Shown: one piece after another, positions 1-64,000 of the stretch | Position numbering within the stretch: the stretch's first letter is position 1 | Layout: the number at the start of each line of letters is the position of its first letter | Origin: Lichenicoccus roseus | GTDB taxonomy: Bacteria > Pseudomonadota > Alphaproteobacteria > Acetobacterales > Acetobacteraceae | Length of the DNA: 64,000 nucleotides | Direction of reading: 5' to 3' | NCBI RefSeq assembly: GCF_005844085.1 | Contig: NZ_VCDI01000005.1 | Coordinates: 124,001 to 188,000, forward strand | Notes under the pieces: generated by a model | The model's database searches: none | The model's input: the letters and a program-made list of their open reading frames with translations, nothing else | Told to the model about the DNA's origin: nothing | Translations under genes and position numbers: made by a program

Positions 1-460
1 CATGATCGAATGCCGAATTGCGCCCCATCCGCCTGGCGAGCTGCCCGCGCACGAACAGGCCGAGTGTCACCGCCGCCACCGCCGGGCCGAAGACGTCGCC
101 GACCACCGCAACCAGCGTGTTGGCGAGCAGCACCGGCCAGAAACGTGGCCAGACGAAGATCACCAGGGCGCCACAGGCAAGCAGCGCCAGCGCGAGCACG
201 ACGGCGCCGCGCTTGCGGCGCGTCGCATCGATGGCGGCGCCGGCGGGCGTCTGGGCAACAATCCCCAGCAGCCCGCTCGCCGTCGTCACCCAGCCGACCT
301 GGGTCTGGCTCCAATGCTGCTGGGTGACCAGGAACACGTTGAGATAGGGGCCGAGCGCACCGCGTACGTCGGCGAGCAGGAAATTCACCGCGTCGAGCGA
401 GCGCGGACGGAACCCCGCCTGCCTCGCCCGGCTGGTCAGGCCGGCGTCCGCGGCAGTCAT
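1..460 (-). CDS. MFS transporter, N-terminal part (runs off window)
   Basis: The first 153 residues of a major facilitator superfamily permease are visible; the rest lies beyond base 1. After a short polar leader there are several hydrophobic segments, with the MFS-typical pattern of a gating stretch (GWVTTASGLLG), a charged loop (DATRRKRG) and renewed membrane segments. The ATG at 460 lies one base after the TGA of the upstream DMT gene, so the two are probably co-translated. The substrate cannot be told. The pairing with a DUF606-type protein suggests a small export or uptake operon, which is inference from position only. Confidence 0.75.
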   Translation of the reverse strand, partial: MTAADAGLTSRARQAGFRPRSLDAVNFLLADVRGALGPYLNVFLVTQQHWSQTQVGWVTTASGLLGIVAQTPAGAAIDATRRKRGAVVLALALLACGALVIFVWPRFWPVLLANTLVAVVGDVFGPAVAAVTLGLFVRGQLARRMGRNSAFDH

Positions 461-461
461 C

Positions 462-917
462 TCAGAACATCGCGATCAGGACGATGCCGCCGGTCATCAG
501 CGCACCGCCGAGCACGCGCCACATGTTCAGGCTGTGCTGCTGGATGCCGAACATGCCGAAATGGTCGACGGCCAGGGACATCAGGATATTGGCGGTGATG
601 GTCAGGCCGGCGAACGGGCCGGCGCCGATCTTGTCGACGAACAGCAGGCCGGTGATCACCGCGAAGGAGCCGACCAGGCCGCCGAGCGGCGCCCACCACC
701 GCATCGTGGTCACACCCTCGACGGTCGGCAACGGTCGCGGCATGCACAGGAACAGCACGATCAGCAGCGCCAGGATCGGCAGGAAGGAGACCGTGCTGGC
801 GAGCCACGGATTGGTCAGCGACTTGCGCAGCGCGCCGTTCATCGGTGGCCCCCACGCCTGCAGCGCCCCGGCAATCAGGATGATGGGGTAGAGCCAGGCC
901 GCACTGATGTTCTGCAT
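462..917 (-). CDS. DMT-superfamily small membrane protein, DUF606/YdcZ type
   Basis: A 151-residue, almost entirely hydrophobic protein with about five membrane segments, the usual size and composition of the YdcZ/DUF606 branch of the drug/metabolite transporter superfamily. The glycine-rich pieces GGLVGSFAVITGLLFVDKIG and LGGALMTGGIVLI fit that family. The start is supported by an AGGAAA ribosome-binding site about nine bases upstream. It precedes the MFS gene by one base. Members of this family often act as pairs or half-size transporters; the substrate here is unknown. Confidence 0.75.
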   Translation of the reverse strand: MQNISAAWLYPIILIAGALQAWGPPMNGALRKSLTNPWLASTVSFLPILALLIVLFLCMPRPLPTVEGVTTMRWWAPLGGLVGSFAVITGLLFVDKIGAGPFAGLTITANILMSLAVDHFGMFGIQQHSLNMWRVLGGALMTGGIVLIAMF

Positions 918-944
918 GATCGGGGTTTCCTGGAAAGCCTTGGT

Positions 945-2213
945 TCAGAGAGCGAAGGCGCCGGCGATTGCGAGGACGAGCGCCGGCGGCATGACCAGCA
1001 TGCCGAGCTTGAGGAACTGCCAGGCGCTCACGCTCTGGCCTTCGCGCCGCAACGCCGTCAGCCAGAGGATGGTCGCCAGCGAACCGGTGACGGAAAGGTT
1101 CGGTCCCAGATCGACACCGATCAGGACGGCGCTGCGCACATGCTCCGGCACATGCGCAAGCTGCACGACACGGCCGGCGACGAGGCCGGCCGGAAGGTTG
1201 TTCACAAGGTTGCAGCCGACCGCCAGCACGATGCCCGCGACCCAGGCCGCTTCCGTCGCCGACGCCTGCACCAAGCCGTGCAGCAGGTTCGCGAGTTCCT
1301 TGGTGACACCGGTGATTTCCAGCGCTTTCACCAGCACGAACAGCCCGGCAACCAGCGGCAACACACCCCAGGATATCTTCTTCGCAACGTCGATGACGCT
1401 GCTTTCCGACCGGGTCAGCACCAGGACCGCCGTCGCCAGCCCGGCGAGCAGTGTCGGCAGGCCGAGCTGGATATCGAAGGCTGACGACACCAGCAGCACG
1501 ATCGCGGTGCCGACGATGCCGAACGCCGCCATCTTGCCGCTGGCGGAGAGCTGCGGCACCTCGATGTCGGCGGAGATTTCCTGCTTCAGCGCGCGGCGTT
1601 GCGTCAGGCGCAGGACGAAATAGGTGGAGAGGATGCTGAGCAGCGACGGCAGCGCGTATTGCGGCAGCCAGTGCAGCAGCGGCGGCATGTGGCTGCCGTA
1701 GATGACGAGGTTGGCGGGATTGGAGATCGGCAGCACGAAGCTCGCGGCATTCGCGATGAAGGCGCAGATGAATAGATACGGCAGCGGGTTTTCGGCATCC
1801 GCGGCCTTGACCACCGCGGCGACCGCCGGCGTGAGAACGACCGCGGTGGCGTCGTTCGACAGGAAGGTGGTCACCACCGTGCCGACCGTGAAGACCAGGG
1901 TATAGAGGCGTGTGGCCGATCCCTTGGCCAACAGGGCGGCGCGTGCGGCGAGCCAGGCGAACAGACCTTCCTGCTGCGCCAGTTCAGACAGCAGCATCAT
2001 GCCGATCAGGAACAGGTAGACGTCGGTGCCTTCGGCTACTCCCGCGAGGGCGTCGGCAGGGCTGATCAGTCCGAGCAGCACCAGCAGCACGGCACCGGAC
2101 GCGGCCCAGACGAATTCCGGCCACGAGAACGGCCGGATGATGACGCCCGCGGTGGCGAGGCCGGCAATGATCCAGGTGGCGTATGGAGAAACCAGCAGAG
2201 ATGCGATCACCAC
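945..2213 (-). CDS. ArsB/ion-transporter-superfamily anion permease
   Basis: A 422-residue polytopic membrane protein of the ArsB/CitM/NhaD ion-transporter superfamily, close to the usual 430 residues of ArsB-type arsenite permeases. Family-like features are the paired half repeats, the N-half TFLSNDATAVVLTPAV, the re-entrant-like SNPANLV and the C-half NLVNNLPAGLVAG with GPNLSVTGS. It would move an oxyanion, possibly arsenite, across the inner membrane. No arsR or arsC lies nearby, so the arsenite assignment is only a family-level guess. The GTG at 2213 (a second GTG follows at 2210) lies just before the TGA of the phosphoesterase gene, indicating translational coupling. Confidence 0.75.
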   Translation of the reverse strand: MVIASLLVSPYATWIIAGLATAGVIIRPFSWPEFVWAASGAVLLVLLGLISPADALAGVAEGTDVYLFLIGMMLLSELAQQEGLFAWLAARAALLAKGSATRLYTLVFTVGTVVTTFLSNDATAVVLTPAVAAVVKAADAENPLPYLFICAFIANAASFVLPISNPANLVIYGSHMPPLLHWLPQYALPSLLSILSTYFVLRLTQRRALKQEISADIEVPQLSASGKMAAFGIVGTAIVLLVSSAFDIQLGLPTLLAGLATAVLVLTRSESSVIDVAKKISWGVLPLVAGLFVLVKALEITGVTKELANLLHGLVQASATEAAWVAGIVLAVGCNLVNNLPAGLVAGRVVQLAHVPEHVRSAVLIGVDLGPNLSVTGSLATILWLTALRREGQSVSAWQFLKLGMLVMPPALVLAIAGAFAL

Positions 2214-3316
2214 GGACGTCCGTTGCGGTTCGGGCCGAGCTGGGTGCCGAGAACGCCTTTTTCCGGCCAGGCATCGATACGGTCGGCGTCGCTGCCGTCG
2301 GCGCGTCGCACAGGTGGCGGCAAGGCCGGATCCGCAGGTTCGACGCGGTCCTCGTCGGTGGCGCCGTTTGCACCGGTGGCGCGCACGGTGATGCCGCGGC
2401 AACGCACCGGGAGGTCGCCCTGCCAGAGCGCGACCTGGCCCTCCACCGGGTGCATCGCCCTCCACTCGCCGTCATCCGGACGCATCTCGACGGCGACGAC
2501 CGGCGTGTCGGAAAACACCTTCGCCCGGACCACGGTGCCGACACGGCCGCGCTCGGTATCCGGAACCAGACGGCGATCGACCGGATGCGTGACGAGGACG
2601 AACGGCCAGGCAGCATCCAGCGTCTTGAAGCGCCAGCTCACGCCGCGACCGTCGACGGCGGCGATCGAGAAACCGGACGGCCCTTCCTCGATCTGTCCGG
2701 TAGACCGCGTTGCCATGAATACCGTGCCGCCGTCATTGGCGAGCTCGTTGTAGTGGGTGTGGCCCATGTCCACGCAGACGACATGCGGCCTGGCGAGCAG
2801 GGCGGAGATCCGCGCGCGTCCTTCCTGCAGGTCCGCCGGATAGGTGTGCATGAACACCACCACATCCTGTCCGGCAGCTTCGGCCTGCTCCACCTCCCGC
2901 TCGGCCCAGTCCAGCTGCCTGTCGCCAAGTCGGAAGTCCAGCCCGCCGCTGCCGGCTGAGACAAGATCGAGGAACAGGCAGCGGCGCCCGGCCATCCATA
3001 CCGCCTTGGGGAGCGCCTCGTGTCCGGGCACCGCGTAGAAGGCGTCCAGCGTGCGCGGCTTGAAGTCGTGGTCGCCGGTGATGACGTGCAGCGGCATGCG
3101 CAGGCGCGCAGCCTCCGTTGCAACCAGCCGGAATTGATCGGGCGTGCCGTCATCCGCATTGTCGCCGGGCAGCAGGGCGAAATCGACGCTGCCCTGCGGC
3201 AGGCTGTTCGCCAGATCGACGATGGATCCAAGATCCTTGTAGTTCTGCTCCTCGGCGGCGGTGATGTGCAGATCGCCGATATGCAGCCAGGTCAGGACTT
3301 CATGACCGCCGGACAT
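2207..3316 (-). CDS. Calcineurin-type metallophosphoesterase
   Basis: A 369-residue enzyme with the full set of calcineurin-like metal motifs in order: D15-x-H17, GDN at 51-53, GDHD at 81-84, the histidine of FMHTYP at 157 and GHTH at 185-188. These bind a dinuclear metal centre that hydrolyses phosphomonoesters or diesters. After about residue 215 there is a beta-rich C-terminal domain of unclear role. No signal peptide is seen, so it is probably cytoplasmic. The ATG at 3316 is preceded by a strong GAAGGAGG site, preferred over an in-frame codon 69 bases upstream. Its stop overlaps the start of the ArsB-like permease, so the two form one unit. The substrate is unknown. Confidence 0.85.
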   Translation of the reverse strand: MSGGHEVLTWLHIGDLHITAAEEQNYKDLGSIVDLANSLPQGSVDFALLPGDNADDGTPDQFRLVATEAARLRMPLHVITGDHDFKPRTLDAFYAVPGHEALPKAVWMAGRRCLFLDLVSAGSGGLDFRLGDRQLDWAEREVEQAEAAGQDVVVFMHTYPADLQEGRARISALLARPHVVCVDMGHTHYNELANDGGTVFMATRSTGQIEEGPSGFSIAAVDGRGVSWRFKTLDAAWPFVLVTHPVDRRLVPDTERGRVGTVVRAKVFSDTPVVAVEMRPDDGEWRAMHPVEGQVALWQGDLPVRCRGITVRATGANGATDEDRVEPADPALPPPVRRADGSDADRIDAWPEKGVLGTQLGPNRNGRPW

Positions 3317-3660
3317 TGTGCCTCCTTCGCTCCGGCTGATCCCATTCGCCGTTTCGAACTTATCTGATCGAAGTATTGATGACACACATAGAAAATTACT
3401 TGTCGTTCCGAAGCCAGGAACTACCCAAGAATACTTGCTTCTGACCGCTCCCTACCAGACGAAAGCAGTATCAATCGTAACTCCGGTGTAACTCAGGGCT
3501 GGACCGCAACAAGATCCGAGCGAGACGCCAGGCACGGGCGAAAGTTCCTGCGCAGGCAGGCATCGCGTCCGGGCGGATGATGTCGGGATGTGGATTGCGC
3601 TGCGTGTGGGTATACGGTGCAACGCCCGGACCGCTCGTGAACGCCGGCGCCGCGCCCGGC
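3317..3660. other. Non-coding interval
   Basis: About 340 bases between the phosphoesterase start and the receiver gene stop, both on the minus strand. The part nearest the phosphoesterase (about 3350-3480) is markedly richer in A+T than its surroundings and should hold that operon's promoter. No open frame with family resemblance, convincing hairpin or repeat was recognised. Confidence 0.5.
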
Positions 3661-4035
3661 TTACGGTGCGGCGCCGCCTGCCACCGCGCGAGCGAGCGTC
3701 TCTTCCAGATGCGCCAGCGAGAACGGCTTCGACAGGAACCTGAGTGGCGGCTGCAGCCCCGCGAGCCGTCCGAGCAGGCCCTCGGAAAAGCCCGACATGA
3801 TGACGATGGGCATTCCCGGGACGCGCAGGCGGGCCATCTCCACGAGATCGCCGCCGTCCAGCCAGCCCTGCAGCATCACGTCCGTCAGCAGCACCTGCAC
3901 CTGATCCGGCTGGTCGAGCAGGCGTGCGGCTTCGGATCCATCCGCCGCGGTCAGCACGTCGTAGCCAAGGCCCGACAGATACTCCGCAGCATTCTCGCGT
4001 ATCAGCTGGTCATCGTCGACAATCAGAATACGCAT
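3661..4035 (-). CDS. Single-domain response regulator (CheY-like receiver)
   Basis: A 124-residue stand-alone receiver domain. It has the acidic pocket D7-D8-D9, the phospho-acceptor D52 in LLTDVML, the conserved serine of IMSGFSE and the lysine of SKPF near residue 104, so it should be phosphorylatable. There is no output domain; such proteins serve as phosphorelay intermediates or act by protein contact. An adjacent in-frame GTG lies directly before the chosen ATG. No histidine kinase gene is adjacent; the nearest is the large hybrid kinase about 16 kb away. The partner is therefore unknown. Confidence 0.85.
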   Translation of the reverse strand: MRILIVDDDQLIRENAAEYLSGLGYDVLTAADGSEAARLLDQPDQVQVLLTDVMLQGWLDGGDLVEMARLRVPGMPIVIMSGFSEGLLGRLAGLQPPLRFLSKPFSLAHLEETLARAVAGGAAP

Positions 4036-4125
4036 CACGAAACGATCTTATCCCGAGGCACCCGTTACGATGCAAGCGGGATGACACGTTTCCATGAGCA
4101 GGTCAGCGGCGCCGAGGGTCCGGGA

Positions 4126-5973
4126 TCAGCCTTGTGTCGCGTCGGACTGGTCGGCCTCCGCGCGGAGCGGCCTGGTGAGCCGGGGCCAGAATGGCTGCAG
4201 TGCCCGGAAGCGCCGCCACTGTACCGCCAGCGTCTCGAGGTTGAGGACCTCCTCGCGCGCCTGCCATCCGATCACCGCGCCGATCGCCTGGTGCAGGCCC
4301 GGGGCGCGGTTGCGGCGTCCGAGTTCATCGAGCAACGGCTGGGTTTCGGCGGCGTCGTGGTCCAGGCCGAGCGCCTCCTGCAGGCGGCCCAGACGCCGCA
4401 CGAAGCGGTGGGAGTGGTCGGGGGTTGCGAACACCGGCAGGAAGAACTCGGTCGCGTAGCGCAGCTTCTTGAGGGTGATGCGCAGATCGTGGCGCTCGTC
4501 TGCGGAGAGCCGGCGGAACTGGCGGCCCTGCCTGAGCGCCTTCCGGTGCAGCCGGGCCAGCATGCCTGCGGCCGGCAGCGCGGCCGGGTCCGACAGCAGC
4601 GCCAGGCCGTCGGCGGCGACCTCGTTGCGCCAGCCTCGCCGCGCGATCCAATGGCCCAGGGTGAGCTGGAAGCGGTTGAATCGAGGGGACGCGAGGAGCG
4701 CCCGGACCGTCCGGTAGGCGCTGGCCCGCGGCGCCTCGATGGCCTTGCGCAGAGCCTGGAAATCCGGCCCCGCCTGGCCCGGCCGGACGCGTTCCCCTGG
4801 GCGGACGTGCTCTGCCGGGTGTACGCGTTCGATAAAGGCGTCGCCCAGCGTGTCGGCAAGGAAGACGTCCCAGCCGCGCGCCGCGCCGAGCTGGTCCGCG
4901 GCCCACTTCGCTTCCCCGCCAAGGCTCTGCATGCCAGCCGAGGGCAGATCGCGGCGCAGCAGCGACAGCATCGAGCGCAACCGGCGCAGCGCCACGCGCA
5001 TCTGGTGCACGCCCTCGGCGGATCCCTCCCGGGCGACCGCCTGGTTGGACTGCAGATGCAGCCGGCACGCATCCAGCACCCCGGCGATCGCCTCGTCGGT
5101 GGTAACCGCCGGCGTCAGGCTGGACGGCGCCGCCTTCTGCGCCCGCAGCGCGGTGCCGGTGGCGAGCGCATAGCCGCGCTGGATCATGCTGCCGGCGCCG
5201 ACTTGCAGCGGCGCCGCATCGAGCAGGCGCAGGCCGATGTCGTGCAGCGCGGACCTGTCGCCGTCGCGCGAGACCAGGGTGATGCGGTCCACCGCTTCGC
5301 TGCGATCCTGCGCCTCGATGGTGCCGTCCTCGAAGACGACGTCGATCAGTGCGTCCGGAAGGTCGAGCCGGCGGGTCAGCCGTCGCAGCCGGGCAACGAA
5401 GACCGGTACCAGGGGGCCGCGTGCCAGCGCCTCTCGCACGGGTTGCGGCAGCCAGTCGGCTTGCAGGCGGTCCAGGTCGCGCAGGTCCGGCGTCGCCTCC
5501 CGCAACTCGGACATCCAGGCCGAAACCTCCGGCCCGGCCCTGTGGCCGGCGCGCGGCGACAGGGTCTGGACGATGCGACGGCCGATCGTCTGGATACGCA
5601 ACGACACTCCGGCGCGGGAAAGCCGATGCCCGGGAGTATCGAAATAGATCGTCTCGACCCGGCGCGTGGTGCCGGCGTTGCGCGCGAACTGGCTGATCAC
5701 CGGGGCGGCGCGCAGCGCGGGACCGGCATCGGTTCCGGGTTGCAGCCGCAGGCTGGGCAGCGACGGGCGCGTGGTCGTCGGAATGGGAGGCGGTACGATC
5801 TGGCAGGGCAAGGTCGGGCCAGGGGCGACCCCGTCGTCCTGCGCCCGCTCCGGGTTGCCGGCGTCGTCCCCCTCCGCGACGGCAGTTCCGGGCAGCGGAC
5901 GTGCCGGGACGATCGACAGCCCGGCTGGCTCGGATCGCTCCGCCTGCTCAGCCTTATCGAGGTTGCGCTGCAT
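4126..5973 (-). CDS. CYTH-CHAD domain protein (degenerate CYTH)
   Basis: A protein of about 615 residues: a proline-rich N-terminal stretch, a CYTH domain, then a CHAD helical domain over roughly the last 300 residues. The CYTH part is recognised by YFDTPGHRLSRAGVSLRIQ and IVQTLSPR, and CHAD by GVHQMRVALRRLRSMLSLL and LRITLKKLRYATEFF. CYTH enzymes hydrolyse triphosphates, and CHAD domains bind polyphosphate through basic residues. The N-terminal ExExK metal/phosphate motif expected of CYTH is not seen; the corresponding place reads PSLRLQP, so triphosphatase activity may be lost. An alternative GTG start at 6090 would add 39 low-quality residues. Confidence 0.75.
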   Translation of the reverse strand: MQRNLDKAEQAERSEPAGLSIVPARPLPGTAVAEGDDAGNPERAQDDGVAPGPTLPCQIVPPPIPTTTRPSLPSLRLQPGTDAGPALRAAPVISQFARNAGTTRRVETIYFDTPGHRLSRAGVSLRIQTIGRRIVQTLSPRAGHRAGPEVSAWMSELREATPDLRDLDRLQADWLPQPVREALARGPLVPVFVARLRRLTRRLDLPDALIDVVFEDGTIEAQDRSEAVDRITLVSRDGDRSALHDIGLRLLDAAPLQVGAGSMIQRGYALATGTALRAQKAAPSSLTPAVTTDEAIAGVLDACRLHLQSNQAVAREGSAEGVHQMRVALRRLRSMLSLLRRDLPSAGMQSLGGEAKWAADQLGAARGWDVFLADTLGDAFIERVHPAEHVRPGERVRPGQAGPDFQALRKAIEAPRASAYRTVRALLASPRFNRFQLTLGHWIARRGWRNEVAADGLALLSDPAALPAAGMLARLHRKALRQGRQFRRLSADERHDLRITLKKLRYATEFFLPVFATPDHSHRFVRRLGRLQEALGLDHDAAETQPLLDELGRRNRAPGLHQAIGAVIGWQAREEVLNLETLAVQWRRFRALQPFWPRLTRPLRAEADQSDATQG

Positions 5974-6139
5974 CGACCGAGTATGCCGCAGGGATCGACG
6001 CGCAACAATTCTGTCATTGTCATCGGTCGCCCAATTCCTTCCGACCCGGGTGATTGACACCGGGAGGGACAGGCGGGACATAGCCTGCACGACAGCGATC
6101 GCGCATCAGACGGCCCAGCGCCGGGCCCTTAGGAGATCA

Positions 6140-6415
6140 ATGGCCTGGACGCTCCACGTACGCGAGCTGTCGCAACCGGACGATCCCGCCCGCCGCGAGC
6201 CGGCTGCACCGCTGACCTGTCGCACCTACGCCGACCTGTTGCTGCAGCTGCGCGTCGAGTGCCAGGCGTCGCCTGACGCGGTCGTCGAGGTCGTGATCCC
6301 GGCGAGCGCAGATCCGGATGACATCCGTGCGCTCCGCCGGCGTGGCTATGTGCTGCATTATCGCCGCAACCTGCCGGACCGTGGCAAGGTCGAACGGCGG
6401 ATCGCCGCCGGTTAG
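6140..6415 (+). CDS. Hypothetical 91-residue protein
   Basis: A small soluble protein, divergent from the CYTH-CHAD gene. It is preceded by a clear AGGAGA at 6131-6136, four bases before the ATG, and ends in TAG. It contains an RTYADLLLQLRVECQ helix and a C-terminal basic tail (RRNLPDRGKVERR). No family is recognised. The good ribosome-binding site and alphaproteobacterial codon pattern argue that it is real. Its position just ahead of a GT39-like gene may be incidental. Confidence 0.55.
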   Translation: MAWTLHVRELSQPDDPARREPAAPLTCRTYADLLLQLRVECQASPDAVVEVVIPASADPDDIRALRRRGYVLHYRRNLPDRGKVERRIAAG

Positions 6416-6446
6416 GCGCGAGCGCCCGCAGCCATTGCCGGACCCC

Positions 6447-7910
6447 GTGGTTCGGCACTCGAGATCCTTCGACAGGGCGCTGCTCGGCGGCCTCGTGCTG
6501 ACTGGCCTGCTGCTGCTCGCACCGATCCTGACGATCCCGCTCCACATCCCGGTCAACTACAACGAGGGCTGGAACGCCGCCTTCGACCTGCGCGCCATCC
6601 ACCCCTCGGCTGGCCCGCTCTATCCCGGCCCCGGCAGCTTCGTGTTCAACAACTATCCGCCGCTCGGCTTCTACCTGGTCGGCGCAGCCGGCTGGCTGGC
6701 TGGAGACATGATCGCCGCCGGGCGCCTGGTGGCGCTGGCTGCCTTGTTCTGCTGCGCCGGCCTGCTCGGGCTGTGCGTGCGGCGGCTCGGCGCGTCCGCA
6801 CAGGCGGCGATGGCGGCTACCGTGCTGTTCCTGCTGGTGAACGCGACCTACTACCAGAGCTACGTCGCGATGGACGACCCGCAATGGCTGGCGCATGCCT
6901 TCATGCTCGCGGGCCTTGCGGTGCTGCTGCGGGAGGGCCCCCCATCGGTGCCGCTGCTGCCCGTCGTGCTGGCTGCGCTGCTCGTGACGGCGGGCGGCTT
7001 CGTCAAGCACAACCTGGTGGCGCTGCCGCTGGCCGCCACGCTATGGCTGCTCTGGCATGACCGTCGCCAGGCGGCCGCCTGGATTGCCACCGCGGTCGTG
7101 GCGACCGGAGCCGGAGTGGTCGCGATCCAGGCGCGTTACGGCGCCATCGCTTTCGCAGACATCCTGCACCATGCGCGAACCCTCGATGCCGACCGGCTGA
7201 TCCTGGCGACCGGGGCACTGGCGCCGCTGCTGCCGATGGCCCTCGCCGTTGTGCTGCTGCTTCGCCGGGGCGGGATGCTGGTCGCGCTGTTCGGCGGTCT
7301 CGCGCTGGCGGCCGGCATCCTGCAGCGGCTCGGCGACGGCGTGAACTACAACGCGCACTTCGAGACCCTGATCGCCGCCTGCCTCGGCTTCGGCCTGGTG
7401 CTGGACCCGCTGGTCCGCTCCCCGCTCCGGCTCGGCCGCGTCTCGATCGGACCGGCGGCGCTGCTGGTGTTCGCCGCCCTGCCGATGCTGTGCGCGATGC
7501 CCATCCATCTGCCGGCGGCCTGGAACGCGATTGCCAGCCGTGAGCGCCGGCAGGCGGCCTGGCAGCCGGTGATCGCACGACTGGCCGCCGCACCCGGGCC
7601 GGTGGGCTGCGAGATGCCGTCGCTGTGCATCTGGGCCGGCAAGCCGTTCAGCGTCGACATCTTCAACCTGACCCAGAGCATCCTGAGCGGCCGCCCGGAA
7701 CATCCATTCCAGGCGATGGTCCGGCGCGGGGGCTTCGGGATGTTCGAGTACGACCCTGCCGCATCCACCCACGCCGACGCGATCCGCCGGATGGGCCATG
7801 ACCCCATCATGGCTCCATTCGCCGGACGCTACCGGGAAGTCGCGACCGGGCCAGGCGGCGCGGTCCTGCTGTCGCCGATCCCCGGCCGGAGTTTGTTCAC
7901 GTCGCCATGA
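6447..7910 (+). CDS. GT39/ArnT-like polytopic glycosyltransferase
   Basis: About 487 residues with roughly ten membrane segments and the acidic first periplasmic loop typical of the PMT/ArnT (GT-C) superfamily, here NYNEGWN followed by FNNYPPLGFYLVG. Such enzymes take a sugar from a polyprenyl-phosphate donor and transfer it on the outer face of the inner membrane. The start is uncertain: GTG at 6447 is the first likely codon after the preceding gene's stop, with TTG at 6435 as an alternative; neither has a strong ribosome-binding site. It is followed by lptF and lptG, which suggests a role in LPS or another envelope glycan. Confidence 0.7.
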   Translation: MVRHSRSFDRALLGGLVLTGLLLLAPILTIPLHIPVNYNEGWNAAFDLRAIHPSAGPLYPGPGSFVFNNYPPLGFYLVGAAGWLAGDMIAAGRLVALAALFCCAGLLGLCVRRLGASAQAAMAATVLFLLVNATYYQSYVAMDDPQWLAHAFMLAGLAVLLREGPPSVPLLPVVLAALLVTAGGFVKHNLVALPLAATLWLLWHDRRQAAAWIATAVVATGAGVVAIQARYGAIAFADILHHARTLDADRLILATGALAPLLPMALAVVLLLRRGGMLVALFGGLALAAGILQRLGDGVNYNAHFETLIAACLGFGLVLDPLVRSPLRLGRVSIGPAALLVFAALPMLCAMPIHLPAAWNAIASRERRQAAWQPVIARLAAAPGPVGCEMPSLCIWAGKPFSVDIFNLTQSILSGRPEHPFQAMVRRGGFGMFEYDPAASTHADAIRRMGHDPIMAPFAGRYREVATGPGGAVLLSPIPGRSLFTSP

Positions 7911-7973
7911 TCTGTTATCGCTGCCGTCGATGAAGTTCGAGATTTCCCGCCCCGGTGCGGCGCCCGGCTCCCA

Positions 7974-9050
7974 TTGATCATCAGCAACTACCTGCTGCGC
8001 GAGCTGATGAAGCCGCTGCTCGCCATCCTCGGCGTACTGGTTGCGCTGTTCGCCAGCTACAGCACCGCGAACTTCCTCTCGGACGCCGTCAACGGCCTGC
8101 TGCCGGGTAGCGCGATCGCCGAACTCACCATCCTCAAGGTCCTGATCGCGCTCGAGGTCCTGATCCCGGCGGCGCTCTACGTGTCGGTCATCCTCACCTT
8201 CACCCGCCTGCAGGGCGACAGCGAGGTGGCCGCCATGTATGCCCTGCGGCTGACGCCGGGCGTCATGCGGCGCGCCGTTCTGACCCTCGCCGTCGGCCTG
8301 GCGCTGCTGGTCGGCGGCTTGTCGCTGTTCGTCCGGCCCTGGGCCTATCGCCACCTGCATGAGCTGTCGGACCGTGCCGCGACGCTGCTGGATGTCGATG
8401 CGATGCAGGCGGGATCGTTCTACGTCAGCCAGCACGGCACCCGGGTGGTGTTCCTGACCCACCGCGACGGCCCTGGCTCGCCAGCCCGCGACGTGTTCGT
8501 CAAGCTCGACTATCCCGACCACACCGAGATCATTTCCGGCCGGCTCGCCAGCGCGGTGCCGGACGGCATTGCCGACGGCGGCTCCGACGTGAACCTGAAC
8601 GACGCCGACATCTACGAGCTCAGCCATGACCCGGCGAAGGCGGACCAGGTGCTGCACGTGCAGGCGATGACCGTCGATCCGAACAGCCACGCCGCCGGGC
8701 CCGCCGGCTACAGCTCGGTCGCCGCCAGCACGGCGCGGATCGCGACGTCCGGATCGAGTGCCGACATCGCCGAACTGCAATGGCGGCTTTCGACGCCGAT
8801 CTCCACGCTCCTGCTTGCCCTGCTCGGCATTCCGCTCAGCCGGACCAGGCCGCGGCAGGGACGGCACCTGATCTTCGCCAAGGCATTCGCGATGTATTTC
8901 GGTTATTACATCCTGTGTACATCCGCGCGGACCTGGGTCCAGCACGGCATGATCGCCGAATTTCCCGGTATCTGGTGGGCGCCGGCCATTCTTGGCCTGC
9001 TGCTGACCACGATGTCCCGATACCGCCCCTCCCTCGCCGCCGGCCGCTGA
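7974..9050 (+). CDS. lptF: LPS export permease LptF
   Basis: A 358-residue member of the LptF/LptG (YjgP/YjgQ) family, close to the usual 366. There are N-terminal membrane segments (LLRELMKPLLAILGVLVALF), a periplasmic beta-jellyroll middle (about residues 120-260) and C-terminal membrane segments with LLALLGIPLS. LptF and LptG form the membrane part of the LptB2FG ABC transporter that extracts LPS from the inner membrane. No ATG is available; TTG at 7974 fits the family N-terminus and overlaps the TGA of a 15-codon frame (7930-7977). lptG follows 26 bases downstream. Confidence 0.85.
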   Translation: MIISNYLLRELMKPLLAILGVLVALFASYSTANFLSDAVNGLLPGSAIAELTILKVLIALEVLIPAALYVSVILTFTRLQGDSEVAAMYALRLTPGVMRRAVLTLAVGLALLVGGLSLFVRPWAYRHLHELSDRAATLLDVDAMQAGSFYVSQHGTRVVFLTHRDGPGSPARDVFVKLDYPDHTEIISGRLASAVPDGIADGGSDVNLNDADIYELSHDPAKADQVLHVQAMTVDPNSHAAGPAGYSSVAASTARIATSGSSADIAELQWRLSTPISTLLLALLGIPLSRTRPRQGRHLIFAKAFAMYFGYYILCTSARTWVQHGMIAEFPGIWWAPAILGLLLTTMSRYRPSLAAGR

Positions 9051-9076
9051 CCGGAACGCCGGCGCGGACGCCCCCG

Positions 9077-10141
9077 ATGCTTCGCCGCTACGTCAGCCTT
9101 GCCACCCTGAAGGCGTTCGCCCTCGCCGCCGCGGCGTTGACCGGACTGCTCAGCCTGCTCGAACTGGTCGAACAGCTCGCCTCCGTCGGCCAGGGGCGCT
9201 ACCGCCTCGCTGACGCGTTCGTCTACGTGCTGCTCACCGCACCGGGCCGCTTCCTGCAGGTGACGCCGATGGCCATGCTGCTGGGTGCGCTGCTGGCGCT
9301 CGGCGCGCTGGCTCGCAACTCCGAGCTCGTCGCCATGCTGGGCCTGGGCATCTCCGCCCGGCGCATCGTGGGCTCGGTCCTGCTGCCGATCGTGCCGATC
9401 GTCGTCCTCCTGCTGGCGCTGGCCGAGTTCGTGATCCCGCCGGCGCAGCGCTATGCCCAGGACGACCGCGCGGCCGCCCTGGACGCGGCCTCCTCGGCAT
9501 CCGGCGACAACAGCCTGTGGGCGCAGAACAATCGCCAGTACCTGAACATCCAGCGCTTCAGGAACGACCGAACGCCGGTCGGCATCGACATCTACCGGTT
9601 CGCACCGGATGGCCGGTTGATCAGCATCGTCCATGCCGACCACGCCACCATCCGCCCCGATGGCGAGTGGCTGCTCGCCGACGTGTCGCGCAAGATCAAC
9701 ACTGCGGCCGACCTGACCACCGAGCATCTCGCAACCCTGTCCTGGCATGCGTTCGTGACACCGCGGGAGATGCAGGTGCTCACCCTGCCGCTGACCAGCA
9801 TCCCGCCCACCGCGCTGTATCGCCAGGTGCACAGCCTGGAGGCGCGCAACGAGGGGGCCAGCCACTACGAGCACCAGCTGTGGGAGCGGATCTGCCTGCC
9901 GGTGACGCTCGCCGCCATGGTGATGATCGCGTCGGCCTTCATGTTCGGCGCCGGGCGAACGCAGAGCACCGGGCGGAGCCTGCTGTTCGGCGCCGGCTTC
10001 GGGATCGTGTTCTCGCTGGGGCAGCTGATCTTCAGCCGGCTTGGCGTGTTGCTCGATCTCGATGCCGCGGTCACCGCGCTGACCCCGGCCCTGCTGACGA
10101 TCTGGCTGTCTCTCTACCTGTTCCGCACGGCGAGCCGTTGA
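9077..10141 (+). CDS. lptG: LPS export permease LptG
   Basis: A 354-residue partner of LptF (family length about 360). It shows the conserved LSLLELVEQL and LTAPGRFLQVTPMAMLLGALLALG of the N-terminal membrane domain, including the residues that contact LptB, a periplasmic domain, and C-terminal helices beginning near ERICLPVTLAAMVMI. It works with LptF and LptB in LPS extraction; lptB is not in this window. The 3' end overlaps the convergent CDP-alcohol phosphatidyltransferase gene by 28 bases. Confidence 0.88.
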   Translation: MLRRYVSLATLKAFALAAAALTGLLSLLELVEQLASVGQGRYRLADAFVYVLLTAPGRFLQVTPMAMLLGALLALGALARNSELVAMLGLGISARRIVGSVLLPIVPIVVLLLALAEFVIPPAQRYAQDDRAAALDAASSASGDNSLWAQNNRQYLNIQRFRNDRTPVGIDIYRFAPDGRLISIVHADHATIRPDGEWLLADVSRKINTAADLTTEHLATLSWHAFVTPREMQVLTLPLTSIPPTALYRQVHSLEARNEGASHYEHQLWERICLPVTLAAMVMIASAFMFGAGRTQSTGRSLLFGAGFGIVFSLGQLIFSRLGVLLDLDAAVTALTPALLTIWLSLYLFRTASR

Positions 10142-11019
10142 CCAGCAACAGCCAGGCTTGCGGCGAAGCGGCGATAGCGGCGCTGCTGGCCGACCAGGAG
10201 CAGGACGAGGATCGCGCTTAGCCCGGCGATCTCGGCATAGAAGTAGAACAGCGGGACGCCGCAGAGGGCGAACGCGAAGATCCCCATCGTGCGGGTGTTG
10301 GCGGACAGCACCGACCAGCGGCGCACGGATGGTGCGAAGGTCTCGCGGTAGCGCTGCCGGAACTGCTCGACAGGCAACCTGGCTTCACCGGCGGCAAGCT
10401 CGCGCCGGACGTTGGCATCCGGCACGCTGGCAAACGACTGCACCCCGGCATAGAGGCGCCAGGCCGTCCGGAAAAGCGCGGCAACCGGCGAGGCGGGCAC
10501 GGCAGCGGCTCCCGGCCCCGCCGGGCCGCCCTTGTTCCGTCCCAGGCCCCAGCGCTCGTACTCCTCGCGCTGCCGCTCATAGACGGCCGACTGCACCGCG
10601 TGGCATGCCCCGGCCAGCACGATGACGACCCAGGCCCAGCCGCCGTCGCGAGCGCCGAGCCGGAGCGCCAGTGCCGCGTAGACGCCGATGAAGGTGACGT
10701 AGTCGCAGATGCCGTCGAGGACGCGGCCGATCTCGGATTGCGCGTTGGTCAGGCGCGCGAGCTGGCCGTCGGCGCCATCCATGACGTGCCACAGGATCAT
10801 CAGGCCGAAGCCGGCGATCACGAAGCCGGTGCGGTCGTAGCGAAAATACGCGAATGACGCCGCGATCCCGCACGCCATGCCGAACAGCGAGACCGCGTTG
10901 GGGGTGATGCCGATGCTGGCGAACCGCCGCGCAAGCCAGCCCGCCAGCGGATGGATGCAGATCCGGTTGGTGAACTCCTCGATCTCCAGCGTCCGCCGGA
11001 CCGGCTCGGCAAGCTGCAT
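10114..11019 (-). CDS. CDP-alcohol phosphatidyltransferase (DIPP-synthase-like)
   Basis: A 301-residue membrane enzyme with the complete family signature DG(x)2AR(x)8G(x)3D(x)3D: D84, G85, A88, R89, G98, D102 and D106. It would transfer a phospho-alcohol from a CDP-alcohol to a hydroxyl acceptor. The N-terminal NRICIHPLAGWLA and GITPNAVSLFG resemble the DIPP-synthase half of the fused archaeal IPCT-DIPPS enzymes. It is the last gene of a three-gene operon, four bases after the cytidylyltransferase, so CDP-inositol is the predicted donor. The acceptor (inositol-1-phosphate, a diacylglycerol, ceramide or glycan) cannot be read from the sequence. Confidence 0.85.
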   Translation of the reverse strand: MQLAEPVRRTLEIEEFTNRICIHPLAGWLARRFASIGITPNAVSLFGMACGIAASFAYFRYDRTGFVIAGFGLMILWHVMDGADGQLARLTNAQSEIGRVLDGICDYVTFIGVYAALALRLGARDGGWAWVVIVLAGACHAVQSAVYERQREEYERWGLGRNKGGPAGPGAAAVPASPVAALFRTAWRLYAGVQSFASVPDANVRRELAAGEARLPVEQFRQRYRETFAPSVRRWSVLSANTRTMGIFAFALCGVPLFYFYAEIAGLSAILVLLLVGQQRRYRRFAASLAVAGQRLAVRNR

Positions 11020-11023
11020 CCGG

Positions 11024-11740
11024 CTACAGCCGCCCGGAGGCCAGCAGTGCCTCGGCCTTGCCGAGCGCCACCGGGTCGTCGACGTCGATCCAGACCCGGT
11101 CGCCGATATCGAACACCAGGGCGCGTCCGTGCCGCGCCAGGGCGTTCATCGCGCCCGAGATGCTGTCGTCGCCGTTCGCCTGGCTTTCCTCGAGGGCATC
11201 GAACATCGCCGGCCCGCACAGGAACACGCCGGTATCGTAGCAGTCGAACTCCGCGATCAGCTTGCCGATCGCGGTGATGCGTCCGGACGACGAGGCGACC
11301 CGGGTGACATCCTCCGGATCGTTGATCGGATCCGTGATGTTGTAGTCGACGCCCAGCACGACGCTATCCTGCGCGTGCGGCGCCGTCATCATGTCGCGCA
11401 GGATCGCCGGATCGACCAGGTGATCGCACATCGTAAGCAGGAACGGTCCCTCGAAATGCCCCTTCGCCTTGAGCAGCGACACGCCGTTGGCGCGCTGCCA
11501 CTCGGTGTTGACGATATGGCTGATCCGGGTGCCGTTCCGCGCCGAGAGGCCGTCGAGGAAGCTGCGTAGTTCCTCGCCACGATAGCCGCTGACGACGAAG
11601 AACTCGTCGATGCCGGCCGCAACCGCCCGGTCGATGACCTGCTCGATCAGCGGTATGCCGGCAACCGGCACAAGTGGCTTCAGGTCATCGCCGACCCGCA
11701 GCCGGGCGCCCTGCCCGGCTGCCACGATCAGGCACTTCAT
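11024..11740 (-). CDS. CTP:inositol-1-phosphate cytidylyltransferase-like nucleotidyltransferase
   Basis: A 238-residue sugar-nucleotidyltransferase fold. It has the N-terminal nucleotide loop AAGQGARL with the following KPLVPVAGIPLI, the RANGVSLLKAK segment and a TMCDHLVDP metal site. That middle pattern is the one I associate with IPCT, the enzyme making CDP-inositol from CTP and inositol-1-phosphate, rather than with hexose nucleotidyltransferases. The context supports this: its ATG overlaps the inositol-1-phosphate synthase stop (ATGA), and a CDP-alcohol transferase follows. Substrate assignment is inference from motif and operon. Confidence 0.75.
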   Translation of the reverse strand: MKCLIVAAGQGARLRVGDDLKPLVPVAGIPLIEQVIDRAVAAGIDEFFVVSGYRGEELRSFLDGLSARNGTRISHIVNTEWQRANGVSLLKAKGHFEGPFLLTMCDHLVDPAILRDMMTAPHAQDSVVLGVDYNITDPINDPEDVTRVASSSGRITAIGKLIAEFDCYDTGVFLCGPAMFDALEESQANGDDSISGAMNALARHGRALVFDIGDRVWIDVDDPVALGKAEALLASGRL

Positions 11741-12909
11741 TGCGCGGCGGCAACCTCCAGGTCGGCCGGCGCCGTGCGGCCCTTAAACACCCGGTCCTTC
11801 TGGCCATAGGCCCGGATGAAGGCCTCCGTCATCTCGTAGGCGGTGTCGTCGGTGTACTGCACGATCGGATGCTTGCAGAAATAGGCGCTCGGGCCTTCCA
11901 GCACGCCAGAAATGCCGTTCTCCAGCGCGAGCTTGGTGCAGCGGACCATGTCGATCACCACGCCGGCGGAATTCGGGCTGTCCTCGACCGACAGCCGCAG
12001 CTCCACCTCCATCGGCATGTCGCCGAACAGATGACCCTCGATGCGCAGGAAGCAGATCTTGTTGTCGTTCTGCCATGGCACGTAGTCGCTCGGCCCGACA
12101 TGGATGTTCTCATCCTCGATGCGCTTCTTGGCGACCGACTGCACCGCCTCGGTCTTGGATTCCTTCTTCGACTTCAGCCGGTCCTGGTTCTTCATGTTCA
12201 GGAAGTCGGTGTTGCCGCCGGTGTTGAGCTGGTAGGTGCGCAGCAGCTTCACGCCGCGCTTGGCGAACAGGTCGGTCAGCACCCGGTGCACGATGGTGGC
12301 GCCGAGCTGCGACTTGATGTCGTCGCCGATGATCGGCAGGCCGGCCGCCTTGAAGCGCTCGGCATAGAGCGGCTCGCTGGCGATGAAGGCCGGCATGTTG
12401 TTGACGAAGGCGATGCCGGCTTCCAGCGCGCAGTCGGCATAGAAGCGCGCCGCCTTCTCGGACCCGACCGGCATGTAGTTCAGCAGCATGTCGGCGCCAC
12501 TGCGGCGCAGCTCGGCGACGATCTCGGCCTTGCTGAGTTCGGTGGCGGTCGAGCGCATCACGGTGCGGTCGTCGGAATAGTCGCTCATGTGCTCGGAGAT
12601 GCCGTCCAGCACCTGGCCCATGCGAACGATCACGCCCGCCTCGGGAATGTCGGCCTGGAACACCTTGGTGCAATTAGGCTTGCAGAAGATCGCCTTGTGC
12701 ACATCGGTGCCGACCTTGCGGGCGTCTACGTCGAACGCCGCCACGACCTTGATGTCCGACGGCAGGTAGCCGCCGATCTCGGTATGCATCAGGCCAACCA
12801 CGCCCTCGCGGCAACGCTCGGGCGTGTAGTAATGCAGACCCTGGATGAGGGAACTGGCGCAATTGCCGATCCCCGCGATGGCGATCCGGATGCTGCTTGG
12901 GTTCATCAT
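11737..12909 (-). CDS. ino1: Myo-inositol-1-phosphate synthase
   Basis: A 390-residue MIPS of the archaeal/actinobacterial size class (eukaryotic forms exceed 500). The Rossmann dinucleotide site is IAGIGNCASS at about residues 10-19, and the family core NTGGNTDFLNM is followed by a lysine-rich active-site segment with SKTEAV. It converts glucose-6-phosphate to inositol-1-phosphate using NAD+. The tandem ATG at 12909/12906 follows an AAGG site; an upstream in-frame extension is judged non-coding. It opens the operon with the cytidylyltransferase (4-base overlap) and the CDP-alcohol transferase, supplying their substrate. Confidence 0.9.
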   Translation of the reverse strand: MMNPSSIRIAIAGIGNCASSLIQGLHYYTPERCREGVVGLMHTEIGGYLPSDIKVVAAFDVDARKVGTDVHKAIFCKPNCTKVFQADIPEAGVIVRMGQVLDGISEHMSDYSDDRTVMRSTATELSKAEIVAELRRSGADMLLNYMPVGSEKAARFYADCALEAGIAFVNNMPAFIASEPLYAERFKAAGLPIIGDDIKSQLGATIVHRVLTDLFAKRGVKLLRTYQLNTGGNTDFLNMKNQDRLKSKKESKTEAVQSVAKKRIEDENIHVGPSDYVPWQNDNKICFLRIEGHLFGDMPMEVELRLSVEDSPNSAGVVIDMVRCTKLALENGISGVLEGPSAYFCKHPIVQYTDDTAYEMTEAFIRAYGQKDRVFKGRTAPADLEVAAAQ

Positions 12910-13018
12910 GCTATGCCTTGACTTCCAGAAGGACGGATTTGCTGGTCTATCCGGCCAGTCATACACCGTTCACGGTTGACGTCGATTCCACACGGCCGCC
13001 TCCGTCCGTCCGGACGGG

Positions 13019-13984
13019 TCAGGCCGCTTGTCTAAGCCGGGCGATATTCGCGCACACCATGGCGCTGTAGAGTTGCCGGTGCCGGTTCCTCTGCACATAG
13101 GACGGAGAGATGCGCTCGACCATCGCCCGGGTGCGCACCGAGGCATACCAGTGTGCGACACGTGTCTCCGGCGTCAAGACCTCGCCCAGCCGGACGCGCG
13201 GCACGATCCGGAACCAGTGCTCCGATATCTCCGGCGCCAGCGGATAAAAGACCGGCGGGCGATGGATCACGATCCCGTCGCCTTGGAAGCCAGCAGCCAC
13301 GTCACGCAGGAGATGCGGACCCAGCCCGTAACGCTGCAGCTGTCGCTCGCGGCTGAGCCGGACCATCGCCACCAGATAACTGGTCATCAACTGCGAGCCC
13401 GCCGCCGCACCCATCACGGCATTGTTCACGCTGCGGTGATAATACCGCTCCACCCGCCGGAACAGGCTCCAGCCATGCGGCAGTCGCCGGCAGGCCTTGC
13501 GGACCAGGTCCAGTGCGAGATGCCGCGACAGCACCAGCGGGGACTTCGACGTCCGTGCGGCGCGCGGCCAGACGATCAGTTCGGAGCCGAGGAACTGGCT
13601 GCCCGTGATGAGCGGCCGCAGCGACGCCACGGTCACCGTGTCCAGGTCCAGGTAGATGCCGCCTTGGGCATGCAGGATCGCCGCCCGCAGCACGTCCGAG
13701 CGCGCTACCGGCGTGGCAAGTCGTTGATAAAGTTCGACCAGCTCAGTCCCGAGGCCAAGCCGGGCGCCAGTCCCGGACAACAGCTGCACCACGTCGACGC
13801 GATCCATGCGCAGCTGCTTCTGTGCCAGCAGCGCGTCGCGTTGTGGGCCATCCTCGAGGGCGTCGGTGTGGTGGAGGATGATTTCCGGCAGGTCGCTGCG
13901 CTCGATCGCCGACAGGATCGCGAACACGTAGGCCCACGGGAGCTGGCCGCCAATCCAGCAGAAATGCAGTCGAGGGGGTATCAT
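13019..13984 (-). CDS. GT32-like glycosyltransferase (DXD)
   Basis: About 321 residues of a sugar-transferase family related to Gly_transf_sug/GT32. The N-terminus IPPRLHFCWIGG and the DXD metal site in GGIYLDLDT (D113 and D115) are diagnostic, as is the preceding SDVLRAAIL helix. It should transfer a hexose from a nucleotide sugar in the cytoplasm. ATG 13984 fits the conserved family N-terminus; GTG 14011 would add nine residues. It lies on the same strand as, and upstream of, the inositol operon, about 110 bases away, so cotranscription is possible. Acceptor unknown. Confidence 0.8.
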   Translation of the reverse strand: MIPPRLHFCWIGGQLPWAYVFAILSAIERSDLPEIILHHTDALEDGPQRDALLAQKQLRMDRVDVVQLLSGTGARLGLGTELVELYQRLATPVARSDVLRAAILHAQGGIYLDLDTVTVASLRPLITGSQFLGSELIVWPRAARTSKSPLVLSRHLALDLVRKACRRLPHGWSLFRRVERYYHRSVNNAVMGAAAGSQLMTSYLVAMVRLSRERQLQRYGLGPHLLRDVAAGFQGDGIVIHRPPVFYPLAPEISEHWFRIVPRVRLGEVLTPETRVAHWYASVRTRAMVERISPSYVQRNRHRQLYSAMVCANIARLRQAA

Positions 13985-14077
13985 CGGCGGAGGTCTGTTG
14001 CGGTGCGGCACACGGCGGGGAAGCTATAGAAGGGTCCGGAGCGAGTCCAACCGCCACCGACGTCGTAGGATGCCACC

Positions 14078-15238
14078 CTGACTTCACCGCATACCGCACC
14101 GCCCGGGATCGCGATCTTCCGGCAGAACCTGTTCCGTCCGTCCGAGCCGTTCATCACCCAGCAGGCACGGCTCCTGCGGCGCCACGCGCCGTTCTATGTC
14201 GGGCGGCTGCGCTTCGGCGACGCGCCTGCGGGCGCGACCTCGGTCGCGCTGCAGGATCGCGGGCTGCCCGGCGCCTGGCCGCTGATCGGCTGGCAGATGC
14301 TGACCCGCGACCCGGCGCCCTACCTGCGGCTGATCGGCGACCGGCGACCGGCCCTCATCCATGCCCATTTCGGCATCGACGGCGTCTACGCGCTGCCGAT
14401 CGCGCAACGCCTGCACGTCCCCCTGGTGACCACCTTCCACGGCTACGATGCCACCCTTTCGACCGCGGCCCTGCTCACCTCGCCGGCCTGGGCGAACTAC
14501 CCGCTGTTCCGGCGCAGGCTGGCGGCGCGGGGGGACCTGTTCCTCTGCGTGTCGCACTTCATCCGCGATCGCGTGCTGGCGATGGGCTTCCCGGCCGAGC
14601 GCACCCTGCTGCACTATACCGGTGTCGATTGCCGGGCGTTTCCGCTGCGCGATCCGGCGGAGGCAACCCCGGTCATCCTGCACGTCGCCCGACTGGTCGA
14701 GATGAAGGGCACCCGATACCTCATCGAGGCCTTCGCCGGTCTCGCGGCGCGTCATCCGGAGCTGCGCCTGGTGATCGTGGGGGACGGTCCGTTGCGGCCC
14801 GCACTCACCGCCATGTCGGTCCGGCTCGGCCTCGCGGACCGGATCAGCTTCCTGGGCGCGCGGCCGCACGCGGAGATCGCCGGCTGGATGCGCCGCGCCA
14901 TGATGCTGGTGCTGCCCAGCATCAATACCGGCACCGGCCGGGTCGAAGGGCTCGGCATGGTCCTGCTCGAAGCCGCAGCGACCGGCGTGCCGGTGGTCGC
15001 CACCGATGTCGGTGGCATCCCGGAAGGCGCCGAGGACGGCGTCACCGGAATCCTGACGCCGGAGCGCGACCCTGCCGCCCTGTTCCGCGCCATGCTGGCC
15101 CTGGCGGGCGATGCGGCGATGCGGGCACGCATGGGGCAGGCAGGCCGGAATCTCGTAGAGCGACGGTTCGACATCGTCCGCCAGAACCACGCGCTCGAAC
15201 TGCATTACGACCGGGTGCGGCTGGCACGAACTTCCTAG
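14078..15238 (+). CDS. GT4-family glycosyltransferase with apparent CTG start
   Basis: A GT-B glycosyltransferase of about 386 residues. The N-terminal IAIFRQNLFRPSEPFITQQA belongs to the family, so the ATG at 14297 is too far downstream. The middle has THAHFG-like IHAHFGIDG, and the C-terminal donor site has the E-x7-E pattern in EGLGMVLLEAA. Coding potential extends up to a TAG at 14066; between it and 14297 there is no in-frame ATG, GTG or TTG. The best start is CTG at 14078, seven bases after AGGA. A one-base homopolymer error joining it to the ATG at 14070 is the alternative. It is followed by the radical SAM gene. Confidence 0.8.
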   Translation: MTSPHTAPPGIAIFRQNLFRPSEPFITQQARLLRRHAPFYVGRLRFGDAPAGATSVALQDRGLPGAWPLIGWQMLTRDPAPYLRLIGDRRPALIHAHFGIDGVYALPIAQRLHVPLVTTFHGYDATLSTAALLTSPAWANYPLFRRRLAARGDLFLCVSHFIRDRVLAMGFPAERTLLHYTGVDCRAFPLRDPAEATPVILHVARLVEMKGTRYLIEAFAGLAARHPELRLVIVGDGPLRPALTAMSVRLGLADRISFLGARPHAEIAGWMRRAMMLVLPSINTGTGRVEGLGMVLLEAAATGVPVVATDVGGIPEGAEDGVTGILTPERDPAALFRAMLALAGDAAMRARMGQAGRNLVERRFDIVRQNHALELHYDRVRLARTS

Positions 15239-15265
15239 CCGGAAGCTGGAGTGGTATTGGGCCGA

Positions 15266-16285
15266 ATGAACCAGATCACGCCCATGCGCGACAGCGACGG
15301 CCCCGCGCAGACCGGCCGCGCGACATCGCTGCGTCGCAAGGTCGCCGGCGCCGCCTCCGGAGCCCGCTTCCTGGGGCGCGTCATCGGCTCGCGTTACAAT
15401 CCGTTGCTCGCCCAGGTCGTGGTGACGCGGCGTTGCAACCTCGCTTGCGGCTACTGCAACGAATACGATAATTTTTCGCCTCCGGTGCCTCTGCAGGATC
15501 TGCTGGCCTGGGTCGACCACCTCGCCAAGCTTAAGACGGCGTCGATCACCTTAACCGGCGGCGAGCCGCTGCTGCATCCCGACCTGGACGTGGTGATCAA
15601 GGCGGCGCGCGACCGCAAGATGATCGTCACCATGATCACCAACGGCTTCAGGCTGAGCCGCGGCTGGATCGACCGCCTCAACAGGGCCGGTCTGCAGGGA
15701 ATGCAGATCAGCATCGACAATATCGAGCCCGACGACATCTCGATGAAGAGCCTGTCCTCGGTCGAGGGGAAACTCGGCCTGCTGGCAAAGCACGCCCAGT
15801 TCAAGGTGAACGTGAACTCGGTGCTCGGCGTCACCACCGACCGCACGCAGGACGTCATCGCGGTCGCCGAAGCCGCCGCCCGTCACGGCCTGCAGCATTC
15901 GGTCGGCGTGCTGCACGACCATACCGGAACGCTGAAGGCGCTGAGCGCGGCACAGATGCAGGCCTACGAGCAGGTCACCAAGCTGTCGCCGTCGATCGTG
16001 CACGGGCTGAACTTCTGGCTGTTCCAGAAGAACCTCATGCACGGGCGGTCGAACGACTGGAAATGCCGCGCCGGCGCCCGCTACCTCTATGTCGCCGAGG
16101 ACGGCAAGGTGCACTGGTGCTCGCAGCAGCGCGGCACGCCGGGCATTCCGCTGCTCGAATACGGATTGGCGGACATCAAGCGCGAATACGCCACCCCGAA
16201 GGGCTGCAGCCCGACCTGCACCCTGAGTTGCGTCCACCAGATGAGCATGTTCGACCGCTACCGCGGCGCGCAGACCGCTAGCTAG
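15266..16285 (+). CDS. Radical SAM protein with SPASM-like C-terminal cysteines
   Basis: A 339-residue radical SAM enzyme. The CxxxCxxC cluster-binding motif is C57, C61, C64 (CNLACGYC), followed by the SAM-binding GGEPLL. The C-terminal third has further cysteines (KCRAG, HWCSQQ, then GCSPTCTLSC), indicating at least one auxiliary iron-sulfur cluster as in SPASM proteins. The reaction is unknown; no precursor-peptide gene was seen next to it. It follows a GT4 gene by 27 bases and overlaps the convergent flippase by 8 bases, so modification of a sugar or lipid-linked intermediate is plausible. GTG 15251 is an alternative start. Confidence 0.8.
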   Translation: MNQITPMRDSDGPAQTGRATSLRRKVAGAASGARFLGRVIGSRYNPLLAQVVVTRRCNLACGYCNEYDNFSPPVPLQDLLAWVDHLAKLKTASITLTGGEPLLHPDLDVVIKAARDRKMIVTMITNGFRLSRGWIDRLNRAGLQGMQISIDNIEPDDISMKSLSSVEGKLGLLAKHAQFKVNVNSVLGVTTDRTQDVIAVAEAAARHGLQHSVGVLHDHTGTLKALSAAQMQAYEQVTKLSPSIVHGLNFWLFQKNLMHGRSNDWKCRAGARYLYVAEDGKVHWCSQQRGTPGIPLLEYGLADIKREYATPKGCSPTCTLSCVHQMSMFDRYRGAQTAS

Positions 16286-17711
16286 GCACCTGTCGCCTGG
16301 CGTATCGCGAGAGGCCCAGGTAGGTCAGCGCGGTCGCGGCGATGACCACGGCAAGCTGCGAGGCCGGGTGCTGCAGGCCGGGCACCAGGCCGCCACCCGC
16401 GACCACGAGCACCATCGCCGCACTCCCCGCGACGGGCATCGCAAATACGGCCAGTAGCGGTCCGGGCCTGACCCGCCACTCCCTGCGAAGCCTGGCCGCA
16501 AGCCACAGCAGCACCGGCGGATAGATCGCCAGCCAGATCGCCGATGCCGCGATGATGCCGGGACCCGCCGGCACGGTGCAGCCCACCGCCAGGATCGAGC
16601 AGGCCAGCAGCCCCAGCGTCGTCAGCGCCAGCCTGGCGGCGAGTCCCGGGCGGCCGATGCCGATCATCATGGTCGAGAACAGCTGCGTGACGATGCGCAG
16701 CAGGGCCGCCGCCGCCAGCAGGCGCAGCGGCATTGCCGCCGCGGCGTAGGAGGCGCCGTGGCTGTCATGCAGCAGCGCGGTCAGCGGTCCGGCGGCCAGC
16801 ATCAGCGCCACCATCAGGGGCGTCACCAGGAAGGCGATCTTGCCGAGCGACCACAGCAGGATCGAGCCCAGCTCGGCAGGCGCCCCGGCCGCACGCGCGA
16901 ACACCGGCAGCGCAGTGCGGTTGACCAGCGTGCCGACCGCCATCGCCGGCTCCATGGCGATGTCGAAGGCGACCCGATACACCGCCAGCAGGGCCGGCCC
17001 GTAGAACCAGCCGATCAGCATGTAGTCGATGTTCTTGAACATCTGCTCGGAGATGTTGGACGCCGCGGAGCGCACCCCGAACCGTGCCAGCGGCCGGATC
17101 GACGCCGGCTGCACGCCCAGGCGCGGACGGAACGGGTGCGCGATCCAGGCGCCGATCATGATGAACAGGCCGCTTGCGACATAGCCCGCGACCAGCGCCC
17201 ACACGCCGGCGCCGCTCGCCCCGAGCACCAGCCGTGTCAGCGCCGCCCCGAAGGTCGCGCATACATTGACGATCGCGATCCGCTCGAACTGCAGCGACCG
17301 GTTCATCAGCGCCAGCGGCACCAGGGCAGCGCCGACCAGCGGCTGCTTGATGGCGATCGCCACGAAATACTGCGCCATCGCCGGCATGCCATAGAGCCAG
17401 GCGACCGCCGGCGCCGTGGCCAGGGTCAGGCCGGCGACCAGCGTCGCGGCGCCGACCACGTACCAGAACAGCGTGTCGAGCTGCGGCCGGGACACCGACT
17501 TCGCCTGGATCAGCGCCTCGGCGGTTCCGAGGCCGTTGAGCGCCTCGACCACCATGCCGATCGAGATCACCAGCGACGCGATGCCGACCTGCTGCTTGCT
17601 CAGGAACAGCAGCATGGCGAGGATGGTCGCGAAGTCGATGATCTTGGCGGCGATGGTGGCGCCACCGAGCCAGTTGAACCCGCGCCCCAGGGCGCGCCGA
17701 TGGTCCTGCAC
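16278..17711 (-). CDS. Wzx-type oligosaccharide flippase
   Basis: A 477-residue polytopic protein of the MOP exporter superfamily, polysaccharide branch (usual length 450-500, 12-14 helices). It has the N-terminal GFNWLGGATIAAKIIDFATI, the loop NGLGTAEALIQAKSVSR typical of lipopolysaccharide biosynthesis flippases, and FGVRSAASNISEQMFKNIDY. It would flip an undecaprenyl-linked oligosaccharide to the periplasm. The start is GTG 17711, seven bases after the upstream glycosyltransferase stop, so both are in one operon. No polymerase (Wzy) gene is recognisable in the window. Confidence 0.85.
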   Translation of the reverse strand: MQDHRRALGRGFNWLGGATIAAKIIDFATILAMLLFLSKQQVGIASLVISIGMVVEALNGLGTAEALIQAKSVSRPQLDTLFWYVVGAATLVAGLTLATAPAVAWLYGMPAMAQYFVAIAIKQPLVGAALVPLALMNRSLQFERIAIVNVCATFGAALTRLVLGASGAGVWALVAGYVASGLFIMIGAWIAHPFRPRLGVQPASIRPLARFGVRSAASNISEQMFKNIDYMLIGWFYGPALLAVYRVAFDIAMEPAMAVGTLVNRTALPVFARAAGAPAELGSILLWSLGKIAFLVTPLMVALMLAAGPLTALLHDSHGASYAAAAMPLRLLAAAALLRIVTQLFSTMMIGIGRPGLAARLALTTLGLLACSILAVGCTVPAGPGIIAASAIWLAIYPPVLLWLAARLRREWRVRPGPLLAVFAMPVAGSAAMVLVVAGGGLVPGLQHPASQLAVVIAATALTYLGLSRYARRQVPS

Positions 17712-17718
17712 GAGCGGG

Positions 17719-18996
17719 CTACGTCGCAGTCGGCGGCAGCACCCAGGACCGCCGCCGCACCAGATGCAGCAGCCAGCGCCAGGATTGCAGCAGCCAGCTC
17801 CGGGTCTGCCTGCCGCTCCAGCTGCCGCCGGATACCGGTGCGGCCTGCATCCGCTCCGCCATCAGGGCCGCAATCCTTCCGGCCCGCGCCTCCCAGGTCA
17901 GGCCCAGGCTCTCCTCGCCGGCCCGGGCTGCAAGCCGCCCGCCCAGCGCCTCGTCGGCAAGCAGCGCCTCGACCGCCGCCGCAAGCGCCGCCGGGCGATC
18001 CGGTTCGCAGAGCACCGCATTACGGCCATGCGTCAGCACCTCCCGGATATCGGGCGTGTCACCGGCCAGGATCGGCCGTCCGGAGGCCATGTACAGGTAG
18101 AGCTTGAGCGGCAGCACGGTCGAGCCGTAGGTCGCCAGCGGGTGCCGCGACGGCGGGATCAGCAGGATGTCCGCGGCGTTCATGAACCAGGCGAGCCGGT
18201 CGTCCGGCTGCCATGGCACGATGCGCACGTTGGCGACGTCGGCCGCCAGCGCCTCGATGCTGCCGTGCCCGGTGGAGCCGACCAGGATGAACAGCACCTC
18301 CGGCAGCAGCCGCGCCGCCTCGACGACCAGCTCAAGGCCCTTCTTGTGGTTCAGCCGGCCGGTATAGACCACCGTCCTGCGTCTTGCCGGCACCTCGATG
18401 CGCTGCTTCGCCGCCGCCAGCTCCATCGGCTCCGGCAGGCGCTCCGGCTCGAAGCCGTTGCGGATGCAATGCAGCCGGTCTTCAGGAACGCCCAGGGCCA
18501 GATAGGCCCGCCTGGTGTAGTCCGAGTGGCAGATGACAGCCAAAAATCGCTCCCGGCAGAACAGCCGGTAGATCCAGCGCCGTAGCGGCGGGATCTGGTC
18601 GCCCCACGGCCGGTAGTGGTCGAACACCACGCGCTGCCCGGCCAGGATCGACATCCGGGCCACCCACAGGTTGCGGGTATAGACCAGGTCGGCGTGCCGG
18701 AACTCGCGGCGGAGCACGATCGTGAGGCCGCAGAGCAGGTGGCGGAGGGCCGCCGGCCGCACCGGCGCCCAGGCGCGAACCACCGCCATGCCGGTCAGCG
18801 CCGCCGCCGCCGAGGCCGCCGCGCGCGAGGCAGCCGGAAGATGCATCCGCGCCTGAGCCACATGGCCGGCCAGGTAGCGCGCCGTGGTGGTGAACACCTC
18901 GGCATCGGCCTGCCGGCTCGGCAGCTCGTTCTCGAAGGCGAACAGCACCCGCAGGTGCCGCGGCGAGACAGGCGCTCGGCCCGGTCGGCTCGGCAT
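17719..18996 (-). CDS. GT4-like glycosyltransferase
   Basis: About 425 residues with a GT-B layout. The N-terminal domain starts at RVLFAFENELPSRQADAEVF; the C-terminal donor-binding domain has VVYTGRLNHKKGLELVVEA, then a PSRHPLATYGSTVLPLKLYLY stretch leading to an MASGRPILAGD segment typical of glycosyltransferase group 1. The family resemblance is to enzymes that build envelope oligosaccharides. The last 40 residues are rich in Trp and Arg and may associate with the membrane. ATG 18996 has no clear ribosome-binding site. It is directly upstream of, and in one unit with, the flippase. Confidence 0.8.
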   Translation of the reverse strand: MPSRPGRAPVSPRHLRVLFAFENELPSRQADAEVFTTTARYLAGHVAQARMHLPAASRAAASAAAALTGMAVVRAWAPVRPAALRHLLCGLTIVLRREFRHADLVYTRNLWVARMSILAGQRVVFDHYRPWGDQIPPLRRWIYRLFCRERFLAVICHSDYTRRAYLALGVPEDRLHCIRNGFEPERLPEPMELAAAKQRIEVPARRRTVVYTGRLNHKKGLELVVEAARLLPEVLFILVGSTGHGSIEALAADVANVRIVPWQPDDRLAWFMNAADILLIPPSRHPLATYGSTVLPLKLYLYMASGRPILAGDTPDIREVLTHGRNAVLCEPDRPAALAAAVEALLADEALGGRLAARAGEESLGLTWEARAGRIAALMAERMQAAPVSGGSWSGRQTRSWLLQSWRWLLHLVRRRSWVLPPTAT

Positions 18997-19205
18997 GGCG
19001 GATGTCAGGAAGTGGGCGGGAGCATCGCCCGGACTTGTCGACCAGCCGGCACCGGCTGGCAAGGCGTCCCCCCGCGACCCTGGCGATGCCTGTCATCCTG
19101 GTCTGGATCGCCTGCTCCGGTCTCCCTTGGCCGGAGCAGGCGGCGGGCCCAATGTCGACAGGCCCAGCCCGGCAGCAGCGGGCGAGCCTCAAGGAGACAC
19201 CGCAC

Positions 19206-19403
19206 ATGGAAGATGACCGACCGGCGGGCCCGCGGCCTCGCCTCGCGATCCTGCCGCTCGACGATCTCGGCGTCGCCGAGTTGCGTGCCTACATCGGCGA
19301 GCTGCGGGGAGAGATCGCGCGCGCCGAGGCAATGATCGACCGCAAGCAGGCCCATCTGGGTGCAGCCGCAAAACTGTTCGGCTCGCCCGGGACGCCAGGC
19401 TGA
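19206..19403 (+). CDS. DUF1192 family small protein
   Basis: A 65-residue protein with the short alphaproteobacterial DUF1192 pattern: a proline-containing head, LPLDDLGVAELRAYIGELRGEI, then an acidic/basic helix AEAMIDRKQAHLGAA. The helical part is probably a small coiled coil. AGGAG lies about ten bases before the ATG. Function is unknown; the family is widespread in alphaproteobacteria and often found alone, as here. Confidence 0.8.
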   Translation: MEDDRPAGPRPRLAILPLDDLGVAELRAYIGELRGEIARAEAMIDRKQAHLGAAAKLFGSPGTPG

Positions 19404-19526
19404 GAGCGCTGACAGATACGGCGGCGGAACAGAAACCGCTTGAGTCCCGGAGTCCTGCGTCTTATCAATAATAACTCATCAACGGGCGTGCGGGATCAGC
19501 CTTAAGCGGCCTCACCTTAGGAGACC

Positions 19527-19712
19527 ATGATGCTGGCCCACTGGATGGCGGTTCTTGTCCGCCTCAAGCAGGATCGGCGTGCCGTGACCGCGCTCGAATA
19601 CGCGCTCATCGCCGGCCTCATCGCCCTGGTGATCGTATCGGCGGTCACATCGGTGGGCACCAAGGTGGGAGGCGTGTTCCTCAAGGCCGCCAGCTCGGTC
19701 GCCTCCGCCTGA
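19527..19712 (+). CDS. Flp-family type IVb pilin
   Basis: A 61-residue prepilin with a short positively charged leader (LKQDRRAVTALEY) and one long hydrophobic helix (ALIAGLIALVIVSAVTSVG), which is the Flp/Tad pilin pattern, including the conserved Glu-Tyr pair. It would be cleaved by a prepilin peptidase and assembled by a Tad system, but no tad genes are in this window. TTAGGAG just upstream supports the tandem ATG start at 19527. It is immediately followed by a hairpin that may end its transcript. Confidence 0.88.
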   Translation: MMLAHWMAVLVRLKQDRRAVTALEYALIAGLIALVIVSAVTSVGTKVGGVFLKAASSVASA

Positions 19713-19718
19713 CGGCCA

Positions 19719-19738
19719 GGCGGCGTTATTCCGCCGCT
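19719..19738 (+). terminator. Hairpin after the Flp pilin gene
   Basis: A perfect six-base stem, GCGGCG (19720-19725) and CGCCGC (19732-19737), with a six-base loop, lies eight bases beyond the pilin stop. The following TATTCCTTGATTG is only moderately T-rich, so intrinsic termination is possible rather than certain. Confidence 0.4.
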
Positions 19739-19823
19739 ATTCCTTGATTGTCGCGCGATCGTAAAGGTCGATAGTTCCTGATACGGTGTTCCAGCGCGAA
19801 CGCCGCGTGCGGGAATTGTCACC

Positions 19824-22800
19824 ATGGCGACAGGGCATAGGCCTCGGCTCGGCGAAAGACAGATCGATCCGGCTGAACCGGCCCAGGACCGCCCGGCACC
19901 TGGCGGCAAGGCCCCCGGAATGACGGTGATCGGCATCGGCGCCTCGGCCGGTGGACTGGACGCCTGCCGCAAGCTGGTAGCCAGCCTCGGTGACGGGCAC
20001 CAGTTCGCCGCCATCCTGGTCCAGCATCTGGACCCCGCGCACGAGAGCATGATGGTCGAGCTGCTGGCGCCGCACACCGGCATGACGGTGCGGCTCGCGG
20101 CCAGCGGCATGCCGATCGAGCCCGGCACGCTCTACGTCATCCCGCCGGGGACTTATCTTACCGTCGCGAACGGCGCCCTGCGGGTGGCGCAGCCGCAGGC
20201 GCTGCAGAAGGCGAGGCTGCCGTTCGATGTCCTGCTGCTTTCGCTGGCGCAGGAGTTCGGCCGCCGCGCCGCCTGCATCGTGCTGTCCGGTTCCGGCGCC
20301 GACGGCACCATCGGGCTCAAGGCGATCCGCCAGCATGACGGCCTCGTGCTGGTGCAGGATCCCAAGCAGGCCGACTACGACGGCATGCCGCGCAGCGCGA
20401 TCGCCACCGGCCAGGTCGATGCCGTGCTGCCCGTGGAACGCATGGCTGCGGCGCTGCGGATGCCGCACGGCGATGCGGTGTCGGACGATCCCGAACCCGA
20501 GTCCGAGGCAGCCCCGGCGGCCGGGACCGCGGACGCGGGCGCGCTGGCCGGCATCATCGAGACGCTGCGCACGACGACCTCGCACGACTTCAGGATGTAC
20601 AAGCGTGGGACGCTGCTCCGCCGCATCCAGCGCCGCATGGCGATGGCCGCCATCGAGCCGGGCGATATCGAGAATTACAATTCCCTGCTCGATCGCAGCC
20701 GCGAGGAGCGCGACCTGCTTGCACGCGACCTGCTGATCAACGTGACCGGCTTCTTCCGGGATCCCGCGGTGTTCGAGTTCCTGGGCGGCCAGGTACTGCC
20801 CGACATGGTGCGCGCCCATCCGCCGGCGCTGCCGTTGCGCATCTGGGTTGCGGGATGCAGCACCGGCGAGGAGACGTACTCGCTGGCGATCCTGTTCAGC
20901 GAAGCGATGGCGGCAGCCGGGCTCGAGCTGAAGCTGCAGCTGTTCGCCTCCGACGTCGATGCGGACGCGATCGCAACCGCGCGCGAAGGCCTCTATTCAG
21001 ACAGCATCGAGGCCGCGGTTTCGCCGCAGCGGCTCGAAGCCTTCTTTATTCGCGAAGAGCATAGCTACCGGATCAAGCCGGAACTACGCGCGGTCGTGGT
21101 GTTCACCGTGCAGGATCTGCTGGCGGACCCGCCCTTCTCGCGGCTGGATTTCATCTCCTGCCGCAACCTGCTCATCTATCTGGTGCCGGAAGCGCAGGCG
21201 AAGGTGCTGCGGCTGTTCCATTTCGCGCTGCGGCCCGGCGGCCTGCTGCTGCTCGGCAGCTCTGAGAATGCCGGCATGATCAGCGGCCGGTTCGAGCCCA
21301 TCTCGCAGGCGCAACGGATCTATCGCCATATCGGTCGCAGTCCGCCCGGCGAGCTGGTGTCCGCCCTGCGCGGCGGCGATCCCCCCCGGGCGCTTGCGTT
21401 CGGCAGGCCGGGACCGGCGCTGTCACGGCAGGCCGCCTTTGCCGAACTGTGCCGCCAGCTGGTCACCGAGAACTACGCGCCGGCTGCCGTGCTGATCAAC
21501 AACCGCAACGAATGCCTGCATTTCCTCGGGCCCACCGATCACTACCTGCAGGTGGCGCCGGGCCGGCCGACGCACGACCTGCTGGCGATGGCGCGGGTGT
21601 CGATGCGTGGGCGGCTGCGTACCGCCATCCACCAGGCCACCGACCGCAACACCAACGTCGTCGTGCGCGGCGGCAAGGTGACGCGCGACGGGCAGGATTT
21701 CGCCTTCAACATCGCGGTCCGGCCGGTCGAGCAGGATGGCGAGAAGCTGCTGCTGGTCTGCTTCGTCAACGATCCGGCCACCGGCCGCAAACCCGAGCAT
21801 CCGGACCTGGCGACTGTGGCGCCGCGTATCGCCGAACTCGAACTCGAGCTGGAGGCAACCCGCAACGAGTTGCAGACGGCGCTCGAGAGCCTGGAGGCGT
21901 CGAGCGACGAACAGAAGGCGATCAACGACGAGGCGTTGTCGTTCAACGAGGAATACCAGTCCACCAACGAGGAGCTGGTCACTTCGAAGGAGGAGCTGCA
22001 GGCGCTCAACGAGGAGCTGGTGGCGCTCAACGGACAGCTGCAGGACACGCTGGAGAAGCAGCGCACCACGTCGAACGACCTGCAGAACATCCTCTACAGC
22101 ACCGACATGGCGACGCTGTTCCTCGATACCGACCTCAACATCCGGTTCTTCACGCCGGCGACGCGGGCCTTGTTCAAGCTGATCCCCGGCGACGTCGGGC
22201 GTCCGCTCGCCGACCTCACCTCGCTATCGCTGGATGGCGACCTGCTGGCCGATGCCCGGACCATGCTGACCCGGCCGACACCGGTCGAACGCGAGATCGA
22301 GGCGCAGAACGGGACCTGGTACTTGCGGCGCATCCTGCCGTACTACACCCATGACAGCCTGGTCGGCGGCGTGGTGGTGACCTTCGTCGATGTCTCCGAC
22401 CGCAAGCGCGCCAAGCATGCGCTGGAGCTTGCCAAGCAGGTCGCAGAGAACGCCAACGCCGCCAAGTCGCGCTTCCTCACCGCCGTCACCCACGATCTGC
22501 GCCAGCCGCTGCAGACGCTGACCCTGGTCCAGGGCCTGCTGGCGAAGCGCGTGCACGATGCGGCGGCGGGCAAGCTGGTGGCGATGCTGGAGCCCACCAT
22601 CGGCGCGATGTCCGGGATGCTGAACAGCCTGCTGGATATCAACCAGATCGACACCGGAATTGTCCAGCCGGCTGTATCCGATTTTCCGATCGCCGCCCTG
22701 CTCGGCAGTCTCGACGAAGAGTTCCAGTACCACGCCGAGGCCAAGGGACTGACGCTGCGGGTGATCCCGTGCAGCCTGCGGATCCGTTCGGATCGACGCA

Positions 22801-24281
22801 TGCTGGAGCAGATGATCCGCAACCTGATGACCAATGCCATCAAGTATACGCGCCACGGCAAGATCCTGGTTGGTTGCCGCCGCCATGGCGAGACCCTTAG
22901 CATCGAGGTTCGCGATACCGGCATCGGCATACCGGAGGACCAGATCGGGGCCATCTTCGCCGAATATCACCAGGTCGATAATCCGGCGCGAGAGCGTAGC
23001 CGCGGCCTGGGCCTGGGGCTTTCCATCGTCCAGCGCCTCGGCGACCTGCTGGGCCACGGCATACGGGTGCGCTCCACCCCGGGAGCCGGATCGATGTTCT
23101 CGATCGATGTGGCGCTGGCCCCGCCCTCGGCGGATGCGCCCGACGGCGGAACGACGCCGCACCTGCCAGCCGGCGGCGATCCGGCGCCCGACACGGCCGT
23201 GACCGCCGATCCCGCAACCGGCTCGATCCTCATCGTCGAGGACGATCCGGAGCTGCGCCATCTGCTCGAGATGCTGCTCGCGGAGGACGCCCATCGGGTC
23301 ATGAGTGCCGCGGACGGCGTGCTGGCCCTGGACCTGATCAGGCGTGGCAGGATCGACCCGGACCTGGTCCTGGCCGACTACAACCTCCCGAACGGCGTGG
23401 ATGGCCTGACCGTGACGGCACAGTTGCGCGAGCGGCTGCACCGCCGGATCCCGGCCATCATCCTCACCGGCGACATCTCGCCTCGAACCCTGGAGGACAT
23501 CGCGGCGGCCGGCTGCCTGCCGCTCAGCAAGCCGATCAAGGCGCGCGACCTGACCGAGGCGATCGCGCGGATGCTGCGCCAGGCCCCGAATGCGCCCCCT
23601 GCTCCGCAGGCCCCGATGGCAAAACCCGCGGTCGTGGCCAGGCAAGCGCAGGCGGATCCGGTATTCATCATCGATGACGACCGCAACGTGAGGGATGCGA
23701 TCGTGCGCGTGCTGAGCACGCAGGGGTATGCGGTCGCCGCCTACGCGACCAGCGAAGCGTTCCTCGACGAGTACAGGGCCGGCACCGGCGCCTGTCTGCT
23801 GGTGGATGCCGTCCTGCCCGGCATGCAGGGGCTCGACCTGCTGCACCAGCTGGCGCGAGACGGAAACCTGATGCCCTCGATCATGATCACCGGCAACGGC
23901 GACGTGCCGATGGCTGTCGAGGCCATGAAGGCTGGCGCCAGCGACTTCATCGAGAAGCCGATCAGCGAGGCGGAGCTGCTCGCCAGCGTGGCGCGCGCAC
24001 TGGAGAACTCGCAGGATGACGGCAAGCTGCGCGGCTGGCAGCGCGACGCTGCCAGCCTGCTGGCCAGCCTGACGCGCCGCGAACGCGAGGTGATGGAGAT
24101 GGTGCTTGCCGGTCACCCGAGCAAGAATATCGCCGCCGATCTCGCCATCAGCCAGCGCACTGTGGAGAACCATCGCGCGTCCATCATGAAGAAGACCTCG
24201 TCGAAATCGGTGCCGGCACTGGCGCGGCTGGCGATGACGGCCGGTATCCGCACCCGGACCGGTCAACCCGCCTTGCGTTGA
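19824..24281 (+). CDS. CheB-CheR-PAS-histidine kinase-REC-REC-LuxR fusion
   Basis: A 1485-residue soluble signalling protein. CheB-type methylesterase: catalytic S41, H68 and D160. CheR-type methyltransferase: NVTGFFRD and the SAM loop AGCSTGEE near residue 343. A long coiled coil spans about 669-758, then a PAS domain (to about 860). Histidine kinase: phospho-acceptor H890 in THDLRQPLQTL, N-box N1004, G-box DTGIG near 1032 and GLGLGLSIV. Receiver 1 has acceptor D1185; receiver 2, of FixJ type, has D1328. A LuxR-type helix-turn-helix spans about 1416-1476 (LTRREREVMEMV). All catalytic residues are present, so one chain could sense, phosphorylate itself and bind DNA. No chemoreceptor gene is nearby. 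The 3' end overlaps the AsmA gene by 19 bases. Confidence 0.93.
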   Translation: MATGHRPRLGERQIDPAEPAQDRPAPGGKAPGMTVIGIGASAGGLDACRKLVASLGDGHQFAAILVQHLDPAHESMMVELLAPHTGMTVRLAASGMPIEPGTLYVIPPGTYLTVANGALRVAQPQALQKARLPFDVLLLSLAQEFGRRAACIVLSGSGADGTIGLKAIRQHDGLVLVQDPKQADYDGMPRSAIATGQVDAVLPVERMAAALRMPHGDAVSDDPEPESEAAPAAGTADAGALAGIIETLRTTTSHDFRMYKRGTLLRRIQRRMAMAAIEPGDIENYNSLLDRSREERDLLARDLLINVTGFFRDPAVFEFLGGQVLPDMVRAHPPALPLRIWVAGCSTGEETYSLAILFSEAMAAAGLELKLQLFASDVDADAIATAREGLYSDSIEAAVSPQRLEAFFIREEHSYRIKPELRAVVVFTVQDLLADPPFSRLDFISCRNLLIYLVPEAQAKVLRLFHFALRPGGLLLLGSSENAGMISGRFEPISQAQRIYRHIGRSPPGELVSALRGGDPPRALAFGRPGPALSRQAAFAELCRQLVTENYAPAAVLINNRNECLHFLGPTDHYLQVAPGRPTHDLLAMARVSMRGRLRTAIHQATDRNTNVVVRGGKVTRDGQDFAFNIAVRPVEQDGEKLLLVCFVNDPATGRKPEHPDLATVAPRIAELELELEATRNELQTALESLEASSDEQKAINDEALSFNEEYQSTNEELVTSKEELQALNEELVALNGQLQDTLEKQRTTSNDLQNILYSTDMATLFLDTDLNIRFFTPATRALFKLIPGDVGRPLADLTSLSLDGDLLADARTMLTRPTPVEREIEAQNGTWYLRRILPYYTHDSLVGGVVVTFVDVSDRKRAKHALELAKQVAENANAAKSRFLTAVTHDLRQPLQTLTLVQGLLAKRVHDAAAGKLVAMLEPTIGAMSGMLNSLLDINQIDTGIVQPAVSDFPIAALLGSLDEEFQYHAEAKGLTLRVIPCSLRIRSDRRMLEQMIRNLMTNAIKYTRHGKILVGCRRHGETLSIEVRDTGIGIPEDQIGAIFAEYHQVDNPARERSRGLGLGLSIVQRLGDLLGHGIRVRSTPGAGSMFSIDVALAPPSADAPDGGTTPHLPAGGDPAPDTAVTADPATGSILIVEDDPELRHLLEMLLAEDAHRVMSAADGVLALDLIRRGRIDPDLVLADYNLPNGVDGLTVTAQLRERLHRRIPAIILTGDISPRTLEDIAAAGCLPLSKPIKARDLTEAIARMLRQAPNAPPAPQAPMAKPAVVARQAQADPVFIIDDDRNVRDAIVRVLSTQGYAVAAYATSEAFLDEYRAGTGACLLVDAVLPGMQGLDLLHQLARDGNLMPSIMITGNGDVPMAVEAMKAGASDFIEKPISEAELLASVARALENSQDDGKLRGWQRDAASLLASLTRREREVMEMVLAGHPSKNIAADLAISQRTVENHRASIMKKTSSKSVPALARLAMTAGIRTRTGQPALR

Positions 24282-26311
24282 GGTCCGTGGCGGCGGTGGA
24301 CCGGCACCGCTGCCGGTGGCGGGGCGGCCGGGGCAGCCTCGGTCTTCTGCAGGGCGTCGGTGCAGGCACCCTCGCCGACCCCGAGCTGTATCGTCGGAAG
24401 AATCGCCAGGGGCACCAGCAGCACGCCTAGCCCGACAGCGGCACCGGCCCGCGCCACAACCTCGGCGCCAGGCCTGATGCTCGGACTGCCGAGCTTTCCG
24501 GTGACGTTGATCGGTCCGGGCAGCGATCCGATGCTGAAATGGGAGGATCGGGTGGTCAGCGAGTAGTCCAGCGTCTGGTTCTTGAGGTCGATGGTGCCGC
24601 GGCCGATGCTGCGTGCCTCACTGGTCTGCAGCAGGAACGTCTTCATCGACAGGATGCCGTCGTGGAGAGGCATGTCGGCGATGAAGCAGCGCAGGCTGGC
24701 GCGGTTCGGCAGGCCGAGTGCGGAGAGAATGGCGTTGCCCACCTCCAGGCCGGCGATGTCGTGCAGCAGCGCGCTGATATCGCCATTGCCGGAAATGACC
24801 ATGGTCACGCCGCCGTTGCCGTTGCCGAGCATGCTGGCGACCGACGATCCGGTGGTGGTGATATCCGCCTGGCCGCCGAGCACTCCGTCACCATGGAAGG
24901 CGTGCGTCGCCTGCAGGATCCGCGACAGGTCGACATGACGGAACTTCACATCGGCCTTGGTGCGCAGATCCTCGCCGCTCGGCTGCAGGTCGAGATTGGA
25001 ATCGATGCTGCCGGTGCCGACCTTGAAGTCGAGCGGATGCAGCGTGATGTGGCCGTCGACGATGTCCATCGCGACGACGATGTTATCGAGCGGAACATAC
25101 TTGTTCTCGATATGCTCGCCCCGGTAGGTCAGGTGCACGTTGGCGGCACGCAGCTTCGGGACGCTGAACTTCTGGTCCGGCAGGATATTGCCGCTGGTCT
25201 TCGAGGCGGCGATTTCCTGCTTCTGCTGGACATTCCCGGTCTTCGCGGTACCCGGCGTGCCGCCGATGAAGCCGGCGAGGTCGTTGAGATCTACCCGCTG
25301 CGAGGACAGGTCGGCCTTGATGTCGGGCACCTTGCTCTGCGCGTCGCCGGCAATGCGCCCTTCGAGATCGCTTGACCCGACGGTGCCGTGGAACTTGTCG
25401 AACACGATGCGGCGGTTCTGGTAGTCGAGGTTGCCGGTCACCTTGAAGGGCGGCGTGTGCGGGATCGGCACGCCGGTCAGCGGCAGCAGCAGCGCCATGT
25501 CCGGGCCTGTGAAGACCAGCTTGAGGCGCGCGCCACCGAAGGTGAGCGGCTGGTCGATCTCGCCCTCCAGGCTGACGTGCGTCGGGCCATTGGCGACGTG
25601 CAGGTCGACCGGATACGGCCGGCCGCGGTCCTGCAGGGTGAGCAGCGCGCCACCGATGAATCGTCCGGTGATCGGCTGGTGCGCGTAGGTGCCGTCCGCG
25701 GTCACCACGATGTGGCCACCATCGGGATCGCGATATCCGGCGGTGTGCACCTGCAGGTTCATGTCGGTGCGCAGCTTCGGATCGACCACATGCACGTGGC
25801 CGTCGTGGATGCGCAGCAGGCCCAGCCTGGGCGGCTTGCTGGCGCTGGACGAGGACGAACCCGACTGGCTCTTCATCGTCCAGTTCGCGCTGCCGTCCTG
25901 ATGCGCCAGCGCATCGATGACCGGGTGGTCGACATTGATCAGCGGGATGTCGATCACCTGGTTGCGGATATAGCTCATCACCGCGACGCTGATGCCGAGA
26001 TGGTCGATCTGCGCCAGCGGCTGGTCGGCGGGGAAACCCTCCGGGTTGTCGACGCGCACGCCGTCCGCGGTCACCACGGTGGTGCGCCCGAGGCGGACAT
26101 GCAGATGCTGCATGGTGACCTTGTGGCCGAGCGCCGAGGAAGCGCGGCTGTCGACCAGGGGAATGAACCAGTCCCAATCCCATAGGGCGACCAGCAGGAT
26201 GATGGCGACCGCGAAGACGCCCAGGATCCATGGCCAGATCCGTCGGCGGCGTGGCCTGCCAGCGCCGGACGAGCCTGACGCGCGGTTGTTCCCGGAAGCC
26301 GTCTGATCCAC
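24263..26311 (-). CDS. AsmA-family envelope protein
   Basis: About 682 residues: a basic cytoplasmic N-terminus (RPRRRR), one membrane anchor (IWPWILGVFAVAIILLVALW) and a large periplasmic beta-rich AsmA domain, with ALGHKVTMQHLHVRLG near the start and GRGTIDLKNQTLDYSL towards the end. AsmA-like proteins form repeating beta-groove structures and are thought to help move phospholipid to the outer membrane. A second hydrophobic stretch (AGAAVGLGVLLVPLAILPTI) precedes a His/Arg-rich tail. GTG 26311 is chosen since AGGTGG lies at good spacing; TTG 26317 is the alternative. Confidence 0.8.
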   Translation of the reverse strand: MDQTASGNNRASGSSGAGRPRRRRIWPWILGVFAVAIILLVALWDWDWFIPLVDSRASSALGHKVTMQHLHVRLGRTTVVTADGVRVDNPEGFPADQPLAQIDHLGISVAVMSYIRNQVIDIPLINVDHPVIDALAHQDGSANWTMKSQSGSSSSSASKPPRLGLLRIHDGHVHVVDPKLRTDMNLQVHTAGYRDPDGGHIVVTADGTYAHQPITGRFIGGALLTLQDRGRPYPVDLHVANGPTHVSLEGEIDQPLTFGGARLKLVFTGPDMALLLPLTGVPIPHTPPFKVTGNLDYQNRRIVFDKFHGTVGSSDLEGRIAGDAQSKVPDIKADLSSQRVDLNDLAGFIGGTPGTAKTGNVQQKQEIAASKTSGNILPDQKFSVPKLRAANVHLTYRGEHIENKYVPLDNIVVAMDIVDGHITLHPLDFKVGTGSIDSNLDLQPSGEDLRTKADVKFRHVDLSRILQATHAFHGDGVLGGQADITTTGSSVASMLGNGNGGVTMVISGNGDISALLHDIAGLEVGNAILSALGLPNRASLRCFIADMPLHDGILSMKTFLLQTSEARSIGRGTIDLKNQTLDYSLTTRSSHFSIGSLPGPINVTGKLGSPSIRPGAEVVARAGAAVGLGVLLVPLAILPTIQLGVGEGACTDALQKTEAAPAAPPPAAVPVHRRHGPQRKAG

Positions 26312-26436
26312 TGCCAAGCCACCTGATCCCTGGGAACCTCAGCCCTGCATAACGGACCGCAACACGGACGGTTCCGGCGGCAGGCTGCGGAGGGCAGGTC
26401 GAGGCAAGGCGCGGCGGCGGGAGGCGGCGGGCGTGC

Positions 26437-26916
26437 TCAGTCCAGGGCGTGGCGGGGCAGGCCCGGCTCCTCGGTCGGATCCGACTGCATGACGTAGGCC
26501 CGCATCGCCTCGACGGCGGACTCGCTCTCCTCGATGCGGTACTTCACCACGTCGCCGATGCTGACCATGCCGACCAGGGCCTCGTCCTCCAGGACCGGGA
26601 TGTGGCGGTGCCGATGGATCGTCATGAGTTGCACGGCCTTCAGCGAGCTGTCGTCCGGCGACAGGCTGGGAACGTTCCTGGCCATGACGTCACCCACCTT
26701 GACGTCGACCACGTCGTCATGATGTTCCGACACCCCGCGCACGATGTCCCGCTCGGAGACGAGGCCGATCGGCCTGCCGTCCCGGTCGACCACCACGGCG
26801 GCCCCGATATGGTGCAGCACCAGCGTGTCGGCGACGGTCAGCAGAGACGCGTCGGCGGTCACGGTAACCGCACCCCAGCCCTTGCGGCTGAGAATGTTGC
26901 GAAGCGGAATAGACAT
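26437..26916 (-). CDS. CBS-pair domain protein
   Basis: A 159-residue protein made of two CBS motifs. The first has ADTLVLHHIGAAVVVDRDGRPIGLVSERDIV, and the second has AVQLMTIHRHRHIPVLEDE with LVGMVSIGDVV. CBS pairs bind adenosine nucleotides and signal energy state; stand-alone pairs like this are common in alphaproteobacteria, with partners unknown. The ATG at 26916 is set by a strong AAAGGAGG site, ten codons into a longer frame. It lies between AsmA and the nuo operon with no visible link to either. Confidence 0.85.
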   Translation of the reverse strand: MSIPLRNILSRKGWGAVTVTADASLLTVADTLVLHHIGAAVVVDRDGRPIGLVSERDIVRGVSEHHDDVVDVKVGDVMARNVPSLSPDDSSLKAVQLMTIHRHRHIPVLEDEALVGMVSIGDVVKYRIEESESAVEAMRAYVMQSDPTEEPGLPRHALD

Positions 26917-27047
26917 GTTGCCTCCTTTGTTGCGAGACTTTGCCATGGCCAGTCTGCATTAAGGCGGCCGGCGCATGGGCGGCTCGATTTCTTGCCATCA
27001 TAGTTCATCAGCAAGTAGAACGTTACGGTTTTTATTTGCCGCCTAGC

Positions 27048-27078
27048 AGCATGCGCACGGTGGCGATTTGCGCATGCT
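27048..27078 (-). terminator. Perfect inverted repeat downstream of nuoN
   Basis: AGCATGCGCA (27048-27057) and its exact complement TGCGCATGCT (27069-27078) form a ten-base stem with an eleven-base loop, 20 bases after the nuoN stop. No T-run follows on the minus strand, so it may be a Rho-type or 3'-end-protecting hairpin rather than a classical terminator. Confidence 0.5.
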
Positions 27079-27098
27079 TACGCCTGGCAAGCCTGATG

Positions 27099-28601
27099 TC
27101 AGCGCAACCCCGCCACCGAGACGGGTGCCGCCGGAGATGCGGCAACCATCGGCGGCGATGGCGCACGCGGATTGGCGAGCCGGATCGGTGCGATCAGCGA
27201 GGCCGGCTGCAGTCCGAGCACCACCACGAGTATGGCAAGTGCGCCGATGGTGATGGCGCCGCTCGCCCGCACGCGTGGGAACCTCGCCTGCACGCCCGCC
27301 GCCACCGGCTGCGCCATCACCACCACGACGCGCAGATAGTAGAACAGGCCGATGATGCTGCCGATCACCAGCGCCGCCAGCGGCAGCGTGAGCGCGCTGC
27401 CGACGCCGGCGGTCATCACATACGCCTTGGCGATGAAGCCCATGGTCGGCGGGATGCCGGCCAGCGACACCAGCATCAGGGTGAGGATGCCGGCGAGCCA
27501 TGGGCGTCGCCAGAACAGGCCGCGGTAGGATTCCAGCTCCGCGCAATCGGCACCGGCAGCCGGGTCGGACAGCAGGCCGATGACGCCGAAGGCGCCCAGC
27601 GTGGTGACGGCGTAGGCGGCCAGATAGTAGCTCGACGCCTCGATACCGAAGGTCTCCGGCGCCAGGAACGCGACCAGCAGGTAGCCGAGATGCGCGATCG
27701 ACGAGTACGCGAGCAGGCGCTTGAGGTTGTTCTGGCCCAGCGCGAGGAGGTTGCCGAGCAGCATGGACAGGATGGCGAACAGCGCGATGGCCTGGAATGC
27801 GGCGTGATCCGCATGTCCGGGACCGGCGACGAAATAGCGCATCAGCACGGTGAAGACTGAAAGTTTCGAGACCACGGCGACGAAGGCGCCGACCGGCGCC
27901 GGCGCGCCGTCATAGACATCGGGCGCCCACATGTGGAACGGCACGATCGAGAGCTTGTAGCCGATGCCGGTGAGGATCAGCGCCGATGCCGCCATCCGGT
28001 AGATGCCGATGCCCTGCGTCGAACTTGCCTTGGCTGCGGCCAGGGAGAAGGACAGGGTGCCCTGGTCCGCGTACAGCAGCGCGATGCCGAACAGCAGGAA
28101 CGCCGACGAGGTGCCGGCGAGCACGAGGTACTTCATCGCCGCCTCGGTCGCGTCCGGGCGGTGGCGCGAATAGGCGATCAGGCCGAGCAGCGCGACGCTG
28201 AGCGTCTCCAGGCCAAGGAAGAAGGTCACGAAGTGGTCGCTCGCCAGCATCGCCACCGCGCCGAGCGTCGCCACCAGCAGGAGGAGATAATATTCGTCCG
28301 CCGGGCTGCTGCGTATCGCGGAGACATAGCCGTACGACAGCAGCAGCACGGCGAGCGCAGAGAGCAGCACCAGGGCGGCGGCGAACACGAAATAGCCGTC
28401 GATCAGGAACAATGGCGCCACCCGCATCGGCACCACGCGCGCCGCCGGCAGCAGGGCGAGCAGCGCCGCCACCATGACGGCGCCGGTGGTCAGCGCCGCG
28501 AGGAAATTCGAGCGCCGGATCGCGATCCCGGTCATCACCACGACGGTCCCCGCCGACAGCACCAGCAGCGGCAGCAGGGCGACGACGCCGAACGGGTTCA
28601 T
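27099..28601 (-). CDS. nuoN: NADH-quinone oxidoreductase subunit N
   Basis: A 500-residue antiporter-like proton-pumping subunit of complex I in the inner membrane (E. coli 485). The transmembrane core has the buried lysine and glutamate pattern, seen around FLGLETLSVALLGLIAY, IALLYADQGTLSFSL and the broken-helix GYKLSIVPFHMWAPDVYDGAPAPVGAF. It is the last gene of the nuo operon; its ATG overlaps the nuoM stop (ATGA). A perfect hairpin follows its stop. Confidence 0.93.
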   Translation of the reverse strand: MNPFGVVALLPLLVLSAGTVVVMTGIAIRRSNFLAALTTGAVMVAALLALLPAARVVPMRVAPLFLIDGYFVFAAALVLLSALAVLLLSYGYVSAIRSSPADEYYLLLLVATLGAVAMLASDHFVTFFLGLETLSVALLGLIAYSRHRPDATEAAMKYLVLAGTSSAFLLFGIALLYADQGTLSFSLAAAKASSTQGIGIYRMAASALILTGIGYKLSIVPFHMWAPDVYDGAPAPVGAFVAVVSKLSVFTVLMRYFVAGPGHADHAAFQAIALFAILSMLLGNLLALGQNNLKRLLAYSSIAHLGYLLVAFLAPETFGIEASSYYLAAYAVTTLGAFGVIGLLSDPAAGADCAELESYRGLFWRRPWLAGILTLMLVSLAGIPPTMGFIAKAYVMTAGVGSALTLPLAALVIGSIIGLFYYLRVVVVMAQPVAAGVQARFPRVRASGAITIGALAILVVVLGLQPASLIAPIRLANPRAPSPPMVAASPAAPVSVAGLR

Positions 28602-30112
28602 GGCTGGTCCTGACGGCTGGCCAGATGCAGGAGTGGGGCGGCCCTGGCGGAGAGCGGTCCGAGATGCAGCAGCGAGGGTGACGCCATGTCGATCACCGGT
28701 TGCGGATAGACGCCGAGCGCCACGATGGCGACGATCATTGCCGCCATCGTGACCCGGTGGCGGCCGGACAGCTCGCCCATCACCGCCTGCGGGTTGGCCG
28801 GGCCGAGCAGGGCGCGGGCGACCAGCAGCAGGGCGTAGACCGCCGCCATCACCAGCCCGACCGCACCAAGCACCGCGGCCGGCGGGCTGACCCGCCAGGT
28901 GCCGAGCAGGGTGAGGAACTCGCCGACGAAATTGCCGAGGCCGGGCAGCCCGAGCGAAGCGATGGCGAAGAACAGGAACACCGCCGAGAAACGCGGCGCG
29001 CCGTGCCACAGGCCGCCAAGGTGGCGCAGGTCGCGGGTGTGCAGCCGGTCCTGCACGGAACCCACCAGGATGAACAGCGCGCCGGTGCTGATACCGTGCG
29101 CGATCATCTGGATCACCGCGCCCTGCAGGGCGAGCGTGTTCCAGGCGAAGATGCCGAGCAGCACGAAGCCGAGATGGCTGACGCTGCTGTACGCGACCAG
29201 GCGCTTCATGTCGGTCTGGCCGATCGCCAGCACCGCGCCGTACAGGATGCCGAGCACGCCGAGGGCGAGTGCGATCGGCGTGAAGCGGTGGGCGGCGTCG
29301 GGGAACAGCGGAATGGTGAAGCGAATCAGCCCGTACGCGCCGGTCTTGAGCAGGATGCCGGCGAGCAGCACGCTGCCGGCGGTCGGCGCCTGGGTGTGGG
29401 TGTCGGGCAGCCAGCTATGGAACGGCACCACCGGCAGCTTGACCGCGAAGGCGATGAAGAAGCCGAGCATCAGCAGCATGCCGGTGCCGGACGACATCGG
29501 GGTGTGCAGCAGCTTGAAGTAGTCGAAGGTGAATTCGCCGGTCGATTGCCGGTGCACGAAGGCGAGGGCGAAGATCGCCAGCAGCATCAGCAGGCCGCTG
29601 CCCTGGGTGAACAGGAAGAACTTGATCGCCGCATGCACCCGGCGCTCGTGCCCCCAGATCGCCACCAGGAAATACATCGGGACCAGCATGATCTCCCAGA
29701 AGAAGAAGAACAGGAACAGGTCGGTCGCCAGGAACACGCCGATGATGCCGGCGGTGGTCGCCAGCAGGCAGACATGGAAGAAGCCGACATGCGCCGTCAC
29801 CTCGCGCCAGGAGATCGCCACGCTGGCGAGTGTGAGGGCCAATGTCAGCCAGAGCAGCAGCAGGCTGAGCCCGTCCATGTCGAGGCGCAGCGAGATGCCG
29901 AGCTGCGGGATCCACGGCGCGTCGAAATGCGCCAGCCAGCCGGGTGCGAGGCCGATGGCAGGCACCGGGCGGGTCAGCTCGGCGAGGATCAGGGCGTCGA
30001 GCAACAGGGCTCCGACAGTCACCCGGCGCGGCCAGTTGGCGCGCGTGCGGCCGCCGAGGCAGGCGACCAGTGCCGCCAGCAGCGGGATGACGATCAGCGC
30101 CGGCAGCATCAT
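28598..30112 (-). CDS. nuoM: NADH-quinone oxidoreductase subunit M
   Basis: A 504-residue proton-pumping subunit of complex I, homologous to Mrp antiporters (E. coli NuoM 509). Recognised by FFFWEIMLVPMYFLVAIWG with the channel glutamate, and by FAVKLPVVPFHSWLPDTHTQAPTAGSVLLAG, which holds the conserved lysine and the discontinuous helix. Its first ATG (30112) overlaps the nuoL TGA, so translation is coupled; a second ATG follows immediately. It also overlaps nuoN by four bases. Confidence 0.95.
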   Translation of the reverse strand: MMLPALIVIPLLAALVACLGGRTRANWPRRVTVGALLLDALILAELTRPVPAIGLAPGWLAHFDAPWIPQLGISLRLDMDGLSLLLLWLTLALTLASVAISWREVTAHVGFFHVCLLATTAGIIGVFLATDLFLFFFFWEIMLVPMYFLVAIWGHERRVHAAIKFFLFTQGSGLLMLLAIFALAFVHRQSTGEFTFDYFKLLHTPMSSGTGMLLMLGFFIAFAVKLPVVPFHSWLPDTHTQAPTAGSVLLAGILLKTGAYGLIRFTIPLFPDAAHRFTPIALALGVLGILYGAVLAIGQTDMKRLVAYSSVSHLGFVLLGIFAWNTLALQGAVIQMIAHGISTGALFILVGSVQDRLHTRDLRHLGGLWHGAPRFSAVFLFFAIASLGLPGLGNFVGEFLTLLGTWRVSPPAAVLGAVGLVMAAVYALLLVARALLGPANPQAVMGELSGRHRVTMAAMIVAIVALGVYPQPVIDMASPSLLHLGPLSARAAPLLHLASRQDQP

Positions 30113-31971
30113 GACAGCACCGCGATCGCAAGTGCGGCGACCGAGCCGGCGGCGAGCCAGCCGGCATACCAGCGCACGCGTCCGTTCTCGCTGAGGCTGA
30201 GGCCGGCATGGGTCCGCTGCGCGAGCTTGCCGAGGCCCTCGTAGAAGCTGTCGACGATGTCGTGATGGTTCACGCGCACCAGCCACATCAGCGGCTGCAC
30301 GATCATGCGGTCATAGGCGCGGTCGAAATCCCAGCCGCGTAGCAGCAGCCCGGTGAACTGGGTCTCGAAGCGGCTGGCGAGGCCGCCGCCATACCAGCGC
30401 CAGGCCAACGCGATCCCCGCCAGCGGCACAAGGGACGCCAGCACAAGCGGCAACAACGCCAGCGCGCCCTCGTGCGATGCGGACCCGAAAACGCCGCCGA
30501 GGATGCCCGGCATTATGGCAATACCCCCGAGCAGTGCCGGGGTCTGCAACCCGCCGCCGACGACCGCGAGGATTGCCAGCACACCGAGCGGCACGCCGAT
30601 GCGCCAGCCGGTGACGCCGTGCGGATGGCGATGCTGCTCGCCGAGGAAGACGATGAACAGCAGCCGAAAGATATACAGCGCGGTCAGGAATGCGCCGACC
30701 ACGCCGGCACACCATAGCAGGCGCCCGGACGGCCCGGAATCCCAGGCACCACCGAGGATCGCCTCCTTGCTGTAGAACCCGGCGGTGACCAGCGGCAACG
30801 CAGCCAGCGACGCGCTGCCGATTGCGAAGACCACGAAAACCCCGGGCATAGCGGTGCGCAGGCCGCCCATGCGGGTGATGTCCTGCTCGTGGTGCATGCG
30901 CAGGATCACGGCGCCGGCAGCCAGGAACAGCAGCGCCTTGAAGAAGGCGTGCGTGACCAGGTGGAAGATAGCGGCATCCCACGCGCCGACGCCGAGGGCC
31001 AGGAACATATAGCCGATCTGGCTGATGGTGGAATACGCCAGCACCCGCTTGATATCGGTCTGCACCAGCGCGCTTGCGCCCGACAGCAGCAACGTGGCGG
31101 CGCCGATCAGCCCGGTCACCAGCAAGGCGTCGGGCGCCAGTGCAAACAGCACGTGCGTGCGCGCGATCAGGTAGACGCCGGCGGTCACCATGGTGGCGGC
31201 ATGGATCAATGCCGACACCGGCGTCGGACCCGCCATCGCGTCCACCAGCCAGGTCTGCAGCGGCAACTGCGCCGATTTGCCGAGCGCGCCGCCGAGCAGC
31301 AGGAACGCGGCGAGCGTCGGCATCGCTGTCCCGATCGGCCAGCTTGTCGTGGCGTGCTGCATCAGCGACGGGATGCTCAGCGTGCCGAAGCTGGTCGCCA
31401 GCAGGAACAATCCGCTGATCAGCGCGGTGTCGCCAACGCGGGTGACGATGAACGCCTTGCGCGCGGCGCGGCCATTGGCGGGATCGTCGTACCAGAAGCC
31501 GATCAGCAGATAGCTGCACAGGCCGACCCCTTCCCAGCCGACATAGAGCAGCAGGAGGTCGTTCGCGAGCACCAGCGTCAGCATCGCGGCGACGAACAAA
31601 TTCATGCAGGCGAAGAAGCGCGCGTAGCCGGGATCGCCGTCGAGATAGGCCGATGCATAGAGGTGGATCAGGAACCCGATGACGGTGATGACCAGCATCA
31701 TCACCAGCGAGAGCCCATCGAGATGCAGCGTGACGTCGGGCGCGAAGTCGCCGATGCGCATCCAGTGCCAGAGCGTCACGTCGAACGGCTGCACCGCCCA
31801 TCCGGCACCGATCTGCGCAACTGCGATCCGGCACGCGAGCAAGGCGGACAACGCCACCGACCCGACGCCAAGGATGCGCACGCCGTTGGTGCCGATGCGC
31901 GTCGCGGCCAGCATGAGCAGCACCGCCGCCAGCAAGGGCAGCGCGGGCACCAGGGCGAGAAGCTGCTGCAT
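30109..31971 (-). CDS. nuoL: NADH-quinone oxidoreductase subunit L
   Basis: A 620-residue subunit, the most distal proton pump of complex I (E. coli 613), ending in the long lateral helix region. Key pieces are LLLYVGWEGVGLCSYLLIGFW with the channel glutamate, and KSAQLPLQTWLVDAMAGPTPVSALIHAATMV with the conserved lysine. The C-terminus keeps the extra helix (VRWYAGWLAAGSVAALAIAV) expected of NuoL. It starts six bases after nuoK. Confidence 0.96.
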   Translation of the reverse strand: MQQLLALVPALPLLAAVLLMLAATRIGTNGVRILGVGSVALSALLACRIAVAQIGAGWAVQPFDVTLWHWMRIGDFAPDVTLHLDGLSLVMMLVITVIGFLIHLYASAYLDGDPGYARFFACMNLFVAAMLTLVLANDLLLLYVGWEGVGLCSYLLIGFWYDDPANGRAARKAFIVTRVGDTALISGLFLLATSFGTLSIPSLMQHATTSWPIGTAMPTLAAFLLLGGALGKSAQLPLQTWLVDAMAGPTPVSALIHAATMVTAGVYLIARTHVLFALAPDALLVTGLIGAATLLLSGASALVQTDIKRVLAYSTISQIGYMFLALGVGAWDAAIFHLVTHAFFKALLFLAAGAVILRMHHEQDITRMGGLRTAMPGVFVVFAIGSASLAALPLVTAGFYSKEAILGGAWDSGPSGRLLWCAGVVGAFLTALYIFRLLFIVFLGEQHRHPHGVTGWRIGVPLGVLAILAVVGGGLQTPALLGGIAIMPGILGGVFGSASHEGALALLPLVLASLVPLAGIALAWRWYGGGLASRFETQFTGLLLRGWDFDRAYDRMIVQPLMWLVRVNHHDIVDSFYEGLGKLAQRTHAGLSLSENGRVRWYAGWLAAGSVAALAIAVLS

Positions 31972-31977
31972 GGCGGG

Positions 31978-32286
31978 CTATCCCTTCAGCCGGTTGCCGA
32001 CATCGGAATCCAGCGTCGGCCGCCTGGTCTGCAGCAGCAGGATCAGCGCCAGCCCGACCGAGATCTCGGCCGCCGCCAGGGTCAGCACGAGGAGGAACAT
32101 CACCTGCCCGTCCGCCTGGCCCCAGCGCGCGCCGCCGGCGACGAAGGCGAGGCCGGTGGCGTTCAGCATGACCTCGATCGACATCAGCATGAAGATCAGG
32201 TTGCGGCGTATCAGCACGCCGGCGAGGCCAAGGCCGAACAGGATGGCGGCGAGCAGGATGGCGTTGGCGGGTGCGACGGCGCCCAT
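31978..32286 (-). CDS. nuoK: NADH-quinone oxidoreductase subunit K
   Basis: A 102-residue, three-helix membrane subunit of complex I (E. coli 100). The two conserved intramembrane glutamates lie in [13 protein letters not shown] and [14 protein letters not shown]. The ATG at 32286 gives the family length; a much longer in-frame extension upstream is an artefact lying over nuoJ. It is two bases after the nuoJ stop. Confidence 0.95.
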
Positions 32287-32288
32287 GC

Positions 32289-32789
32289 TCAGCCTCCCCG
32301 CCCGCTGTCGCGGCCAAGATGGTAGGCACTGATCAGCCCGGCCAGCAGCAGCAGCGAGGCGAGCTCGACTGCCAGCAGATACGGGCCGAACAGGGCGAGC
32401 CCGACCTGCACCGGACCCACCTCCCGGGCCGCCACGATGGTGCCGTGCCCGGCGATGCCGGCATACAGCAGTTCGCCGGCCAGTACGGCGGAGAGCAGCG
32501 CCGGGCCGGCCCAGACGCGCGGCGTCAGCCACGTGTTCTCGCGGTCGGCGTCGTCGCGGTCGAGATTGAGCATCATCACCACGAACACGAACAGGATCAT
32601 GATGGCGCCGGCATAGATGATGACTTCCAGTGCGGCGGCGAACGCGGCACCCAGCGTGAAGAACACCGTCGCCACCGCCAGCAGCGACACCACGAGATAA
32701 AGCAGCGCGTGCACGGCGACGGTGCGCGTCACCACCATGGTGGTGGAGATCACCGCGACGATGGCGGCCAGCGTGAACAGCGCGTTCAT
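32289..32789 (-). CDS. nuoJ: NADH-quinone oxidoreductase subunit J
   Basis: A 166-residue, five-helix subunit of complex I. The third helix with its pi-bulge region is seen in [22 protein letters not shown], which is highly conserved. The C-terminal tail is short and basic ([11 protein letters not shown]). Its ATG overlaps the nuoI stop by four bases, so it is translationally coupled. Confidence 0.95.
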
Positions 32790-33298
32790 GGCAGCAGGCC
32801 GTGGATGTCGACCGGCGGATCCTCGCGCTCAGCCTCGCCCTTGTCCTTGCCGGGCACCGCCATGCCGGCGACGCGATAGAAGTTATAGTCCGGGTATTTC
32901 CCGGTGCCGCTGATCAGCAGATCCTCTTTCTCGTAGACGAGGTTCGGGCGCTCGTACTCGCTCATCTCGTAGTCGGGCGTGAGCTGGATGGCGTAGGTCG
33001 GGCACGCCTCCTCGCACAGGCCGCAGAAGATGCAGCGGGAGAAGTTGATGCGGAAATATTCCGGATACCAGCGACCCTGGTCCTCGGTCTTCTGCAGGCT
33101 GATACAATCGACCGGGCAAACCGCCGCGCATAGATTGCACGAGACGCAGCGCTCGGCGCCGTCCGGATCGCGCGACAGGATGATGCGGGCGCGATACCGC
33201 GGCGCCATGTACGGCTTGGTCTCGGGATAGCCCACCGTCTCGCTGCGGTGGAACAGGTGCAGGAACGTCAGCCAGAGCGTGCGCACGTTGCTGAGCAT
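32786..33298 (-). CDS. nuoI: NADH-quinone oxidoreductase subunit I
   Basis: A 170-residue ferredoxin-like subunit carrying two [4Fe-4S] clusters (N6a and N6b): [15 protein letters not shown] and [15 protein letters not shown], each CxxCxxCxxxCP. It passes electrons from NuoG towards NuoB in the peripheral arm. Size is near the E. coli subunit (180). It lies nine bases after nuoH and overlaps nuoJ. Confidence 0.96.
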
Positions 33299-33307
33299 GG
33301 GAAATAC

Positions 33308-34270
33308 CTAGCCGGTCGGGGAGAACAGCAGGATCGCCGCCCCGGTGACGGCGACATTGAGCAGGCAGACGGGGAGCAGCACCTTCCAGCCGAACATCAT
33401 CAGCTGGTCGTAGCGCGGACGTGGGAGTGCGGCGCGCAGCAGGATGAAGAAGCAGATGGTGAGGCCGGTCTTGAGCAGGAACCACACCACCGGCGGCAGC
33501 ACCGGGCCGAGCCAGCCGCCGAGGAACAGCGTGGTGATCATCGAGGCGATCAGCACGATGCCGGCATATTCCGCGATGAAGAACATGCCGAACTTCATGC
33601 CGGAATATTCCGTGTGGAAACCGGCGCCCAGTTCGTTCTCGCCTTCCGGCAGATCGAACGGCAGCCGGTGCGTCTCGGCGATGCCGGCCAGCAGGAATGT
33701 CACGAAGCCCAGGAACTGCGGCACGATGAACCACATCCGGCCCTGCGCCATGACGATGTCGACCAGGCTGAAGGAGTGCGCCAGCATCACCGTGCCGAGC
33801 AGCGACAGGCCCATGAAGACCTCGTAGCTGACCATCTGCGCCGCCGCCCGCATGCCGCCGAGCAGCGCGAACTTGTTGTTCGACGCCCAGCCGCCGAGCA
33901 CCACGCTGTAGACGCCCAGCGAGGTCATCGCCAGGAAGAACAGGATGCCGACATTGAGATGGCCGGCGACGCTCCAGCCCGCTGTGACCGGGATCACCGC
34001 GAAGCCGAGCAGCACCGTTGCCATGCCGGCGGCGGGGGCCAGGATGAACACGCCACGATCGGCGAACGGCGGGATCCAGTCCTGCTTGAACAGCAGCTTC
34101 ACCCCGTCGGCCACCGCCTGCAGCGTGCCGAACGGCCCGACACGGTTGGGGCCGGCGCGATCCTGCCAGAATCCGAGCAGCCGGCGCTCGACCCAGGTCA
34201 GCCCGGCCGCGGCGCTCAGCATGGCGGCGAGGCTGACGACGATCTCCAGGATGCCGAAGCCGAGGGTCAT
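33308..34270 (-). CDS. nuoH: NADH-quinone oxidoreductase subunit H
   Basis: A 320-residue membrane subunit (E. coli 325) that joins the two arms of complex I and forms part of the quinone chamber. Conserved pieces are VERRLLGFWQDRAGPNRVGPFGTLQ and AETHRLPFDLPEGENELGAGFHTEYSG in two consecutive blocks with charged residues near the quinone site. The ATG at 34270 overlaps the nuoG stop as ATGA, preferred over a start seven codons upstream. Confidence 0.95.
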   Translation of the reverse strand: MTLGFGILEIVVSLAAMLSAAAGLTWVERRLLGFWQDRAGPNRVGPFGTLQAVADGVKLLFKQDWIPPFADRGVFILAPAAGMATVLLGFAVIPVTAGWSVAGHLNVGILFFLAMTSLGVYSVVLGGWASNNKFALLGGMRAAAQMVSYEVFMGLSLLGTVMLAHSFSLVDIVMAQGRMWFIVPQFLGFVTFLLAGIAETHRLPFDLPEGENELGAGFHTEYSGMKFGMFFIAEYAGIVLIASMITTLFLGGWLGPVLPPVVWFLLKTGLTICFFILLRAALPRPRYDQLMMFGWKVLLPVCLLNVAVTGAAILLFSPTG

Positions 34271-36954
34271 GGCGCGGCCGTTTCGGCCCATTGCGGGTCG
34301 GCGAAGCCCGGGAACGGATGCGCGTGCGCCGGGAATAGTGCGACCCCCTCAGGAATGGCCGGGTCCGCCACCACCGCGACCGCATGCACGGCGCCGGTCA
34401 GGCTGAGCATCGTCGTGGCGCCAAGCGCCTGACGCATGGCGGGCGACACCGACAGCGCCGCCGGCTCGATACGCGGCTTCGCGGCGGGCGCGCGGTCGCT
34501 CAGCTCCTCGGAGCCGATCAGCCGCCCCTTCGGCAGCACCATCAGCGCATCGACACGCGGCTGGAAGGCGCCGGGGATGGCGTCGTGGTAGCGCCACGGC
34601 ACCGGGTCGCCATCGAGCAGCCGTATCCCGGGATCGCCGCCGCGCAACGGGCCCCCGACCTCGTCCTGGAACTTGTTGAGCGACTGGCCGGAGTTCCATG
34701 ACGGCGCCCAGAAATAAGGCCGCAGCGCCGCCGGCATCTCGCCGTAATAGCCCTCCATGGTGGTGCTGAGCGGCCCGTCGATATTGGCTTCCGGCTTGGC
34801 GTCGCGCACGCTGACATTGGCGTGGATCGCGGTGCGGCCGCTGAACCGGTGCGTCTCGCTGCGGATCGGCGAGCCGGCGATGCGGAACCCGGCATCGGGC
34901 GCCGCGCCGCGCATGGCCGTCAGCGCCGGGTGCGCCGCGCAGAGATCGGCGATGACCTCGTCCAGGTGCTGCCAATCCAGGTCATGACGGTGTGCAGCCT
35001 TTGCGCCGTCGCGCAGCCAGCGCCAGGCATCCTGCACGGGTGCTACCGGGAAACTCACCTGGAAGAAGCGCTGCGCCCGTCCCTCGTGGCTGACCAGGGT
35101 GCCGTCGGTCTCGGCGAAGGTTGCCGTCGGCAGCACCAGTTCGGCCACCTGGGTGGTGGCGCTGGCCAGATGGTCGAGTGCCACGACGTGACGGGCCCGC
35201 GCCAGGGCATGCAGCAGCCGCGCCTGCGGCACCCGCCGGAACAGGTCGTTCTCCAGCACCACCACGGTCGCGACCATCCCGGCCTCGAGTGCCTCCATCG
35301 CCGCATCGAGCGGCTCGCCGCCGAGCAGCGCCAGCCCCATGCTGTTGCACTCGGCGACGGTCAGCATCAGCCTTGTTTCCGGCCGGGTCCGGTGCAGTGC
35401 CGCCGCGATGTTTGCCGCCGCCTGCAGCACCGGGGCCGAGCCGCACTGGCCACCGCTGACCACCAGTGGCCGCGTCGCCGCCAGCAGCGCATCGGCGATC
35501 GCCCTGGCCTGCCCCGCCATCGCCTCGGCCAGGTCGACCACCTGAGGCGAGGCCGGATCGATGCAATGCGCGACCGCGAAGCCCAGGCGCGCGATATCCT
35601 CGGGCGCCAGGCGCAGGTTGGCGACGGCGATGGGATCGAGGTCGGTCGCCGCCGGCGTCGCCTGGAACAGGGGCGAGCGCGCATCGGTGCCGAGGCTGCG
35701 CACCGCGGCATCCAGCCAGAGCGGAATGCGTGCCTGCGCCGCCGCCTCGAACGAGGCCTGCCGCACCGACTGGCGCAGCGCGAGCCCGATGCGTGGCGCC
35801 GTCTTGCTGACATCCTCGCCGAGCACCAGCACGGCGTCGGCCTGCTCCGCCTGGTGCAGGGTGGCGATGCGTGCCGGCGACACACGCAGGATGTCGCGTG
35901 TCAGCGTGAGCAGGTCGTGCTCGATGCCGGATACCCCGAGGTGGAAGTTCTGCGCTCCCACCAGGGTGCGCAGGGCGAAGTTGGCCTCCAGCGAGGCGCG
36001 CGGCGAGCCGATGCCGATCACCGGGCCGGTCGACAACGCTTCGCCGAACAGGGCCAACGCCGCCGCCATGCTGGTCGCCTGCAGGCTGCCGTCGGAAGCC
36101 CGCAGCAGCGGCGCGCGCAGGCGGCTCGCGGCGTTGACGAAGCCGGTGCCGAACCGGCCACGGTCGCACAGGAAGTAGCGGTTGACCTCGCCGTTGTAGC
36201 GGTTCAGCACCCGGCGCAGGCTGCCGTCGCGCTCGTTCAGGATGGTGTTGCAGCCGACCGCGCAATGCACGCACACCGACGGTGCGCCGCGCATGTCCCA
36301 CTTACGGACGTAGCGGCTGGAGAACGGCTTGTCGGTGAACACGCCGGTCGGGCAGACCTCGACCAGGTTGCCGCTGAAGTCGCTCTCCAGCGTGCCGCTC
36401 TCGGCGCGGCCAAAATAGACGCTGTTGTGCGAGGCGAATGCGGCCAGGTCCTCGCCGCCGGCATAATCGCGATAGAACCGCACGCAGCGATAGCAGGCGA
36501 TGCAGCGATTCATCTCGTGCTTCACGAATGGCCCGAGATCCTGGTTGCGATGGGTGCGCTTCCTGAAGCGGTAGCGGCGCGCGTGATGCCCGGTCATCAC
36601 CGTCATGTCCTGCAGGTGGCACTCGCCGCCTTCCTCGCAGACCGGACAATCGTGCGGGTGGTTGGTCATCAGCCACTCCACCACGCTGGAGCGGAAATCG
36701 AGCGACTCCGCATCCCTGGTCGAGAGGATCGCACCGTCCGTCACCGGCGTCATGCACGCCATGACGATGCGGCCGCGCGTGTCGTCCGGGCCGCTATACT
36801 GCTTGACGGCGCATTGCCGGCATGCGCCGACCGAGCCCAGGTCCGGGTGCCAGCAGAAATACGGCAGGTCGGTTCCCGCCGACAGGCAGGCCTGCAGCAG
36901 GTTGGTGTCGGCCCGTGCCGCGAACGGCTGACCGTCGATATGGATGGTCGCCAT
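34267..36954 (-). CDS. nuoG: NADH-quinone oxidoreductase subunit G
   Basis: An 895-residue iron-sulfur subunit (E. coli 908). Ligands seen in order: the [2Fe-2S] set in CWHPDLGSVGACRQC, the His/Cys [4Fe-4S] site HPHDCPVCEEGGEC, CIACYRC for the next cluster, and CVHCAVGCN for the N7 cluster found in E. coli-type enzymes. A molybdopterin-oxidoreductase-like region without cofactor follows. It relays electrons from NuoF to NuoI. The start ATG overlaps the nuoF stop by one base (TGATG); a 40-codon upstream extension is rejected. Confidence 0.95.
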   Translation of the reverse strand: MATIHIDGQPFAARADTNLLQACLSAGTDLPYFCWHPDLGSVGACRQCAVKQYSGPDDTRGRIVMACMTPVTDGAILSTRDAESLDFRSSVVEWLMTNHPHDCPVCEEGGECHLQDMTVMTGHHARRYRFRKRTHRNQDLGPFVKHEMNRCIACYRCVRFYRDYAGGEDLAAFASHNSVYFGRAESGTLESDFSGNLVEVCPTGVFTDKPFSSRYVRKWDMRGAPSVCVHCAVGCNTILNERDGSLRRVLNRYNGEVNRYFLCDRGRFGTGFVNAASRLRAPLLRASDGSLQATSMAAALALFGEALSTGPVIGIGSPRASLEANFALRTLVGAQNFHLGVSGIEHDLLTLTRDILRVSPARIATLHQAEQADAVLVLGEDVSKTAPRIGLALRQSVRQASFEAAAQARIPLWLDAAVRSLGTDARSPLFQATPAATDLDPIAVANLRLAPEDIARLGFAVAHCIDPASPQVVDLAEAMAGQARAIADALLAATRPLVVSGGQCGSAPVLQAAANIAAALHRTRPETRLMLTVAECNSMGLALLGGEPLDAAMEALEAGMVATVVVLENDLFRRVPQARLLHALARARHVVALDHLASATTQVAELVLPTATFAETDGTLVSHEGRAQRFFQVSFPVAPVQDAWRWLRDGAKAAHRHDLDWQHLDEVIADLCAAHPALTAMRGAAPDAGFRIAGSPIRSETHRFSGRTAIHANVSVRDAKPEANIDGPLSTTMEGYYGEMPAALRPYFWAPSWNSGQSLNKFQDEVGGPLRGGDPGIRLLDGDPVPWRYHDAIPGAFQPRVDALMVLPKGRLIGSEELSDRAPAAKPRIEPAALSVSPAMRQALGATTMLSLTGAVHAVAVVADPAIPEGVALFPAHAHPFPGFADPQWAETAAP

Positions 36955-38243
36955 CAGTGCAATCCCCCCGCCGGCCACGGACAGCGATGCTGGTGCACGT
37001 GCTGCGCGAACTCCTCGCGGAATTTCTGCAACCCGCTGCCGAGCGGCGCCATCGCCCCCGGCGCATGCGCGCAAAACGTCTTGCCCATGCCGAGCAGTCC
37101 GACATGGCGCTGGAGCTGCGCCAGATCCTCGTCCTCGCCGTCACCCTCCTCGAGCGCCTGCAGCATGCGCTCGACCCAGGGCAAACCGTCGCGGCAAGGC
37201 GTGCACCAGCCGCAGGATTCCTGCGCAAAGAAATGTTCGAGGTTGCGTATCATGCCGACCGGGCAGGCGCGGTCGTCGAGAACGATCGCGGTTCCGGTGC
37301 CGAGCCGGCTGCCGGCCTTCTCGACCGAGCCGTAATCCATCGGGATATCGAGCTGGTCGGCGCCGAGGAACGCCGTCGAGGCGCCGCCCGGCAGCAGGGC
37401 ACGCAGCCGGTATCCCTCCTGCATGCCGCCCGCATGCTCCTCGAGGATTTCCCGGAGTGGCGTGCCGATCGGTAATTCCCAGGCGCCGGGCCGGCGTACC
37501 CGGCCACTCATGCCGTACAGCTTGGTACCGCCATCCGGACCGATGCCAAGGCCCTTGAACCACTCGGGACCGTTGTTCACGATGTGCGGCACGTTGCACA
37601 GCGTCTCGACGTTGTTCACTACGCTGGGCGCGCCCCACAATCCGCTCACCTGCGGGAATGGCGGCTTGCTGCGCGGCAGCGCACGCCGGCCTTCCAGCGC
37701 GGTCAGCAGGGCGGTCTCCTCGCCGCATATATAGCGGCCGGCACTGGCATGCAGGTGCAAAGACAGCGCATAACCGGCGCCGAGGATATCGGTGCCGAGA
37801 TAGCCCGCCGCCGTCGCCTCGCCGATCGCCTGTGTCAGCCGCGCGATGGCGAGCTTGTACTCGCCGCGTACGAAGATGTAGGCATCCGTCGCCTGCAGCG
37901 CATAGGCGCTGACGACCACCGCCTCGACCAGCTGGTGCGGATCGCCCTCCAGCAGCAGCCGGTCCTTGAAGGTGCCCGGCTCCATCTCGTCGGCATTGGC
38001 GACCAGATAGCGGCGCTGACCGGGCTTCGGCTTCGGCACGAAGCTCCATTTCTGGCCGGTGCCGAAGCCGGCGCCGCCACGCCCGCGCAGCCCCGACTTC
38101 GTCACGTCGCCGACCACCTCCTCCGGCGTCATGTGCAGCAGCGCCCGGCGCATCGCCTGGTAGCCGCCCGCCCGCTCGTAGGCCTCGCGATCCGGCGGAG
38201 GTGCGCCGGGCCGGATCCTGCCGGTGAGCGGGCGCTCGGTCAT
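36954..38243 (-). CDS. nuoF: NADH-quinone oxidoreductase subunit F
   Basis: A 429-residue NADH-dehydrogenase subunit (E. coli 445). It has the FMN/NADH site GLRGRGGAGFGTGQKW, the acidic NADH-binding segment YICGEETALL and the [4Fe-4S] N3 site ESCGWCTPCRDG with a further cysteine near the C-terminus (FCAHAPGA). It takes the hydride from NADH onto FMN. The ATG at 38243 overlaps the nuoE stop (ATGA). Confidence 0.96.
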   Translation of the reverse strand: MTERPLTGRIRPGAPPPDREAYERAGGYQAMRRALLHMTPEEVVGDVTKSGLRGRGGAGFGTGQKWSFVPKPKPGQRRYLVANADEMEPGTFKDRLLLEGDPHQLVEAVVVSAYALQATDAYIFVRGEYKLAIARLTQAIGEATAAGYLGTDILGAGYALSLHLHASAGRYICGEETALLTALEGRRALPRSKPPFPQVSGLWGAPSVVNNVETLCNVPHIVNNGPEWFKGLGIGPDGGTKLYGMSGRVRRPGAWELPIGTPLREILEEHAGGMQEGYRLRALLPGGASTAFLGADQLDIPMDYGSVEKAGSRLGTGTAIVLDDRACPVGMIRNLEHFFAQESCGWCTPCRDGLPWVERMLQALEEGDGEDEDLAQLQRHVGLLGMGKTFCAHAPGAMAPLGSGLQKFREEFAQHVHQHRCPWPAGGLH

Positions 38244-38743
38244 CCTGCCGCCTCCAGGATCGCGTCGAGTTTCTGCGTGTCGACATCGCCATGCAGCGCG
38301 TCGCCCAGCATCAGCGCCGGCGCGTGGTCGCAATGTCCCAGGCACACCGTCGGCAGCAGGGTCACGTCGCCGTCCGGCGTAGTCTGGCCCGGCCGGATGC
38401 CGAGGCGGGCGCTTAGATGCGCCTCCAGCCGCTCGCGTCCCATCAGCCAGCACGACACGCTGTCGCAGAGCAGCAGCACCCGCCGCCCCACCGGCCGCCG
38501 GAAGATCAGGTTGAAATAGGTGGCGACCCCGTCCAGGTCGGCCGCCGACATGCCGAGCAGGCCGGCCACCTCGCGCAAATGGGCGTCGCTGACCCAGCGG
38601 AACTCACGCTGCACGCGTTGCAGCGCCTCGATGCAGGCCGCACGCGGATGCGCCTCGTGCTGGCCGAGGAGGCGGATCTCCTCGCGCAGCGCGTCCGGCA
38701 GCGTCTCGCTCGCGCTGTCGGCCAGGGTTTCAGCGGTCGACAT
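38240..38743 (-). CDS. nuoE: NADH-quinone oxidoreductase subunit E
   Basis: A 167-residue thioredoxin-like [2Fe-2S] subunit (E. coli 166). The four ligands lie in CDSVSC and, later, CLGHCD, the usual Cys-x4-Cys and Cys-x3-Cys arrangement. It sits beside NuoF in the NADH-oxidising module. Its 5' end overlaps the 3' end of nuoCD by 14 bases. Confidence 0.95.
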
Positions 38744-40496
38744 CGGCCATCACGAAATCGATGCTGCCGATGATGGCGATCAGGTCGGCGATATAGGTCC
38801 CCCGGCTGATCAGCGGGATCATCTGCAGGTGCGCGAACGACGGCGTGCGGATGCGGGTTCGATACGACATCGTGCCGCCGTCGCTGACCAGGTAGTAGCT
38901 GTTCAGCCCCTTGGTCGCCTCCACGCAGGCGCGCGCCTCGCCGGCCGGGATCACCGGACCCCAGCTTACATTGAGGAAATGGGTGATCAGCGTCTCGATG
39001 TCGTGCATCGTTTTTGCACGCGGTGGCGGCGTGGTGAGCGGATGGTCGGCCTTGACCGGGCCACCCGGCATCTGGTCCAGGCATTGCCGGATGATACGCA
39101 GGCTCTGGCGCATTTCGGCGATATGAACCACCACGCGGTCGTAGCAGTCGCCCTTCTGTGCCACCGGGATGTCGAACTCGAGCTGGTCGTAGCAGGAATA
39201 CGGATGCCGGCGGCGATAGTCCCAGTCCAGCCCGCAGGCACGCAGGCCGGGACCGGTAATGCCCCACTCGATTGCCTCGTCCAGCGAGTAGGCGCCGACG
39301 CCGACCGTGCGCGCCTTGAACAGCCGGTTGCGCATGACGAGCTTCTCGTATTCGTCGAGCCGCTTCGGCAGATAGTCGAGGAAGCTGCGGATCAGCGTGT
39401 CCCAGCCCTGCGGCAGGTCGGCGGCGACCCCACCGATGCGAAACCAGGCCGGATGCATGCGAAAGCCGCAGATCGCCTCGATGATCTCGAAAACCCGCTC
39501 GCGATCGGTGAACATGTAGAACACCGGCGAGAGCTGCCCGACGTCCTGCGACATGGTGCCGTAGAACACCAGGTGGCTGGCGAGCCGGAACAATTCCGCC
39601 AGCATCACCCTAATCATCTCGGCGCGCGGCGGCACGGTGATGCCGGCGAGCTGCTCGACCGCCATGACGTACGGGAAGTTGTTCATCACCCCGCCGAGAT
39701 AGTCGATGCGGTCGGTGTACGGGATGTAGCTGTGCCAGGACTGCCGCTCGCCCATCTTCTCGGCGCCGCGATGATGGAAGCCGATATCCGGCACCGCCTC
39801 GACGATCTCCTCGCCCTCGAGCTGCAGCACGATGCGGAACACGCCGTGCACGCTGGGATGGTTCGGACCCAGGTTGAGGAACATGAAGTCGCTGTTGGCG
39901 CTGCGACGCTGCATCCCCCAGGCCTCGGGGTTGAAGCGCAACGCCTCCTGCTCGGCGAACTCGCGATCCTCGGTGAGGTCGTACGGCTTCATCTCGGTGG
40001 CGCGCGCGTAATGGTCCTTGCGCAACGGATGCGTGGTCCAGGTCGGCGGCGTCAGGATGCGGCGCAGGTCCGGATGGCCGCTGAAATGGATGCCGAACAG
40101 GTCGAAGATCTCGCGCTCGTACCAGTTCGCGTTCGGCCAGATATCCACCATGCTCGGCATCGTCAGCGACGCCATCAGCAGCGCCACCTTGATACGCACC
40201 TCGCGATGTGGCGCCTTCGAGGCACGGTCGAACTGCATCAGGTGGTAGACGATGGTGAAGTCGGAGTCCGGCTGGCCCGCCCGGTGCGTGCGCTGCCGCT
40301 CGTCGATGGCGGTGATGTCGAACAGCATCATGCGCGTCGGCGCCGAACGCTTGAGCCTGGTCAGCACGTCGCCCGCGGTCTCCCGCGAGACCCATAGCGT
40401 CTCGACATCGTCCCGCACCTCCTGGACCGGTGCCGGGGCAGATCCTGCCGGCCTGACCTTCGGGATGCTCTCGGAGCGCACGACGGTCTGGTCCAT
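38730..40496 (-). CDS. nuoCD: NADH-quinone oxidoreductase fused subunit C/D
   Basis: A 588-residue natural fusion of the 30-kDa (NuoC) and 49-kDa (NuoD) subunits, as in E. coli (about 600). The NuoC half ends with [21 protein letters not shown] and RILTPP. The NuoD half begins near [17 protein letters not shown] and contains [15 protein letters not shown] and TDRIDYLGG, whose His and Tyr line the quinone pocket, and ends FVMADVDR as NuoD does. Most alphaproteobacteria keep nuoC and nuoD separate, so the fusion marks this as an Escherichia-type operon. Confidence 0.96.
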
Positions 40497-40508
40497 CGTC
40501 GCGATCCC

Positions 40509-41165
40509 TCAGATGGTGTCGGGTGAACGCAGAGTGCGCATGGCCTGGCGTTCCGGCCGCTTCAGGTCGCGCTGGCTGGGACGCGGGACACGCTCGACAC
40601 CCTGGTCGCCCACGGTCCAGCTCAGCGGCCGCCTCTCCTTGCCGATCTGGCTCTGCAGCAGCATCAGGCCTTCCAGCAGTGCGTCCGGTCGCGGCGGACA
40701 GCCGGGCACGTAGACATCGACCGGCAGGAAGCTGTCGGCGCCCTGCACCACGCTGTAGATATCGTACATGCCGCCCGAATTGGCGCACGCACCCATCGAG
40801 ATCACCCAGCGCGGCTCCAGCATCTGGTCGTAGAGATGCCTGATCACCGGTGCCATCTTCACGAAGCAGGTGCCGGAGATGACGATCAGGTCGGCCTCGC
40901 GCGGCGTCGCCCGCAGCACTTCCGAGCCGAAGCGCGCGATGTCGTACTTGCTGGTGAAGGCGGTCGCCATCTCCACGTAGCAGCAGGACAGGCCGAAATT
41001 GAACGGCCACACCGAATTGGCACGCCCCCAGGAGACGAAATCCTGCAGCTTGCCCATCACCAGGTTCTTCTGCAGCGTCTCGGTAAAGCTCGCCGATCGC
41101 GGGGCCGCCCGCTCCAGGGTATTCGGGCGGGAAGTGGAATCCGGTGTGGTCAGTGACCAGCGCAT
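40509..41165 (-). CDS. nuoB: NADH-quinone oxidoreductase subunit B
   Basis: A 218-residue subunit carrying the terminal [4Fe-4S] cluster N2. Ligands: the adjacent cysteines in [11 protein letters not shown], the cysteine in [11 protein letters not shown] and that of [16 protein letters not shown]. It delivers electrons to quinone. The ATG at 41165, four bases after the nuoA stop, is preferred over a frame 22 codons longer that would run into nuoA. The C-terminus has a basic tail. Confidence 0.95.
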
Positions 41166-41169
41166 GCGC

Positions 41170-41604
41170 TCAGCTCCGTCCCATGTCGATGCGTCCGGTG
41201 TCGGTTCGTTCGCGCCGCTGCATGCCGGCACGGTAGGGTCGTGGTCCCCATTCCAGCGCGCCGACGCGCCAGAGATACGCGAATGCCACCAACAGCACGG
41301 CCAGGAACACCATCATGCAGCCATAGCCGGCCCAGCCGGCCTGCCGCACCACCAGCGCCCAGGCGAAAATGAAGACCGCTTCCATGTCGAAGATCACGAA
41401 GAACATCGCGATCACGTAGTACTGCACCGGTAGTCGCAGCCGTGCGCCGGTCACCGGCAACACACCAGACTCGAACGGCAGCCGCATCGAGCGGCCGTCG
41501 CGCACGCCGCCCAGCACGGACGACAGACCAATCATGAGCGCGACCAGGGCGATCGTGGCGCAGATGTAGAGACCCAGGACGAGCATGTCGGATTGACCCA
41601 ACAT
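41170..41604 (-). CDS. nuoA: NADH-quinone oxidoreductase subunit A
   Basis: A 144-residue three-helix subunit (E. coli 147) and the first gene of the operon. The conserved loop is seen in [24 protein letters not shown], followed by [18 protein letters not shown] with the conserved acidic residues. The ATG at 41604 is chosen for family length, with GGAG and GGGG stretches upstream. The 123 bases before it should contain the operon promoter. Confidence 0.93.
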
Positions 41605-41727
41605 GACGAAACCCCGCTTACTCCGGACTATGCCGGTAGGCTCGAATACTTTCCGCCTAAACAACCATAATCAGTATTCGCCGGTAATAAAAGACTCTGT
41701 TTTGTGGTGCGTTGCAATAAAACGATT
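41605..41727 (-). promoter_or_regulatory. Probable nuo operon promoter region
   Basis: An A+T-rich interval between the Gfo/Idh gene stop and nuoA, unusual for this G+C-rich window, with TTGAAA, TTGCAA and TTTTATT-type segments on the minus strand. No pair of boxes at good spacing stands out, so only the region, not the start point, is proposed. Confidence 0.4.
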
Positions 41728-42708
41728 TCAACGTTCGTAGATGTGGTCCAGCACGTCGGCGACCGCCACCAGCTCCGCCGATGCGGGATCGTACCGGTCG
41801 CCGGCGGCGAGACGCACCGCCCAGGTCGCGGCAGCCCGGCCGCCCCATGCATCCGGCGGCGCCGACAGCGTCTCGCGGGACGTGCCGCGATAGCGCTCGG
41901 CGACGAAGTCGTAGAACGAGCCATCGACGTTGCGCAGAGCGACGCCACCCTCGGTGCCGTAGAAGGCGGCCGCGATCACCGCGTCCTGGCCGGCCTGCAG
42001 GCGCCAGGAGCACGCCAGCCGCACCGACGCCCCGTTCGCGAGGCGCAGCGTGGCGGTGGCGAAATCCTCCACCTCCGACGGTGCACGCTGCAGCCTGCGG
42101 CCGCATGCGAACAGTTCGCTGGCGACCTCGGCGACCTCCGGAAAATCCAGCGCCCAAAGCGCCAGGTCCACCAGGTGCACGCCGAGGTCCATCACGCAGC
42201 CGCCGCCCGACAGCGCCGGATCGTAGAACCACGGCTTGTCCGGCCCGTAGGCGTTATGGAAGGTGAGGTCGACGCAGTAGATCGTCCCGAGCGACGCGGA
42301 CCGCACGATGTCGCGTATCTGCCGCATGCCGTCGGTGTGCCGGTAGGACAGGTCGACGCCGAGCAGCCGGTCGGCCTCCTGCGCCGCCTGCACCACCGCC
42401 CGCACTTCCGCGCCCGTGCGTCCGAGCGGCTTCTGGCAGAACACGGCGACGCCGCACTCCAGGGCCTGGATCGACTGCATCGCGTGCAGCGCGCTCGGGG
42501 TTGCGATCACCACCCCGTCGATGCCGGCCGCGATCAGCCCATCCAGGTCGGCCACCAGGGCAGCACCCGGGGCCAGCGCCAGTGCCCCCGCGGCCATCTC
42601 CGGCGACGGCTCGGCGATGGCGACCGCCTCGGCGCAACCGGTCTGCAGGATCGCCTGCATGCGATGGCGGCCGATCCAGCCGGTGCCGAGGAAGCCGAGC
42701 CGGATCAT
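41728..42708 (-). CDS. Gfo/Idh/MocA-family oxidoreductase
   Basis: A 326-residue NAD(P)-dependent sugar or cyclitol dehydrogenase. The N-terminal Rossmann motif is GFLGTGWIGRHRM (about residues 5-17), followed by the family EKP-like motif here as QKPLG, where the lysine is catalytic. The C-terminal alpha/beta domain has GGGCVMDLGVHLVDLALW with the conserved histidine. Substrate unknown. It overlaps the preceding dehydrogenase gene by four bases (ATGA), so both probably act on the same sugar or polyol; inositol is possible but nothing here proves it. Confidence 0.85.
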   Translation of the reverse strand: MIRLGFLGTGWIGRHRMQAILQTGCAEAVAIAEPSPEMAAGALALAPGAALVADLDGLIAAGIDGVVIATPSALHAMQSIQALECGVAVFCQKPLGRTGAEVRAVVQAAQEADRLLGVDLSYRHTDGMRQIRDIVRSASLGTIYCVDLTFHNAYGPDKPWFYDPALSGGGCVMDLGVHLVDLALWALDFPEVAEVASELFACGRRLQRAPSEVEDFATATLRLANGASVRLACSWRLQAGQDAVIAAAFYGTEGGVALRNVDGSFYDFVAERYRGTSRETLSAPPDAWGGRAAATWAVRLAAGDRYDPASAELVAVADVLDHIYER

Positions 42709-43682
42709 CGGAACAGCACCAGCGCCTTGAGGAACCCGTCCGGCCGGTCGCGGGTGGCGTCCAGCGCCTCGCCCAGCCGTTCCAGCGTGTAGCGGTGGGT
42801 GTAGAGCGGCGACGGGTCGAGCCGGCCGCTGGCGACCAGCTCGACCGCCTCCCGCACGCCGCGCCGGTAGATCGCCGGATCGCGCTCGTGGGCGTTGATC
42901 ACGTCCAGCCCCCGCCAGTTCCAGAGCTGCATGTTGACCTGGCGCGGGCCATCCTGGTGGTAGCCGGCGACCACCAGCCGGCCACGCTCCCGGGTCAGCT
43001 CGCCGGCGAGGTCGAGCGGCCACTGCTTGCCGACCGCCTCGATGACGCGATCGCAGTGTCGGCCGCCGGTGAGCGCCGACACACGCGCGATGATGGCGTG
43101 GTGGTCGTCCATCGCGATGGTCTCGGCGGCGCCCATCGCGCGCGCCAGATCGAGCGAGAATGCCCGGCGCGAGATGGCGATCACCCGGGCGCCGGCGTCG
43201 GTGGCGAGCCGGGTCAGGATGGCGCCGAGAAAGCCGATCCCGATGATGGCGACGGTCTGCCCGGCGGCGATCTCCGCCCGTCCGAGGATGTTCATCGCGC
43301 AGCCGAGCGGCTCGCCCGGGAACGGCATGCCGTCCAGCGCCGGTGGCAACCGGACGATCTCGTCCGCCCCTGCCACGTCGAATTCGGCATAGCTGTGCTG
43401 GGAGAGGGTCGCCACGCGGTCGCCGGCCGCGATCCCGATCACGCCCTCGCCCAGCGCCTCGACGACGCCCCAGCCCTCGTGGCCGAGCGCGCCGGGTGCG
43501 GTCGGGAACTGCATCCAGTCCGGTCCGGACCACGGCCCGAGGTTGGAGGCGCATACGCCGCAGCCTTCCAGCCGTATGGCCACCTGGCCCGGCCCCGGCG
43601 ACGGCGGCGGCACGCGGTCGATGCGCAGGGCGCCCGCACCGGTCAGGACGGCCGCACGCATCGTGGTCGCATGATCCGCCAT
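42705..43682 (-). CDS. Medium-chain (zinc-type) alcohol dehydrogenase
   Basis: About 325 residues of the MDR superfamily. It has CGVCASNLG with the catalytic-zinc cysteine, GHEGWGVVEALG with the ligand His-Glu pair, and the coenzyme loop IIGIGFLGAILTRLA. The four-cysteine structural zinc lobe of classical ADHs is missing, as in several sugar dehydrogenases. It would oxidise a secondary alcohol with NAD(P). ATG 43682 has GGAA six bases upstream; ATG 43661 is an alternative. It is translationally coupled to the Gfo/Idh gene. Confidence 0.82.
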   Translation of the reverse strand: MADHATTMRAAVLTGAGALRIDRVPPPSPGPGQVAIRLEGCGVCASNLGPWSGPDWMQFPTAPGALGHEGWGVVEALGEGVIGIAAGDRVATLSQHSYAEFDVAGADEIVRLPPALDGMPFPGEPLGCAMNILGRAEIAAGQTVAIIGIGFLGAILTRLATDAGARVIAISRRAFSLDLARAMGAAETIAMDDHHAIIARVSALTGGRHCDRVIEAVGKQWPLDLAGELTRERGRLVVAGYHQDGPRQVNMQLWNWRGLDVINAHERDPAIYRRGVREAVELVASGRLDPSPLYTHRYTLERLGEALDATRDRPDGFLKALVLFR

Positions 43683-43753
43683 CGCCGTTCCAGCCATTCC
43701 CAAACCGCCCGATGTTGTAGGCCGGGTGAGATATCCCGGCGGGACGGCGGCGA

Positions 43754-45457
43754 CTAGGCGACGCGCTCCCCGGAGACGGCTTGCGGCGAAACGCGCGCGG
43801 CCTCCTCGGCGACCAGCTCCTTCTTGGACAGCTTGCCCACCATGGTATGCGGCAGTTCGTCGCGGATCTCGATCTCGCGCGGCATCTCGATCCTAGAGAG
43901 CAGCGGCCCGAGATGCGCGAACAGAAGCTGCACGTTCGCGTCCGCGTCCGGCCGCAGCACCACGAACGCTTTCGGCGCCTCGCCACGATGCGCGTCCGGC
44001 ACGCCGATCACGGTCGTTTCCAGCACATCGGGATGGGAGTAGAGTGCTTCCTCGATGGCGCGCGGATACACGTTGTAGCCGCTGCACAGGATCAGGTCCT
44101 TGATGCGGTCGACCAGGAACAGGTAGCCGTCCTCGTCGAGATAGCCGACATCGCCGGTGCGCAGTGCGCCGTCGATCATGGTCGAGGCGGTCTCCTCCGG
44201 ACGTTGCCAGTAGCCCTGCATCACCTGTGGGCCGCGCGCGCACACCTCGCCCCGCTCGCCGGCGCCTAGAATGCGCGTGGGGTCCTCGAGGTCGCGGATC
44301 TCGATGACGGTATTCTCGAGCGGCAGCCCGGCGGAGCCCGGCTTGCCGGCGCCGAGCGGGTTGCAGGTCAGCACCGGGGAGGCCTCGCTGAGGCCGTAGC
44401 CCTCCACCACGTGGCAGCCGGTCAGCGCCTCGAAGCGCTGCTTCACCTCGGCCGGCAGCGGCGCGCCACCGGAGACGCAGGTCCGGATCGACTGCATGGC
44501 GCGTTTCTGCTTGCGCGGACCTCCCTCGACCGCGTTGCTGATCGCGCCGTACAGCGTCGGCACTGCCGGGAACATGGTCGGGTGGGTGCGCCGGATGGTG
44601 CGCAGCAGCGACTTCATCTCGAAACGCGGCAGCAGGATCATCTCGGCGCCGGTCGCCACGGCGAAATTCAGCACCGAGGTCAGCGCGAAGACATGGAACA
44701 GCGGCAGCACGCCGAGTACCCGCACATCCCCCGCGCGCAATTCGTCGCAGCCGACCACCAGCAGCTCCTGCGCGCTGTTCGCGGTCAGGTTGGCGTGGGT
44801 GAGCGACGCCCCCTTCGGCGTTCCGGTGGTTCCGCCGGTATATTGCAGCAGCGCCACGTCTTGCGGGTCGGACGTCACCGCCAGCGGCTGGCCAGCATTG
44901 GCGATCAGGCGCGCAAACGGCACGTGCAGGCTGTTCGAGCCGGCTCGCACCAGGTCGCGCCGCCTGGCGACGCGGAACAGCCGTCCCTTCAGCCACGGCA
45001 TGGCGTCCGCCAGCGAGCACAGGATCACCCGGCGCAGGTCGGTGCGCGCCGCCACCGCGACCACCTTGTCGTGGATTGCGGCGACGTCCGGGACGACCAT
45101 CATGACGGTGCCGGAGTCCAGCATCTGCCGGCACAGTTCCGGGTCGGAATAGAGCGGGTTGTAGTTCACCACGACGCCGCCCGCCTTCATCACCGCAAAA
45201 TAGAAGATGACGAAGTAGGGCGAGTTCGGCAGGCACAGGCCGACCCGCTCGCCCGGCTTGAGGCCGAGTTCCTGCAGGCCGAGCGCCGCGCGGTCGACCA
45301 GCGCGGCCAACGTGCGGTACGTGATCCGGCGACCGAGGAACTCGACGGCGCTGCGCTGCGGATGCGCCCGGGCGGTTTCCTCGAGCATGTCCGGCACCAG
45401 CCGCACGGGCAGCGGCGCCCCGGGTGGTCGCGCCGCCAGTTCGTCCAGAAGCACCAT
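43754..45457 (-). CDS. fadD: Long-chain fatty acid-CoA ligase
   Basis: A 567-residue ANL-superfamily acyl-CoA synthetase (E. coli FadD 561). The ATP loop LLQYTGGTTGTPKGA lies at about 200-215, the A5-type motif VEGYGLSEASPV near 354, then RTGDVGYLDEDGYLFLVDR, KDLILCSGYNVYP near 455 and the C-terminal catalytic lysine in GKLSKKEL near 549. It activates a fatty acid to acyl-CoA via acyl-AMP. It follows fadL on the same strand by 59 bases; the gap holds a perfect hairpin abutting its start. Confidence 0.92.
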   Translation of the reverse strand: MVLLDELAARPPGAPLPVRLVPDMLEETARAHPQRSAVEFLGRRITYRTLAALVDRAALGLQELGLKPGERVGLCLPNSPYFVIFYFAVMKAGGVVVNYNPLYSDPELCRQMLDSGTVMMVVPDVAAIHDKVVAVAARTDLRRVILCSLADAMPWLKGRLFRVARRRDLVRAGSNSLHVPFARLIANAGQPLAVTSDPQDVALLQYTGGTTGTPKGASLTHANLTANSAQELLVVGCDELRAGDVRVLGVLPLFHVFALTSVLNFAVATGAEMILLPRFEMKSLLRTIRRTHPTMFPAVPTLYGAISNAVEGGPRKQKRAMQSIRTCVSGGAPLPAEVKQRFEALTGCHVVEGYGLSEASPVLTCNPLGAGKPGSAGLPLENTVIEIRDLEDPTRILGAGERGEVCARGPQVMQGYWQRPEETASTMIDGALRTGDVGYLDEDGYLFLVDRIKDLILCSGYNVYPRAIEEALYSHPDVLETTVIGVPDAHRGEAPKAFVVLRPDADANVQLLFAHLGPLLSRIEMPREIEIRDELPHTMVGKLSKKELVAEEAARVSPQAVSGERVA

Positions 45458-45464
45458 GCCGTCC

Positions 45465-45498
45465 CGCCCGGAAATTTTTTTGATCGCAGTTCCGGGCG
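45465..45498 (-). promoter_or_regulatory. Hairpin between fadL and fadD
   Basis: CGCCCGGAA (45465-45473) and TTCCGGGCG (45490-45498) are perfect complements, giving a nine-base stem and a 16-base loop containing seven A residues on the minus strand. The downstream arm borders the G-rich stretch just before the fadD ATG, so folding could hide its ribosome-binding site or slow read-through from fadL. Confidence 0.5.
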
Positions 45499-45516
45499 AG
45501 CCTAGCGGAGCAGGTT

Positions 45517-46809
45517 TCAGAAGAACATACGGGTGCCGAGACCGATGACCCAGGCGCTGGCGGTCAGTTCGCCCTGCAGATCGACCGGCGTCGCGACCGG
45601 TGTCCCCGCATAGGCGCCGGCGTCGCGGCTGATGCGGGAATTCTGGAAGTCGATATAGTTCACGCTCGCATCGATGGTGAGGCTGGAGGTCGCCTTCACC
45701 GAGGTTCCGAGTGCGAATACCCAGCGATTGCCGTCCGGCACGCGCGGATCGCGGTTGTCGCCCGAGGTCGGTGTCGGGTCGTACTGGATGCCGCCGCGCA
45801 TGGTCCAGCGCGGCGTCACCGCGAAATCCGCCCCGAAGGCACCATTCAGCGTGTCGTGGTAGTTCTCGGCGGTCTGCGTGACGGTCGGGCTGGTGACATA
45901 CACCGCATCGAACACGCTCCAACCCTGCCGTACCGCCTGAGCGTTCAGCGCCAGCCGGTCGGTCGCCTGCCAGCGCAGGCCGAAGGTGGCGGCCCAGGGC
46001 GTGGTGAAGTGGGCGCCGGCGTCGGACCGGCCGTTCTCCGCCGCCAGCGGTCCGCCAAGCCCCTCGATATCCAGCTTGCCGCTGAGGTTGTGCTGGATCT
46101 TGGAACGGTAGGCAGCACCGAAGGTCAGCCGGTCGGTGATGTGCAGCTGGACGCCGACATTGTACCCGACATCCCAGCTGTTGCCGTGCAGGGTCTGCTG
46201 GCCGTCCGGCGAGCCCGGAACCAGGTTCGGCAGCGCGTTGCTGAGTGCCGCGAGGGTGTATTCGACGTTCGGGCCGATGCCGATGCCGAGCCAGCGGAAC
46301 GGCCGCCAGCCGATGGTCGGCTGCAGGTCGATGGTGGTGAGCCGCGACGTCTGCGCGGCGTAGCGGGTCCAGCTCTGGGTCGGATACTGGGTGACGAAGT
46401 TGAACGGTGCGGTGGAGTCGATGCCGAGCGACCACTGGTCGCTGAAGCGCCAGGCGAATGCGCCGCTCGGCAGCACGCCGTTCTGCACCGGGTTGCTCAC
46501 ATGGTTGTCGCCGCCGGCCGGCAGGGTGCCGGCGAACGGGTTGGTGAGGGTGGAGCCGTGGTTGTAGGCATCCGAGTTCACGATGATGCCGGCGACACCG
46601 GCATAGGATTGCGACTGCGCGATGCCGGCGATGCTGGCCGGGTTGTACCACATGGATTGCGCGCCCATGTCGGCGGCCTCGCCGGAGTAGGCGCGCCCGC
46701 CGCCGAGGATCGACTGGTCCTGCAGGTAGAAGCCGGCCGCCGTGGCGCTGCCGCCGGCGGTGAGGAGGCACGCCAGGCTGACGCCCCCGGCAAGGAGATA
46801 CGGTTTCAT
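45517..46809 (-). CDS. fadL: FadL/OmpP1-family outer-membrane fatty acid channel
   Basis: A 430-residue outer-membrane beta-barrel protein. A signal peptide covers about residues 1-24 (cleavage near TATAAG); the mature N-terminus GFYLQDQSILGGGRAYSG and YNPASIAG form the plug region typical of FadL with its NPA motif. Alternating hydrophobic strands follow and the chain ends in phenylalanine, the outer-membrane sorting signal. It brings long-chain fatty acids into the periplasm and is cotranscribed with fadD. GAGG lies eight bases before the ATG. Confidence 0.9.
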   Translation of the reverse strand: MKPYLLAGGVSLACLLTAGGSATAAGFYLQDQSILGGGRAYSGEAADMGAQSMWYNPASIAGIAQSQSYAGVAGIIVNSDAYNHGSTLTNPFAGTLPAGGDNHVSNPVQNGVLPSGAFAWRFSDQWSLGIDSTAPFNFVTQYPTQSWTRYAAQTSRLTTIDLQPTIGWRPFRWLGIGIGPNVEYTLAALSNALPNLVPGSPDGQQTLHGNSWDVGYNVGVQLHITDRLTFGAAYRSKIQHNLSGKLDIEGLGGPLAAENGRSDAGAHFTTPWAATFGLRWQATDRLALNAQAVRQGWSVFDAVYVTSPTVTQTAENYHDTLNGAFGADFAVTPRWTMRGGIQYDPTPTSGDNRDPRVPDGNRWVFALGTSVKATSSLTIDASVNYIDFQNSRISRDAGAYAGTPVATPVDLQGELTASAWVIGLGTRMFF

Positions 46810-47106
46810 CGACGCTGCCTCATTACGGGTCCAACATGAGAGAAAATGATGAAAACGATATTAAGATGCAAATACTTCCTGTTGTGACAGGGTGTCGGCG
46901 GCCTGACGCATAGGTCAGGCAGCTCCCTGTTGAGTGCGCCGCACAAATCGGGCCTATCCAGGTTCGAGGGTCGCCCGAAGGTTGCCTCGATCGGCACCCG
47001 GTGGTAGATCCAGGACTTATACTTGACGTATACGGAAGGCACCGCCGTGCGCGTGCCAGGCTCGGTCGCGGCAGGCCGGGACGCTCAGCCAGGAGAGGCA
47101 ACCTTG
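46810..47106. other. Divergent control region of the fatty-acid island
   Basis: 297 bases between the divergent fadL and thiolase starts. It should contain the promoters of both arms. A TATACT that could serve as a -10 box lies at 47018 within an inverted repeat; no good -35 box was found at 16-19 bases. The thiolase ribosome-binding site AGGAGAGG is at 47091-47098. Confidence 0.5.
47018..47037. promoter_or_regulatory. Candidate operator upstream of the beta-oxidation genes
   Basis: TATAC-TTGAC-GTATA (47018-47032) is an inverted repeat with a five-base spacer, overlapping TTGACGTATACGGAA (47023-47037). The latter resembles, from memory, the TTTACGTAAACGTAA-like sites of LiuR-type MerR regulators (12 of 15 positions). 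A MerR gene lies in the same gene run, so auto-control of this island is plausible but unproven. Confidence 0.4.
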
Positions 47107-48240
47107 ATGCAGCCCATCGTCATTGCAGGCTATGCGCGTTCACCGTTCCACTTCGCCGGCAAGGGCGCCCTCGCCCGGGTACGGCCGGACGATCTCGCGG
47201 CCCAGGTGGTGCGCGGCCTGGTCGAGCGGACCGGGGTCAAGCCGGAAGATATCGAGGACCTGATCGTCGGTTGCGCCTTCCCGGAGGGTGAGCAGGGCAT
47301 GAATGTCGCGCGCCTGATCGGGCTGCTCGCCGACCTGCCGCAGTCGGTCGGCGGCGTCACCGTCAACCGCTTCTGCGGCTCCTCGATGCAGTCGGTGCAC
47401 ATGGCGGCGGGCGCGATCGCCCTCGGCGCCGGCGAGGTGTTCATCGCAGCCGGCGTCGAGAGCATGAGCCGGGTGCCGATGCAGGGCTTCAACCCGCTGC
47501 CGAACCCGGAGCTCGCCGCCAAGGCGCCGGCCTATATCGGCATGGGCGACACCGCCGAGAACGTGGCCAGGCGCTACGAGATCAGCCGCGAGATGCAGGA
47601 GAAGTTCGCCCTCGCCTCGCAGCGCAAGGCCGCGGAGGCGCGCTCGAACGGCCGCCTTGCGGACGAGATCGTGCCGATCGTCAGCAAGGGGGGCACTGTC
47701 GATACCGATGGCTGCCTGCGTCCGGAGAGCACCGCCGAGGGACTGGCCGGTCTCAAGCCGTCATTCCAGGTCAACGGCACCGTCACCGCCGGCACCGCCT
47801 CGCCGCTGACCGACGGCGCCAGCGCCGTGCTGGTCTGCACCGAGCAGTATGCGGTGCGGAACAACCTGCGCATGATGGCGCGGCTGCGCAGCATCGCGAT
47901 CTCCGGCTGTGCGCCGGAAGTCATGGGCCTCGGTCCGATCCTGGCAAGCCGCAAGGCTCTGGAGCGCGGCGGCGTAAAGGCATCCGAGCTGGACGTGGTC
48001 GAGCTGAACGAGGCCTTTGCCAGCCAGGCGATCGCCTGCGCCGGCGAGATCGGCGTGCGTGACGAGGCGCTCAACATCGATGGCGGCGCGATCGCGCTCG
48101 GCCACCCGCTGGGGGCGACCGGCGCGCGCATCGTCGGCAAGGCGGCGCAGCTGCTGGCACGCGACGGCGGCCGCTATGCACTGGCGACGCAGTGCATCGG
48201 CGGTGGCCAGGGGATCGCGACGCTGCTGGAGCGCGTGTGA
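47107..48240 (+). CDS. fadA: Acetyl-CoA acyltransferase (3-ketoacyl-CoA thiolase)
   Basis: A 377-residue thiolase. The acyl-accepting Cys90 is in NRFCGSS, His333 in HPLGATG and the second catalytic Cys363 in QCIGGGQG. It cleaves 3-ketoacyl-CoA to acetyl-CoA and a shortened acyl-CoA. The ATG at 47107 has AGGAGAGG eight bases upstream; the family N-terminus (PIVIAGYARSPF) fits. The length is slightly below the usual 390. Its TGA overlaps the next start by one base (TGATG), coupling it to the dehydrogenase/hydratase. Confidence 0.95.
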   Translation: MQPIVIAGYARSPFHFAGKGALARVRPDDLAAQVVRGLVERTGVKPEDIEDLIVGCAFPEGEQGMNVARLIGLLADLPQSVGGVTVNRFCGSSMQSVHMAAGAIALGAGEVFIAAGVESMSRVPMQGFNPLPNPELAAKAPAYIGMGDTAENVARRYEISREMQEKFALASQRKAAEARSNGRLADEIVPIVSKGGTVDTDGCLRPESTAEGLAGLKPSFQVNGTVTAGTASPLTDGASAVLVCTEQYAVRNNLRMMARLRSIAISGCAPEVMGLGPILASRKALERGGVKASELDVVELNEAFASQAIACAGEIGVRDEALNIDGGAIALGHPLGATGARIVGKAAQLLARDGGRYALATQCIGGGQGIATLLERV

Positions 48241-50564
48241 TGGCGAGTGCCACGATGAAGCGCGTCTGCGTCATCGGCGCCGGCGTCATGGGGGCCGCGA
48301 TCGCGGCCCAGGTTGCGAATGCCGGCGTGCGCGTGCTGCTGCTCGATATCCTGCCGAAGGACGAGGGTGCGGACCGCAGCGGCGTCGCCCGCGCGGCAAT
48401 CGCGCGCATGCTGAAGACCGACCCGGCGCCGTTCATGTCACCTGCTGCCGCGAAGCTGGTCGAGGCCGGCAACATCGAGGACGATCTCGGCCGCGTCGTT
48501 GAATGCGACTGGGTGATCGAGGCCATCGTCGAACGGCTCGATGCCAAGCAGGCGCTGTATCGCCGCCTCGACGCGGTGCGCCGGCCGGGCACCGCGATCA
48601 GCTCGAACACCTCGACGATCCCGTTGGCGCAGCTGATCGAGGGCCTGCCCGAAGCGCTGCGACGCGACTTCATGATCACGCATTTCTTCAACCCACCGCG
48701 CTACATGCGGCTGCTGGAGATCGTGGCCAGCCCGCACACCGATGCGGATCTCGTGGAGCGCATCGCGCAATTCTCCGACCACCGGCTCGGCAAGACGGTG
48801 GTGCGCGCCAAGGACACGCCGGGCTTCATCGCCAACCGCATCGGCACCTTCTGGCTGCAGCACGGCGTCAATGCGGCGGTCGATCTCGGCCTCACCGTCG
48901 AGGAGGCCGACGCGGTCATGGGCCGGCCATTCGGCATCCCCAAGACCGGGGTATTCGGGCTGCTCGACTTGGTCGGGCTCGACCTGATGCCGCACATCAA
49001 TGCCAGCATGAAGGCGTCGCTGCCGGCGGACGATGCGTTCCTCGCCGCGCTGCGCGAATCTCCGCTGCTCAGCAGGATGATTGCCGACGGCTACACCGGC
49101 CGGAAGGGTCGCGGCGGCTTCTACCGGATCAACAAGACCGCCGGCCGGGTGAAGGAGTCGATCGGCCTGGTGACCGGCGACTACGGCGCCTCGTCCAAGG
49201 CGACCGTTCCCACCGAGCTGTCGCGCAGCCCGAAGGCGCTGATCGCTTCGACGGACAAGCTCGGCCGATATGCCTGGACGGTGATGGGCGCGACGCTTGC
49301 CTATGCCGCGAGCCTGGTGCCGGCAATCGCCGACGACATCGTGGCGGTGGATGCCGCCATGCGCCTCGGCTTCAACTGGAAGCAGGGTCCGTTCGAGCTG
49401 CTCGACGCGCTCGGGCCGAAGGCGGTCGCCGCCCGGCTGGAGCAGGACGGACAGAAAGTACCCGCCCTGCTGAGGCAGGCCGGCGAGGGCACCTTCTACA
49501 GGGTGGTGGACGGCGAGACGCAGTTCCTTGGCACGGACGGGGCATATCGCGCGGTGCCGCGCGAGCCCGGCGTGCTGCTGCTGGCCGACATCAAGCGTAC
49601 CCGCGAACCGGAGCTGCGCAACGGCTCGGCGGCGCTGTGGGACATCGGTGACGGCATCGCGTGCTTCGAGTTCAGCTCGAAGATGAACGCGATCGACGAG
49701 CCGATCCTCAAGCTGCTCGAAAAGAGCCTGGACGTCGTGAAGCAGCGGTTCCGCGCGCTGGTGATCTACAGCGACGCCACCAACTTCTCCGCCGGCGCCA
49801 ATCTCGGACTCGCGCTGTTCGCCTGCAACATCGCGGCCTGGGGCGAGATCGAGAAGCTGGTCAGCACCGGCCAGCGCACCCTGAAGGCGATGAAATACGC
49901 GCCCTTCCCGGTGGTCGCCGCGACCGCCGGCCTCGCACTCGGCGGCGGCTGCGAGGTCACGCTGCACGCCGACGCGGTGCAGGCGCATGCCGAAAGCTAT
50001 ATCGGCCTGGTCGAGTGCGGCGTCGGACTTGTGCCGGGATGGGGCGGTTGCGGCGAGATGCTGCAGCGCTGGCGCGATGCTCCGGGCGCGCCGCACGGGC
50101 CGATGCCGGCACCGGGCAAGGTGTTCGAGACCGTCAGCGTCGCCACCGTGTCGAAATCGGCGGCGGAAGCGAAATCGCTGCGGTTCCTGCGCGAGACCGA
50201 CGGCATCACGATGAATCGAGACCGGCTGCTGTTCGACGCACGCACCCGTGCGCTCGCGCTGGCCGAGGACTACACCCCGCCGAAGCCGCCGGAGTTCAGG
50301 CTGCCCGGCGCCGGCGGACGGCTCGCCATGAGCCTCGCGGCCCAGGGGTACCATCGCCAGGGCATCGCCTCGGCGCACGACCTGGTGGTGGCGGATGGCC
50401 TCGCCGAGGTGCTGACCGGCGGCAATGCCGATTACGTGGATACGGTCACCGAGAAGGACCTGCTGGCGCTGGAGCGAAAAGCCTTCATGCGCCTGATCCG
50501 CACCGGCCCGACGCTGGACCGCATCCAGCACACGCTGGAAACCGGCAAGCCGCTGCGCAACTGA
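48240..50564 (+). CDS. 3-hydroxyacyl-CoA dehydrogenase / enoyl-CoA hydratase fusion
   Basis: A 774-residue bifunctional beta-oxidation enzyme with the dehydrogenase first: NAD site VIGAGVMGAAIA near residue 10, then HFFNPPRYMRLLEIV and KDTPGFIANRIG. The hydratase part is at the C-terminus (about 500-700), with GLALGGGCEVTLHAD oxyanion loop and the catalytic glutamate in GLVECGVGLVPGWGG. This order is that of Bacillus FadN, opposite to E. coli FadB. It converts enoyl-CoA to 3-ketoacyl-CoA for the adjacent thiolase. Confidence 0.93.
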   Translation: MASATMKRVCVIGAGVMGAAIAAQVANAGVRVLLLDILPKDEGADRSGVARAAIARMLKTDPAPFMSPAAAKLVEAGNIEDDLGRVVECDWVIEAIVERLDAKQALYRRLDAVRRPGTAISSNTSTIPLAQLIEGLPEALRRDFMITHFFNPPRYMRLLEIVASPHTDADLVERIAQFSDHRLGKTVVRAKDTPGFIANRIGTFWLQHGVNAAVDLGLTVEEADAVMGRPFGIPKTGVFGLLDLVGLDLMPHINASMKASLPADDAFLAALRESPLLSRMIADGYTGRKGRGGFYRINKTAGRVKESIGLVTGDYGASSKATVPTELSRSPKALIASTDKLGRYAWTVMGATLAYAASLVPAIADDIVAVDAAMRLGFNWKQGPFELLDALGPKAVAARLEQDGQKVPALLRQAGEGTFYRVVDGETQFLGTDGAYRAVPREPGVLLLADIKRTREPELRNGSAALWDIGDGIACFEFSSKMNAIDEPILKLLEKSLDVVKQRFRALVIYSDATNFSAGANLGLALFACNIAAWGEIEKLVSTGQRTLKAMKYAPFPVVAATAGLALGGGCEVTLHADAVQAHAESYIGLVECGVGLVPGWGGCGEMLQRWRDAPGAPHGPMPAPGKVFETVSVATVSKSAAEAKSLRFLRETDGITMNRDRLLFDARTRALALAEDYTPPKPPEFRLPGAGGRLAMSLAAQGYHRQGIASAHDLVVADGLAEVLTGGNADYVDTVTEKDLLALERKAFMRLIRTGPTLDRIQHTLETGKPLRN

Positions 50565-50594
50565 ATATTTCTTCCGGTCAAACGGAGCGACCCG

Positions 50595-52385
<1,791 letters not shown>

Positions 52386-52397
52386 AGGAGCCAGCGC

Positions 52398-52694
52398 TTG
52401 CCCGATCTCGATGAACTGACTGCGCGGGTGCGCGCGACCGCGGAGAAGAGCGACGGACTGTCGCGGCCGGTGCTGCTCGACCTCGGGGATACCGGGCTGA
52501 TCCATCTCGAGGGGACCACCGTCGGCAACGAGGAAGGTCCGTCGGACTGCCGGATCAGCCTGTCGGCGGACAATCTCGAGCGGCTGATGGAGGGCCGGCT
52601 GAACGCCACCATGGCCTACATGACCGGCCAGCTGAAGGTGCAGGGCGACATGACGCTCGCACTCCAGCTGGCTTCGGCGTTGCGCGCGGAATGA
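52398..52694 (+). CDS. SCP2 sterol-carrier domain protein
   Basis: A 98-residue stand-alone SCP2-fold protein, with CRISLSADNLERLMEGRLNA and YMTGQLKVQGDMTLALQL, the family's lipid-tunnel core. Such proteins bind fatty acyl-CoA or other lipids in the cytoplasm. It starts with TTG (52398) after a strong GAAGGAG site, 12 bases after the acyl-CoA dehydrogenase, and its end overlaps the PaaI gene by four bases, so it is part of the beta-oxidation operon. Confidence 0.85.
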   Translation: MPDLDELTARVRATAEKSDGLSRPVLLDLGDTGLIHLEGTTVGNEEGPSDCRISLSADNLERLMEGRLNATMAYMTGQLKVQGDMTLALQLASALRAE

Positions 52695-53197
52695 GCGACG
52701 GGTTCGAGATGGCGGATGTCCCGCCCGGCTTCGTGCCGCTGCCTCCGGTCGGCGAGGCGGGTTTCAACGACCAGTGGGGACCGCTGTGGGTGAAGCCCGA
52801 TGGCGACACGCTGCTAGGCGGCTTCCGCGTCGAGCGCCGCCACCTGAACCCGAACAACACCTGCCACGGCGGCATGCTTGCGACCTTCGTCGACGTGCAC
52901 CTCTGCATGGCCGCTTTGTTCGCGCGCCCGCTGCCTGCCCAGATCCTGCCGACCATCAGCCTGTCGCTGAACTACCTGGCGCCGGCCCTGCTCGGTACCT
53001 GGGTCGAGGCGCGGCCGGAGATCGACCGCGTCACCCGCGGCATGGTGTTCGCCTCCGCCCTGCTGCGCGCCGACGGCGAGCCGGTGGTGCGCGGCACCGG
53101 GGTGTTCAAGATCGTGAAGCCGCGTGACGGCGTGCCGCCGGGCGATACCGGGGACCGTCTGCGTCGCCACCTGACCGGGGCCGGACACCCTGGCTAG
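52691..53197 (+). CDS. PaaI-family hotdog thioesterase
   Basis: A 168-residue single-hotdog acyl-CoA thioesterase. The signature is RRHLNPNNTCHGGMLATFVDV, containing the HGG turn and the downstream Asp usually acting in catalysis; YLAPALLGTWVEA and RGTGVFKIV complete the fold. It may release CoA from stalled acyl-CoA. The ATG overlaps the SCP2 stop (ATGA), so it is translationally coupled within the island. Natural acyl substrate is unknown. Confidence 0.85.
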   Translation: MSDGFEMADVPPGFVPLPPVGEAGFNDQWGPLWVKPDGDTLLGGFRVERRHLNPNNTCHGGMLATFVDVHLCMAALFARPLPAQILPTISLSLNYLAPALLGTWVEARPEIDRVTRGMVFASALLRADGEPVVRGTGVFKIVKPRDGVPPGDTGDRLRRHLTGAGHPG

Positions 53198-53201
53198 CGC
53201 A

Positions 53202-54155
53202 TTGCACGACCTCGTCGCCGGCCTGCGCCTGCCGGTACTGGGGGCGCCGATGTATATCGTCTCGAACCCGGCGCTGGTGGCGGCGCAATGCCAGGCCGGG
53301 ATCGTGGGCTCATTCCCGGCCATGAACGCACGCGGTCCGGATGCGCTCGACGAATGGCTCGACCGGATCGCCGACGAGAACGCGGCGCAGGCCGGCACGC
53401 ATCCCGGTCACCCGACCGGCCCGGTCGGGGTCAACCTGATCGTGCACCGGACCAACGAGCGTCTCGATGCCGATCTCGCCACCGTCGTGCGCCGGCGGGT
53501 GCGGCTGGTGATCACCTCGCTCGGCGTGCAGCCTGAGGTGAACCATGCGGTACACGAGGCGGGCGGGCTGGTGCTGCACGACGTCACCAACCAGCGCCAC
53601 GCCCACCGCGCGATCGAAGCCGGGGCGGATGGTCTGATCCTGGTCGCCGCCGGCGCCGGCGGCCATGCCGGCGTGCAGTCGCCCTTCGCCCTGCTCGCCG
53701 AGACGAGGCAATGGTTCGACGGGCCGATCGTGCTCGCCGGCGCCATCGCCAGCGGACGCGCCATCCTGGCCGCCCGCATCCTTGGCGCCGACATGGTGTC
53801 GATCGGCTCGCCCTTCATCGCCACCGACGAGGCCAACGCCGCCGACGGCTACAAGCGGATGGTGGTCGAGAGCAGCGCTGCGGATATCGTCTATTCCGAC
53901 CTGTTCACCGGCGTGCACGGCAACTACCTGACCGGTTCGATACGCGGCGCCGGATACGATCCGGACAACCTGCCCCGCCCGTCCGGGGAAGGCCTGAAGG
54001 TGAGTGGCGCCGCCACCGCCTGGCGCGACATCTGGGGCTGCGGACAAGGCATCGGCGCGATCTCCGCCATCGGCCCGGCCGGCACCCTGGTGGACCGGCT
54101 GCTGCGGGAATACCGGGCCGCCGCCGCCGAGGCACGCGGGTTCGCGGATGCCTGA
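53202..54155 (+). CDS. Nitronate monooxygenase-family FMN enzyme
   Basis: A 317-residue TIM-barrel flavoprotein of the NMO / 2-nitropropane dioxygenase family. It has LPVLGAPMYIVSNPALVAA at the start, a GAGGHAG phosphate-binding loop in VAAGAGGHAGVQSP, and APSIGSPFIAT-like MVSIGSPFIAT. In fatty-acid islands such proteins may detoxify propionate-3-nitronate or reduce enoyl groups; the role here is unknown. TTG 53202, four bases after the thioesterase stop, is the best start. The end overlaps the MerR gene by eight bases. Confidence 0.82.
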   Translation: MHDLVAGLRLPVLGAPMYIVSNPALVAAQCQAGIVGSFPAMNARGPDALDEWLDRIADENAAQAGTHPGHPTGPVGVNLIVHRTNERLDADLATVVRRRVRLVITSLGVQPEVNHAVHEAGGLVLHDVTNQRHAHRAIEAGADGLILVAAGAGGHAGVQSPFALLAETRQWFDGPIVLAGAIASGRAILAARILGADMVSIGSPFIATDEANAADGYKRMVVESSAADIVYSDLFTGVHGNYLTGSIRGAGYDPDNLPRPSGEGLKVSGAATAWRDIWGCGQGIGAISAIGPAGTLVDRLLREYRAAAAEARGFADA

Positions 54156-54549
54156 CCAGGTCATCCGCAACGCCGCGGCGACACGGCTCTACACGGTCAC
54201 CGAACTGGCCAGCGCGCTTGGCGTGACCGCGCGCGCGTTGCGGTTCTACGAGGACAAGGGCCTGATCAACCCGTCGCGCGCGGGCGGCGCACGCATCTAC
54301 ACCCATCGCGACCGCGCCCGGCTCCAGCTCATCCTGCGCGGCAAGCGGCTCGGCTTCACGCTCCGCGACATCAAGGAGTTCCTGGACCTGTATGATGTCG
54401 ATCCGGGACACCATGAGCAGCAGCGCCGCCTGCTGACGGCGGTCCGCAAGCGGATCGTCCACCTGAGCGGCATGAAGGACGCCATCACCGAGACGCTGCG
54501 CGAGTTGGCGGAGATCGAGCGTCAGGTCGCAGCCTCCGTCAGAGGGTAG
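54148..54549 (+). CDS. MerR-family transcriptional regulator
   Basis: A 133-residue regulator. The N-terminal winged helix is YTVTELASALGVTARALRFYEDKGLI with the wing ARIYTHRDRARLQLI, followed by a dimerisation coiled coil (VRKRIVHLSGMKDAITETLRELAEIERQ in two helices). There are no cysteine metal ligands, so it is of the metabolite-sensing type, as LiuR of branched-chain and fatty-acid catabolism is. It ends the rightward operon and probably controls it through the site near 47018. Confidence 0.85.
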   Translation: MPDQVIRNAAATRLYTVTELASALGVTARALRFYEDKGLINPSRAGGARIYTHRDRARLQLILRGKRLGFTLRDIKEFLDLYDVDPGHHEQQRRLLTAVRKRIVHLSGMKDAITETLRELAEIERQVAASVRG

Positions 54550-54561
54550 CCGTGTCGCTGC

Positions 54562-54591
54562 GGTCTCGAAACCTCATGGATGTTTCGAACC
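54562..54591. terminator. Hairpin between convergent merR and enoyl-CoA hydratase genes
   Basis: GGT-c-TCGAAAC (54562-54572) pairs with GTTTCGAACC (54582-54591), a ten-pair stem with one bulged C and a nine-base loop, spanning the hydratase stop codon. It could act on both strands; neither side has a strong T-run, so termination is a possibility only. Confidence 0.35.
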
Positions 54592-55335
54592 GACCTGTCG
54601 CCGTTCCAGGAAGTCCTTGAAAGCCTGCAACGCTTCCGCCGAGCGGACCGCGGTCGCGAATTCCATCTGCTCCTGCTGCATGCGGGCTTCGAGCAAGGTC
54701 CGGTCGCCGCGCATCAACCGACGTGCGGCAGCCAACGCACCGGGCGGTTTTGCCGCCAGCGTCCGGGCCTTCCCGCGCGCGTGGTCGTGCAGCATTTCGG
54801 CCGGCATGACTTGATTGACCAGGCCAGCTGCCACGGCCTGCTCCGCGGTCATCCGCTCGCCGAGCAGCAGCAGCGCCGCCGCACGCTGGTAGCCGATACG
54901 GGCAGGCAGCATGGCGCTCGACCCCGCTTCCGGCACGAGACCGAGATCCACGAACGGCATCAGGAGGCACGCCTGCGGGGCCGCATAGACGAGGTCGCAA
55001 TGCAGCAGCATCGTGGCGCCGATGCCGACAGCGAGGCCCTGCACGGCGGCGATCATGGGTTTGTCGAAGCGGGCCAGGGCGTGGATGAAGCGGGTTGCCG
55101 GAGCCTGCGCGAAGTCGCCGGTCAGCGACGGGAAGTCTGCAAGATCATTACCGGCGCTGAAACTGTCGCCCTCGGCGGAGAACAGTACGACACGTGAAGA
55201 GGCCGACCTGTCCGCCTGGTCCAGGGCGTCGGTCATCGCGTCATACATGGCGCCGGTGACGGCATTCTTCTTGGCAGCGCGGTTCAGCCTGATCTCGACG
55301 ATCCCGTCCTGCTCGCCGATCCGGACATCGCTCAT
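54574..55335 (-). CDS. Enoyl-CoA hydratase/isomerase family protein
   Basis: A 253-residue crotonase-fold enzyme. It has the oxyanion segments SFSAGNDLADF and VQGLAVGIGATMLLHCDLVYA, then PFVDLGLVPEAGSSAMLPARIG, in which the usual second glutamate is present in a shifted form (LVPEAG). The N-terminal AAKKNAVTGAMY is typical of the hydratase/isomerase family. It hydrates or isomerises enoyl-CoA. GGGGAG lies nine bases upstream of the ATG. It converges on the fatty-acid operon from the right. Confidence 0.88.
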   Translation of the reverse strand: MSDVRIGEQDGIVEIRLNRAAKKNAVTGAMYDAMTDALDQADRSASSRVVLFSAEGDSFSAGNDLADFPSLTGDFAQAPATRFIHALARFDKPMIAAVQGLAVGIGATMLLHCDLVYAAPQACLLMPFVDLGLVPEAGSSAMLPARIGYQRAAALLLLGERMTAEQAVAAGLVNQVMPAEMLHDHARGKARTLAAKPPGALAAARRLMRGDRTLLEARMQQEQMEFATAVRSAEALQAFKDFLERRQVGSKHP

Positions 55336-55405
55336 GATGCTGTACTCCCCAACTGTCGCGGCGGTTCCGGGAAGCCGGGCGTTGCTCGGGGATCGTACTC
55401 GAGGG

Positions 55406-57151
55406 TCACTTCAGGACCTGGAAGATATCGATCTCCTGGTTGCAGTCCGTGCTGATCGACCACGGCCCACGCCAGTTCCCGTAGTTATAGAAGCGTGCTG
55501 CCCGGCCGGTGCAGAGTGGATCGGCCGGCGACAGACGGGACAGGATTTTCCGCACCGGCCGCAGCCTGAGATAGGTCGGCCACTCATGGGCAACTTGGAG
55601 CGGGACGATCAGGTATTCGCCCGGTCGAGGCTGCGATGCGTCGGGAAAGCGCGAGCGGAGACGCAGGCAGATGTCCGGCAGCCTGGTGGTTGTGTTGTTC
55701 AGCAGGCCGGCAACTTTATCCCGGGATATGCCCACTGCGGTCGCACAGCGCGCAACGGTTTCATTCTGCCCGGCGCCGAGATCGAGTTCCCGGATACCGT
55801 TCCTTGTAGCGTAATACTGCCAGCCCCAATGCCCGACCGTCCAGATCTCGGCGCCGGCGGGAAGCATGGCCCGGACGGTCGCGGCCTCGCTCCTGTAGAA
55901 GTCGGCCAGGCGAAAGTCCGACAGACATAGCCCGGCGGAGACGAGGACGGTGGCGGAGAGGCCGAACGATTTCGCATATCCCGGGATCGGCCCGGCGACG
56001 GCGACCAGCAGGGATATCGGCGGCAGGACGAGCAGCACGTGTCGCGCGGCGATGAAGGGCGACGTGAGAATATAGAACAGGCTTGTCAGGACGATCCACG
56101 CCTGGAGATAGATCATCGCGGGATCGCGTCGTGGCCGCAACACGCACGGCAGCACGAGAAGCCCGCTCAGCAGGAAACCGGCCGGCAGCAGGTCGTCCGA
56201 GCGCGCGGTGGGGAGATATCCGGTCTCGACCACCAGGACGAAGGCGAGCAGGCCACCGAGGCACAGGGCGTAGATCATGTTGGCGGCGCGGGGGCAGGCC
56301 TGCGCCAGCGCGAAGATACCGAAGCAGCTCAAGGCACCCACGCCGATGCTCCAGGATCGGGCGCCTTTTGCCAGCTTCCACAGGGCAGTCCGGAGCAGTT
56401 GGCCCGACGTGTCGTGCGGCCCGGCGGCGTCGTAGCTATCGACCGAAGCGTGCAGCGCCGTCTGCAGATGAATGCCGCCATAGTCGTGGAGGTTGAAAAG
56501 CGACCAGGCGCCGAGGACGGCCAGCGGCACCGCCAGGCACCAGGCCTGCCGGAGACGACGTTCCAGGACGAGCGACATCAGCAGGATCGGGATGAGCACG
56601 AGGCTGCTGTACTTGACGAGGATGGCCGCGGAGCAAGCCGATGCCGCGAGAAGGTAGCGGCGATGCTGGCGCTCGGCGGGCACGATCCGGATCAGGCAGG
56701 CGAAGAAGCCGAGCCAGCAGGAGAGCAGCGGAACGTCGACCATCAGGTTCTGGCTAACGATGAAGGCCGGATCGAGCGCCAGCATGGCGGTCAGCCAGAC
56801 CGCGCACGAAGGTGCCAGTCGCCTTGCGATCCAGTGGAACAGGACGATGCAGCCGCCGGAAAACAACGATTGCATCCCATGCAGCGCGATCTCGCTGGCG
56901 CCGAACAACTTCTCCCAGAATGCAAGGATATAGAAATAGAGATGCGGCTGGTTGGTCGCGTGGATCGGCTCGACGGTTCCGTTCCAGTTGAGCGGGCCGC
57001 TCATCGGGTGGAGCGGATGGTGGAGGATCCAGTCCGCGATGATCAGGTGGGCGGTATCGTCGATCGTGTAGGGCTTGAAGAGGTTGCAGGCGGTCACGAT
57101 CAGCCATAGGCCGGACAGGGCCGCAACATCCCGGCTCAGCAGCAGCCGCAT
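55406..57151 (-). CDS. GT39-like polytopic glycosyltransferase
   Basis: A 581-residue membrane protein with about ten hydrophobic segments and the acidic pair D31-D32 in PYTIDDTAHL, where PMT/ArnT-type enzymes carry their catalytic aspartate in the first periplasmic loop. Further pieces (LHGMQSLFSGGCIVLFHWIARR, ILVKYSSLVLIP) fit GT-C proteins. The C-terminal 150 residues are soluble and probably periplasmic. GGGGA six bases before the ATG supports the start. The donor is likely a polyprenyl-phosphate sugar; acceptor unknown. Confidence 0.75.
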   Translation of the reverse strand: MRLLLSRDVAALSGLWLIVTACNLFKPYTIDDTAHLIIADWILHHPLHPMSGPLNWNGTVEPIHATNQPHLYFYILAFWEKLFGASEIALHGMQSLFSGGCIVLFHWIARRLAPSCAVWLTAMLALDPAFIVSQNLMVDVPLLSCWLGFFACLIRIVPAERQHRRYLLAASACSAAILVKYSSLVLIPILLMSLVLERRLRQAWCLAVPLAVLGAWSLFNLHDYGGIHLQTALHASVDSYDAAGPHDTSGQLLRTALWKLAKGARSWSIGVGALSCFGIFALAQACPRAANMIYALCLGGLLAFVLVVETGYLPTARSDDLLPAGFLLSGLLVLPCVLRPRRDPAMIYLQAWIVLTSLFYILTSPFIAARHVLLVLPPISLLVAVAGPIPGYAKSFGLSATVLVSAGLCLSDFRLADFYRSEAATVRAMLPAGAEIWTVGHWGWQYYATRNGIRELDLGAGQNETVARCATAVGISRDKVAGLLNNTTTRLPDICLRLRSRFPDASQPRPGEYLIVPLQVAHEWPTYLRLRPVRKILSRLSPADPLCTGRAARFYNYGNWRGPWSISTDCNQEIDIFQVLK

Positions 57152-57222
57152 TCGTCCCCAACGCTCGAGATCAAGACCCTGCAGGCTTCGGGAGGCTCTT
57201 GCCCAGCCACCGCGGGGTGGTT

Positions 57223-57705
57223 CTAGAAGATCTTGTTGATCAGCTCGTCGCCGATGCCGAAGCCGGCACCCATCTCGATGGCGCGGCCGAAGCCGGAATT
57301 GAGGAAGTTGCCGATCATGCCACCACCCGGCGCACCGCCTGCCGCGCCGCCCATGAAGCCGGCCGGCTGGCCACCGTAGGTCGGCTGCTGCTGCGAATAG
57401 CCCGGCTGCGGGGTGAAGTTCGGGCCCTGGCCCCAGTTGCCCTGCTGCGGCGGCGGGGATTGCTGCATCTGGCCCTGGTTGGCGACGAAGCCGTGCAGAG
57501 CCTGCAGCAGGTTGCTGACCTGGTCCTGCTCGGAGCGGAACGACAGCGCCAGTTCGCGCAGGTCGAGCAGCCACTCGCGCGCCTGCTGGTCGCCACCCTG
57601 GGCAGCCACCTGAAGCTTGTTGCCGAGCGTCTGCAGCGCCTGCACGGTCTGCTGCGACTGCGCCTGCAGCTGCTGGTAGGACTGGTCGATGGTCTGCACG
57701 TCCAT
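57223..57705 (-). CDS. Gln/Pro/Gly-rich protein of unknown function
   Basis: A 160-residue protein in three parts: an N-terminal helical coiled coil rich in Gln (residues 1-75, with TIDQSYQQLQAQSQQTVQALQ), a disordered Gln/Pro/Gly linker (about 78-118) and a Gly-rich C-terminal part (GGAAGGAPGGG, then IGNFLNSGFGRAIEMGAGFGIG). No family is recognised with confidence; the C-terminus resembles the tails of small envelope-associated proteins. The ATG has a good AGGAGA site. It is flanked by a GT39-like gene and an SDR gene. Confidence 0.6.
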   Translation of the reverse strand: MDVQTIDQSYQQLQAQSQQTVQALQTLGNKLQVAAQGGDQQAREWLLDLRELALSFRSEQDQVSNLLQALHGFVANQGQMQQSPPPQQGNWGQGPNFTPQPGYSQQQPTYGGQPAGFMGGAAGGAPGGGMIGNFLNSGFGRAIEMGAGFGIGDELINKIF

Positions 57706-57768
57706 GACGATCTCCTGCTCGCGGTGGCCGGACTATGTACTGCTGTCAGCCCGCAGGCCAGACGGCGC

Positions 57769-58527
57769 TCAAGGCCCGCCGTCGATGGTGAGGATGGTGC
57801 CGGTGGTGTAGCCGGAACGCGGCGAGGCCAGGAAGGCGACGGCGCTGGCGATCTCCTCCGGGGTGGCCGGACGGCCGAACGCCATCGACTTGTAGTAGTC
57901 CTGCCAGCGCCCCTCGTCGCCGAACTCGCGTTGCGCCCGCGCCCGCAGCAGCGTCTCGATGCGGCCGGTGCCGACCGGACCGGGATTGATGCCGACCACC
58001 CGCATGCCGTCCTTCGGCGCCGCCTTGCCGAGGCTGCGGGTGAATGCCATCAGCGCTGCATTGCCGGCACTGCCGGTGATGTAGTTCGGGTCGAAATACT
58101 CGCCCGCCGCGCCGATCACGTTGACCACCACGCCGCGCCGTTCCGCGAGGCGCGGGTACAGCGCCCGGGTCAGGCCGATATAGCCGAACACCTTGAGGTC
58201 CCAGGCCGCCCGCCAGGTCGCATCGTCGACCGACTGCAGGGTGCCGGCCGGGATCGCGCCGGCATTGTTGACCAGCAGGTCGAGGACGCCTGCCTCGGCG
58301 GCCACACGCTCCACCTCGGCATGGTGCGAGAGGTCGGCGGCGATGATTTCCACGCCCACCTGCCGGCGCGCCCGCACCGTGTCGGCGGCGGCGGCGAGCG
58401 TGCTGGCGTCCCGCGACACCAGCACCAGGTCGCAGCCCTCCTCGGCGAGCACAAGCGCGGTGGCGAGGCCGATGCCCTTCGATGCCCCGGTGATCAGGGC
58501 GCGCTTGCCGGTAAGTTGAAGGTCCAT
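57769..58527 (-). CDS. SDR-fold protein lacking the catalytic triad
   Basis: A 252-residue short-chain dehydrogenase/reductase. The cofactor site is complete (TGASKGIG at 13-20, NNAG at 87-90). The active site is not: in the alignment with classical SDRs, the Ser, Tyr and Lys positions read Gly139, Gly152 and Asn156 (VNVIGAAGE, TGSAGNAAL). It may bind NAD(P) without the classical reaction, or use another chemistry. It begins three bases after peptidase T on the same strand, so both are in one operon. Function unknown. Confidence 0.82.
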   Translation of the reverse strand: MDLQLTGKRALITGASKGIGLATALVLAEEGCDLVLVSRDASTLAAAADTVRARRQVGVEIIAADLSHHAEVERVAAEAGVLDLLVNNAGAIPAGTLQSVDDATWRAAWDLKVFGYIGLTRALYPRLAERRGVVVNVIGAAGEYFDPNYITGSAGNAALMAFTRSLGKAAPKDGMRVVGINPGPVGTGRIETLLRARAQREFGDEGRWQDYYKSMAFGRPATPEEIASAVAFLASPRSGYTTGTILTIDGGP

Positions 58528-58530
58528 GGT

Positions 58531-59787
58531 TCAGGCCGCCCTGGCTGCTGGGGTGGTGCGCGCACCGGCCAGCGTGACGATCCGCTCGGTCACCCGGTAG
58601 GCGTCGCGGAACGCGCTGATCGGCAGGAATTCGTAGCGCGAGTGGAAGTTGAGCGCGCCGGTGAAGTAGTTCGGCGTCGGTATGCCGCGCGCGGACAACG
58701 CCGAGCCGTCGGTGCCGCCGCGCATGGCGATCACCTTCGGCGCGATGCCGATCTCCGCGAATGCGGCCTCGACCAGCTCGATGCAGCTGCGGTCGTCGCC
58801 GAGCGCTGCTGCGATGTTGCCGTACTGGTCCTCGATGAGGCACTCGATCCGGGCGCGCGGATGCAGCGCCCTGACCGTCTCCACTGCCGTCCCGACATGC
58901 CGCTTGCGCGCCGCGAACTTCTCGGTGTCGAAATCGCGGATCGAGATCTGCAGCCGCGCCTCGGCAGAACCGGCCTCGACCTGGTTGAACCACCAGTAGC
59001 CGTCACGCAGGTCGGTGTGTTCCGGGGTCTGCAGCGGGTCGAACTGCGCGATCAGGTCGGCCGCCACCCGCACCGGGTTCACCATCACCCCCTTGGCGGA
59101 CATCGGATGCGCCGTCACCCCGGTGATGGCGATGGTGGCCTTTGCGGCATTGAAGGTTTCCCATACCAGCTCGCCACGCTCGCAGCTGTCGATGGTGAAG
59201 GCGTAGCGGGCCGGAAACCGCGCGAGCTCCATCACCTTGGCGCCGCGCAGGCCGATCTCCTCGTCCGGCACGAAGGCGACCGCGATGTCGCCGACCGGAA
59301 GCCCGGTGTCGCGCAGCCGGTCCAGCAGCGTCATCACCGTGGCGATCGCCGCCTTGTTGTCGGCGCCCAGCACGCTGGTGCCGTCGCCGAAGACGACCTC
59401 CTCGCCGACGTAGGGTGCCAGCTCGGGATGCTCGGCCGCGAGCAGCCAGATGTCCTGCGCCGCATTCAGGCAGAGGTCGCGTCCTTCCCAGCGCAGGCGC
59501 TGCGGATGGATATCCGGCGACAACCCGACATCGACGGTGTCGAGATGCGCCACGAAGCCGATGCAGGGGGCGTGCGGCACGCTGCCGCGCCGCAGCGCGG
59601 TCAGCACGCCGTTGGCGTCGATATGGATGTTGTCCAATCCCAGCCCGGCAAGCTCGGACGCCAGCAGGTCGGCAAGCACACGCTGGCCCGGCGTGCTCGG
59701 CAGGGTTTCCGCCCGGGCGTCGCTCTGGCTGGTGATGGCGAGATAGCGGAACAGGCGCTCCACAAGTTGCTCGTCGGGCTGCGACAT
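58531..59787 (-). CDS. pepT: Peptidase T (tripeptide aminopeptidase)
   Basis: A 418-residue M20-family dizinc aminopeptidase (E. coli PepT 408). Metal ligands and catalytic residues: H81 and D83 in AHLDTVDVG, D143 in LGADNKAA, the E176-E177 pair in PDEEIGL, then D of TIDSCERGE and a C-terminal histidine in ALNFHSRYEF. It removes the N-terminal residue from tripeptides in the cytoplasm. A strong GAAGGAGAG precedes the ATG. Confidence 0.92.
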   Translation of the reverse strand: MSQPDEQLVERLFRYLAITSQSDARAETLPSTPGQRVLADLLASELAGLGLDNIHIDANGVLTALRRGSVPHAPCIGFVAHLDTVDVGLSPDIHPQRLRWEGRDLCLNAAQDIWLLAAEHPELAPYVGEEVVFGDGTSVLGADNKAAIATVMTLLDRLRDTGLPVGDIAVAFVPDEEIGLRGAKVMELARFPARYAFTIDSCERGELVWETFNAAKATIAITGVTAHPMSAKGVMVNPVRVAADLIAQFDPLQTPEHTDLRDGYWWFNQVEAGSAEARLQISIRDFDTEKFAARKRHVGTAVETVRALHPRARIECLIEDQYGNIAAALGDDRSCIELVEAAFAEIGIAPKVIAMRGGTDGSALSARGIPTPNYFTGALNFHSRYEFLPISAFRDAYRVTERIVTLAGARTTPAARAA

Positions 59788-59820
59788 GGGCTCTCCTTCG
59801 ATATCTTGCCGCCTGCCGGA

Positions 59821-61248
59821 TCAGCCGGCGACCGGCTGCGGGCGGCGCGGCGGCAACAGCCGGCGCGCGCTCAGCAGCGCTCCGGTAAGCCCGACCAACG
59901 CACCGAACGCCAGGCAGTGCCGCGCACTTTCGTACGGCAGCAGGCCGAACACCAGAGCCACCAGCATAGCGCCGATGGTCTGGCCGAGCAGGCGCGCCAC
60001 CGGGATCATGCCGCTGGCGCCGCCGGAGCGGCGCATGGGGGCGGCCGTCAGCATGGCGCGGTTGTTCGGCGCCTGGAACAGTCCGAAGCCGCTGCCGGCG
60101 AGCGCGATACGCCAGGCGATGTCGAAATCGCTCGGGTTCGACGGCATCTGCCACAGCAGGGTGAAGCCGGTGGCGGTGATCAGCAGGCCGACGCTCGACA
60201 GGAGGCCCGCGGAATGGCGATCGGCCAGACGGCCCACCAGCGGCGAGATCGCGACGATGGCGAGCGGCCAGGGGGTGATCAGCAACCCGGTCTGCACGGC
60301 GGAGCGGTGCAGGCTGGCCTCGAAGAAGAACGGCATCGCGATGATGAAGAAGTTCGACGAGACGAAGCCGAGCACGCCGACGGTGAACGCGCTGCGGAAC
60401 TCGCCCAGCCGCAGCAGGTCGACCGGCAGCAGCGGCTCGGCAATGCTGAGCTGGCGACGCACCAGCCAGGCCAGGCAGGCGGCGCCCAGGGCGACCAGCA
60501 CCAGCGATAGCCCGATGGCGCCGTGATGCGCGAAGCGGTCGAGGCCGAGGAACAGCGGACCAAGCGCCAGCATGCTCAGCGCGGCGCTGGCGAGGTCGAA
60601 TCGGCGGGCGCTGCGTGGCGTGCGCGGCAGGCTGGTGGAGGCGAACAGCAGCGCGGCGCCGCCAAGAGGCAGGTTGATCAGGAAGATCCAGCGCCAGCTC
60701 GCCACCGACAGCACGGCCGACGCGATGGTCGGGCCCAGCGCCACGCCGAGCGCCACCACCAGGCCGTTCAGCGCGATCCCCTTGCCGAGCAGCGACTGCG
60801 GGTAGATGGCGCGCACCAGGGAGGCGTTCACGCTCATGATGCAGGCGCCCCCCAGCCCCTGCAGCACCCGCGCGCCGGCCAGCTGCGGCAGGCTGTCGGA
60901 CGCGGCGCACAGCGCGGAGGCGATGATGAACACCACCAGCCCGATACGGCAGATGCGGTCCTGGCCGCGGATCTCACCCAGCGAGGCGAGCGGCAGCAGG
61001 CCGATCAGGGTGGCGAGCTGGTAGCCGTTGATGACCCAGATCGAGTCTGCGGCGCTGCAATGGATGTCGTGGGCGATGGTCGGCAGGGCGACGTTGGCGA
61101 CCGCGTAGTCGAGCGTCGAGAGCAGCACCGACAGCGCGATCGCCAGCATGGCGCGCTGCCGGGCGGCGCCGTGCAGACCGTCGGGCCGCACCGGAGCGGA
61201 GATATCCGGGGCCGGGGGACGCGGGTCTTCGCTGATCGCACTCGACAT
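59821..61248 (-). CDS. MFS exporter, DHA2 (EmrB/QacA) type
   Basis: A 475-residue, 14-helix drug:H+ antiporter. It has LDYAVANVALPTIAHDI with the helix-1 Asp, WVINGYQLATLIGLLPLASLGEIRG (motif A region) and RVLQGLGGACIMSVNASLVRAI; motif C-like GLVVALGVALGPTIASAVLSVASWRWIFLINLP in two parts. Such pumps export lipophilic drugs. No MFP partner or outer-membrane factor is adjacent. It is divergent from the Fsr-like gene, with 146 bases between them. Confidence 0.88.
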   Translation of the reverse strand: MSSAISEDPRPPAPDISAPVRPDGLHGAARQRAMLAIALSVLLSTLDYAVANVALPTIAHDIHCSAADSIWVINGYQLATLIGLLPLASLGEIRGQDRICRIGLVVFIIASALCAASDSLPQLAGARVLQGLGGACIMSVNASLVRAIYPQSLLGKGIALNGLVVALGVALGPTIASAVLSVASWRWIFLINLPLGGAALLFASTSLPRTPRSARRFDLASAALSMLALGPLFLGLDRFAHHGAIGLSLVLVALGAACLAWLVRRQLSIAEPLLPVDLLRLGEFRSAFTVGVLGFVSSNFFIIAMPFFFEASLHRSAVQTGLLITPWPLAIVAISPLVGRLADRHSAGLLSSVGLLITATGFTLLWQMPSNPSDFDIAWRIALAGSGFGLFQAPNNRAMLTAAPMRRSGGASGMIPVARLLGQTIGAMLVALVFGLLPYESARHCLAFGALVGLTGALLSARRLLPPRRPQPVAG

Positions 61249-61394
61249 CGACCCATGCCGCTACAGGCTGGCAGGCGGGAAATCCAGCCCCCGGGGTCGC
61301 AACGGGATGCTGCCATGCATCAATCTCGCGGAGTTGCACTTTATCGGGTGCGCGCCCCCGGCGTAGAGCGGTAGGAGCGGCAGAAGGAGCAGCC

Positions 61395-62612
61395 ATGAGC
61401 CAGAGCATCACCGACCGGCAGGTGCCGCTCCGCGCGCCCGCTCGCAGCCAGGGGGGCGCCGGCCTGGTGCTCGGCACCATCAGCCTGTGCCACATGCTCA
61501 ACGACACCGTGCAGTCGCTGCTGACGGCGATCTATCCCCTGCTGAAGGGCGGCTTCCACCTGTCGTTCAGCCAGATCGGCCTGCTGACCCTGACCTACCA
61601 GATCACCGCCTCGTTGCTGCAGCCGCTGGTCGGGCAGTTCACCGACCGCAAGCCGTTGCCCTGGTCGCTGGCCGTCGGCATGAGCTTCTCGATGACCGGG
61701 CTGCTGATCCTGGCGCTGGCCGGCAGCTACGCGCACCTGCTCGGCGGTGCCGCCCTGCTCGGCGTCGGCTCGTCGATCTTCCATCCCGAGGCATCGCGGA
61801 TCGCCCGGCTGGCGTCGGGTGGCCGGCACGGGTTCGCGCAATCGGTGTTCCAGGTCGGCGGCAATTTCGGCACCTCGCTCGGCCCGCTGCTGGCCGCCTT
61901 CATGGTGCTGCCGAACGGCCGCGCCAGCCTGGCCTGGTTCTGCCTGCTGGCCCTGCTGGGCGTGGCGCTGCTCGCGGCGATCGGGCGCTGGTACTCGCAG
62001 CAGACCCGCATCGCCCGCAAGACCACGGTCCCGCACGCCACCGGCCTGACCCGGCGCCAGACCGGCAGCGCCCTGGCAATGCTGATCGCGCTGGTGTTCT
62101 CGAAGTATTTCTACCTCGCCAGCATCGGCAGCTACTACATCTTCTACCTGATGCACCGTTTCGGGGTGTCGGCGCAGAGCGCTCAGATCGAGCTGTTCGT
62201 CTTCCTCGGTGCCACCGCCGCCGGCACCTTCGCAGGCGGCCCGATCGGCGACCGCATCGGCCGCAAGTACGTCATCTGGGGTTCGATCCTCGGCGTGCTG
62301 CCGTTCACGCTGGCGTTGCCGCATGTCGGCTTCGGCTGGACGATCGCGCTGAGCGTGGTCATCGGCCTGGTGCTGTCCTCGGCCTTCTCCGCCATCCTGG
62401 TCTATGCCACCGAACTGCTGCCGGGACGCGTCGGCATGGTGTCGGGCCTGTTCTTCGGCCTCGCCTTTGGCATGGGTGGCCTGGGTGCGGCCCTCCTCGG
62501 CGTGCTGGCGGACCGTGCCGGCATCGACACCGTCTACGAGGTCTGCGCCTTCCTGCCCGCCATCGGGGCGCTCGCCCTGTTCCTGCCGGACCTGGAGCGC
62601 CCCGCCCGCTGA
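61395..62612 (+). CDS. MFS transporter, fosmidomycin-resistance (Fsr) type
   Basis: A 405-residue 12-helix MFS protein (E. coli Fsr 406). The family features are the N-terminal SLCHMLNDTVQSLLTAIYPLLK, ASLLQPLVGQFTDRKPLPW and GVGSSIFHPEASRIARLASGGRHG. It probably exports a small molecule; in E. coli overexpression gives fosmidomycin resistance. AGAAGGAGC precedes the ATG. Its TGA (62610-62612) overlaps the likely CTG start of the pseudouridine synthase gene (CTGA). Confidence 0.88.
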   Translation: MSQSITDRQVPLRAPARSQGGAGLVLGTISLCHMLNDTVQSLLTAIYPLLKGGFHLSFSQIGLLTLTYQITASLLQPLVGQFTDRKPLPWSLAVGMSFSMTGLLILALAGSYAHLLGGAALLGVGSSIFHPEASRIARLASGGRHGFAQSVFQVGGNFGTSLGPLLAAFMVLPNGRASLAWFCLLALLGVALLAAIGRWYSQQTRIARKTTVPHATGLTRRQTGSALAMLIALVFSKYFYLASIGSYYIFYLMHRFGVSAQSAQIELFVFLGATAAGTFAGGPIGDRIGRKYVIWGSILGVLPFTLALPHVGFGWTIALSVVIGLVLSSAFSAILVYATELLPGRVGMVSGLFFGLAFGMGGLGAALLGVLADRAGIDTVYEVCAFLPAIGALALFLPDLERPAR

Positions 62613-63268
62613 TCCCCGCGCCCACTCTGCTGTTCTCGGACACGCGCTTCGTCGTCCTGGACAAGCCGGCCGGGCTGAAGGTGCATCCCGGGCCCGGCGG
62701 CGGGCCTTCGGTCGAGGACTGGTTCGGGTTGCTGTCACGCCGGCGCGATGGTCCGTGGCTGGCGCACCGGCTCGACGCCGACACCAGCGGCTGCCTGCTG
62801 ATCGCGCTCCGGCGTGCGGCGCTGCATGCCGCGCAGACATGCTTCGCCGAAGGACGCGCCGGCAAGACCTACTGGGCGGTTGTCTCGGGGGTGCCCGCCA
62901 CACCAGCAGGAACGATCGACCTGCCGCTGCACAAGCAAAGCCGGGCGGGGTCCGGCTGGCGGATGATCGCGGCACCCGACGGCCTGCCGGCTCGCACCCG
63001 CTACACCGTGCTGGGCCGGACGGACACGACGAGCTGGCTCGAACTCGAGCTGTTGTCCGGACGCACCCACCAGGCCCGCGTGCATTGCGCCAGCCTCGGC
63101 TGCCCGATCCTTGGCGACACTCTCTATGGCAGCGCCGCGCCCGGTCCGATGCAGCTGCTGGCACGCCGCCTTACGCTTCCGCTCAACCCGCCGGTCGCCG
63201 CCGTCGCACCGCCGCCGCCGCACATGATCGCGGCGCTGGGCGCCTGTGGTTGGCAACCCGATCGATGA
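62609..63268 (+). CDS. RluA-family pseudouridine synthase, apparent CTG start
   Basis: About 219 residues of an RluA/TruC-type synthase without an S4 domain. The catalytic aspartate is D56 in AHRLDADTSGCLL, and the C-terminal motif is SGRTHQARVHCASLGCPILGD. It converts a uridine of rRNA or tRNA to pseudouridine. The family N-terminus (DTRFVVLDKPAGLKVHPG) begins only ten codons in; no in-frame ATG, GTG or TTG lies near, and CTG 62609, overlapping the MFS stop, is the best candidate. The target nucleotide is unknown. Confidence 0.82.
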   Translation: MIPAPTLLFSDTRFVVLDKPAGLKVHPGPGGGPSVEDWFGLLSRRRDGPWLAHRLDADTSGCLLIALRRAALHAAQTCFAEGRAGKTYWAVVSGVPATPAGTIDLPLHKQSRAGSGWRMIAAPDGLPARTRYTVLGRTDTTSWLELELLSGRTHQARVHCASLGCPILGDTLYGSAAPGPMQLLARRLTLPLNPPVAAVAPPPPHMIAALGACGWQPDR

Positions 63269-63329
63269 GCCGGCGCAATGGAACGCATTTCCACTCTCAA
63301 TCGGCCTGGCGAACCCCTACATTGACGCG

Positions 63330-64000
63330 GTGATTCGCTCCAAGCCCGCCCCCGCGCCCAGACCTGTGCGCCCAAGACCGGCACGCTTCTGCTCCGGCTC
63401 CATTTTTCGCCATACCTGCGTCATGGCCGGCACCGGCTCGGTCGGCCTGCTCGCCGTCTTCTCCGTCGACCTGCTCAACCTTCTCTATATCTCCATGCTG
63501 CACGACCCCTCGCTGACTGCTGCGATCGGGTTCATCGGCGCGGTGTCCTACCTGCAGATGGCGGTCTCGATCGGTCTCTCGATCGGCCTCGGCGCCGCGG
63601 TATCGCGCAGGATCGGCGCCGGCGACGTCGGCGAGGCACGGCAGATCGCCTCGGCGGCGCTGACCGTCATGGTGGGAGTCATGCTCGGCATAGGTCTGGG
63701 CACGGTGCTGCTGTTGGGTCCGCTGCTGCATGCCCTGGGCGCGCGCGGCGAGGTGCTGGCGGCGGCGACACGCAATCTCTCCATCATCTCGCCGTTCCTT
63801 CCGCTGATCGCGCTCGGCATGGGCTGCTCGGCGCTGCTGCGCTCGGTCGGCGATGCGCGCCGCTCGATGACGGTCACGCTGTGGAGCGCCCTGCTGCTGG
63901 CCTGCCTGGACCCGGTGCTGATCTTCGGCCTGCATCTCGGCCTGGAGGGCGCGGCCATCAGCACGGTGGTGTCGCGCGCCACCACCGCGGGCCTCGGCCT
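63330..64000 (+). CDS. MATE-family efflux protein, N-terminal part (runs off window)
   Basis: About 223 residues of a MATE multidrug/Na+ or H+ antiporter; the rest is beyond the window. After a proline/arginine-rich head there is LLAVFSVDLLNLLYISMLHDPSLTAAIGFIGAV, then GLGAAVSRRIGAGDVGEARQIA with the family's RxxGAGD pattern, and FLPLIALGMGCSALLRSVGDARRSM. GTG 63330 is the furthest upstream likely start but lacks a clear ribosome-binding site; ATG 63423 is another option. Confidence 0.8.
   Translation, partial: MIRSKPAPAPRPVRPRPARFCSGSIFRHTCVMAGTGSVGLLAVFSVDLLNLLYISMLHDPSLTAAIGFIGAVSYLQMAVSIGLSIGLGAAVSRRIGAGDVGEARQIASAALTVMVGVMLGIGLGTVLLLGPLLHALGARGEVLAAATRNLSIISPFLPLIALGMGCSALLRSVGDARRSMTVTLWSALLLACLDPVLIFGLHLGLEGAAISTVVSRATTAGLG

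Follow-up and report, generated by a model that had tools for sequence, protein, structure and literature searches.

A CheB-CheR-PAS-kinase-receiver-FixJ protein from Lichenicoccus roseus, its candidate methylation sites and an associated FixJ-like DNA box

Domain architecture of the protein

The window (the whole stretch of 64,000 nucleotides from Lichenicoccus roseus that was analyzed) contains a long ORF, which reads from an ATG to the stop codon without an internal stop or frameshift. Its domains and sites are listed in Table 1. The original prediction of a long intact CheB-CheR-kinase-FixJ ORF is confirmed, and Pfam matches along the ORF agree with the proposed domain order and the FixJ-like ending. 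The interpretation attached to it is partly supported, as described below.

Table 1. Features of the ORF, with positions in the window.
Feature	Residues	Position	Strand	Evidence or remark
Whole ORF	1485 aa	19824..24281	+	CheB-CheR-PAS-coil-PAS-HisKA-HATPase-REC-REC-HTH(FixJ)
CheB methylesterase domain (S41, H68, D160)	36-211	19929..20456	+	Pfam PF01339, 175 bits
CheR methyltransferase (GCSTGEE 344-350, ASDVD 375-379, CRN 446-448)	241-500	20544..21323	+	Pfam PF01739
PAS-like fold	~533-649	21420..21770	+	AlphaFold2 topology and Foldseek
Predicted single long helix / coiled coil (~98 residues)	~662-759	21807..22100	+	AlphaFold2, core pLDDT >90
Four heptad-spaced Glu-Glu pairs, candidate methylation sites	709/710, 716/717, 723/724, 730/731	21948..22016	+	Conservation
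PAS domain	753-857	22080..22394	+	Pfam PAS_10, 90 bits
HisKA, phospho-acceptor H890	880-945	22461..22658	+	Pfam, residue conservation
HATPase_c (N1004, G1 and G2 boxes)	990-1097	22791..23114	+	Pfam, residue conservation
Receiver 1, D1185	1134-1252	23223..23579	+	Pfam, residue conservation
Receiver 2, D1328	1280-1389	23661..23990	+	Pfam; FixJ-like through the protein's end
LuxR/FixJ helix-turn-helix	1415-1470	24066..24233	+	Pfam GerE, 60 bits

CheB and CheR are an enzyme pair that normally tunes chemotaxis receptors. The CheB domain begins at residue 36 and is not preceded by a receiver, whereas classical CheB has its own N-terminal receiver. The Ser-His-Asp triad is present and is kept in 31-32 of 33 proteins. 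The CheR match to PF01739 covers residues 306-495 (164 bits), with CheR_N scoring just below the Pfam cut-off (25.5 versus 27 bits). The S-adenosyl-methionine-binding and CRN motifs of the putative methyltransferase are present and are kept across homologs.

A PAS-like fold between CheR and the coil had been overlooked in the earlier domain list, which was otherwise accurate. This region has no Pfam match and no PDB sequence match, and was detected in the structure model, for which the Foldseek match spans both PAS units of the FixL and PpsR structures. The coil is modeled as one helix flanked by two PAS folds.

The kinase has the features of a hybrid histidine kinase, with the HisKA histidine, the N and G boxes of the HATPase and a receiver aspartate on a single chain. 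HisKA scores just below the Pfam cut-off (23.1 versus 26.9 bits), yet its H-box is plain (HDLRQPL). The kinase-receiver core is closest to NF041832 (NahK/ErcS'; 338 bits, below the cut-off of 400). The two receivers together reach 151 bits. Receiver 2 and the helix-turn-helix score 233 bits against PRK09390, with a cut-off of 255, and are therefore FixJ-like rather than a FixJ equivalog. No other part of the chain is as well conserved as the helix-turn-helix (3.43 bits per column). The catalytic residues originally described as intact (CheB triad, H890, N1004, D1185 and D1328) are all found where they had been placed. Among 33 full-length proteins, 31-33 retain them, which is far above chance.

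Distribution and genomic context

Of 35 genomes sampled from the host's family, 12 encode a homolog, as do 15 of 385 alphaproteobacterial species; the homologs are 41-62% identical. They are also encoded on plasmids, one of them betaproteobacterial. A phage search returned partial matches only. The architecture is widespread and hence less novel than had been implied, although no paper characterizing a member was found in the open literature, where the searches turned up CheB-CheR fusions in passing only.

No chemotaxis genes are located near the ORF, consistent with the earlier description, and no che cluster surrounds the gene in the loci examined. Further CheB and CheR homologs of the same genome are on other contigs (C1 and C20). 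None of the neighbor genes is universally conserved among the loci compared. The commonest one codes for a divergent lone receiver (10 loci); it is absent from the window.

A FixJ-like box associated with the gene

About half of the homologs are preceded by a box of some 20 bp (YAGnnTCGGAAACTACTCAg), which is also found elsewhere in their genomes. It was detected from plain 8-mers that recur in 8 of the 31 upstream regions; for palindromic 5-mer dyads, no excess over shuffles was seen in front of the gene. A PWM score of at least 17 is reached in 16 of the 31 upstream regions, and the box upstream of homologs always has the same orientation. The reverse complement of the box, CTGAGTAGTTTCCG, contains 9 of the 10 letters of a site class determined for FixJ by SELEX, GTAGTTTCCC (PMC4999443).

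Exact sites number 99 in 28 genomes carrying the gene, about a quarter of them being near the gene itself and partly used in deriving the box and 56 being contributed by three genomes, versus 6 in 30 genomes without the gene (rank test, p 2.5e-6). The reversed pattern, used as control, gave 9 sites. Only 21 of 77 sites are within called genes, compared to a coding fraction of 83% (p 2e-27), and none of 13 is within an annotated plasmid gene. Genes adjacent to boxes code for an accessory ATP synthase, phosphoketolase, class I aldolase and universal stress protein, and further for GH65, PRC-barrel, DnaJ and Zn-alcohol dehydrogenase proteins, which suggests a regulon for stress, fermentation and energy.

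In Lichenicoccus roseus itself, no box is within reach of the gene. The boxes of this genome are concentrated in an island, which also encodes a related regulator, a LuxR protein (C1:1110301-1111168) with a recognition helix (ISQRTVENHRA) identical to that of the ORF.

Glu-Glu pairs of the coil and their link to CheR

At 3.33 bits per column, the coil matches the catalytic domains in conservation, and its length varies among homologs by whole heptads (7 or 14 residues). It carries four Glu-Glu pairs with exact heptad spacing, resembling the methylation sites of chemoreceptors. These have the heptad-spaced consensus [ASTG][ASTG]xx[EQ][EQ]xx[ASTG][ASTG] (PMC1079850, PMC6829392). The coil heptads fit it in spacing and in the downstream half, and partly in the upstream half, where position -4 is mostly occupied by a large residue.

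The pairs track CheR. Where CheR is intact (124 proteins), 489 of 496 pairs are kept (98.6%), compared to 4 of 32 (12.5%) in the 8 proteins in which CheR is lost or dead. Hydrophobic heptad positions are kept at 605 of 620 versus 27 of 40. The conserved asparagines of the coil are kept at 471 of 496 versus 13 of 32; they decay alongside the Glu-Glu pairs, so that the loss is not specific to glutamate. On well-supported branches, only four pairs are independent (p 0.125). CheR status was judged by HMM score and motifs, as a strict regular expression miscalled several high-scoring CheR domains as degenerate.

Several apparent exceptions, CheR-less ORFs with Glu-Glu heptads, were dismissed. CheB and CheR are encoded just upstream of one stop codon (L055) or of a frameshift (L183, L066/L140), or in a separate upstream ORF (L202). 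In L187, also considered as an exception, the coil is placed after an extra PAS domain. L021 was discarded as a lone proof of co-loss; its kinase histidine is missing too.

Self-modification of the coil had been raised as an idea. The correlation with intact CheR lends it comparative support and makes the coil of the same chain a candidate substrate of CheR and CheB.

Proposed mechanism and alternatives

We propose that the long helix and its flanking PAS folds sense a cytoplasmic signal and set the activity of the kinase. Phosphate would pass from H890 to D1185 and/or D1328. Phosphorylated receiver 2 would release the helix-turn-helix, which may then bind the FixJ-like boxes and switch genes for stress, fermentation and energy maintenance, and in many species also its own gene. 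CheR would add, and CheB remove, methyl groups on the Glu-Glu pairs, acting in cis or from one chain to another within a dimer or larger oligomer. By analogy to chemoreceptors, this would set the gain of the kinase. The protein may thus be a soluble polypeptide that is self-contained from sensor to transcription factor; for this best explanation as a whole, we consider the chances to be about even. It is tempting to speculate that reversible methylation within the chain provides adaptation to a sustained signal, with the FixJ-box stress and energy regulon as output, a proposal that we advance tentatively and at slightly less than even confidence.

The kinase and FixJ parts might work as proposed while the coil is kept for signal transmission and dimerization and CheB and CheR modify another protein, such as a chemoreceptor. 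The additional CheB and CheR genes imply that chemoreceptors may be present, and the decay of the coil asparagines upon CheR loss also fits. This possibility is nevertheless rather unlikely: the gene is outside of che clusters in the loci examined, and CheR-less coils lose the Glu-Glu pairs yet retain most hydrophobic heptad positions. In CheR-PAS-coil-PAS proteins with a separately encoded CheB (L186, L187), the Glu-Glu coil stays with CheR. Moreover, a CheB-CheR chimera and the chemotaxis genes are not co-regulated in Phaeobacter (PMC11974857). That CheB and CheR have lost their enzymatic function and serve instead for docking or for sensing S-adenosyl-methionine is quite improbable. The chemotaxis context is absent, and one homolog (L067) lacks the CheB triad while retaining all else, but the triad and the CheR motifs persist in 31-33 of 33 proteins at the above levels of identity.

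As to the output, the box may belong to a different FixJ-type regulator from the same accessory gene pool, in which case its association with the gene would be indirect. The second LuxR protein in the island and the similarity to the site of FixJ itself are compatible with this. The fixed orientation of the box ahead of roughly half of the homologs and its scarcity in relatives without the gene argue against it, and we consider it unlikely. A single-chain path from sensing to gene control, as originally envisaged, is supported by the FixJ-like box, whose occurrence follows that of the gene from genome to genome. It is very improbable that the receiver-helix-turn-helix part works alone, via an internal start or proteolytic release. 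The only linker candidate is an ATG at 23616 (M1265) with a weak SD-like AGG, and this methionine is not conserved among the 33 homologs. Separate internal expression, named at the outset as a potential objection, is thus unsupported.

Comparison with known systems

CheB-CheR-PAS hybrids, annotated as "chemotaxis protein CheB" and many with HWE-type kinase tails, share the front module (CheB-CheR-coil-PAS), which occurs in about a quarter of 150 sampled proteobacterial genomes. Most of them lack the HisKA-REC-REC-FixJ tail, by which the subfamily described here adds its own transcription factor. The order PAS-kinase to FixJ receiver-helix-turn-helix and the near-FixJ box resemble the FixL-FixJ system; however, the ORF is one polypeptide with an extra receiver and the CheB/CheR modules, and its PAS domain is of the PAS_10 type, while that of FixL is a heme PAS. 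The NahK/ErcS' hybrid kinases are alike in the kinase-receiver core but differ in the N-terminus, and the ORF adds the FixJ output. Unlike methyl-accepting chemotaxis proteins, the ORF has no MCP signaling tip and no CheA/CheW coupling, it fuses the enzymes to their putative substrate, and its flanking position -4 is not small. The surroundings of box sites and plasmid homologs resemble the low-oxygen-activated (lxa) locus of Burkholderia cenocepacia, with universal stress proteins, alcohol dehydrogenases and sugar metabolism; the lxa paper mentions no CheB-CheR-FixJ regulator (PMC6127331).

Significance

CheB-CheR fusion proteins are common, and their modification target is a standing question. 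Our comparative result points to a specific candidate substrate, at least four Glu-Glu heptads in the same chain. The box provides the first predicted regulon for the family. If the proposal is true, reversible receptor methylation would extend beyond chemoreceptors and serve as an adaptation device in gene regulation.

Domain architecture and conservation

The open reading frame (coordinates in the table) is unbroken and codes for 1485 residues. In the order originally predicted, Pfam and NCBIfam assign CheB, CheR, PAS, HisKA, HATPase, two receivers and a LuxR-type HTH, and every active-site residue named in that prediction is present. The domain list holds as far as it goes, but a first PAS-like fold had been overlooked. 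An AlphaFold2 model of residues 505-870 (six-sequence alignment; mean pLDDT 78.5, pTM 0.36) has two PAS-like folds, at about 533-649 and 763-856, connected by a single 98-residue helix (662-759), the coil. The first PAS has no sequence match in Pfam or PDB. Foldseek matches tandem-PAS proteins, including FixL and PpsR, across both PAS units; the whole-model TM-scores are low (0.2-0.3), because the relative placing of the two folds is not determined in the model. Among solved structures, full-length FixJ comes closest to the C-terminal 200 residues (E 2e-40). The recognition helix of the window protein reads ISQRTVENHRA.

Among 33 full-length proteins, the recognition helix and the catalytic residues of CheB, CheR, the kinase and both receivers are nearly invariant. 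The coil is conserved to the level of the catalytic domains, which is unusual: mean information per column is 3.43 bits for the HTH, 3.33 for the coil, 3.23 for HisKA and HATPase, 3.19 for PAS, 3.17 for CheR and 3.02 for CheB, with linkers at 1.1-2.1. The homolog L021, possibly a kinase-dead paralogue, has lost the CheB, CheR and kinase active sites and kept the receiver-HTH part. A 644-residue relative (L109/L127; genome G010, contig C81) retains HisKA and a 58% identical receiver-HTH part, and lacks CheB, CheR, the Glu-Glu heptads, the second PAS and HATPase.

Locations of the features discussed
Feature	Location	Strand	Remarks
CheB-CheR hybrid kinase	window 19824-24281	+	
Lone Flp/Fap pilin gene	window 19527-19712	+	preceded by a good SD; 111 bp separate its end from the kinase ORF downstream
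Island LuxR protein	locus L342:10401-11267 = own genome, contig C1:1110301-1111168		receiver-less; in box-rich stress/energy island
L021, full-length homolog	L125:7875-12344		open frame

The coil as a candidate methylation substrate

The coil (NEEYQST NEELVTS KEELQAL NEELVAL) carries four Glu-Glu pairs spaced exactly seven residues apart. In 124 coils of CheR-bearing proteins, EExx[ASTG][ASTG] occurs 2.85 times per coil, versus 0.20 in shuffled coils. Coils that differ in length do so by whole heptads. Position -4, small in the full chemoreceptor consensus, is however usually large here.

For the CheR contrast, 139 distinct coil-PAS proteins were collected; eight CheR-less or CheR-dead proteins could be aligned gap-free. 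The pairs are kept at 489/496 positions with CheR (124 proteins) versus 4/32 in these eight. The conserved coil Asn decays equally (471/496 versus 13/32), while the hydrophobic heptad positions drop less (605/620 versus 27/40). L167/L175, which keeps CheB and has no CheR, shows RE, VE, DE and EE at the pair positions; L115/L180, with neither, shows AD, EA, AE and EE. L067 has lost the CheB triad, kept CheR and retains the pairs. In three further CheR-less proteins (L070, L184, L179), additional to the eight, the coil is shortened or absent. Well-supported tree branches provide only four independent pairs, with 3.7 in the expected direction and 0 against (p 0.125). By this contrast, the conserved coil surface is dependent on CheR. 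The simplest reading, though no proof, is that this surface is the methylation substrate, in line with the self-modification originally suggested; the comparative signal for this half of the overall reading is suggestive. Two CheR-PAS-coil-PAS proteins (L186, L187) have no CheB in the same chain; L186 is flanked by two CheB genes and retains the Glu-Glu coil.

A FixJ-like box and the predicted regulon

8-mers of CGGAAACTACTCAG recur, in a single orientation, among the upstream regions of 31 homologs. In a search of 58 genomes, the pattern CGGAAWMTACTCA has 99 sites where the gene is present (28 genomes) versus 6 where it is absent (30 genomes), and two of these six are in a genome that holds a related CheB-CheR kinase; the reversed pattern has 9 sites in the 28 genomes. 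Since about a quarter of the 99 sites lie near the gene and were partly used to define the box, and 56 of them come from just three genomes, a rank test is the fair summary (p 2.5e-6). From 106 collected sites, the box was extended to YAGnnTCGGAAACTACTCAg. Box sites avoid coding DNA: 21/77 are within called genes, although 83% of the DNA is called coding, and 0/13 plasmid sites are inside annotated genes. The reverse complement includes GTAGTTTCC, which agrees with the FixJ SELEX class GTAGTTTCCC (PMC4999443) at 9 of 10 letters, a likeness that played no part in the discovery. The comparative signal for the gene-control half of the overall reading is good.

Among the products of genes at boxes or near the gene are an accessory F-type ATP synthase, phosphoketolase, class I fructose-bisphosphate aldolase, universal stress protein, a GH65 phosphorylase-type enzyme, PRC-barrel, DnaJ, zinc alcohol dehydrogenase, Dps-like protein, slipin, CsbD and P-type ATPases. 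This content resembles that of low-oxygen and energy-stress islands such as lxa (PMC6127331), and it prompts the guess that low oxygen is the signal. A divergent lone receiver gene, which may serve as a phosphate sink or as extra output, adjoins the homolog at L049, L050, L052, L116, L118, L121, L122, L129, L130, L134 and L140.

No box was found upstream of the window gene. With up to two mismatches, its genome has 14 sites versus 3 for the reversed control; seven of the 14 fall within 34 kb of contig C1, in an island with ATP synthase, phosphoketolase, aldolase and stress genes. The island LuxR protein has an HTH 60% identical to that of the window protein, with the same recognition helix; either protein, or both, may use these boxes. 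The genes next to the ORF (Flp pilin, DUF1192, glycosyltransferase and flippase genes, AsmA, CBS protein) provide no functional link, and no further Flp-pilus (tad) genes were seen among the neighbours examined.

Distribution

Homologs with this architecture (41-62% identical) occur in 12/35 sampled genomes of the family, ten being full-length, one of those decayed, and in 15/385 alphaproteobacterial species, the window's own not counted, a few truncated or frameshifted. Plasmids carry it in Phyllobacterium, Methylocystis, Sphingomonas, Acidiphilium, Agrobacterium and the betaproteobacterium Caballeronia. The same CheB-CheR-coil-PAS front is far more frequent (38/150 proteobacterial genomes), with varied tails. 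The full architecture is widespread; a literature search found no study of it, only passing mentions of CheB-CheR chimeras (PMC2890560, PMC11974857, PMC8396549). Genomes G361 (24 sites) and G014 (19 sites) are unusually box-rich, with sites spread over many contigs, and are good material for defining the regulon. The window protein belongs to a variant of the CheB-CheR hybrid kinases that is widespread, seems not to have been studied and carries its own FixJ-type output.
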